This document shows, in pieces, positions 1-34,412 of a stretch of DNA of 34,412 nucleotides. The stretch's first letter is position 1; each line of letters starts with the position of its first letter. The translations under genes and the position numbers were made by a program. The DNA lies in assembly GCA_014384545.1 (NCBI GenBank), contig JACNFQ010000050.1, positions 1 to 34,412 on the forward strand, written 5' to 3'. The notes beneath the pieces are model-generated. The model was given only the letters and a program-made list of their open reading frames with translations, ran no database searches and had not been told where the DNA came from. Source of the DNA: a bacterium (GTDB lineage: Bacteria; UBP7; UBA6624).

Positions 1-2
1 GA

Positions 3-623
3 GCGTTTGATGGTCTTCACCTAGAAGGGCATCGTCTCTTTGGTCCAGGCTCTACACTCCATTTGGTTTGGGCACGCCAAACAGAGAGTCCCTCTGTGGA
101 CCAATCGGCAAACCTCTTTATCGCTTCCACACTTGGTGCTCTTGGAAATGGTTGGGACCTTCGCCTTGGCACGTCGCTAGGGGTAAACAGCCGTGAGGGC
201 GGATTGCTAGGGACAAGTGAACGACATAAAGCGTTTTGGATCGGTGTGGATGGGACTCTCCTTGAAGCGCTTTCGTTGTCGGTTGATTGGCACCAAACGA
301 ATGGAGAAAACTTGATGGGCAACCCCAACGGAGCAACGAAGGATGACGCCTGGAAAACGAGTCTCTCCTTCCCGCTGTTTGGCGATTGGGTCGCTACCTT
401 CCAAGTTGCACAATGGGGTGGAGCAGCGTTGATTCCTGGAATGGGAGGTTTGGGGAATGGCCCCCTCTCTCCCTTCTCCAATGGCGCAGGGGGCTTTGCA
501 ACGGATGGTCAAGAGATTCAATATCGCCTTCACTATCGCGATTGGGAGGGGGGCTATGCCCTCCTAAGAGCCGAGAGCAACAAGGCGACGACTCTCTTCC
601 TTAGGTATCGTGTTCTGTTTTGA
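3..623 (+). CDS. C-terminal part of an outer-membrane beta-barrel-like protein (5' truncated)
   Basis: The reading frame is open to the left edge, so the start lies outside the window. The visible ~206 residues are rich in alternating polar/hydrophobic strands with aromatic and glycine residues (for example GVDGTLLEALSLSVDW and LHYRDWEGGYALLRAE). The protein ends in RYRVLF; a C-terminal aromatic residue closing an amphipathic strand is the usual recognition signal for barrel insertion by the BAM complex. No specific family is recognisable, so the substrate is unknown. The stop overlaps the start of the next gene as TTGA, so the two are probably cotranscribed. The barrel assignment is inferred from composition and the terminal residue. 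Confidence 0.6.
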   Translation, partial: AFDGLHLEGHRLFGPGSTLHLVWARQTESPSVDQSANLFIASTLGALGNGWDLRLGTSLGVNSREGGLLGTSERHKAFWIGVDGTLLEALSLSVDWHQTNGENLMGNPNGATKDDAWKTSLSFPLFGDWVATFQVAQWGGAALIPGMGGLGNGPLSPFSNGAGGFATDGQEIQYRLHYRDWEGGYALLRAESNKATTLFLRYRVLF

Positions 624-1912
624 GCGAGACTCTTCTGCTAGCCGATTGGGTCGTTCCTGTATCAACTCCAGCCATCAAGGAGGGAGCCCTCCTCATTGAA
701 GGAAAGACGATCAAGGCGGTTGGCAGACAATCTCTCTTTGATGGGTGGTGCGGAAAGAAAGAGTCGTTTGGTCTCCTTATGCCTGGATTGGTCAACAGCC
801 ATAACCACGCTTCCATGGCAGCATTTCGGGGATTAGCAGACGACTTGCCCTTGATGGAGTGGCTATATGGTGAGATTTTTCCTAGGGAAAAAAGATGGGG
901 AACGGCTGAACTCGTCGCTGCTGCTTTTCCAGGAGCGATGGCAGAGATGATTAGGAGCGGAACGACTTGTTCTGCAGATATGTATTACCACACAACGGTT
1001 TCGGCAACTCTAGCCGCCCGTGCGGGTTTCCGGTATGCCCCAGGCGAAGGGGTGATTGATTTCCCCAGCCCCTCATTTGAAACCGTTGAAGAGGGGCTAG
1101 TCGTTTCTCGCCAACTTGTTGAAAAGTTTGCGGACCATCCCACCGTTCATCCCACTGTGGCCGCACACGCCCCCTACACATGTGCTCCTGAGACGCTTAT
1201 CTCTGTTGATGCCTTGAGTCAGGAATATGGTGTCCCCTTCCAACTCCATATCGCTGAGACACCCGACGAGACTCAGATTATTCAGGATAGATACAGCACA
1301 ACTCCTGTTCGACATCTCCACAATCTGGGGCTACTCTCCCCACGCCTCCTTGGAGCCCACTCTGTTCATCTCGATGAAGAAGAGACCGCACTTTATGCCG
1401 ATGCAGGCGTCAAGGTCTCCCACGACCCCGAAAGCAATGCTAAGTTGGGCAGTGGATTGGCTCCTGTTCCCCAGTTCTTGGAAGCGGGCATCACTGTGGG
1501 GCTCTCTACCGATGGTCCCTGCTCGAACAACGACCTAGACCTTTTTGGAGAGATGCGTACGGCAGCACTTGTCCACAAACTCCACGGGATGGACCCCACG
1601 GTGCTTCCTGCTCCTCAAACGCTCCGAATGGCGACATGGGGAAGTGCAACCGCATTAGGTATCGGGGATAAAGTCGGAAGCCTTGAAAAGGGGAAAGAAG
1701 CAGATATCGTGGCGTTGGATCTTTCAAAACCCCACCTGACACCTCTATATGACCCTGTCTCCCATCTGGTTTACTCGGCAGGTAGAGGGGATGTGTCTGA
1801 TGTTTGGGTCGCTGGAAAGCGCCTCTTACAAGATAATGAACTTGTGACGATGGATGAAGAAGCCTCACTTCTTTCGTTGCGCCAATGGGGAGAACGGCTA
1901 AGGGATGGATAG
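620..1912 (+). CDS. mtaD: Amidohydrolase, 5'-methylthioadenosine/S-adenosylhomocysteine deaminase-like
   Basis: This 430-residue metal-dependent hydrolase of the amidohydrolase superfamily matches the usual MtaD/Atz-type length. Visible metal-site motifs, in order, are HNH near residue 60 (SHNHASM), HAPYTCAPE, HIAETPDE, HSVHLDEEE and STDGPCSNNDLDLFGEM. Family members deaminate MTA, SAH or related adenosine derivatives, and others act on guanine or triazines, so the exact substrate is not proven. The start is a TTG overlapping the stop of the barrel gene (TTGA); no good Shine-Dalgarno is visible, suggesting translational coupling. The 3' end overlaps the downstream MeaB-like gene by 8 bases. 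Recycling of SAM by-products is a plausible role. Confidence 0.75.
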   Translation: MSETLLLADWVVPVSTPAIKEGALLIEGKTIKAVGRQSLFDGWCGKKESFGLLMPGLVNSHNHASMAAFRGLADDLPLMEWLYGEIFPREKRWGTAELVAAAFPGAMAEMIRSGTTCSADMYYHTTVSATLAARAGFRYAPGEGVIDFPSPSFETVEEGLVVSRQLVEKFADHPTVHPTVAAHAPYTCAPETLISVDALSQEYGVPFQLHIAETPDETQIIQDRYSTTPVRHLHNLGLLSPRLLGAHSVHLDEEETALYADAGVKVSHDPESNAKLGSGLAPVPQFLEAGITVGLSTDGPCSNNDLDLFGEMRTAALVHKLHGMDPTVLPAPQTLRMATWGSATALGIGDKVGSLEKGKEADIVALDLSKPHLTPLYDPVSHLVYSAGRGDVSDVWVAGKRLLQDNELVTMDEEASLLSLRQWGERLRDG

Positions 1913-2684
1913 AGCGACCTTAGGGAAGCGTCTTTCTCTCCTTGAAGAAAGGGGAGAAGGTTGGGAAGAGGTTTATAGGAATCTGGCACAACGAGATTGG
2001 AGACTTCCTATTATTGTCCTAGCAGGCCCCCCTGGTGCTGGGAAGTCTACGCTCCTTGCTCATGTAGCTCTCCACCACCCTCAATGGGCCTACTTACTGG
2101 TAGACCCCACAGACCCCCTTACAGGCGGGGCTGTTCTTGCCGACAGGGCGCGCATACCCTTTATGGAGGATGCCCCTTTTGTCCGCTCTGTGGCTACTCG
2201 TGGCTCGGCGGGGGGTGCCGCCACAGCACTTTGGCCGATGTTGCGGCTCTTCAACGAAGAGAACTATCCCGGGGTCGTTGTGGAGAGCGTAGGTGTGGGG
2301 CAAGTCGCCGACTCTCTCCGTGCCCTCGCTGATCTTCTCATTGTCGTCCTCTCTCCCGAAACGGGAGATGCCCACCAAGCCGTCAAGGGTGGCTTACTTG
2401 GTGAGGCGGATATTGTGGTCGTAAACAAAGGTGATTTACCCGGTGCAGAAGCGTTGGTAGGTCATCTCAATGCTCTAAGCCAGAAAGATCCTCTCCTCGT
2501 TTCTGCGATGGTGGGGAGCGGACTTGTCCCTCTATTAGACCGTCTCAATCACCTCCCACCCATCGATATCCCGAGGCGACTTCGCGGAGAAGCGAAGGAC
2601 TTTGCTTTGGCGGGATTCTCATCGGAGTTGGAGCAACGCCTTGACGCCTGGAATCTTGAAGGAACGCCTCTTGACCTGCCCTAG
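1905..2684 (+). CDS. meaB: MeaB/ArgK-type G-protein chaperone of B12-dependent mutases (short form)
   Basis: The 259-residue P-loop GTPase has a Walker A motif GPPGAGKST (K47), a DPTDPLTGGAVLADR segment matching the MeaB DPSSPFTGGALLGDR region, a switch-like VESVGVGQ, and NKGD in place of NKxD for guanine recognition. MeaB proteins load adenosylcobalamin into acyl-CoA mutases and protect the enzyme from inactivation. Typical members are about 310-340 residues, so this one lacks some N- and C-terminal helices. It sits directly before a free-standing B12-binding mutase subunit, as expected for a dedicated chaperone. The start ATG lies inside the end of the preceding gene. Confidence 0.85.
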   Translation: MDRATLGKRLSLLEERGEGWEEVYRNLAQRDWRLPIIVLAGPPGAGKSTLLAHVALHHPQWAYLLVDPTDPLTGGAVLADRARIPFMEDAPFVRSVATRGSAGGAATALWPMLRLFNEENYPGVVVESVGVGQVADSLRALADLLIVVLSPETGDAHQAVKGGLLGEADIVVVNKGDLPGAEALVGHLNALSQKDPLLVSAMVGSGLVPLLDRLNHLPPIDIPRRLRGEAKDFALAGFSSELEQRLDAWNLEGTPLDLP

Positions 2685-2698
2685 TTCATCTGACACCC

Positions 2699-2704
2699 TA
2701 GGAT
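2699..2704 (+). promoter_or_regulatory. Candidate -10 box (TAGGAT) for a leaderless start
   Basis: TAGGAT is followed by 7 pyrimidine-rich bases and then the ATG at 2712, with no Shine-Dalgarno. A transcript starting 6-8 bases after the box would begin at or next to the ATG. No -35 is visible at a normal distance; a TTGACC at 2671 is 22 bases away, which is too far. Confidence 0.35.
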
Positions 2705-2711
2705 TCCCCCT

Positions 2712-3089
2712 ATGAAAGTATTGGTGGCAAAAGTGGGGTTGGATGGACATGACCGGGGGGCGTTGCTGGTGGCGAGGGCGTTGCGGGATGCGGGGCACGA
2801 AGCGATTTACTCGGGGCTACACCGAACCCCACCTGAAGTGGCACAGATGGCAGCAGAGGAGAGTGTAGATGTCGTCGCTTTGGGTATCTTGTCAGGTGCC
2901 CATATGACTTTAGTTCCTAAAGTGCTTTCGGCGATGGAAACGGAAGGGATTTCAACGCCTGTTGCAGTCGGCGGCATAATCAGCGATACCGAGGCGAAAC
3001 TTCTGAAAGAGTTGGGCGTGGGCGCGGTCTTTCCACCGGGTACCCCGATGGCAGAAGTCGTCTCTACCCTTGAATCACTAACCGAATGA
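2712..3089 (+). CDS. Cobalamin-binding subunit/domain of a methylmalonyl-CoA mutase-type enzyme
   Basis: The 125-residue protein is a complete B12-binding domain of the methylmalonyl-CoA mutase C-terminal type. It carries the DxHxxG signature (DGHDRG, with H13 as predicted lower axial cobalt ligand), the SGL segment near residue 34, LGILSGAH, and the VGGII turn near residue 77. Such free subunits pair with a separate ~550-residue catalytic subunit, for example in archaeal-type methylmalonyl-CoA mutase or 2-hydroxyisobutyryl-CoA mutase. No catalytic subunit is encoded nearby except the self-sufficient fused mutase at 4581, so the partner must lie elsewhere. The gene follows meaB by 27 bases and overlaps the next gene by ATGA. 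Confidence 0.88.
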   Translation: MKVLVAKVGLDGHDRGALLVARALRDAGHEAIYSGLHRTPPEVAQMAAEESVDVVALGILSGAHMTLVPKVLSAMETEGISTPVAVGGIISDTEAKLLKELGVGAVFPPGTPMAEVVSTLESLTE

Positions 3090-4555
3090 ACTTTGCGACC
3101 TTCTTTGCCTTCCTTTTGGGGGCCGCTACTTTGGCGTTCGAGGTCTATGGTCCCCGTTTGATCCAGTCCCATTTTGGGTTTAGTCCCGTTCTTTGGGCTT
3201 CGGTCATTTCTGTCTTCTTGGGAGGGCTAACGGTGGGCTATTTCTTGGGGGGTCGTATCGCCGAAGATTCGATGCGAAGAACGAAGATCTTCTTCCTTTG
3301 GATGGGGGCTGGGCTCTTCGTCTTCTTCTCGCCTGTAATCGCTTCCTCTGTTGCTGAACTCTTCCTTTCCCGGCCTGGTGCTCCTCCACTTTGGGAACCC
3401 CTAGCAGGAGCGTTCCTCATCTTCTTCCTTCCCACCGTGGCGATGGGCACAGCGTTGCCTGTTTTGGTGGCGATTACGCCCACTGGTGGAAAGGGCGCCG
3501 GGCGCCATACGGGACGCCTTTTAGGTATTAGCACCTTGGGGAGTATCTTAGGGGTACTGGGACTTACATTCGGATTAATGGGTAGGCTATCCCTTCCTCA
3601 GATTGCACTCGTCCTTGCGCTGCCATGGGTCGCTGGAGCCTTCTGGATGCTCAGAAGGAAAACTCGACCGATAAATGCCATCAGCACCCTCCTTTTTCTC
3701 GCACTTCTTGGTTCACTTCCCCATGCGGAGAAAACCTTATGGGAGGGGGACTCTTTGCTTCACCACATTCGCGTTGCAGAAGATAAGACCCATCGCGCCC
3801 TTTTCTTCAACAATTGGATGGAGAGCGTGATGCTTATTGATGATCCCTTAAAAGGGCACTTCCATTACATTGAGGCGTTCCATCTTGCAGCTCATGCGGT
3901 AGAGAAAAAGGGGCGAGTCTGTTTGGTCGGCTTAGGAGGGGCTTCAGCAGCAAGGACATTCTTGGCACGGTATCCCCAAATGGAGATGGTCGCTGCCGAG
4001 ATTGACCCCAAGGTAGAGGAACTTGCCCAGAAGTGGTTTGGAATCCCCTCTGAACGGATGGAAGTGAGGATTCAGGATGGAAGGCAGATGTTCAAGAGAG
4101 AGGGTGCCCCTACCTGCAAAGTCGTCTTGCTGGATGCGTATTCAGCAAGCCGGTATGGGGCTTGGATACCCTGGCATCTAACCACAAAGGAGTTCTTTAC
4201 AGAGGTGCGGGGGCAAATGCCCGAGGGAGGCGTCGTCGCTTACAACGTGATTGGACAGGTAGATGGCGCTTCTTCGTGGCCCGTTCAGGCGATTGCCAAG
4301 ACGATGGGAACTGTCTTCCCATCGGTTTGGGCTTTGCCCATTCCCGAAAGTAGGAATGTCGTCCTATTTGGGTTTACCACACCACAAGACGAGGATACCG
4401 ACTGGTCTACCTTGGTCGGTTGGGGGGGCGCACCCGAACTCTTGAGGCAACTCACCAGCCGAATGACTCTAGAGATTCCTCAATCTAAGGGTATCCCCAT
4501 CCTCGTAGACGACTTTGCCCCCATTGACCTGCCCGGTCTGATGATAGGTCCCTAA
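3086..4555 (+). CDS. Membrane-anchored spermidine-synthase-like protein
   Basis: The 489-residue protein has an N-terminal half (about 1-215) with roughly six to seven hydrophobic transmembrane segments. A cytosolic Rossmann-type domain (about 230-480) resembles spermidine synthase, with VCLVGLGGASAA as the nucleotide-binding loop and VAAEIDPKVEELAQ as the acidic strand end. This architecture is the fused membrane/spermidine-synthase family found in many bacteria. The normal aminopropyltransferase GGGDG loop is replaced by GLGGAS and the catalytic D-x-x-D region reads LLDAYSASRYG. Classical spermidine synthesis is therefore doubtful and the acceptor is unknown. It starts within an ATGA overlap and sits between two B12-mutase genes. 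Confidence 0.75.
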   Translation: MNFATFFAFLLGAATLAFEVYGPRLIQSHFGFSPVLWASVISVFLGGLTVGYFLGGRIAEDSMRRTKIFFLWMGAGLFVFFSPVIASSVAELFLSRPGAPPLWEPLAGAFLIFFLPTVAMGTALPVLVAITPTGGKGAGRHTGRLLGISTLGSILGVLGLTFGLMGRLSLPQIALVLALPWVAGAFWMLRRKTRPINAISTLLFLALLGSLPHAEKTLWEGDSLLHHIRVAEDKTHRALFFNNWMESVMLIDDPLKGHFHYIEAFHLAAHAVEKKGRVCLVGLGGASAARTFLARYPQMEMVAAEIDPKVEELAQKWFGIPSERMEVRIQDGRQMFKREGAPTCKVVLLDAYSASRYGAWIPWHLTTKEFFTEVRGQMPEGGVVAYNVIGQVDGASSWPVQAIAKTMGTVFPSVWALPIPESRNVVLFGFTTPQDEDTDWSTLVGWGGAPELLRQLTSRMTLEIPQSKGIPILVDDFAPIDLPGLMIGP

Positions 4556-4568
4556 GGGTTCTCTCTTC

Positions 4569-4574
4569 TAGAAT
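4569..4574 (+). promoter_or_regulatory. Candidate -10 box (TAGAAT) for leaderless icmF
   Basis: TAGAAT is followed by CCCACT and then the ATG at 4581. There is no Shine-Dalgarno and no clear -35. Initiation 7 bases downstream would put +1 at the A of the start codon. Confidence 0.4.
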
Positions 4575-4580
4575 CCCACT

Positions 4581-7500
4581 ATGAATGCTCCTCGGCGCTT
4601 TCTAACAGCGGCCAGTCTCTTTGATGGTCATGACGCTGCCATCAATCTCATTCGTCGCCTCATTCAAGATGCCGGTGGAGAAGTCGTTCATATGGGGCAC
4701 GACCGCTCGGTGGAGGAGATTGTGATTGCTGCACGGCAAGAGGACCCCCACGCCATCGCCCTCTCGTCCTACCAAGGCGGGCATATCGCTTACTTCACCT
4801 ACTTACTAAAACGGCTCAAGGAAGAGGGGCTGGGGCATATTAGGGTATTTGGGGGGGGTGGGGGTACGATCCTGCCCGAGGAGGCACGCGAACTTGAACG
4901 GCGTGGTGTTGCCCGGATATTTCGACCCGAGGACGGCACCGACAAAGGACTTGAAGGCATTATTTCTGAAGTCTTTGACCTTTGCGATGTGGAACCCTCA
5001 TCACTCAAGTCCAACAAAGGTGAAGGCGCTTTGGCGAGGGCCCTTACACGGATTGAGACGGGCAATCTTGAAGAAGGCGAAGCACCAAGTAAGGGCGCAT
5101 TGGTGGTGGGGTTTACAGGAACGGGTGGTGCGGGAAAATCATCTCTTATTGACGAACTCGTTCTTCGCCTGCGGCGGCAAGAACCAAATAGACAGATTGC
5201 GATACTAGCAGCCGACCCCACAAGAGAACGGACAGGGGGGGCGCTCTTGGGAGACCGAATCCGAATGAATGCGATCTACGACGGTGGTGTCTTTATGCGA
5301 AGCCTCGCTGCCCGACGGGAGCGCCCCCTTATTGAGATTGTAGCATCGGCGGTAGAGAGAACGAAAGCCGCGGGATACGACTTGGTGATGGTTGAAACCC
5401 CTGGCATTGGGCAAGCAGACAACCCGCTTGGCGACCTTTGCGACCTCTCGCTATATGTCATGACTAGTGATTATGGTGCTCCCTCCCAACTAGAAAAAAT
5501 AGAGATGTTAGATAGAGCAGACTTAGTCGTCTTGAACAAGTTTGACCATCGCGCTGGCGAGGACGCTCTTAGAGAAGTGCGCAGACAAGTCAGGCGTCTC
5601 CGATCCAAGGGAGAGGGCACCCTAGAAGAGCAACCCGTCTACCCCACAATTGCTAGCCAATATGCTGACAAGGGTGTGGATGCGTTGGCTACCGAGATAG
5701 AGAGACTGCTTTCGGGGGGGGATGGTGAGAGAACCCACCCTGTTGTTTCTGCCAGACAGCACCTAATACCATCCGATAGAGAGAGGTATCTTGCTGAGAT
5801 TGCACAGGTGGTGCGCCACCGTAGAAAGCGCGTATCTTCGCTATCAGGAAGAGTCCGCCTTGCAGAGGCATTGGCGACTCTCCTTATTGATGACGGAACG
5901 CCTCCACCATCTGGATTCGTCCCCTTCCCCTCTCCTCAAGGGACACTCCAAGAGAGATACAACGATGCGTTATCGGGGATGGGGGAGAGCGCCTTGGTCT
6001 CTTTGCGGGCGTATGACGAGACCGCAAAACGGTATGGAGGCGATACGGCGACCTATTCGGTGCGGGGAAATGAGATCAGCGTCCCCGCATCCACAGAGTC
6101 GCTCTCTGGGCTTCGAATTCCCAAAGTTGCACTCCCCCGCTTTTCCTCGTGGAGCGACCGCTTGGAGTGGATTGCCCAAGAGAATGTGCCTGGGGCATTC
6201 CCCTACACCCAGGGGGTCTACCCTTTCCGCCGTACAGGGGAAGCTCCCACACGGATGTTCGCTGGGGAAGGACCTCCAGAGAGGACGAACGCTCGTTTCC
6301 ATCTCCTTGCCGAGGGGCAACCCGCCACTCGCCTCTCCACGGCGTTCGACTCGCCCACCCTTTATGGCCACAACCCCGAACCCCGTCCCGATGTCTTGGG
6401 CAAGGTGGGGGAGAGTGGCGTCTCCATCGCCACCTTGGATGATATGAAACGCCTCTACGCGGGGTTTGACCTTTGCGCACCCACCACAAGTGTCTCTATG
6501 ACGATTAATGGCCCCGCCCCGATGCTCTTGGCGATGTTCCTGAACACCGCCATCGATGACAAACGGGGGCGGTTTGAGGACGAGAAGGGGAGAGAAGCGA
6601 CCCCTGAGGAGGCTCTCGCCCTTAGGAAGAAAGCTCTTCAGCGTGTGCGCGGCACTGTTCAGGCGGATATCCTCAAGGAAGACCAAGCACAGAACACCTG
6701 CATCTTCGGGACGCCCTTTGCCTTGCGGATGATGGGGGATATCCAATCGTGGTTTATTCAAGAGGGAGTAAGGAACTTTTACAGTGTCTCTATCAGCGGA
6801 TACCATATCGCCGAGGCTGGTGCCAACCCTATCTCTCAGTTGGCTTTTACTCTTGCCAACGGATTTACTTATGTGGAACATTACCTGTCGCGGGGGATGG
6901 AGATTGACGACTTTGCCCGCAACCTCTCCTTCTTTTTCTCTTCAGGCATGGATCCCGAATACCAAGTTCTGGGGCGGGTCGCACGACGCATCTGGGCGGT
7001 CGCTCTTAGGGACAGATATGGTGCGGGGGAACGGGCACAAAAACTAAAGTACCATATCCAGACAAGCGGGCGAAGCCTCCACGCCCAAGAGATTCAGTTC
7101 AACGACATCCGGACCACCCTTCAAGCACTGATGGCGTATTTTGATCGGTGCGACAGCCTCCATACCAACGCCTACGACGAGGCGATTACCACCCCCACCC
7201 CTGAAAGCGTCCGGCGCGCCCTTGCAATCCAACAGATTATCCAGCGGGAGTTCGGCACCGCCCAATGCGAGAACCCCCTCCAAGGCGGTTTCCTTGTGGA
7301 GGAGCTGACAGACCTTGTGGAAGAAGCGGTTCTGACCGAGTTTGAGAGACTCAGCCGCAGAGGAGGGGTCTTGGGTGCGATGGAGTTGGGCTACCAACGA
7401 GGGAAGATCCAAGAAGAGAGTCTCCATTACGAGCGACTAAAACATAGCGGGGAACTCCCCCTTATTGGCGTGAATACTTTTCTTGGAGACGACCCTCAGA

Positions 7501-7745
7501 TAGAAACACCCAAGAATGTCACCCGAGCCACAGAGGAAGAGAAAGATCTCTGCGTCGCCAGATGCATAGCCTTTGAGGGCGACCACGCCAAAGAGGCACC
7601 AGAAGCTTTGTCCCGTCTTCAGTATGCCGCCTTGGAGGGAAAGAACCTCTTTGAAGTGCTGATGGAGACGGTGCGTGTGGCAAGCCTAGGGCAAATCACC
7701 AAGGCACTTTACGGCGCTGGGGGTCGCTACCGCCGAAGCCTCTAG
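4581..7745 (+). CDS. icmF: Fused isobutyryl-CoA mutase (B12 domain - MeaB-like GTPase - mutase)
   Basis: The 1054-residue protein has the full IcmF architecture. Residues 1-140 are a B12-binding domain with FDGHDAA (H17 predicted cobalt ligand). The G domain, about 175-400, has P-loop GTGGAGKSS (K186), DPTRERTGGALLGDR, VETPGIGQ and LNKFDH. The C-terminal mutase barrel starts near 530 with FPYTQGVYPF and TRMFAGEG. IcmF interconverts isobutyryl- and n-butyryl-CoA with adenosylcobalamin, GTP hydrolysis supporting cofactor loading. Residues aligning with the specificity pair of acyl-CoA mutases are F560 (TRMF) and Q704 (QAQNT). This is the F/Q pair of isobutyryl-CoA mutases rather than Y/R of methylmalonyl-CoA mutase; the alignment was made by eye. 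The stop shares CTAG with the convergent gene. Confidence 0.93.
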   Translation: MNAPRRFLTAASLFDGHDAAINLIRRLIQDAGGEVVHMGHDRSVEEIVIAARQEDPHAIALSSYQGGHIAYFTYLLKRLKEEGLGHIRVFGGGGGTILPEEARELERRGVARIFRPEDGTDKGLEGIISEVFDLCDVEPSSLKSNKGEGALARALTRIETGNLEEGEAPSKGALVVGFTGTGGAGKSSLIDELVLRLRRQEPNRQIAILAADPTRERTGGALLGDRIRMNAIYDGGVFMRSLAARRERPLIEIVASAVERTKAAGYDLVMVETPGIGQADNPLGDLCDLSLYVMTSDYGAPSQLEKIEMLDRADLVVLNKFDHRAGEDALREVRRQVRRLRSKGEGTLEEQPVYPTIASQYADKGVDALATEIERLLSGGDGERTHPVVSARQHLIPSDRERYLAEIAQVVRHRRKRVSSLSGRVRLAEALATLLIDDGTPPPSGFVPFPSPQGTLQERYNDALSGMGESALVSLRAYDETAKRYGGDTATYSVRGNEISVPASTESLSGLRIPKVALPRFSSWSDRLEWIAQENVPGAFPYTQGVYPFRRTGEAPTRMFAGEGPPERTNARFHLLAEGQPATRLSTAFDSPTLYGHNPEPRPDVLGKVGESGVSIATLDDMKRLYAGFDLCAPTTSVSMTINGPAPMLLAMFLNTAIDDKRGRFEDEKGREATPEEALALRKKALQRVRGTVQADILKEDQAQNTCIFGTPFALRMMGDIQSWFIQEGVRNFYSVSISGYHIAEAGANPISQLAFTLANGFTYVEHYLSRGMEIDDFARNLSFFFSSGMDPEYQVLGRVARRIWAVALRDRYGAGERAQKLKYHIQTSGRSLHAQEIQFNDIRTTLQALMAYFDRCDSLHTNAYDEAITTPTPESVRRALAIQQIIQREFGTAQCENPLQGGFLVEELTDLVEEAVLTEFERLSRRGGVLGAMELGYQRGKIQEESLHYERLKHSGELPLIGVNTFLGDDPQIETPKNVTRATEEEKDLCVARCIAFEGDHAKEAPEALSRLQYAALEGKNLFEVLMETVRVASLGQITKALYGAGGRYRRSL

Positions 7746-8545
7746 TCGAGGGCTGGGGAGGGGGCGGTCTCCCCAGGACCGAGCCCGACGCGCTCTCGGG
7801 CGAAGTCAAGAGCCTCCTGGAAAAGGCTCCGGGCCTCCGCTGTCCACTCAGCCGTTTCTGGCGTGGGCTGGGTGAAGGCGATGACATCGCTCCACCCCTC
7901 AATCGTTTCGGGGAGACGACCGGTGCGGTCGTAGGCCCACAAGAGAATCCCGCTTGTCCACCACTCCATATTGCGCTTTTCCTTGGCGGGATTTCGGGCG
8001 AAAGAAGTGTCAAGAACCCACCACCTCTCAGCCCATCCCTCGGTGCGCCCCTTCCCGCAGAAGAGCGCCCCCACCACCCTAGCCCCCTCCTCGACCGACT
8101 CCAGCCAGACCATCTTGACGCCCCCGTAAGGCATTTCCTTGTGGTGGAAGCCCTGAAGGTTGTCCTTGGAAGGGGTTGTCTCGGAAGGGAGCAAGACCCA
8201 TTCGGAGGCCTCCTCTCGGGGCAGGAAGGGCACCCAAGGGTTCTCCACTAGGTCGGACGCTTGTGGCAGAGACCCGCCAGCCCATCCCAAGGTGCCAAGG
8301 GAGAGGTACCACAGGCCCGGATGACAGTTGGCGTAGTCGCCCTGCGGGTGCCCCCATCTCTCGGGGAAATAGCGGGCCACGCCCGCTAGGATGTTCGGCT
8401 CTCCCGAATCGCTCTGGACCTGAGGAGCCACCTTCCCGGCAGTTGGGACCTCTCCTTCAGTCTGTGCAGTCAGACACCCCGCCAGCCCGAACAAGCCTAG
8501 GACCAACGCGCCTTGAGCCACCCGCCAATCGCTCTCTCTATCCAT
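7742..8545 (-). CDS. Predicted lipoprotein of unknown function
   Basis: The chosen ATG at 8545 has a GGAGG site 8 bases upstream; a GTG at 8554 would lie on top of that site and is less likely. The ~267-residue product begins with a charged stretch, a hydrophobic segment and a lipobox ending LAGC, so it is probably lipid-anchored. The mature part is rich in Trp, Glu and Pro, with paired WW motifs (RWWVLD, EWWTSG), and has no family I recognise. It lies 18 bases after the Cys-rich gene at 8564-9097 and is probably in the same leftward transcript. GC content is visibly higher than in icmF's neighbours. The stop overlaps the icmF stop, leaving no room for a terminator. Confidence 0.7.
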   Translation of the reverse strand: MDRESDWRVAQGALVLGLFGLAGCLTAQTEGEVPTAGKVAPQVQSDSGEPNILAGVARYFPERWGHPQGDYANCHPGLWYLSLGTLGWAGGSLPQASDLVENPWVPFLPREEASEWVLLPSETTPSKDNLQGFHHKEMPYGGVKMVWLESVEEGARVVGALFCGKGRTEGWAERWWVLDTSFARNPAKEKRNMEWWTSGILLWAYDRTGRLPETIEGWSDVIAFTQPTPETAEWTAEARSLFQEALDFARERVGLGPGETAPSPALD

Positions 8546-8563
8546 CGCCTTCACCTCCCCGCA

Positions 8564-9097
8564 TCAAGTTCCGCATACCGTGCAGTGGAAGAGGAACCCA
8601 GGACCCCCTGTCTGCCCCCCCGCCAACGCCTGTTTCGCTTCGATGAAACAGGGGCAACCCTCCCCGACTGAGATATCCACGACCTGAAAGTCGCTGGGAA
8701 AGAGGCACGAAGCTTCAGGCAGTGAATCGCAGCAGGAGACGAAACACCAAGCCGCCGGATTGCAATTCGCTCTCGAGGGGTCATTCATCACGATCATGGA
8801 ATACCCATTCCTTTCAATGACGAGGTTGCAGGGGATGTTCTGAGGCGGCATATCCTCGAGATCCGCCCAGAACCCCGTATCGTTCAGGCAGTCATACCAG
8901 AGGCTGATAAAACCTGGACCTGACCCCTTGGTGAGCGTGATCTGGCAACACCCTCCACATTCCTCAAAGCCGAGAAGCCCCACAGCCGAATCCAGGCAAG
9001 TGCGGGAAGGAGTCCCCGCAGAGTGGGTAGCAGGCTGGGTGGCGTCCACAGCCCCGACTGTCCCTAGGATGAGCGCGAGGGCGAGAACCATACTCAT
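8564..9097 (-). CDS. Secreted cysteine-rich protein of unknown function
   Basis: The 177-residue product starts with a short signal peptide (MSMVLALALILGTVGAVDA) and contains 15 cysteines, including ECGGCC, FVSCCDS, GCPCF and HCTVC. This implies an extracytoplasmic, disulfide-bonded fold. No known domain is recognised. It is the first gene of a leftward pair with the lipoprotein at 7742-8545. A consensus TTGACA -35 and a TAGCAT -10 lie directly upstream, placing the transcription start at or beside the ATG; no Shine-Dalgarno is present. The next in-frame ATG, two codons in, is an alternative start. Confidence 0.65.
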   Translation of the reverse strand: MSMVLALALILGTVGAVDATQPATHSAGTPSRTCLDSAVGLLGFEECGGCCQITLTKGSGPGFISLWYDCLNDTGFWADLEDMPPQNIPCNLVIERNGYSMIVMNDPSRANCNPAAWCFVSCCDSLPEASCLFPSDFQVVDISVGEGCPCFIEAKQALAGGQTGGPGFLFHCTVCGT

Positions 9098-9103
9098 ATA
9101 TAC

Positions 9104-9132
9104 ATGCTACATTATGTTTTGATAGTTGTCAA
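9104..9132 (-). promoter_or_regulatory. Predicted leaderless promoter of the Cys-rich gene
   Basis: Read on the minus strand, a perfect TTGACA (9132-9127) is followed after 17 bases by TAGCAT (9109-9104). Six bases later comes the ATG (9097). Normal spacing predicts +1 at about the A of the start codon. This is the best -35/-10 pair I found in the window. Confidence 0.6.
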
Positions 9133-9175
9133 GACTGGACGCAAGTGGCGGCGGGTGTTCCGTCGCCTCCCCAAA

Positions 9176-9219
9176 TCCGTTAGGTCGGGGTTTGTGGCTC
9201 TCCGAGCCACCATGTCGGG
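9176..9219 (+). repeat. Direct repeat copy 1 with GTGGCTC/GAGCCAC hairpin
   Basis: This 44-base unit matches 9365-9408 at 41 of 44 positions. It contains a perfect 7-bp stem (9194-9200 with 9204-9210) around a TCC loop, resembling a REP-like or MITE-like unit. Confidence 0.8.
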
Positions 9220-9237
9220 TGGCTCCGGCACAGAGCC

Positions 9238-9251
9238 GGACGCTAGCGTCC
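9238..9251. repeat. Perfect 14-base palindrome GGACGCTAGCGTCC
   Basis: The sequence equals its own reverse complement and follows directly on the first direct-repeat unit. It could be part of a compound hairpin or a protein-binding site; nothing indicates which. Confidence 0.7.
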
Positions 9252-9291
9252 TTCTCTGGCATCCGTCCCTCATGTCCACCCCTCGGGATGT

Positions 9292-9313
9292 GGCAAGGCG
9301 TGGAAGCCTTGCC
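9292..9313. repeat. Hairpin, 8-bp perfect stem with 6-base loop
   Basis: GGCAAGGC (9292-9299) pairs with GCCTTGCC (9306-9313). No T-tract follows on either strand, so this is not a typical intrinsic terminator; it looks like part of the repeat cluster. Confidence 0.6.
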
Positions 9314-9364
9314 CTATAGTGGAAGGGTCGCCCTAACGGGAAGAGGATAGCATCCCCACAAGAT

Positions 9365-9408
9365 TCCGCTAGGTCGGGGATTGTGGCTCTCCGAGCCACC
9401 ATATCGGG
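9365..9408 (+). repeat. Direct repeat copy 2 with GTGGCTC/GAGCCAC hairpin
   Basis: This is the second copy of the 44-base unit, three mismatches from 9176-9219. The mismatches spare the 7-bp stem (9383-9389 with 9393-9399), suggesting that the hairpin is the conserved element. Confidence 0.8.
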
Positions 9409-9597
9409 CGCTCCGGCGCTAGACCAGCCCACCTTTTTTCCGCGCAGGGCTGGAGTTGCCTCCACCGCTTTAGCTGACGTTGATTCCCCGCACGGATTGC
9501 TGTCCTCCTCCAGCTATGGATGCCCGTTCCCATACTGCTCAACGGAGTACGAAGACACACCCTCTTCTAGAGGCAAACCAAGCAACGGTTTCTATGG

Positions 9598-9603
9598 TAT
9601 ACT
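9598..9603 (+). promoter_or_regulatory. Weak candidate -10 box (TATACT) for the gene at 9672
   Basis: TATACT lies about 69 bases before the ATG, giving a leader of roughly 60 bases that ends in a GGAGG ribosome site. No matching -35 is visible, so the call is tentative. Confidence 0.25.
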
Positions 9604-9671
9604 CTGCACTCGGACACAGATGGGAACCCCCGATGCTCCCCAACCGCGACCGGACAATTGGGAGGTAACAA

Positions 9672-10523
9672 ATGGTGATGAAACGCTCGGTCTTTTTCGT
9701 AGGGATCTTGCTCGCCGCAGGGTGGGGGTCCCTCTCCATCCTTACAGATACACACCTGAGAGCCGAACACCTGCCCGCGTGTATCAGTGGGTTCTGCGAC
9801 GTTGTCGTGCCTGCGCCAGAAGTGAATCCTGCTTCACGGGTCCAAGCGGATGGGACGATTCCTCGTGGTCAGGCGAACATCATCGCCATGGCGGGAGCCC
9901 TGGAAATGGCCATCAAGGATGGATATCCATTCCCTCAGGATGCAACGTGGCTCCTCGAGCATGACTACCTACCCCACGCAATCTGCCGCCCGGGAGGTTT
10001 GCCTGAGGATTCAGCCAGTCTTGATGGTGCCAAGGGTGGCGATTTCACTCTTGACTCCCAGTCTGGACAGTTCTCGCTCTCCATCGTTGGCCTACCCGGC
10101 AGGATGAAGGTGGAAGCGGATCCAGGCAAGATCCTGACAGGACTCCTAGAGACACCGAGCCTCCACAGGGATCTCTTGGCAACAGACAGCCTGGCTCGCA
10201 GGATGTTCGTGCAGGCACGGTGGATCACCAACGCCGGTAGGCTTGGTGCCACTTGGCCCGACAGAGTCGCCGCAAAGGGTGGGAACCTCAACTTTCCCGA
10301 CGCGTCCTTGGCAGCACTCGCCCCGTGGCTTCCCTGCACCGGGCTGGTGAATCTGGTCACGGGGGAACCGCTGGCCGAGGGCATGGGTCCCGGCGAGGTG
10401 ACGATCGAATCGGTCGCTGGCATCGTGGGCGATAGGCCAGGGAGAGGCTACCGGGTCTCCGTGCACCATCCCTCCGGTGCCGACCTGTCATGGAAGATCA
10501 TGCTCGCCCAGCCGCCGAACTGA
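9672..10523 (+). CDS. Secreted protein of unknown function, pseudopilin-like globular region
   Basis: The ATG at 9672 follows GGAGG (9661-9665) at good spacing; an in-frame ATG two codons later (MKRSVFF) is also possible. Of ~283 residues, the first ~30 form a signal peptide (KRSVFFVGILLAAGWGSL). The segment GALEMAIKDGYPFPQD followed by WLLEHDYLP, near residues 75-100, resembles the 'Y-P ... L ... Y-P' pattern after the helix of type II pseudopilins, but the N-terminal GFTLxE methylation motif is absent. I would not assign a function. Five cysteines (two in ACISGFCD) suggest disulfides. It is followed 25 bases later by a predicted lipoprotein and lies in the GC-rich island. Confidence 0.65.
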   Translation: MVMKRSVFFVGILLAAGWGSLSILTDTHLRAEHLPACISGFCDVVVPAPEVNPASRVQADGTIPRGQANIIAMAGALEMAIKDGYPFPQDATWLLEHDYLPHAICRPGGLPEDSASLDGAKGGDFTLDSQSGQFSLSIVGLPGRMKVEADPGKILTGLLETPSLHRDLLATDSLARRMFVQARWITNAGRLGATWPDRVAAKGGNLNFPDASLAALAPWLPCTGLVNLVTGEPLAEGMGPGEVTIESVAGIVGDRPGRGYRVSVHHPSGADLSWKIMLAQPPN

Positions 10524-10548
10524 GTTCTTGGCGGGTGGACAGGGTGCA

Positions 10549-11187
10549 TTGAGGTCTTGGGTCGCGGTAGCTCTCCTCGTTGCGGGGTGTCTGCGCGTGG
10601 GGTCGGCACCAGAGGGCGACCGACCGGAGCCTCTCCTGGACCACGAAGTGCCTTGGGCATGCGTTTCGCAGGATTTCGCCGAGCACCGTCTTCTCCTATT
10701 GATGGGTAGGGAGTGGGTTTGGGCAGGGCGGCCGGGCAGCCTCGGTGATCTGTTTTCAGGGCTGGGCGCGTTGGCCACAGAAGAAGCGGGAGAAGGAAGT
10801 TGCCTCAAGGAGAGTGGTCAGACGCTCCTCATCAGGTCCATCGGCGATCCGGCCCAGAGCACGCTGTACGAATGGGATCCCCGCGAGATGCCCGAGGAGG
10901 CGGCGTTCCCCTACACACGGGTTGCCAAGAAGGACTGGTCCGCCGTGATGTGGTTCCGTGCGGTTTCGAGGTTGGTCTTTGGGGGTTTGCCCTACGCCGA
11001 CCCGCCGGTCGCAGATTGTTCACCCCCGCCCGTCCCCCACATTGACGGATACCGAATCGCGTCCGACCCAACGGAAGAGGGATGCCTTCTGAGCCTTTGG
11101 CGAGGAGAGGAGCTCATCCATCGCATCGCCCTTGAAGTCACAAAGATACGGAAGGATTTTCTGAGCGTCTGGCCTCCTAGGGATTGA
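10549..11187 (+). CDS. Predicted lipoprotein of unknown function (start uncertain)
   Basis: The frame is open from a GTG at 10477, but that start lies inside the previous gene and would put 24 polar residues before the signal sequence. A TTG at 10549, with AGGG just upstream, gives MRSWVAVALLVAGC, a compact lipoprotein signal with lipobox LVAGC, so it is preferred; a TTG at 10528 is another choice. The ~212-residue product has a proline-rich middle (CSPPPVP) and no family I recognise. It probably shares a transcript with the secreted protein at 9672-10523. GC content is high, as in the rest of the island. Confidence 0.6.
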   Translation: MRSWVAVALLVAGCLRVGSAPEGDRPEPLLDHEVPWACVSQDFAEHRLLLLMGREWVWAGRPGSLGDLFSGLGALATEEAGEGSCLKESGQTLLIRSIGDPAQSTLYEWDPREMPEEAAFPYTRVAKKDWSAVMWFRAVSRLVFGGLPYADPPVADCSPPPVPHIDGYRIASDPTEEGCLLSLWRGEELIHRIALEVTKIRKDFLSVWPPRD

Positions 11188-11410
11188 TCCCGCTCTTCCC
11201 CCCGATCACCGACCAGGGAAGGGGGGGACTGGGTCGCCCAAGACCCCTTTTCTTTGGGGGGCGGCTAGCCTGTCGAGGTTGTTGAGGACCCCGAAACCCT
11301 TCGCCTTTCGTGCCTGCCAGGGGCCTCCAAAGCCTGGGATCTTGCCCTGGTGCGGGGACAGGCGACCGGCCATGAGGGGATCGGGCTAGCCCTGGGTGTT
11401 TCTGCTAGGC
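11188..11410. other. Convergent intergenic gap without clear features
   Basis: These 223 bases separate the ends of two convergent genes. Only weak C-run/G-run pairings are visible (for example CTTCCC near 11217 with GGGAAG near 11240), without a T-tract. It is the only convergent gene pair in the window that does not have overlapping stops. Confidence 0.5.
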
Positions 11411-12118
11411 TCAGGCGACGCAATCCAAATCCGTGGTGGCCGTCAAGGCCGCGGGCGGCTGCGGGCCCACGGGGAGATCCCAAGTGACCGTGGTCCCCTC
11501 AACGGAAGCCGGCGGGTCCGCAACGACCACAGGGCATTCCAGCGTAACGGCCACATCGAGGGAACTGCCGGGTGACGCCATGCCCATCATAGGTTGGGTC
11601 ATCTGCCAGAGTGGGAGAAGAACCTCCGTGGAGAGGGTGACCTCGACTGAGCCATCTTCAAGGACAGTTCTCGTCAGTGCCCCCGGGGTGGGCACAGGGT
11701 AGAAGTAGGTCCCATCCGGGGCGCCCGCCGCGAGAAAACCCACCCACTCCGAGACATACTGGTTCCAGTCCTGCAGGGTGGAGAACCTGAACTGGAAGGA
11801 GAACAGGCAGATGTCCCCAGCCGGATTCGGATTGGCCCAGCCGTCCATCGCGACGTCCACCCCAATCTGGGCAAACCAGGAGGACCCCGCGCCATCAGGA
11901 TCGAATTCGTTGGTATTCGGGGCGCACCCCCAATCGGGGAAGAAGGGCTCCTCCTCGACCCAGGTCACCTCGACGGCCCCGTCCGCCCCCACCTCGATCG
12001 CCACCTGTTGCTTGGGCGACACACCAGCACATCCGGCAAGCGACAGAAGCAGAAGCCCCCCGGAGAGGACGACAAGCCCCCGGCCGCCCATCATCCCTAG
12101 CCCCTGCACTCGCCTCAT
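11411..12118 (-). CDS. Predicted lipoprotein, beta-rich, unknown function
   Basis: The ATG at 12118 is chosen because it follows AGGGGGAAGG and overlaps an upstream stop as ATGA. The frame extends 35 codons further, but that stretch lacks secretion features. The ~235-residue product has a signal ending in LLLLSLAGC (lipobox). The mature part alternates beta-type segments such as VAIEVGADGAVEVTW and VLEDGSVEVTLS, and ends with a GTTVTWDLP segment. It recalls small surface lipoproteins with an 'x-DGS-VEVT' pattern, but the family is not certain. Its first strand resembles IDLALESGGAVLTW in the short gene just upstream, so the two may be paralogues. Confidence 0.65.
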   Translation of the reverse strand: MRRVQGLGMMGGRGLVVLSGGLLLLSLAGCAGVSPKQQVAIEVGADGAVEVTWVEEEPFFPDWGCAPNTNEFDPDGAGSSWFAQIGVDVAMDGWANPNPAGDICLFSFQFRFSTLQDWNQYVSEWVGFLAAGAPDGTYFYPVPTPGALTRTVLEDGSVEVTLSTEVLLPLWQMTQPMMGMASPGSSLDVAVTLECPVVVADPPASVEGTTVTWDLPVGPQPPAALTATTDLDCVA

Positions 12119-12350
12119 CCGCCTTCCCCCTGGGTGGTGACCTCTCCGCAGGCCATCCAGACGGATTCCCCCGATCCAACAACCGATGAGGGGCACGCTT
12201 GGATGTCGCAGATGTTCTCGCAACCCTCAATCTTTCCCTTTCGGGGGTGTTCCTCGCTGTTCACTCTTGCGCACCGGGCAAAACCGGCCGTACCGAACTT
12301 GCATCTGCAAGCCCACGGGGCACGTGGATCCCCTTGGCAACGGTCCTGAC
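12115..12350 (-). pseudogene. Probable frame-shifted 3' half of the upstream small lipoprotein gene
   Basis: In the minus-strand frame ending at 12115, an open stretch encodes a Cys-rich tail (PWACRCKFG ... EGCENICDIQACPSS ... VWMACGEVTTQ). It has no good start of its own, but its TGA overlaps the downstream ATG as ATGA. That overlap is the normal coupling seen between real genes in this window. A -1 shift near the C-run at 12330-12333 would join it to the lipoprotein-like frame starting at 12494, giving one ~126-residue protein. It could be a mutation, a sequencing error or, less likely, programmed frameshifting. Confidence 0.45.
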
Positions 12351-12494
12351 CGGCTCCCCCCATGTCAGGACGGCCCCGCCACTCTCCAAGGCCAGATCGA
12401 TCGTGTAGGTGGCGTTGTCGCACCCCCATCCCATAAGGGCAAGGCCCAGCACCAAGATGACAGTGCCACTCCCGTTCTTCATTCCGGTGTTCAC
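12261..12494 (-). CDS. Small lipoprotein-like protein, possibly truncated by a frameshift
   Basis: The start is a GTG at 12494 with a strong AGGAGG site 6 bases upstream; the longer open frame has no such signal. The 77-residue product starts VNTGMKNGSGTVILVLGLALMGWGC, a secretion signal with a weak lipobox, followed by YTIDLALESGG and VLTWGEPV. The latter resembles the first strand of the lipoprotein downstream. The last ~30 residues look less ordered, and the frame stops 142 bases before the next gene while another frame stays open. The natural product may therefore be longer. Confidence 0.5.
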   Translation of the reverse strand: MNTGMKNGSGTVILVLGLALMGWGCDNATYTIDLALESGGAVLTWGEPVRTVAKGIHVPRGLADASSVRPVLPGAQE

Positions 12495-12696
12495 TTTTCT
12501 CCTCCTGCGAGAGCAACAGCCCTGAAAGTCGGCGAGCAGGACCAAACGGTCATCGGTTGCCCTGAAAGCCCCCGGCCGCAATAGTCTACACCGCTGGTCC
12601 AAGTCTTTGCGCTCAACTTGCGGATTCATGGAATCTCCCATGGTGGATAAGGCTGGGAATTGGCGACGGATTCTAGGTGTCGCCACGCGTCGGGGC

Positions 12697-12770
12697 GTGG
12701 ACATGAGGGACGGAGAGCTACAACCGCCGCCTGATAACGGATTGGGGGTGGCGACGGAACACCCGCCGCC
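12697..12770 (-). repeat. Right arm of imperfect inverted repeat (partner 9147-9279)
   Basis: 12738-12770 is the reverse complement of 9147-9179 with two mismatches, and 12697-12713 is the exact reverse complement of 9263-9279. Together the arms bracket the four island genes between 9672 and 12494. Confidence 0.8.
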
Positions 12771-12826
12771 ATTAGGGGGAGGCTATAAGGAGTAATGGGA
12801 TTGGGAAAACATGGTGGGGTTGGGCA

Positions 12827-12832
12827 TACGAT
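12827..12832 (+). promoter_or_regulatory. Candidate -10 box (TACGAT) for leaderless epimerase gene
   Basis: TACGAT is followed by six bases (GGGGGT) and the ATG at 12839. The G-run is too close to the ATG to act as a normal ribosome site. The arrangement matches that at 4569 and 25744. Confidence 0.3.
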
Positions 12833-12838
12833 GGGGGT

Positions 12839-13861
12839 ATGCCACGCTTAGCGGTCATTGGGGGGTCTGGGCTTCTGGGTTCCCATCTTATCGCTGCCCT
12901 AGAAAGAGAGGGATGGTCAGCTTCGTCAATAGATAGAGTACCCTTCCCCAAGAACGCCCCTAGGCCCCCAGGGTTTTGGGAACTATGTGGTGATGCCCTA
13001 GATACAGCGAAGTTGGCTGAAACCCTCAAGGGGGCTGATGCAGTATGGATAAAAGCTGCAAAACTAGCAGGCGACCGCCATGACGACGATGCTCTTCCCG
13101 CATACAAGCGCATCAATGTGGCACTGCCACAGAAAGTGATGGAGATGGCCGGAAAGATGGGGATTCCTCGTATCTATCTAGACTCATCCGATGCCGTCTT
13201 TTTGGATACTTGGACAGAGGGAAACCACCTTCCTGACAGCCCCCCCTGCCCCAAGGACCACTACGGAAGAACGAAAGCCGAAGCAGAATCTCTCCTAAAG
13301 GAATGGGCTATGGCGAGTGATGACCGCTCTGGGCAGATAGTTAGATATTCGCGTGTGCGTGCCTTTGAAAGTGGCGGTGTTCTAGCGCTTTGGTGTGCCC
13401 AAGCGTCCCTGGGGTTGCCCCTTCGCCTTTTTGGAGATGGGAGCCGGGCGGGGTGTGCCATTCATCTGGACGATTGTGTGCGGGGCAGTGTGGCTGCCCT
13501 CTCGTTGGCACCTCGCTTTGCCACCTACAATCTAACCCTTCCACCCATAACTCTCTCTGACCTCTCTTCAATCGTTGCCCAGTTGCTGGGTGAAACAGGG
13601 GTTTCTTACGATGACGACCCAAGCGATCCCACCGACCCACAGATCCACGCTATGGACCCCGGCGATAGTTGGGAGCGTTTGGGGATAGTGCCCCGAGTTT
13701 CGTATGACCAAATGGTTGAAGAGACCGCAGCGTTCGTCAAGGAGCGACTAGAGGGGGAGATTCCCCCTTGGGTTCGCCCCTTCAAGAATCTTCCTGGTAT
13801 TCAAGCGCTCATTAGAATATCCCTGATTGCTGCGTCCCGGAAACGTGGCATTCCACTTTAG
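12839..13861 (+). CDS. NAD(P)-dependent epimerase/dehydratase-like protein (extended SDR)
   Basis: The 340-residue protein has an N-terminal Rossmann fold with VIGGSGLLGSHL (residues 6-17), a variant of the GxxGxxG dinucleotide loop. An active-site-like YGRTK (YxxxK) lies near residue 140, preceded by DSSDAVF where the catalytic Ser is expected. The region LFGDGSRAGCAIHLDD corresponds to the 'G-x-G-x-x-x-x-x-x-V-x-D' segment of extended SDR sugar epimerases and 3-beta-HSD-like proteins. The substrate cannot be named. It is the first gene of a rightward unit, and its stop overlaps the ribosome site of the peroxiredoxin gene, so the two are cotranscribed. Confidence 0.8.
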   Translation: MPRLAVIGGSGLLGSHLIAALEREGWSASSIDRVPFPKNAPRPPGFWELCGDALDTAKLAETLKGADAVWIKAAKLAGDRHDDDALPAYKRINVALPQKVMEMAGKMGIPRIYLDSSDAVFLDTWTEGNHLPDSPPCPKDHYGRTKAEAESLLKEWAMASDDRSGQIVRYSRVRAFESGGVLALWCAQASLGLPLRLFGDGSRAGCAIHLDDCVRGSVAALSLAPRFATYNLTLPPITLSDLSSIVAQLLGETGVSYDDDPSDPTDPQIHAMDPGDSWERLGIVPRVSYDQMVEETAAFVKERLEGEIPPWVRPFKNLPGIQALIRISLIAASRKRGIPL

Positions 13862-13870
13862 GAGGTAAAG

Positions 13871-14356
13871 ATGATTAGTATTGGAGATACTGCCCCTAGT
13901 TTTACGCTGTTGACAGCCCACAACCCCCCAGATGGCGCCCCCTTACGCCCCGTCTCATTGGACGCTCTACTTGCAGAAGGCCCCGTTGTGCTGGCTTTCT
14001 TTCCCGCGGCGTTTACGGGTGTTTGCGAAAAAGAGATGTGTACCTTTAGGGACAACTTTAAGGCACTAGGTTCTGCGAACGCTTCGGTTGTGGGTATCTC
14101 AAGCGACCTCCCCTTTGCCCAAAAGGCGTTTGCTGACCAAAACGCCCTCCCTTTCCCGCTTCTGTCCGACCTAGGGGGAAAGGTTGCCACATCTTTTTCT
14201 GTCGCTTACGACGACTTTATCGGATTATCTGGTATCGCCAAGCGCTCGGTCTTCGTCCTCAATACCAAAGGAGTTGTTACTTATACTTGGGTAACGGATG
14301 ACGCTGGCGTAGAGCCCCCCTATGACGAAGTGATTGAGGCTGCGGAGAGCGCATAA
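13871..14356 (+). CDS. Peroxiredoxin (AhpC/TSA family, AhpE/BCP-like)
   Basis: This thiol peroxidase of 161 residues reduces H2O2 and organic peroxides. It shows the peroxiredoxin signature FPAAFTGVCEKEMC, with peroxidatic cysteine C52 in the T-x-x-C motif and a nearby C57. The thioredoxin-like strands FVLNTKGVVTYTW near residue 130 complete the fold. A GGAGG site at 13861-13865 lies 5 bases before the ATG. The gene is downstream of the SDR gene and upstream of a DNA-alkylation repair gene, a plausible stress-defence grouping. The electron donor could be the thioredoxin encoded at 25251, but that is only inference. Confidence 0.9.
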   Translation: MISIGDTAPSFTLLTAHNPPDGAPLRPVSLDALLAEGPVVLAFFPAAFTGVCEKEMCTFRDNFKALGSANASVVGISSDLPFAQKAFADQNALPFPLLSDLGGKVATSFSVAYDDFIGLSGIAKRSVFVLNTKGVVTYTWVTDDAGVEPPYDEVIEAAESA

Positions 14357-14400
14357 GTTTCCTTAGACTTATAAGACCTTGGGGCTCCACTATTTGCCAT

Positions 14401-14736
14401 ATGAAGAAGGGGTTCTGTATCTCAAGTAAGATCTCTTTTGAAGAGGGAGATAGTGCCGCGATGCCCCCAAGAGATCCTAACCAAGGTACACCTTTCCAGA
14501 ACGGTGTTTGGGATGCGCTAGCATCAATCCCCTCTGGAGAAACCCGCACTTATGGTGAGATTGCCCAAGAGATAGACCGTCCTATGGCGTTTCGGGCAGT
14601 CGCAGCTGCTTGTGGTGCCAACCCCTTCCCCGGGCTTGTCCCCTGCCACCGCGTCGTTGCTAAAGATGGCTGGGGCGGATTTTCGGCACCGGGCGGACTT
14701 ACCCTTAAGATTCGCATGGTCAACGCTGAAAAATGA
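14401..14736 (+). CDS. Methylated-DNA-protein cysteine methyltransferase (short, MGMT/Ogt C-terminal domain)
   Basis: The product contains the complete DNA-binding/active-site domain of O6-alkylguanine-DNA alkyltransferases. This runs from GTPFQNGVWDAL, through TYGEIAQ and the AVAAACGANPFPGLVPCHRVV active site (C82), to GGFSAPGG. It transfers the alkyl group from O6-alkylguanine to its own cysteine. At 111 residues it lacks the N-terminal RNase-H-like domain of longer members. An in-frame ATG at 14461, with GAGGGAG about 11 bases upstream, would give a 91-residue minimal domain, and the first 20 residues look non-domain-like. The stop overlaps the next start (ATGA). Confidence 0.88.
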   Translation: MKKGFCISSKISFEEGDSAAMPPRDPNQGTPFQNGVWDALASIPSGETRTYGEIAQEIDRPMAFRAVAAACGANPFPGLVPCHRVVAKDGWGGFSAPGGLTLKIRMVNAEK

Positions 14737-15368
14737 GTGAAATTGAGACTTTTATGGAAGCGTTTGCGTCAGGTCGGGCTGAACTGCCACCAACCGGACA
14801 AGAGACTCTCTCTCTCCAGATATCTCTACACAAGGAAGGTCATACGGATGCGAGCAAATGGGTGGGGTGGCGGGGTGCTGTGCGTGCATCAGATAATGAT
14901 GAGCCCAAGGTAGAAGCAGCGTTGCTTCATAACATTGCCTCCTTCCTTCTTCCCGATTTTGATAGAGGGGTTGGCAAGGAAGATGCAGAAGAAGCGATTC
15001 GGGCAACAGAAAGGGCATTACCCCTTCGCGCCTATCTTGCGGAACCTGGTCCCCTCTGTTGGGCTTGGTGGGATTTGGGCACGGCACGCCTAGCTGCAGC
15101 AGACTTAGATGGGGCTGTCCATGCCTTTGGCGAAGGGCTTAGCCTAGCCGAGGGACTCATGGCAGAGGACTTGGGGAAAGAGATGAATAAAGAGATTCGT
15201 CTCCATGCGGCATGGCTTCGTTTGATGTCTGCCCGCGCATTAGCCCGTAGCGGGGGCAATATAGATCACCTTTCCAAAGGTGCTAACGAGGCAGCAAAGA
15301 CCATCATTAGAGAGGGCGACAGTTGGGCGGCTGGCGCCGCCACCTCCCTTGCGGATCTCTCTACTTAG
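14733..15368 (+). CDS. Helical, TPR-like protein of unknown function
   Basis: The 211-residue, mostly alpha-helical and soluble protein has segments such as WDLGTARLAAADLDGAVHA and FGEGLSLAEGL that fit one tetratricopeptide-like repeat pair. HNIASFLLPD and AIRATERALPLRA are further helices. There is no signal peptide or catalytic motif. It may act as a scaffold or accessory to the upstream MGMT gene, with which it overlaps by ATGA, but no function can be assigned. The stop overlaps the stop of the convergent membrane-protein gene (TTAG). Confidence 0.65.
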   Translation: MSEIETFMEAFASGRAELPPTGQETLSLQISLHKEGHTDASKWVGWRGAVRASDNDEPKVEAALLHNIASFLLPDFDRGVGKEDAEEAIRATERALPLRAYLAEPGPLCWAWWDLGTARLAAADLDGAVHAFGEGLSLAEGLMAEDLGKEMNKEIRLHAAWLRLMSARALARSGGNIDHLSKGANEAAKTIIREGDSWAAGAATSLADLST

Positions 15369-15757
15369 CTCTTTTTCAAGGCGAAATCGGCTTGAATAAA
15401 GAGATATAAGAAAGCGATATCAATCAGAGCGAAGGGCATCAACACGCCTTGGTGAGGAACGGAGTTGCCTAAGAACAGGAATCCGAAAACAAGAGCGATG
15501 AAGACGCTCTTCATCAGAATGCCTAGCCAGACAATCCCTTTGTGACTCTTGGGGTCTTGAGCCACGAAGAGAAAACCTAGGCCAAAGATGAAGATGTAGA
15601 GAGCGGGAAGGAGGATGTAAACGGGATGCACCTCCATCGCTGCACGATCTCCCAATAAGTCAAAGATTCTCTGTCCAAAGAGGGCGAAACCCGCCCCCAA
15701 AACGATGTCGTACCACCCCCCCCACCAAAATATCGTCCTAATCACACTTTCCTTCAT
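15365..15757 (-). CDS. Small four-helix membrane protein, unknown function
   Basis: The 130-residue hydrophobic protein has about four predicted transmembrane segments (YDIVLGAGFALFG; VYILLPALYIFIFGLGFLFV; GILMKSVFIALVFGFLFLG; FALIDIAFLYLFI). No family is recognised with confidence. It is the last gene of a leftward operon, coupled by ATGA to the radical SAM gene. Its location suggests a membrane component or partner of the radical SAM product. Confidence 0.7.
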   Translation of the reverse strand: MKESVIRTIFWWGGWYDIVLGAGFALFGQRIFDLLGDRAAMEVHPVYILLPALYIFIFGLGFLFVAQDPKSHKGIVWLGILMKSVFIALVFGFLFLGNSVPHQGVLMPFALIDIAFLYLFIQADFALKKS

Positions 15758-17070
15758 TGTGCCCTCCTTGTCTCTTCCACTCTCATCTTACGGTATCTTC
15801 GCCGCCTCTTTTCTGTTTCTTCTTTAGAGTAAAGGAGACGAACGAGGTTCACAAATTGACGCCGAAAATAACTCTCCGTCATCCCTAACGGTTTGAAGTT
15901 CAGGTCAAAAAGGGTGCACCTATCCCAAGCCCCTTCTCTCAGGATACGCCTCTCTTTTTTGAGTCGGGCATAGAGGGGCGTTCCCGGAAAGGGCGTCAAG
16001 ACCGTAACTTGAACCTCATAGAGTGAACTCTCTCTTGAGAATCTGAGTACATCTTCAAAGACTTCGGGGGAATCACCATCAAGCCCTAGAACGAAACATC
16101 CATTGACGGTAATTCCCCTAGATTGAATCGCCTGAATCGATCGCTTATACCCTTTGACCTTTCCTGCCTTCCAGTTGGCTTGCATCTCCACACCCTCTAA
16201 AGATTTGCGCCTTGGGCTTTCGAGTCCAATAAGAACCTGTTGACAACCCGATTCAGCAAGGAGATCAAGAAGTTCTGGGTCTTCGCCGATGGAGATATCT
16301 GTTTCAGTAAACCACCTTATTCTCTCCAGAGCCAACGCCTTCAAAAGCCTCCTTGAATACGCTCTGTCCACAAAACTGTTGTCATCTGCTAGCTCAATAA
16401 AGGGGTTATTCCAGATTCGTTTGATAGCACGGATCTCTTCCACCACTTTCTCAACGGGTTTGGTCTTATACTTGGGGGCGATTAGGTATGAACTGGCACA
16501 GAAATCACATCGCCAAGGGCACCCTCTGCTCGTTTGGACTGTCAAACGGTTGTATCTATTGGCGTCAAGGAGGTCAAATCTTGGGATAGGTGCATCTGCT
16601 AGGTCAAAAGGAAGTGCTGTTCTATAGACTTGCTTAAGAGATCCCTTTTCGCAATCTCTAAGCACTTCCCCCCAAAGAGGCTCCCCCTCTCCTATCACGA
16701 CGCTGTCGCAGTGGAGAAGTGCCTCATCAGGACAGACCGATACATGGAGCCCCCCCATCACGACCTGCGTCCCCATTGAGCGAAACCTCTCAGCGACTTT
16801 GTAAGCCTCAAAAACCTGTGCTGAAAAAGTACTCAGAGCAACGATGTCCAAACTTTGAGGCAATCTCCCCCCCTCTCTATAGTCCTCAATCTCATAGTAA
16901 GAGATGTCGTGGTGCTCGGGTGTCAGAGCTGCCAGAGTAATGAGCCCCAAACTGGGCAATGAAGCAATCACTTTGTTTCGTTCTACAAACCCAGGCAAGG
17001 TAAGCCCCAATGCTGTCAGTGCAGGATCGTGGGCACGAACCCCACTCATCGCCACAAACCCCACCCTCAA
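15754..17070 (-). CDS. B12-binding-domain radical SAM protein
   Basis: The ~438-residue protein has an N-terminal cobalamin-binding-like Rossmann region (about 1-140; GTQVVMGGLHVSVCPDEAL is typical). The radical SAM cluster motif CxxxCxxC follows (RGCPWRCDFCAS, about residue 180), then a TIM-barrel and a C-terminal helical tail. This class includes methyltransferases and hopanoid- or lipid-modifying enzymes; the substrate is not predictable. The start chosen is a TTG at 17070 overlapping the stop of the upstream gene as TTGA, which gives the usual MRVGFVAMSGVRA opening. The frame extends to 17136, but those residues are translated from the neighbour's 3' end. It is flanked on both sides by small membrane proteins in one operon. 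Confidence 0.88.
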   Translation of the reverse strand: MRVGFVAMSGVRAHDPALTALGLTLPGFVERNKVIASLPSLGLITLAALTPEHHDISYYEIEDYREGGRLPQSLDIVALSTFSAQVFEAYKVAERFRSMGTQVVMGGLHVSVCPDEALLHCDSVVIGEGEPLWGEVLRDCEKGSLKQVYRTALPFDLADAPIPRFDLLDANRYNRLTVQTSRGCPWRCDFCASSYLIAPKYKTKPVEKVVEEIRAIKRIWNNPFIELADDNSFVDRAYSRRLLKALALERIRWFTETDISIGEDPELLDLLAESGCQQVLIGLESPRRKSLEGVEMQANWKAGKVKGYKRSIQAIQSRGITVNGCFVLGLDGDSPEVFEDVLRFSRESSLYEVQVTVLTPFPGTPLYARLKKERRILREGAWDRCTLFDLNFKPLGMTESYFRRQFVNLVRLLYSKEETEKRRRRYRKMRVEETRRAQ

Positions 17071-17426
17071 AACAGATATCGAAGAGCACTTATCGTGCCA
17101 AGAAGGAGGGCAGCAACGGGGATGCCAAAAAGCCATTTTAGGCGTGGATTGGACGCAAAGAGAATACAGGCTAGGGGCATCGTTACTGCACCAAGAATGA
17201 AAGCGCCCTCCGCCACGGGGTGCGCCTTCTCCAACGATGAAAGGGTTAGGGAAAGGAGAATATTCAAGACGCCTAATCCGAAGAAAGAGATGTGAGCAAG
17301 GCGATACAAACGGCGACGAAGCGAACTATACCCGCCCAACCAACCCTCTTTATTGAAGCGAAGACCGAGGAATGCCCCAGAAACAAACCCAAGGGAAATC
17401 CAGACCCATCCAAAGAGAAGATTCAC
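17067..17426 (-). CDS. Small membrane protein, unknown function
   Basis: The 119-residue protein has about four hydrophobic segments (LLFGWVWISLGFVSGAF; ISFFGLGVLNILLSLTL; GAFILGAVTMPLACILF; WLFGIPVAALLLGTI) and a basic loop RRRLYRLAH. It starts with GTG preceded by GGAGG at 8-base spacing. It is the first gene of the leftward operon and is coupled by TTGA to the radical SAM gene. No family is assigned. It is divergent from the tetR gene, so the intervening ~137 bases hold both promoters. Confidence 0.7.
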   Translation of the reverse strand: MNLLFGWVWISLGFVSGAFLGLRFNKEGWLGGYSSLRRRLYRLAHISFFGLGVLNILLSLTLSSLEKAHPVAEGAFILGAVTMPLACILFASNPRLKWLFGIPVAALLLGTISALRYLF

Positions 17427-17537
17427 GGAGCCACCTCCACTTACCGACTAAAGTCCAAGTCTAAACGAAGCCACCCCAAAGAGAATGGGACTCTTTCTCC
17501 TATCTATCTCCAATCATGTGAACTTGAAGGTAGCGTA

Positions 17538-17543
17538 TATAAT
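17538..17543 (+). promoter_or_regulatory. Consensus -10 box (TATAAT) of the tetR-bcr operon
   Basis: A perfect TATAAT lies 20 bases before the tetR ATG. No good -35 is visible at 16-18 bases. The predicted +1 is about 17550, inside the palindrome at 17545-17568. Confidence 0.6.
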
Positions 17544-17544
17544 A

Positions 17545-17568
17545 GACATACCGACCGGTAGGTATGTC
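17545..17568. promoter_or_regulatory. Palindromic TetR-type operator overlapping +1 and the start codon
   Basis: This 24-base inverted repeat has half-sites GACATACCGACC and GGTAGGTATGTC and a single mismatched pair. The core, ATACCGACCGGT followed by AGGTAT, closely resembles operators bound by AcrR/TetR-family regulators of fatty-acid and aromatic metabolism. It begins two bases after the TATAAT box and includes the ATG of tetR at 17564. Binding would block both initiation of transcription and access to the start codon, so autorepression is expected. Confidence 0.8.
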
Positions 17569-18175
17569 ACTACTTCAAGCCCAATCCCAAGCGACGATTC
17601 GTCGCATCCAAGACGCTGCACGCACCCTCTTTCTCCAGAGGAGCTATGCCGATGTATCGATGTCAGACATTGCACAATCAGCGGCACTAACGAAGGGCGC
17701 TCTATATCACCACTTTCGGAGCAAAGAATCACTCTATTTGGAGATGATGCATGCCGATTTGGATAGCAAACGAACACTCTTTCTTAGTGCGATTGAAGAA
17801 CCGGGGTCTACAAGGGATAGATTGGCTAGGCTCACACTCGCTTATTTTTCGTTGCCTGCCTCTCAGCGCGACCTTATCCGCTTGGTTAGGCGCGACAACA
17901 ATGTCTTTGAAGAACCCCTGCGAAGCGCGTTGGTCGCCGCCTACCAAAGGGCACTTCCTGAACCGGTAGAAACGGTCTTGAGAGAAGGCATCCACCGTGG
18001 CGAAATTGCCCCTACCGACCCCCGCCTCCTCTCGTGGCAATATGTCGCCTTGGTTGAAACGGCTCTTTCTCCCCACGCTGACCGCGTTCTTCCCACAGCC
18101 AAAGAGAAGGTAGCCTACACACTTTCCCTCTTCCTTGAGGGCTCAATAGGAGATTCGAATGCAAAAGATTCTTGA
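17564..18175 (+). CDS. TetR/AcrR-family transcriptional regulator
   Basis: The 203-residue protein has a classic N-terminal helix-turn-helix (about residues 15-60: ARTLFLQRSYADVSMSDIAQ, then SAALTKGALYHHF and RSKESLY). The divergent C-terminal all-helical domain binds a ligand. Family members are mostly repressors released by acyl-CoA or aromatic ligands. Here the likely operator covers the gene's own start. The 3' end overlaps the bcrC-like gene by 17 bases, so the regulator is the first gene of the operon it probably controls. The ligand may be the CoA-thioester substrate of the reductase, which is inference. Confidence 0.92.
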   Translation: MSLLQAQSQATIRRIQDAARTLFLQRSYADVSMSDIAQSAALTKGALYHHFRSKESLYLEMMHADLDSKRTLFLSAIEEPGSTRDRLARLTLAYFSLPASQRDLIRLVRRDNNVFEEPLRSALVAAYQRALPEPVETVLREGIHRGEIAPTDPRLLSWQYVALVETALSPHADRVLPTAKEKVAYTLSLFLEGSIGDSNAKDS

Positions 18176-19319
18176 TTGGGAAGGGCTCTCCCTAAATGAA
18201 GTCCTAACTTTGGCACGGGATGTCCTTGAAGACCCGGACCTTCCTACTGTCGCCAAATGGCGAGAAGGAGGGGGAAAGGTTTTGGGTCATTTCCAGGTCT
18301 ATTTCCCCGAAGAGATTGCTCATGCTGCGGGGATGCTTCCTTTCAAGATGAAGGGATTCCCTGTCGCTCCCGACCATGCAGATTCTCGCTTTGGCTCCTT
18401 CCTCTGTTCCATCATCAAAACCTCTCTAGAGGTCGCTCTCTCGGGTACCTTGAAACTCGACATGTTCGTCACGCACCCCATCTGTGATGCTGCCCGAAAC
18501 CTAGGGGCAATTTTTGGTCGGAATTTCACCCACCCCTCCCCCATTCTTTACCTCCCTCAAAACCCCAACTCGTCCCACTCCGTTGTTTGGCTGACCGAAG
18601 AGTATGAACGGCTTCAAAAGATGGTGGAAGAGGTTGCCGGGAAGAAGATCTCTCAACAAGACCTAGCACACTCCATCGCTCTCTTCAACACCAACCGAGC
18701 CCTGATCCGTAAACTCTATGCATTAAAAGACGCAACCCCGTGGAAGATTGCAGCAGAGGATGCCTATGCATTGGTCGCCTTGGCTGGTTTTGTTCCCCGA
18801 GAAGAACATAACGCCCTCCTTGAGTGGGTTCTCCCCCAACTCCAAAGTAGAGACTCTCGCGAAGAGGACCGTGTTCGTATCGTCTTTGAAGGCGCATTTT
18901 GCGAGCAACCCCCTCTAGATCTTGTCCGCCTTCTGGGTCGAACGACTTACGTCGTGGATGATGATTTCCTTATCGGTCTTAGATACCTCTTGGAGGATGT
19001 ACATCCAGGAGACGACCCCCTAGAAGCACTTGCCGAAGCTTACATCAATGCCTCTTCGTACAGCCCCGTCCAGCACGACAACCGCAAGCACAAGGAGAAA
19101 CTCCTCTTGGGGAGGATTCGTAATGCCCGCGCTGGTGCTGCCGTGGTGGGCGCTGCCAAGATGTGCGAGCCGGGTCTAGAAGAGTTGGTCAACTACACCC
19201 ACGCTCTAGATGATGCTGGTATCCCCCATTTTGTGACCGAGTTTGAGGAGAACATGACGAGTTTCTCTACCCTTGAACTCCAGTTAGAGACTTTTGTAGA
19301 GAATATGCTTTTTGCCTAG
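18159..19319 (+). CDS. bcrC: Benzoyl-CoA reductase class I subunit C-like (2-hydroxyacyl-CoA dehydratase family)
   Basis: The 386-residue protein matches BcrC/BzdN length and belongs to the HgdB-type iron-sulfur superfamily. Candidate cluster ligands are visible in FLCSIIKTSLE, THPICDAARN, EGAFCEQPP and AAKMCEPG, in the places where the family carries them. With subunit B it would form the substrate-reducing half of an ATP-dependent enzyme such as benzoyl-CoA reductase, which dearomatises benzoyl-CoA with ferredoxin electrons. AGGAG lies 6 bases before the ATG. The C-B-A-D order downstream matches Thauera bcrCBAD. A 2-hydroxyacyl-CoA dehydratase or another arene reductase cannot be excluded. 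Confidence 0.8.
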   Translation: MQKILDWEGLSLNEVLTLARDVLEDPDLPTVAKWREGGGKVLGHFQVYFPEEIAHAAGMLPFKMKGFPVAPDHADSRFGSFLCSIIKTSLEVALSGTLKLDMFVTHPICDAARNLGAIFGRNFTHPSPILYLPQNPNSSHSVVWLTEEYERLQKMVEEVAGKKISQQDLAHSIALFNTNRALIRKLYALKDATPWKIAAEDAYALVALAGFVPREEHNALLEWVLPQLQSRDSREEDRVRIVFEGAFCEQPPLDLVRLLGRTTYVVDDDFLIGLRYLLEDVHPGDDPLEALAEAYINASSYSPVQHDNRKHKEKLLLGRIRNARAGAAVVGAAKMCEPGLEELVNYTHALDDAGIPHFVTEFEENMTSFSTLELQLETFVENMLFA

Positions 19320-19335
19320 GAGGAACGTAAGACTT

Positions 19336-20616
19336 ATGGATTCAATTATTGGAAGAGGAAACAAAGAAGGAGCCCAAATGTTCAGGGACTGGTTTGATGG
19401 TCTGACCCAAACCGCCAATGCGGGCAATAAGGCTGCGTATGTCTTTGTGATGGGTAGCTTTAATGAGATACTGCTCTCCTTTGACCTTCCAGTCGTCTTC
19501 CCTGAGATTCACTCCCTCCAAACAGCCGTACGACGCTCGGCACTTCCCCTCCTGCAAGAAGCAGAGGACCATGGCTATTCCCCTGATATCTGTGGGTATG
19601 TAAAGGCTGATATAGGTGTTCAACTTCGTGGTGGCGAACACCCTATGGGGAAGATTCCCAAGCCCGGAATTGCCGTTTATACGAATGCTTGCAACACTTA
19701 TATCAAGTGGGCTGAAGCCTGGGAGCGAATGCACGGATGCCCCATCTTTACTCTTGATGTCCCGGGGTCCCGAGAGGCTGACGGAATCAGTTGGCAAGGT
19801 GATTCCTCTTTTGAGAGCGACCGCAAATATGTAGAAGTCCAAATCCGCGAACTCATCACCCTCTGTGAAGAGATTACAGGGAAGAAGTTCGATATTGACC
19901 GCCTCCGAGAAACGATGAATCATGCCAATGCCATCAATAGAGGATGGGCCCGTATCCTGGAACTCAATAAGAGTCGCCCCTCCCTCTTCAATGCCCTAAC
20001 CGATGGCACCATCTACTTGGGCGTTGCGAATGTGATGCGTGGAACCAAAGAGGCAGCTGATTACTTTGACAGATTGGTAGAAGAGATGGAAACGAAAGCA
20101 GCACAGGGCATTGGAACCCTTGCCGAGGAAGAATGGCGTCTCGCTTTTGTCGGTGTTCCCTGTTACCCCATCTTTCGCCGATTCAACGAGATCTTTTCCG
20201 AATGGAAGGGTACATTCGTGACAAGCACCTACCTTTGGTTCGCTTCGGGTGGATCCAACATAGGGTTCCAATACGAGATGAAGGACCCCATAAAAAGTCT
20301 ATCTGAGGGCGTTCTCATCAGTGTAAGAGATTCAATGGACTCTATGTTTCACCAAGATCGCATTATCCCAAAGATGGTTGAGGAGTTTGATTTGGATGGC
20401 GTCGTTTATCACCCCATCAAGAGCTGCAGAACAGTAAGCACGGGTTTAGCGGATAGCAGACGTGTGCTCACCGACCAAGGTATTTCTAGCCTCTTTATAG
20501 AGAGCGACATGATGGACAAGCGCGTCGTGTCAGAGGCTCAGATGAAAAATAGGATTGATGCCTTTTTTGAAGGTTTGGCATCAAAGCGAAAACAGCTCTT
20601 GGTGGCAGGAGGTTAG
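19336..20616 (+). CDS. bcrB: Benzoyl-CoA reductase class I subunit B-like
   Basis: The ATG at 19336 follows AGGAGG (19318-19323) at 12 bases; a TTG at 19312 would lie upstream of that site and is disfavoured. The ~426-residue protein fits BcrB/BzdO length. Conserved cysteine segments include [29 protein letters not shown] and [13 protein letters not shown]. The last is characteristic of 2-hydroxyacyl-CoA dehydratase and benzoyl-CoA reductase large subunits. It would hold a [4Fe-4S] cluster and the acyl-CoA site together with subunit C. It ends 2 bases before the bcrA-like start. Confidence 0.8.
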
Positions 20617-20618
20617 TC

Positions 20619-21431
20619 ATGGCTTATTCAGGTGGCGTTGATGTGGGAAGCACCCAAACGAAAGCCGTAATTCTTGACGAGGATGGTGCGATTATCGGTC
20701 GATCCCTAACGGATACAGGGGCGAATGTGATGGCTGCCGCCAAAGGTGCCTTTAGAGACGCTTTAGAGGACGCTGGTCGCATGGAACAAGAAGTGGAATG
20801 GGTCATTGGTACAGGGTATGGAAGGTATCGCGTGACTTTTGGCAACGACCAAGTCACCGAAATCTCTTGCCACGGACGAGGGGCTGTTCATCTCCATCCA
20901 GACACCCGCACCGTCTTGGATATGGGGGGTCAAGATACGAAGGCGATCAAAGTTGCTCCCAGTGGAGAGATTCTGGACTTCTGCATGAACGACAAGTGTG
21001 CTGCGGGAACGGGGCGTTTCTTAGGCGCTGCCTCTTCGGCACTTGGGATTCCCCTTCCCGACTTAGGACCCACCGCCCTCAAAGCCCGCAAAAGCGTCCG
21101 CATCAGCACGACGTGCACCGTCTTTGCCGAATCGGAAGTTCTTGCTTGGTTGGGCAAGGGGAAAAAAGTGGAAGATATCCTCTGGGGCGTTCACCAATCA
21201 ATCGCCACCCGTTCTATGGGACTCTTGAGACGCGTTGGGGTCGTTGAAGAAGTGACTTTCACTGGGGGAGTCTCCAAGAACGAGGGGATGGTAAAAGCGC
21301 TTGAAGATGCCACAGGCGTTTCTCTCAACATCAGCCCCGAAGGACACTATATGGGCGCCGTTGGGGCAGCACTTTTTGCCCTTGATCATATCTTAGCGAG
21401 CCGCATTCCCAAGGCTGTGGAGGCATCATGA
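20619..21431 (+). CDS. bcrA: ATPase/activator subunit A of benzoyl-CoA reductase type (BadF/BadG family)
   Basis: This 270-residue protein is an acetate-kinase/actin-fold ATPase of the BcrAD/BadFG family. It shows a phosphate-1 loop [10 protein letters not shown] (7-15), LDMGGQDTK as phosphate-2, and the two cysteines of the subunit-bridging [4Fe-4S] cluster, C127 ([11 protein letters not shown]) and C166 ([11 protein letters not shown]). TGGVSKN serves as the adenosine motif. ATP hydrolysis here drives electron transfer from ferredoxin to the BC subunits. AGGAGG lies 6 bases before the ATG. A second, different ATPase follows, indicating a heterodimer as in class I benzoyl-CoA reductases rather than the homodimeric activator of dehydratases. 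Confidence 0.88.
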
Positions 21432-22240
21432 CCATTACGGCAGGTATCGATGTAGGTAGCACCTACGCAAAGGCTCTAATCTTGGACGACAGAATGAAGA
21501 TCTTGGGACAATCGATGCTCCCCACAGGATTCCTATTGGGCAAAGTCGCAAGAGATAGTTTCGAACTTGCCCTCAAAGAAGCTGGACTCGAACAGGGGGA
21601 TATCTCATACACCATCTCAACAGGGTATGGACGCCACCAAGTTGATTTCAAGGATATGGCAGTGACCGACCTAACTGCAGGGGCTAGGGGTGCCATTCAC
21701 CTCTATCCCAATACACGCACCATTCTGGATGTGGGTGGACAGACAATGAAAGCGCTCAAAGTCGACGAAAAGAAGATGATTCAAGGGTTCCGCCTGAACG
21801 ACAAGTGTGCAGCCGGCACAGGGGCATTCTTAGAGAAAACAGCACGGTATATGGGGTACGAAACAGAAGAGATTGCCCCCCTGCTCCTTACCTCTAAGAG
21901 TCCGGTTTCGATTTCGGGTGTCTGTGCCGTCTTTGCCGAATCAGAAGTCATCAACCACCTTTCTCAAGGTGCTCCCCCTTCGGAAATCATGCAAGGTTCT
22001 GTTGAATCCCTTACACAGCGTGCCCTCCAACTCATGAAACGCGTCAAGGGTGGTCCAGGCTATTCTCTTATTGGAGGGATTATGCGCTTTTCTACGATGC
22101 CCAAAGCCGTCAAAGACGCTTTAGAGGGCGAAGTGAATATCCCCGAGGGTGAAATGACCCAATACATCGCTGCTCTGGGCAGCGCACTCCTCGGTCACCT
22201 CCGATTAGAGAGACTCGCCTCAGAAGCCGCCACGGTATGA
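21428..22240 (+). CDS. bcrD: ATPase/activator subunit D of benzoyl-CoA reductase type
   Basis: This 270-residue paralogue of the preceding ATPase has [20 protein letters not shown]127 in [11 protein letters not shown] and C166 in [12 protein letters not shown]. Both cluster cysteines are therefore present, and a bridging [4Fe-4S] cluster with subunit A is feasible. The adenosine-binding region is altered to GGIMRF from GGVSKN. In phosphate-2, T-M replaces the usual D-T, suggesting that the two nucleotide sites are not equivalent. It overlaps the upstream gene (ATGA) and the next gene (ATGA). Confidence 0.86.
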
Positions 22241-22524
22241 CGGGGCTTGGCGACAGACTCCCTCTTATCCAAGGACCTGCACCACCTAAAGGCGATACCG
22301 ACCTCATCAAAGCAGGTTGGACCCGACGGTTCCAAGCCGACGAAAACAGGGCAAAGGAAGCGCGTGAACTTTACGAAAGTATGGGGCTTGAAGTCAAAAT
22401 CGTTCCGCTTGCACCCACCGAGTTTGCGAGTGCTTGTGGCACTTGCCCTCAAACAGCTGCTAAGGGGAGCTTTCTTGTCTATACCCGAAAACGAGACAGA
22501 TCAACATCCCACAACACCACCTAG
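22237..22524 (+). CDS. Small CxxC protein coupled to the bcr-like operon
   Basis: The 95-residue soluble protein has a central helix (WTRRFQADENRAKEARELYESMG), a strand LEVKIVPLAP and a single C-x-x-C motif (SACGTCPQ), then LVYTRKR near the C-terminus. It is not a ferredoxin, since there are only two cysteines. It resembles small 'LYExxGxEV ... YTR' hypothetical proteins, which I cannot name. The ATGA overlap with bcrD implies equal expression and a role tied to the reductase, such as metal or redox handling or assembly. The stop shares CTAG with the convergent phosphodiesterase gene. Confidence 0.7.
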   Translation: MTGLGDRLPLIQGPAPPKGDTDLIKAGWTRRFQADENRAKEARELYESMGLEVKIVPLAPTEFASACGTCPQTAAKGSFLVYTRKRDRSTSHNTT

Positions 22525-24245
22525 CCAAGGTATCCCATTTCACGCAGTCGTGCTTTGATCGCTTCTTCCTCTTCTGCCGTATAGTCTCGCCCCTCCCTCT
22601 TTCCCTGAGTTCCTTCACGCTTCACGAGGGGTCTCTTCCCTTCCTCCCAGATGTCCATCTCACGGCTATCAATATCTTCTGGTACAGGAATCCCCAGCTG
22701 AGAGAGTATCGATAAGTAGGGGTCCGAAATAGCCGCCTCCTTTCCCTTCTTGCCCACTTTGATTCCTGGTCCTTTTGCCATCCAAATTCCTTCCATCCTA
22801 TGGAATCCGTTGTAGGGAAGAATAGCGTCACTCCAACTGGGGGTCAAATCGAAACGACGAAAGAGCGAACGGTATTTTGGAGGAATCTCATCTTCTGAAG
22901 GATCCAACACGCCTGTTTCGGCTAGGTTCCATTCCACCACCAAATCTGGCGCTTCCTCCAAAAAGGGCCCCCTATAAATCTCCTCTCTTCGGTGCACTTT
23001 CTTGACCGCTTTGATTCCATTCTTCAGACTAGCCTCCTCAAAGAGCTTGATTAGTTCCTCACGCAAGTTCTCATACTCTTCAGCCTCAACGATTCCTCGG
23101 GGCTCTCGCCCCTTAAGATTGATATGGATTTCTCCCATATTCTTGGCGTCTGTTACATAGACTCTCGTTTGCGACCAATCATAGATAGATAAGATCGTCA
23201 TCCCTTCTTTATACGCCTCTTTCTGTTTCTCGAAGAGTCGGTTCAGGAATCTCTTCAAGGGAAGGGGCAGAACCTTCTTTAGAGCCAAGAAAAGGTGGTG
23301 CTTTAGGCTAGAGAACTTCCCCAACAACGGAGCGAGCGCAATCATCTTTTCGGCCTTTGCCACGGGCACCTTCAAGCGAAGATACCCCTCTGCCTCCAAA
23401 AAGCCGACGAAGTCGGGGACTCTGTGGAAGGGTCCCATCCCATGGTCGCTCAGTATCCAAGTTGTCGTCTTTTCACCCACACACGCTGCCATGATTTCAC
23501 CCACTGCCTTGTCCACCTCTTGGTAGACCTCTCGCATCACGCCGCCAAACCGCTCCGCCTCCCTTTCGTCGTGGAGTGGATGTTCCCTGTCGTGGAATTT
23601 CCAGAAATAGTGCCCCACCTGATCGGGTGAGGGGAAAACGATAAAGAAGAGATCCAACTCGTGGTTCTCTAACAGATGGAGAGAAAGCCTCCGTTGGAAG
23701 TCCGTATAGGACAAGAGGTTTTCTCGTAGAACCCCATATCCCTCTTTCGTTTTTCTCCCCGGAGCAAACTCCATCATGCCATAGGGCTCTCCCAAGGCGT
23801 TCTCTACCTCCTTGCGTAAATCCTTCGGCGAAAAAACAGATTCATCTTCAGGGCTAGGTGCCCCCATCCCCGCAATGTAGATTCCATCCAAAACCTCGGC
23901 TGGGAAACCCATGGGGACATTCACAATCCCACATTTCAGCCCATGTTTTTCGGCTTGTCTCCAGAGAGACGGACCCGCCACATGGGTTCGGTTTGGAAAC
24001 CTCAGGTCGTAGGTTCCCCTTACGACTTGAGAGAAATCAAAGACCCCCGTCTTTCCGGGATTCTTGCCCGTTACCATACTTGCCCATGCACACGGCGTTA
24101 TCGGCTCTAAAGTGCTTATAAGAACACCTCTAGAACCTCCCTTGGCGATACGGGATAGGTGGGGGAGGCTTCCCTCATCCATCCACGGCTCCATCAAATC
24201 CCAAGTCGCACCATCCAACCCCAAGATCAAAGAGCGAACGCTCAC
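22521..24245 (-). CDS. Type I phosphodiesterase/nucleotide pyrophosphatase family protein
   Basis: The ~574-residue enzyme belongs to the alkaline-phosphatase superfamily. An N-terminal metal site appears in LILGLDGATWDL, a nucleophile region in LEPITPCAWASMVTGKNPGKTG, PSPDQVGHYFWKFHD near the middle, and ILSDHGMGP with metal-binding Asp/His. It hydrolyses phosphodiester or pyrophosphate bonds or transfers phospho-groups; the substrate is unknown, and cytosolic location is likely because no signal peptide is present. The start is taken as the GTG at 24245, overlapping the mnmA stop as GTGA. A GTG three codons upstream is an alternative. Confidence 0.85.
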   Translation of the reverse strand: MSVRSLILGLDGATWDLMEPWMDEGSLPHLSRIAKGGSRGVLISTLEPITPCAWASMVTGKNPGKTGVFDFSQVVRGTYDLRFPNRTHVAGPSLWRQAEKHGLKCGIVNVPMGFPAEVLDGIYIAGMGAPSPEDESVFSPKDLRKEVENALGEPYGMMEFAPGRKTKEGYGVLRENLLSYTDFQRRLSLHLLENHELDLFFIVFPSPDQVGHYFWKFHDREHPLHDEREAERFGGVMREVYQEVDKAVGEIMAACVGEKTTTWILSDHGMGPFHRVPDFVGFLEAEGYLRLKVPVAKAEKMIALAPLLGKFSSLKHHLFLALKKVLPLPLKRFLNRLFEKQKEAYKEGMTILSIYDWSQTRVYVTDAKNMGEIHINLKGREPRGIVEAEEYENLREELIKLFEEASLKNGIKAVKKVHRREEIYRGPFLEEAPDLVVEWNLAETGVLDPSEDEIPPKYRSLFRRFDLTPSWSDAILPYNGFHRMEGIWMAKGPGIKVGKKGKEAAISDPYLSILSQLGIPVPEDIDSREMDIWEEGKRPLVKREGTQGKREGRDYTAEEEEAIKARLREMGYLG

Positions 24246-25243
24246 CCTGCACACCCCCCGCCCACCACCCTCGTTCCTTTATAGATCACAACACTCTGTC
24301 CGGGTGCCACGACTATGGGCTGGGTAAACCGAACCGTAGTTCCGTCAAACTCTTCCACCTTGTGACGCTTTCCCCGATGACGGATACGCGCTTCCAACCC
24401 CCCTCCTCTGCACCGAGAAATGAGATTAACAGAGGTTAGGGGCACTTCATTCCTTGCTCCTGCTCCATAGGGGCCAACTGTCACTGTATTCTTTTGGGCG
24501 TTCTTTCCCACAGCATAAACGGGTTGTCCCAATGCAACGCCCAATCCTCGTCGCTGACCCAAGGTGACGGTGTGTTGCCCCCTATGTTTTCCCACCACCA
24601 AACCCTCTAAGTCCAAGACTTCCCCTTCGTTCTCTTCTAGAAGAGCCGTAATACCTTGGGGGGCAAAACATAAATCTTGACTTTCTGGTGTCTCCGCAGT
24701 AGGAAGTCCTACCCGAGCTGCCTCCTGACGCACATCTCCCTTAGAGATATCCCGCCCCAAGGGAAAGAGAATCTTCTCCAAGGCAGGTTTTGGAGTAGAC
24801 CATAAGAACCAAGTCTGGTCTTTCTTAGTATTCGCCGCTTCATGGAGTTCCACTCCAGATTTGCCCTCTTCCCGTCGGGCATAATGTCCTGTCGCTAACT
24901 GCTCAACCCCCATCCTCCGAGCTTGTTCCAATAAGGCTCCAAACTTAACCACCCCATTGCAGTCGGCACAGGGACTGGGCGTCATCCCCTCTCGCAATCC
25001 CTTCAAGGCAGGCTCAATCACACCCTTCTGGAAAGCATCCGCATAATCAAGTGCAAAGAATGGAATCCCTAACTCTGTCGCTACTGCTCTAGCAGCCTCT
25101 GCGCTCCTCAAGTTGCAGCATCCACTTCCGTCGCCCTGCATCAGCTTTAGGAAAACCCCACCCACTTCGTGCCCCTCTTTGACCAATCGCCATGCAGCTA
25201 CAGAAGAGTCCACTCCTCCTGAAAGGGCGACAAGCACCCTCAC
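24242..25243 (-). CDS. mnmA: tRNA 2-thiouridylase MnmA
   Basis: MnmA catalyses 2-thiolation of uridine 34 in tRNA for Lys, Glu and Gln. The ~333-residue protein shows the PP-loop ALSGGVDSSVA for ATP, the CC-containing segment SGCCNLRSAEAA, the first catalytic Cys region SPCADCNGVVKF, GHYARRE, and the second catalytic Cys in ESQDLCFAPQG. The C-terminal domain has LGQRRGLGVALG. The start is a GTG at 25243, seven bases after the trxA stop; the frame extends upstream to 25309 inside trxA. Family length is about 350-370, so this is a slightly short version. Confidence 0.93.
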   Translation of the reverse strand: MRVLVALSGGVDSSVAAWRLVKEGHEVGGVFLKLMQGDGSGCCNLRSAEAARAVATELGIPFFALDYADAFQKGVIEPALKGLREGMTPSPCADCNGVVKFGALLEQARRMGVEQLATGHYARREEGKSGVELHEAANTKKDQTWFLWSTPKPALEKILFPLGRDISKGDVRQEAARVGLPTAETPESQDLCFAPQGITALLEENEGEVLDLEGLVVGKHRGQHTVTLGQRRGLGVALGQPVYAVGKNAQKNTVTVGPYGAGARNEVPLTSVNLISRCRGGGLEARIRHRGKRHKVEEFDGTTVRFTQPIVVAPGQSVVIYKGTRVVGGGCAG

Positions 25244-25250
25244 ACCAAAC

Positions 25251-25568
25251 CTACCCTGCGGCGTTGATCTTCTCGGTCCATTCCTCAACGAAACGGGGCG
25301 TAAAGCCACTCGTTCTATCTAAGACCTCACCATCCTTGAAAAGGATAAATGTCGGAATGCTCATCACCTGGTGTTTGGCAGCAACACCCTGGTTTTCATC
25401 CACATTCACCTTAACGACATTGGCGACACCCTCCATCTCCACTGCTAACTTATCCACAAAGGGGGCAGCCGTTCGACAAGGTCCACACCAAGGTGCCCAA
25501 AAGTCAACAAGGGTTAACCCCTTGCCGACTTCTCCATCAAAATCTTTATCTGTCAACTCTACAACCAT
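25251..25568 (-). CDS. trxA: Thioredoxin
   Basis: The 105-residue protein is a canonical thioredoxin with the WCGPC active site (APWCGPCRTAAPF), VDENQGVAAKHQV and the cis-proline loop SIPTFILFKDGE. It reduces protein disulfides and could support the peroxiredoxin or MnmA thiol chemistry. The ATG at 25568 follows GGGAGG at 7-base spacing; a GTG at 25592 is less likely. It is the first gene of a leftward trxA-mnmA-phosphodiesterase operon. Confidence 0.95.
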   Translation of the reverse strand: MVVELTDKDFDGEVGKGLTLVDFWAPWCGPCRTAAPFVDKLAVEMEGVANVVKVNVDENQGVAAKHQVMSIPTFILFKDGEVLDRTSGFTPRFVEEWTEKINAAG

Positions 25569-25642
25569 ATACACGCCTCCCTTTGATGCCACCGAGCCGT
25601 TCCAACCCTAGGCCCTCGCACTGAGGGTAATACAGGTGGCTC

Positions 25643-25667
25643 TCGCTGCAACCCCTAAGGGGAGCGA
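25643..25667. repeat. Hairpin TCGCT-CCCC/GGGG-AGCGA in the trxA-lptC/A divergent gap
   Basis: CCCC (25652-25655) pairs with GGGG (25659-25662) around a TAA loop. TCGCT (25643-25647) pairs with AGCGA (25663-25667), with four bases bulged on the left. There is no T-tract. It lies midway between divergent start codons, so it could be a regulatory site or a repeat remnant. Confidence 0.4.
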
Positions 25668-25743
25668 TGCGCCCCTAATCAAAGAATTCGAGGCGGGGCG
25701 GATTGGTCACGCACCCGGTCGCGCCCCTATTCTATCCTCCCTC

Positions 25744-25749
25744 TAAAAT
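25744..25749 (+). promoter_or_regulatory. Candidate -10 box (TAAAAT) for a leaderless GTG start
   Basis: TAAAAT is followed by CACCCT and the GTG at 25756, without a Shine-Dalgarno. This is the same TANNAT-N6-start arrangement as before icmF. Confidence 0.4.
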
Positions 25750-25755
25750 CACCCT

Positions 25756-28083
25756 GTGGATTGGAGACTCACTTCGCTCACCCTTTCAGCCCTCATACTC
25801 TGGGCAATAGCCTGGGGAAACGATGTAGGGGCTGACGCTGTCTTGGATCTCTTCCAACCAGGCGGAAGCCCCAGGATGGCTCGGGTGATTTCGGTCTCGC
25901 TTTGGGACGACAACAAGAAGGTCGCCAAACTTGACGCACAAACCGTCGTGGAAAGGGGCACGAACCAGTTTGATCTAGAGGGCATTGAAAACGCCCTTTT
26001 CTACCGCCACTACGAACCCTATGTAACCCTATCTGCTCCTGGAGCAATCTACGATGATGCCGCCGAAAGTCTCCAGTTTCGGGGACCCTTTACGGCCACC
26101 ACCACAGACGGAATCGTTGCCACAAGCGAGAGTGCCTTGTGGACCCGCCGTTCTCGAATCTTGGCGTTTCCTCGTCCTGTTTCGATTGCTACTGATGATG
26201 TCCTCATAGAAGGAACCCGCATCCTCTTTGATACGGAGGACGACCGCGTCGTTATGACCGGCCCCTGGCACATCCTCTTACGCGCGGGAACGAATCGTCC
26301 CAGTCTATCAGGTGGGGGGGCGATTTATAACACCCAAGAAAAAGTCCTGCTCGTTAGAGAGGTCGTTGAGTTGGGTGAAGTTTGGGACCCCGCCATAGCT
26401 ACCGCAAAACGAGAACCCCTCTTTCGCGCCCTAGGCCCCATGGCTCCCCCAGGGAGACCCCATCTCCGCTCGCGAGATTGGGACTTGGGAGCGACCCTCT
26501 TTACCGTAGATGTGCTTTCTGGAGGTGCGAGGATGACGGGGGGGATGGACATTGGACTCGGAGGGCAAGACGACAGGGAGAGTCTGACTGCTCCTCGGGG
26601 TGAGTTTTGGTGGGAAGCAGGATACGCTGACTTAGAAGGTCCCGTTGTTTGGGACAAAGGGGTTCGACACGCCGAAGGAGACCGAGCTTTCTTGGACCGA
26701 GACAAAGATGAAGTCCGGCTTGAGGGCAATGTCACACTTTTTCCTGGAGAAGGGGTTCTTGAAAACGAAGGAGAACCCTACCTTTCTGCAGGAAAGACCG
26801 AAATAGAGAGCGACCCCGAAATCTTTCGAGCTTCAGAGGGTTTTATCTGGGAGGAGGGGATGACCCTTGTAGCAGGCGACTCTGTCGTTTGGTTCCCTGA
26901 AGAGAATCGTCTCGTTCTCGAAGGAGGAATCACCTATCTAAGTAGAGAAACAACCCTTGAAACAGATGCCCTCCGTCTTTCCAGAGAAAGTGCCCGCTTT
27001 GCTGGAGAGGGTCGTTTCTCTCAAGGGGACCTTGTCGCTCAGGGGCAAGATGGGGTCTTGAACAGAAATACAGATGCTTTGACCTTACGGAATGCTACGG
27101 GAAGTTTGGATGGGAATCCTTTTGAGGCGACATTCCTAGAGAGACTGGGCGAAAAAGAATGGTCTTTCGTGGGAGGTTCAATCTCACCTTCAGAGAACTT
27201 GACCCTTGACGGAGACCTACAGATTGAAGAAAGCAGCTCTACAGGAACAGTTGTTAGGGGAGGTCTTTCTATTGGAGAGGTGCGGGTGTCTAGTGATTCT
27301 CTCTCCTTTGGATGGAACCCTGCCACAGCACTCTGTTCGCAATCCTGCGGGTTGGACAGCCCCCAATGGGTGGGAGAAACCGATTGGGTAGAAGCGAGTG
27401 AGGGAGCTTCGTTTTCTACGGCTCCTATCTCCTTGTCTCGAAGGGGTGACTGGCTGGGTGTGGGGGGTGTTTCTCTCTCAAGTAGGGGCGTCCTTGCTGA
27501 AGAGGGGAACTGGGTTTTGGAACAACCCGTTCTTTCCCATCCTGATTGGACGGTTTCAGGAGAGAAAGGGAGAATGCCTGAAGAGGGAGATTCTTTGACC
27601 ATCTTGGGACAAGTTCGCATCGAAGATAATGTGGGAAAGAGAACAGTCCGCGGAGAACGGTGGCTTTGGGAAAACACCACAGAGTCCATCACCGTTGAGG
27701 GCAATCCCACTATTGAAGGAGAAAAGACGATGATTCGCTGCCATCGTCTCCTCTACAAGGATGATTTATGGCATGGAGAGGGACCCATTGACTGGATCCA
27801 CCAGAACGAAATCCGGTCTACTTCGCTCCAAGCGGACCAGTTGACAGAAGAGAAAGGAGGATACCTCTTAGAAGGAAATGTAGAGATGGTAAGAGGGGAT
27901 GTCACCGTTCAGGCAGGATTGGCGCGCCTAAGGACCTCCGCCGAAACTATAATCTTCCAGTGGGATGTTGTGGTCTTGCTCAAGGATGGAACGAAGCTCT
28001 CTGGCGAACGCTTTCTTTTCGATTTAGATGAAGGGAAAGGTGTACTAGATGGTGGGGCAAGCGGCGTGGTCGTAGTGGACTAA
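25756..28083 (+). CDS. LptC-LptA/OstA-like fused lipopolysaccharide-transport protein
   Basis: The 775-residue protein has an N-terminal membrane anchor (about 5-22: LTSLTLSALILWAIAW). An LptC-like domain follows (about 30-180), with VERGTNQFDLEGIENALFY, VTLSAPGAIYD and LIEGTRILFDTEDDRVVMTG. A long tail of repeated beta 'jellyroll' OstA/LptA-type segments comes after: RAFLDRDKDEVRLEGNVTLF, DSVVWFPEENRLVLEGGITY, then a C-terminal LptA-like QADQLTEEKGGYLLEGNVEMVRGDVTV and GERFLFDLDEGKGVLDGG. E. coli LptC is 191 and LptA 185 residues, so this protein would combine both and extend them. It would span the periplasm as a lipopolysaccharide bridge. It overlaps secA by one base (TAATG). Domain limits were judged by eye. 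Confidence 0.7.
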   Translation: MDWRLTSLTLSALILWAIAWGNDVGADAVLDLFQPGGSPRMARVISVSLWDDNKKVAKLDAQTVVERGTNQFDLEGIENALFYRHYEPYVTLSAPGAIYDDAAESLQFRGPFTATTTDGIVATSESALWTRRSRILAFPRPVSIATDDVLIEGTRILFDTEDDRVVMTGPWHILLRAGTNRPSLSGGGAIYNTQEKVLLVREVVELGEVWDPAIATAKREPLFRALGPMAPPGRPHLRSRDWDLGATLFTVDVLSGGARMTGGMDIGLGGQDDRESLTAPRGEFWWEAGYADLEGPVVWDKGVRHAEGDRAFLDRDKDEVRLEGNVTLFPGEGVLENEGEPYLSAGKTEIESDPEIFRASEGFIWEEGMTLVAGDSVVWFPEENRLVLEGGITYLSRETTLETDALRLSRESARFAGEGRFSQGDLVAQGQDGVLNRNTDALTLRNATGSLDGNPFEATFLERLGEKEWSFVGGSISPSENLTLDGDLQIEESSSTGTVVRGGLSIGEVRVSSDSLSFGWNPATALCSQSCGLDSPQWVGETDWVEASEGASFSTAPISLSRRGDWLGVGGVSLSSRGVLAEEGNWVLEQPVLSHPDWTVSGEKGRMPEEGDSLTILGQVRIEDNVGKRTVRGERWLWENTTESITVEGNPTIEGEKTMIRCHRLLYKDDLWHGEGPIDWIHQNEIRSTSLQADQLTEEKGGYLLEGNVEMVRGDVTVQAGLARLRTSAETIIFQWDVVVLLKDGTKLSGERFLFDLDEGKGVLDGGASGVVVVD

Positions 28084-30719
28084 TGGGTCTGTTGGATCTT
28101 TTTTCAAAGACGGAACGAGAACTCCGTAAGTTCCGACCTTTGGTTGCGCGGATTGGCGCACTGGAAGAAGGAATGAGATCTCTCTCTGACGATAAACTCG
28201 CTGCTCTTACCCCTGCTTTTAGAGAGCGTCTGTCCCAAGGCGCTTCCTTGGAAGACCTTCTTCCCGAAGCGTTTGCAGCGATAAGAGAAGCCGCTTGGAG
28301 GCGTGTTGGTCTTCGCCCCTACGATGTGCAACTGATGGGCGGAATCTGTCTCCATCAAGGACGCATCGCCGAGATGACAACAGGAGAAGGAAAAACCCTC
28401 GTGGCAACACTGCCTACCTATTTGAATGCCCTTTCAGGTAAGGGTGTTCATGTGATTACGGTCAATGACTACTTAGCTAGAAGAGATGCAGAATGGATGG
28501 GTCCTATTCACACATTTATGGGATTGACAGTTGGCTCTCTCCAACATGGAACACCCAAGAGTGATAGGCGCGCCACCTATAGCAACGACATCGTTTACGG
28601 CACCAACAGCGAGTTTGGTTTTGATTACCTCCGCGACCATATGATTCAGCGCCCCGACGAGAAAGTCCAGCGCGACCATTCCTACGCCATTGTGGACGAA
28701 GTAGACAGCATCCTTGTGGATGAAGCCCGAACTCCTCTCATTATCTCAGGCCCCCCTTCAGGAGATACGGGGAGTTATCAACACGCATCTAAAGCGGTCC
28801 GACTCCTGAAAGATGCCGATGTAGAGGTTGAAGAAAAGTCCCATAGTGTCTCCTTGACAGAAAAAGGGACAGAGAAGATTCAGCGTGCTTTTGGGGTGGA
28901 GAACCTTTATGACTTCGAGAACAACACCCTAAACCAACGCGTCAACCAAGCCCTCAAAGCACGGTGGTTGTATCAGGTTGAAAAAGATTACATTATCCAC
29001 GAGGGTGGCATCATCATCGTAGATGAGTTTACAGGACGACTGATGTTTGGTAGACGGTATGGTGATGGGCTACACCAAGCGATTGAAGCGAAAGAGGGGG
29101 TCCACATTCGTGCCGAAACACTGACAGTCGCTACGATTACGATTCAAAACTACTTTCGTCTTTACACCAAGTTGTCAGGGATGACGGGTACTGCGAAGAC
29201 TGAAGAGAGAGAGTTTATTGAGATCTACGATATGGATGTCCTTCCCATACCCACCAATATGCCTCTCCAAAGAAAGAAGGAAAGGGACGAAGTTTACAAG
29301 ACGGAAAAATCGAAATATTCCGCCAGCGTCCAGAAGATTCGTGAGAGTTACGACAAGGGGCAACCAGTCTTGGTGGGGACCGTCTCGATTGAGAATAGTG
29401 AGCTCATCTCTAAGTTGCTCCGAAAAGCACAAATCCCCCACCAAGTTCTCAACGCCAAACATCACGAAAAAGAAGCGAACATTATCGCTCAAGCAGGGCG
29501 ATGGAAAGCGGTCACTATCGCCACCAATATGGCAGGTAGAGGGACGGATATTCTTCTGGGAGGAAACCCCGAGTTCTTGGCTAGGGATATCCTCTCGGAG
29601 CAAGGACACGACCCCTTTGCAGACGATCTGAATCCCGAAGCAGCAGTTCTTGCCCAGACCAAAGCAGAGAAAATATGTAAAGAAGAGGCAACGAAAGTGA
29701 TTCAAGTGGGGGGTCTCCATGTCTTGGGTACCGAGCGCCATGAAGCACGCCGAATAGACAACCAACTCATGGGGCGTTCGGGTAGACAAGGCGATCCAGG
29801 GAGTAGCCAGTTTCTCCTTTCCCTAGAAGATGACATCATGAGAAGGTTCGCAGTGGATCGTGTCGAAGCGATGATGGAGCGGTTTGACTGGCCAGACGAC
29901 GAAGCGCTTTGGCACCCTCTCCTTGACCGAATGATTGAGAATGTCCAGAAGCGGATTGAAGGGCACCATTATGAGGTGCGGAAATCGTTGCTGAAATATG
30001 ACGATGTTCTCAACGAACAGAGGCGCATCATTTACCTAGAGCGTTCCCGCGTCATGGAAGAGTCCGACTACTTGACCCAAGTTCAGTCCTTTATTGAAGC
30101 GATTGTGGACGGAAGCACAGAACTCCATGCCTCACCCAGCCTTTCTTCTGCCGAATGGAATAAAGCAGGATTGGTTCAAGAGCTCTCCACCCTTATTCCT
30201 TTGCCACCCAACGCTTTAGACCGACTCTCGGGAGAGAAAGAGCCAGGGGAGCTCATAAAAGGGTGGGCTTTTGAAGCGTTAGCCAGCCGAAAGGAGAGTT
30301 TGGGAGATCAGCTAATGGACCAACTGGGTCGGTGGGCATCACTTAGGGCTGTGGATCGGTTGTGGATGCACCACCTGACAGATATGACCAACTTGCGCGA
30401 AGGTGTCTCGTTGCGAGGATACGGGCGCGTCGATCCCCTAACCGTCTATGCGAAAGAAGCGTATGAGTTGTTCAATGCTCTGGTGGGGAAGATTCAACAG
30501 GATATCGTTCGTGCTGTCTTTATGGCCAAAGTAGAGACCAGGCCGCCCCCTACCTATCGTCAGAAGACACCCCCCCCCAGCTTGCCCAAGAAACCAACTA
30601 CCCCTTCTGCCCAAGCTTCTCCTTACGAAGGGGTAAAAGAGAAAGATCAAAAAGTAGGTAGAAATGCTCCCTGTCCCTGTGGGTCTGGAAAAAAGTTCAA
30701 AAAGTGTTGCGGACGGTAG
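28083..30719 (+). CDS. secA: Preprotein translocase ATPase SecA
   Basis: SecA drives export of unfolded preproteins through SecYEG. The 878-residue protein carries MTTGEGKTLVA (Walker A), GTNSEFGFDYLRDHM, DEVDSILVDEA (DEAD-type Walker B), the helicase motifs TNMAGRGTDILLGGNPEF and GRSGRQGDPGSSQF, a helical scaffold/wing region, and a C-terminal zinc-binding tail CPCGSGKKFKKCC that binds SecB or ribosomes. The length is close to the E. coli protein (901). It is translationally coupled to the LPS-transport-like gene (TAATG), forming an envelope-biogenesis operon. Confidence 0.98.
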   Translation: MGLLDLFSKTERELRKFRPLVARIGALEEGMRSLSDDKLAALTPAFRERLSQGASLEDLLPEAFAAIREAAWRRVGLRPYDVQLMGGICLHQGRIAEMTTGEGKTLVATLPTYLNALSGKGVHVITVNDYLARRDAEWMGPIHTFMGLTVGSLQHGTPKSDRRATYSNDIVYGTNSEFGFDYLRDHMIQRPDEKVQRDHSYAIVDEVDSILVDEARTPLIISGPPSGDTGSYQHASKAVRLLKDADVEVEEKSHSVSLTEKGTEKIQRAFGVENLYDFENNTLNQRVNQALKARWLYQVEKDYIIHEGGIIIVDEFTGRLMFGRRYGDGLHQAIEAKEGVHIRAETLTVATITIQNYFRLYTKLSGMTGTAKTEEREFIEIYDMDVLPIPTNMPLQRKKERDEVYKTEKSKYSASVQKIRESYDKGQPVLVGTVSIENSELISKLLRKAQIPHQVLNAKHHEKEANIIAQAGRWKAVTIATNMAGRGTDILLGGNPEFLARDILSEQGHDPFADDLNPEAAVLAQTKAEKICKEEATKVIQVGGLHVLGTERHEARRIDNQLMGRSGRQGDPGSSQFLLSLEDDIMRRFAVDRVEAMMERFDWPDDEALWHPLLDRMIENVQKRIEGHHYEVRKSLLKYDDVLNEQRRIIYLERSRVMEESDYLTQVQSFIEAIVDGSTELHASPSLSSAEWNKAGLVQELSTLIPLPPNALDRLSGEKEPGELIKGWAFEALASRKESLGDQLMDQLGRWASLRAVDRLWMHHLTDMTNLREGVSLRGYGRVDPLTVYAKEAYELFNALVGKIQQDIVRAVFMAKVETRPPPTYRQKTPPPSLPKKPTTPSAQASPYEGVKEKDQKVGRNAPCPCGSGKKFKKCCGR

Positions 30720-32131
30720 TCCTACCTGCTAAAAGAGGGTTTTCAGCCTTTGGATTGGGTCTTCTTTGGGGACTACCCCTCCTTTTTCCCTCCCTGTGGT
30801 TGCTCCCCTTTTTCACGCTGATACCCGCTGCGATTGCCGCTAACAAGTGGTCAGCAGGAGCGTTAGCCCGTGCCGCCTTCTTAGCCTGTTTTGCCCATCA
30901 CCTTGTAGCGGTCAAGTGGATCACCACATTGGGTCTATTCCCGTGGCTTCTCATTCCCCTTATCATCTCTGTAGAGCTTGCCCTTTCGGCTACACTCCTT
31001 GTGTGGATTAGAGAGAAAACGAGTCCTGAGTGGTGGGGAAGGGTCTTCCTTTTCCCGTCTATCTGGTTTCTCTACGAAACCCTTAGAGCTCTCGGTCCTT
31101 GGGCATGGACTTGGACCCATCTATCGCACCACTTGACTGGCGCCCCATCGTTATTGGGTGGGGCGAAATGGATTGGAGGGACGGGGCTGGGATTCGTGAT
31201 TGCCCTTATCGCCTCTAGCTGGTCCTACCGAAGGAGATTCCCTTGGACACGAATGGTGGTTGGTTTTGGTCTTGCACTCTTCGCGGGAAGTCTATTGATT
31301 CCTGCCCCCACCCCTTCAGGGACTATTGATGTCGCTGCGATTGCCCATGGCTATTCGGTAAGAGATGGGTGGGGAGCTTCTTCTGCAGATGATGCTGCTA
31401 CTTTCTATCTCAGGGAGTCCTTTGGAGAAGGGGCGGATATCATCGCTTGGCCCGAATCTGCCCCTGTTGCTCAGTACCCCGATGCCATTGTGGGTGCATT
31501 GGCTCGCAAACTTGACACCCCCATCCTTTACGGCGACTACACCTATCAAGAGGGAAACTACTACAACCTATATGGAGGCGCTGATCGCACTGGTGAAGCA
31601 CTACCCTCCTATCGAAAACGGGTCTTGGTCCCCATGGGCGAACGCATCTTCTTCCGCCCCTTTGTCACTCAGTTTCTTCCGGGTTATTTATGGCCAGAAG
31701 ATGATGCGACACCTGGTCCTGGAGACCCTCCTCTTTCGGTCGCAGGAACGACAGTCGGTCCCCTCCTCTGTTGGGAGACGTTATTCGCTCCCCTTGCACG
31801 CGACCATGTCTTGGGTGGAGCAGAGTGGTTGTTGGCTGCGACCAACACCTCTTGGTTTGACCCAACTGCAACCGAAATGATCACCCGATTCCAAGCCTTG
31901 CGCGCTATTGAGAACGGTCGCACTCTTTTATCCGTCGTTACGGGCGGGGGCAGTTCAATGGTTGATGCTCGTGGAAGGAACATTTGGCAAGCAAGTCTGG
32001 GAGAAGATGTTGCGGAAGTCGTATCTGTTCCCCTCCACAATACCCTCACTCTCTATACGAAATGGGGGGATTGGCCCCTCATCCTCTTCTCCGTCTTTCT
32101 TCTGGGATTCGCTATGATACAGAAGAGATGA
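30704..32131 (+). CDS. lnt: Apolipoprotein N-acyltransferase Lnt
   Basis: Lnt adds the third acyl chain to the N-terminal Cys of lipoproteins at the inner membrane. The 475-residue protein has about six N-terminal transmembrane segments (to ~195) and a C-terminal nitrilase-like domain. The Glu-Lys-Cys triad is visible as IAWPESAPV (Glu), YRKRVLVPMGE (Lys) and GPLLCWETLF (Cys). ATNTSWFD and RAIENGRTLL are further family motifs. A last transmembrane segment follows. The GTG start (30704) overlaps the secA end by 16 bases, suggesting coupling; a TTG one codon later is also possible. Presence of lnt fits the several lipobox proteins in the window. Confidence 0.93.
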   Translation: MLRTVVLPAKRGFSAFGLGLLWGLPLLFPSLWLLPFFTLIPAAIAANKWSAGALARAAFLACFAHHLVAVKWITTLGLFPWLLIPLIISVELALSATLLVWIREKTSPEWWGRVFLFPSIWFLYETLRALGPWAWTWTHLSHHLTGAPSLLGGAKWIGGTGLGFVIALIASSWSYRRRFPWTRMVVGFGLALFAGSLLIPAPTPSGTIDVAAIAHGYSVRDGWGASSADDAATFYLRESFGEGADIIAWPESAPVAQYPDAIVGALARKLDTPILYGDYTYQEGNYYNLYGGADRTGEALPSYRKRVLVPMGERIFFRPFVTQFLPGYLWPEDDATPGPGDPPLSVAGTTVGPLLCWETLFAPLARDHVLGGAEWLLAATNTSWFDPTATEMITRFQALRAIENGRTLLSVVTGGGSSMVDARGRNIWQASLGEDVAEVVSVPLHNTLTLYTKWGDWPLILFSVFLLGFAMIQKR

Positions 32132-33069
32132 TTATTCTCATCCTTTCGGCATTTGGGTTGGCTTCAGCTCCTGTTCTCTTGGAAGCTCCCCCGTTGCGCC
32201 CTCAAGAAGCCCTTCTCGCCGTAGGAGGAAGAAACCTCTTTGCCCTCTACGCCCCCGAACCGAATGGGGAAGAGACCGTTTGGCGCCTAAGGGTCGTGGA
32301 TGGATATGGAGAGAAACATCTTACTTTCCGCGTCAGTGGGCGAACGATACGCCCCTTGGATATCGCCCTTTCTGATGATACAGTTTGGTTGGCCACTTGG
32401 CCTCAAGGTTTTTATCGGTTGGGTCTCACCACAAAAGAAATTGAAAAGAAGTTGCCCGGGGATGACCCCCTTTTCCGGATGATGCCCATGGTGGGGGGGC
32501 GTTGGACAAGTCCCAATCTCTTTTTGGGGCTGACAAGACGCTTTATTTATGAAGAGTTGGAGATGGCACCCCACTTTCTTCTCTTGGATTTAGAGAATGT
32601 AGAGCCTCATAGGGATGATGTGATTTCTATTGGGAATGTTCCTGGCGCCGAGGACGACTTAGTCGGTGTTCGATTCTCCCGCATCTACGGAGAGACTGCT
32701 TTGGGCTGCGTTACACCAGAAACAGATGGTGTTATTGACTTGTGCCATTTTGACCGCGTCATTCAGTATCGGGAAGAAGGGGAGGGTCATATCGCTCGTG
32801 GACAGCGTGTTCTTCCCCTCCCCATCAAAGACTATCTGGTCATGCCCAATGGACGGTATCTTGCCCTAGAAAGTGAAGGGAACTTCCTCTTTGATGGCTG
32901 GATTGGTTTTGGGGACCCCCAGACGACTCCTCTGAACCACCTGTCCCGTGATTTGGGTAAGCCTTGTGGAGAGCCCCTTCTTCTTGACCTTGCTGCTGGA
33001 GCACAACAGCCTTGGGTTCTCCTAAGTTGCCGCACCGAGGGAAGCCTCTGGGCTGTCCCCTTACCCTAG
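32128..33069 (+). CDS. Secreted protein of unknown function, beta-rich
   Basis: The start chosen is ATG 32128, which overlaps the lnt stop as ATGA and opens with a signal peptide (MIILILSAFGLASAP). The frame also runs upstream to 31984 but would overlap lnt and lacks a signal. The ~313-residue product has repeated short beta-type segments separated by turns (WRLRVVDGYGEK; TVWLATWPQGFYRLG; RYLALESEGNFLFDGW), reminiscent of a propeller, but no family is recognised. It is the last gene of the envelope operon. The 3' end overlaps convergent purL by 9 bases. Confidence 0.7.
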   Translation: MIILILSAFGLASAPVLLEAPPLRPQEALLAVGGRNLFALYAPEPNGEETVWRLRVVDGYGEKHLTFRVSGRTIRPLDIALSDDTVWLATWPQGFYRLGLTTKEIEKKLPGDDPLFRMMPMVGGRWTSPNLFLGLTRRFIYEELEMAPHFLLLDLENVEPHRDDVISIGNVPGAEDDLVGVRFSRIYGETALGCVTPETDGVIDLCHFDRVIQYREEGEGHIARGQRVLPLPIKDYLVMPNGRYLALESEGNFLFDGWIGFGDPQTTPLNHLSRDLGKPCGEPLLLDLAAGAQQPWVLLSCRTEGSLWAVPLP

Positions 33070-34412
33070 TTTTCCCTCAATAAGGTGGGGAAAAAAACCC
33101 TCCCACGCCTCCCGAATCGGTCCGAGGGGTGCCGACCAACCCGAACAAGCCAATCGGTCATCTCCTGTGACGACTCCTACTGACAAGGACTCTCTTGGTG
33201 GCTCCTCTCCCTCGGAAATACCGAAAACGACACGGGCAGGCGCTTCGCTAAAGAGAAAAGAGAGCCAATCTCCATCCAAAGGGCAAGAAAGGGATGCGCC
33301 CATCCCTAAAGGAAGGAGGCGAAGGAATGCATCAAAAAGTCCTCCTTCAGATAGATCCGACAGCCATGCGGTGTGGGGCGCTACGACCAACAGACGCTCC
33401 AATGTCTCTCTCGCTTCTTCTAGGTTTAGGGGCGGAAGAGTGGCTGGCAAATCGGGCACCAAAGCCTGGAGTGCTTCAGACCCCGCCAATGTCCAATCTT
33501 CGGTATTGCCCAAGAGCATTATTTGGTCCCCAACTTGGGGAGACCTCCCTCTCATACCGTCCAAGTCAGAAATGACTCCCACCATCCCAATCGTAGGCGT
33601 GGGAGGAATCGCACCACCGGGACTTTCGTTGTAAAAAGAGACATTCCCACCAGTAATGGGTGTATCCATGGCACGAGAAGCCGCCGAAATGCCATCCACA
33701 GCCTGAGAGAAAGCCTCCATAACTGATGGTTTTTCTGGATTCCCAAAGTTGAGGCAGTTGGTGATTCCTAAGGGTCGTGCTCCTCGAACAGCGACATTGA
33801 AGGCTCCTTCAACGACCGTATGCGCTGCTCCCCAATAGGGGTCCGCCAAACACCACATGGGCTTCGCATCCGCCGATAGAGCGATGCCCCTCTTTCCTTC
33901 TACTTGAAGCACACCCGCATCTCTCCCCTGCTTGACCACCGTATTCGCTTGGACTTGGCTGTCATACTGCTCCCAAACCCAAGCTTTTCGGGCGATATTC
34001 GGTCTAGCTGCCATCTGATTGAGGAAGGCGACAGGGTCTGGGGGACAAGGAGAAGACGGAGCAATAGGTGGGGGAGGGAGGGGGGTTCGAGGGCGGTCGT
34101 ATTTTGGCCCGTCCTCAATAAGAGAGATAGGAAGATGACATACCCTTTCGCCTTTCCATGCCATCTCTATCTTCCCTGTAGATGTGACCTCCCCCACATC
34201 AGCAGCACGCAAATCCCATTTCTTTGCCAAGCGAATCACTTTGGGAACCTCTGAAGGAGAGATACAGAAAAGGACTCTTTCTTGGCTTTCTGAAAGAGCG
34301 ATTTCGTAAGGGGTAAGTCCCGCTATGCGCGTCGGCACAGTCTCTAGGTTGATAAGCGCTCCATGACCCGAAGCTCCTGCCATCTCGGCTCCCGAACCCG
34401 TAAGTCCCCCAG
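33061..34412 (-). CDS. purL: Phosphoribosylformylglycinamidine synthase PurL, C-terminal part
   Basis: The frame is open to the right edge. The visible ~450 residues begin LTGSGAEMAGASGHG, which matches the middle of small-type PurL (FGAM synthase II, ~740 residues), so the start lies outside. It converts FGAR, glutamine and ATP to FGAM in purine synthesis, working with PurQ and PurS. Motifs include the glycine-rich ITNCLNFGNPEKP, TPITGGNVSFYNE, and TPTIGMVGVISDL of the AIR synthase-type domains. The stop overlaps the convergent secreted-protein gene by 9 bases. I rely on PurL features only; no purQ or purS is in view. Confidence 0.95.
   Translation of the reverse strand, partial: GGLTGSGAEMAGASGHGALINLETVPTRIAGLTPYEIALSESQERVLFCISPSEVPKVIRLAKKWDLRAADVGEVTSTGKIEMAWKGERVCHLPISLIEDGPKYDRPRTPLPPPPIAPSSPCPPDPVAFLNQMAARPNIARKAWVWEQYDSQVQANTVVKQGRDAGVLQVEGKRGIALSADAKPMWCLADPYWGAAHTVVEGAFNVAVRGARPLGITNCLNFGNPEKPSVMEAFSQAVDGISAASRAMDTPITGGNVSFYNESPGGAIPPTPTIGMVGVISDLDGMRGRSPQVGDQIMLLGNTEDWTLAGSEALQALVPDLPATLPPLNLEEARETLERLLVVAPHTAWLSDLSEGGLFDAFLRLLPLGMGASLSCPLDGDWLSFLFSEAPARVVFGISEGEEPPRESLSVGVVTGDDRLACSGWSAPLGPIREAWEGFFPHLIEGKLG

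What the first reader, a model, noticed from the sequence alone, without database searches (positions are those of the whole stretch)
9147..12770. Inverted repeats bracketing four island genes
9147-9179 and 12738-12770 match in inverse orientation at 31/33 bases, with a second exact 17-base block (9263-9279 / 12697-12713). The arms enclose 9672-12494. This could mark an insertion, an invertible segment, or two copies of a dispersed repeat in opposite orientation.
Basis: seen in the sequence. Interest (0 to 1): 0.55.

Follow-up and report, generated by a model that had tools for sequence, protein, structure and literature searches.

The report
Two copies of a dispersed hairpin repeat
The inverted match is real, but it is two copies, in opposite orientation, of a short hairpin-rich repeat scattered between genes all over this uncultured bacterium's genome; they do not mark the ends of the inserted gene block they happen to lie in.

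Summary
In detail: 9146-9182 / 12735-12771 pair at 35/37, and 9263-9279 / 12697-12713 match exactly. They are two copies of one dispersed repeat. A covariance model finds 15 full-length cores, about 5 truncated, internally expanded or split ones, and about ten fragments in the window's 1.39 Mb, 79%-complete assembly. It finds none in 59 other genomes, including two of the same family. The core (~117 nt) folds into a closed multi-hairpin structure with paired two-sided changes. The right copy lacks 61 nt that the left copy has; the junction is at a repeated TCCG. A 21-nt outer hairpin is exact only in these two copies, so they are each other's closest kin. The bracket is not a unit. In both same-family genomes the mutase gene (window 4581-7745) and the epimerase gene (12839-13861) lie about 10 bp apart. 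The window lineage has 5.1 kb (7746-12838; 62% GC against 52-55% in the flanks) with six exported-protein or lipoprotein genes between. The left copy sits inside that island, the right copy at its right edge; no repeat marks the left edge, no target duplication is visible, no serine recombinase is found. Best reading: a lineage-specific MITE/BOX/REP-like palindromic repeat, mobiliser unknown. Low interest.

The parts
9146..9175 (+). Outer hairpin GGCGGCGGGTGTTCCGTCGCC (9147-9167) and linker, upstream of the left core copy
   Evidence: Exact only here and at 12750-12770 in the whole assembly
9176..9293 (+). Left copy: full-length core of the repeat (TCCGTTAGG ... hairpin GTGGCTC/GAGCCAC ... long stem ... 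GTCCCTCATG)
   Evidence: Covariance model R1 134 bits, E 2e-38; alignment A1
9292..9313 (+). Companion hairpin GGCAAGGC-GTGGAA-GCCTTGCC
   Evidence: Hairpin scan; same loop GTGGAA with other stems at other loci
9365..9417 (+). Second, 3'-truncated core copy in tandem
   Evidence: 44 bits
12659..12771 (-). Right copy: outer hairpin, 5' part of core, then a 61-nt gap at a TCCG junction, then core 3' end and a degenerate companion hairpin
   Evidence: junction GTTGTAGCTCTCCG|TCCCTCATG
7746..12838 (.). Lineage-specific island between mutase and epimerase (absent from two same-family genomes)
   Evidence: GC 0.618 against 0.549 / 0.521 in the flanks
7742..8554 (-). Island gene 1, predicted lipoprotein (LAGC lipobox seen in sequence), no family
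8564..9097 (-). Island gene 2, predicted exported Cys-rich protein, no family
9672..10523 (+). Island gene 3, predicted exported protein, no family
10477..11187 (+). Island gene 4, predicted lipoprotein (VAGC), no family; true start probably downstream of 10523
11411..12109 (-). Island gene 5, predicted lipoprotein (LAGC); paralogues on contigs C61 and C4
12261..12482 (-). Island gene 6, predicted small lipoprotein (MGWGC), no PHROG
   Evidence: lipobox read from the sequence

Best explanation
The two arms are copies of a lineage-specific, non-autonomous, palindromic interspersed repeat (MITE/BOX/REP-like) made of hairpin modules whose units begin with (TCC)GTTAGG and end with CCTAAC(GG). It spread through intergenic DNA, probably by a trans-acting enzyme or by replication-linked copying of folded single strands; that step is inferred and no enzyme was found. 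The window pair are close kin: one probably arose from the other by local copying in inverted orientation, and the right copy then lost 61 nt between two TCCG repeats. Both happen to lie in or at the edge of a separate 5.1-kb lineage-specific island of exported-protein genes. They are neither its ends nor invertase sites.
For: Shown: dispersed copies. None in 40 or 59 other genomes, including two of the same family, and no exact 26-mer in the GTDB contig collection. Structure: 91.4% of cells paired against 41-51% when slid, 15 two-sided cells against 5.2 in shuffles, 0/500 shuffles as high. Companion hairpins keep the loop GTGGAA while the stem changes (GGCAAGGC, GGCGACCC, GTCGGGGC). Pair kinship: 21-mer exact only here. 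Right-copy deletion junction and junctions at the same TCCG in other copies. Island boundaries: mutase and epimerase adjacent in G001 and G002 with surrounding genes colinear.
Against: No Y1 transposase PF01797 was found in the assembly, so the mobiliser is unknown; other transposase families were not searched and 21% of the genome is missing. No target-site duplication could be shown. The stem covariation rests largely on two subfamilies that differ by one concerted change, so it is few events. Two-sided changes in the pair count can also come from shared descent.
Confidence: 0.85

Rival explanations
1. The arms bound a mobile insertion (composite element) that carried the four genes between them.
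For: The right arm ends 68 bp from the epimerase start, close to the right synteny boundary. The bracketed DNA has foreign-looking GC.
Against: The inserted DNA extends 1.4 kb further left, with two more genes of the same composition and type. No repeat at 7746. No direct duplication outside the arms. Enclosed genes match no transposase or PHROG family. About 20 other copies stand alone in ordinary intergenic gaps.
Confidence: 0.05
2. The segment is an invertible switch flipped between the inverted repeats.
For: Inverted arms with 37 nt at 95% identity and genes in both orientations between them.
Against: No adjacent recombinase; no PF00239 match in the assembly, whereas the control genomes ring in 10 of 14. 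The same repeat occurs elsewhere singly, in tandem or in direct orientation (C77, two copies on the same strand). The right copy is internally deleted. Tyrosine recombinases were not searched.
Confidence: 0.03
3. The repeat is a conserved structured RNA or attenuator (cis-regulatory or terminator element) that the host maintains, not a mobile repeat.
For: Closed multi-hairpin fold with two-sided changes. Several copies sit within about 20 bp of a stop codon.
Against: No Rfam match in the window. Counting both sides, facing gene ends split evenly, 16 3' ends and 16 5' ends. Copies occur in tandem, truncated, and with nested extra hairpins (C77, C86, C48). Absent from same-family genomes.
Confidence: 0.05

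Closest known systems
BOX elements of Streptococcus pneumoniae (modular, MITE-like; PMC3049150)
   Same: Intergenic, species-restricted, about 100-200 bp, modular with variable hairpin modules, strong predicted secondary structure
   Different: No sequence relation seen; target duplications and terminal repeats established for BOX but not here; far fewer copies here (~20 cores)
REP / REPIN sequences and BIMEs (PMC3733652, PMC3116915)
   Same: Dispersed extragenic palindromes in one genome, copies in opposite orientation, compensatory stem changes reported for REPINs
   Different: No GTAG tag and no RAYT/Y1 transposase found here; the unit is a longer multi-hairpin
Small dispersed repeats of cyanobacteria (Elhai et al. 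2008, known only through the citation in PMC3116915; the paper is not held)
   Same: Very small mobile repeats (from the title); hairpin folding is from general knowledge
   Different: Not compared in sequence; different organism

Membership tests
MITE / BOX-like interspersed repeat | Many copies dispersed in intergenic DNA of one lineage | tested here: met
   20 core loci at E<1e-9, none in 59 other genomes; contexts
MITE / BOX-like interspersed repeat | Terminal inverted repeats | tested here: inconclusive
   (TCC)GTTAGG ... CCTAAC(GG) ends are seen in many units, but full element ends vary between copies
MITE / BOX-like interspersed repeat | Target-site duplication | tested here: inconclusive
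   None visible at the window arms; no orthologous empty site, because the relatives lack the whole island
MITE / BOX-like interspersed repeat | Autonomous parent transposon in the same genome | not tested
   Only PF01797 and PF00239 were searched, both without a match
REP / REPIN | Short palindrome with GTAG or CGTC tag | tested here: not met
   By reading the consensus of A1: unit ends are GTTAGG / CCTAAC
REP / REPIN | RAYT (Y1 tyrosine transposase) in the genome | tested here: inconclusive
   No PF01797 match; assembly 79% complete
Invertible DNA segment | Site-specific recombinase nearby | tested here: inconclusive
   No recombinase gene in the window's island; no PF00239 match in the assembly; tyrosine recombinases not searched genome-wide
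Invertible DNA segment | Both orientations in the population | not testable with these tools
   No reads available
Composite transposon / bounded insertion | Repeats coincide with both ends of the inserted DNA | tested here: not met
   Insertion is 7746-12838; the left arm is at 9146

The most novel reading that the evidence does not exclude
The repeat is an undescribed class of folded single-strand mobile element that spreads by template-like copying of whole hairpin modules. The recurrent TCCG junction in the first hairpin's loop (7 tandem joints to TCCGTTAGG, plus the window's right copy) would be its cleavage and rejoining site, handled by an enzyme that is not a Y1 transposase.
Probability: 0.08. 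Interest if true: 0.5.

Novelty: new member of a known kind. Interest (0 to 1): 0.18.

Why it matters
It stops the bracket from being read as a mobile unit or a switch, and it places the real lineage-specific insertion at 7746-12838. The repeat itself is one more lineage-restricted palindromic repeat family, here in a poorly sampled bacterial lineage; the concerted stem swaps make it a modest test case for how hairpin repeats spread and change. Such repeats also break assemblies: several contigs of this genome start or end in a copy (C107, C56, C32).

Tried and rejected
RAYT/Y1 transposase as mobiliser: no match. Serine invertase: no match. Known RNA family: none in the window. Repeat in relatives: none by DNA or covariance model. 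Exact 26-mer in GTDB contigs: none. Organism identity: the mutase search returned only 54-58% identical proteobacterial and myxobacterial MAG loci, not conclusive. General link between repeat copies and high-GC islands: rotation test P = 0.03 with the window, 0.18 without it, so not supported beyond the window. Preference for gene 3' ends: 16 against 16. A first hand-written structure was out of register and was replaced. MAFFT placed the deleted right copy wrongly; its alignment was read instead. The island-gene search in the two relatives was empty but had no positive control.

Full report
What was checked. The inverted match is in the sequence as stated: 9146-9182 against 12735-12771 (37 nt, 95%), with a second colinear block containing the exact 17-mer 9263-9279 / 12697-12713. 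The distance between the two blocks differs on the two sides (116 and 57 nt). Reading both copies in the same direction, the right copy runs GTTGTAGCTCTCCG then TCCCTCATGTCC, where the left copy has 61 further nt between its two TCCG sites (9201-9204 and 9262-9265). The right arm is therefore the same element with an internal deletion at a 4-nt repeat.

The repeat is dispersed. A search of the window's own assembly (1.39 Mb, 107 contigs, 79% complete) with 9146-9440 gives 87 matching pieces on more than 20 contigs; the right arm gives the same set. A covariance model of 15 aligned cores (A1, R1) finds 15 full-length cores, five more at E < 1e-9 that are truncated, internally expanded or split by extra hairpin sequence, and about ten weaker fragments. 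Several contigs start or end in a copy (C107, C56, C32), as expected of assembly-breaking repeats. The same searches find nothing in 40 genomes by DNA and 59 by model, including two of the same family, and a 26-nt core word has no exact match in the GTDB contig collection (records near the window's own genome may be left out there).

Anatomy. The core folds as an outer CGGGG/CCCCG stem closing a GTGGCTC/GAGCCAC hairpin and a long stem, CATG..GGG..GC..CAGAG..GGACG with its complements. Given that structure, 91.4% of cells pair, against 41-51% when partners are slid by 1-3 columns; 15 cells have changes on both sides against 5.2 in shuffles (0/500 as high). Most of this comes from one concerted swap, CAGAG/CTCTG to CAAGA/TCTTG, carried by four copies (C70, C77, C62, C32); C4 has the new 5' side only, so its stem is broken. 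Companion hairpins next to the core keep the loop GTGGAA while the stems differ (GGCAAGGC, GGCGACCC, GTCGGGGC). Three copies (C77, C86, C48) carry a further hairpin nested between the two core stems. Seven copies carry a tandem joint in which the first hairpin's TCCG is fused to a new TCCGTTAGG start. These may be one inherited subfamily rather than independent events.

The pair. The outer hairpin GGCGGCGGGTGTTCCGTCGCC is exact at both window sites and nowhere else in the assembly; the next best site has 3 mismatches. The two window copies are therefore each other's nearest kin, which fits local copying in inverted orientation (inference).

The island. In both same-family genomes the mutase fusion gene and the epimerase gene are neighbours about 10 bp apart and on one strand, and the genes on both sides are colinear with the window. 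The window has 5.1 kb between them, 7746-12838, GC 0.618 against 0.549 and 0.521 in the flanks, with six genes. Five start with signal or lipobox-like sequences visible in the translation, and gene 6 reads MKNGSGTVILVLGLALMGWGCDN from an internal start; none of those searched reaches a Pfam, PHROG or NCBIfam cut-off (gene 6 was scanned in Pfam only in longer overlapping frames). One, 11411-12109, has paralogues on C61 (33%) and C4 (28%), and both contigs also carry repeat copies. An insertion in this lineage or a loss in the other genus would look the same; the deviant GC favours insertion. The conserved neighbours on both sides make an assembly chimera unlikely.

Link between repeat and island. 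The left copy is 1.4 kb inside the island and the right copy 68 bp from its right end. No copy lies at the left end, and the bases outside the arms (GACGCAAG and TTAGGGGG) are not a duplication. Over the fetched stretches high-GC genes are not closer to repeats once the window is left out (P = 0.18). So the repeat does not define the island.

Mechanism. Shown: dispersal, lineage restriction, structure, deletions and tandem joints at TCCG. Inferred: spread as a non-autonomous palindromic element. Not found: a mobiliser; Y1 transposases (PF01797) and serine recombinases (PF00239) have no match in this incomplete assembly, and other families were not searched. The closest known kinds are BOX and other MITE-like repeats (PMC3049150) and REP/REPIN sequences (PMC3733652, PMC3116915). 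It works like these, but membership in the REP family is not claimed, since the tag is absent and no RAYT was found.

Verdict. Real, ordinary in kind, new in sequence. The bracket is coincidental; the lineage-specific block is larger and differently bounded.

Noticed in passing
window 7746-12838: 5.1-kb lineage-specific block of six exported or lipoprotein-like orphan genes at high GC, between a mutase fusion gene and an epimerase gene that are adjacent in two same-family genomes.
   Followed up: partly
window 14401-14736: O6-methylguanine-DNA methyltransferase gene (TIGR00589) with no match in the otherwise colinear stretch of the two same-family genomes.
   Followed up: no
L096 (C77) 5251-5430, L098 (C86) 442-630, L099 (C48) 2619-2873: Core copies with a further hairpin nested between the two core stems; the C48 copy carries yet another insert in that hairpin's loop.
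   Followed up: partly
L102 (C75) 8310-8369: Near-perfect ~45-bp palindrome TTAGG...GTGGCTCTCTGAGCCAC...CCTAA, perhaps the elementary unit of the repeat family; the model hits it on both strands.
   Followed up: no
L093 (C4) 2088-2555 and L144 (C61) 6477-7127: Paralogues of island lipoprotein 11411-12109; the C4 one lies about 350 bp from a repeat copy.
   Followed up: partly
window 18159-22240: Cluster of two activase-like and two 2-hydroxyacyl-CoA dehydratase-like genes (naming from reading the translations, not searched).
   Followed up: no
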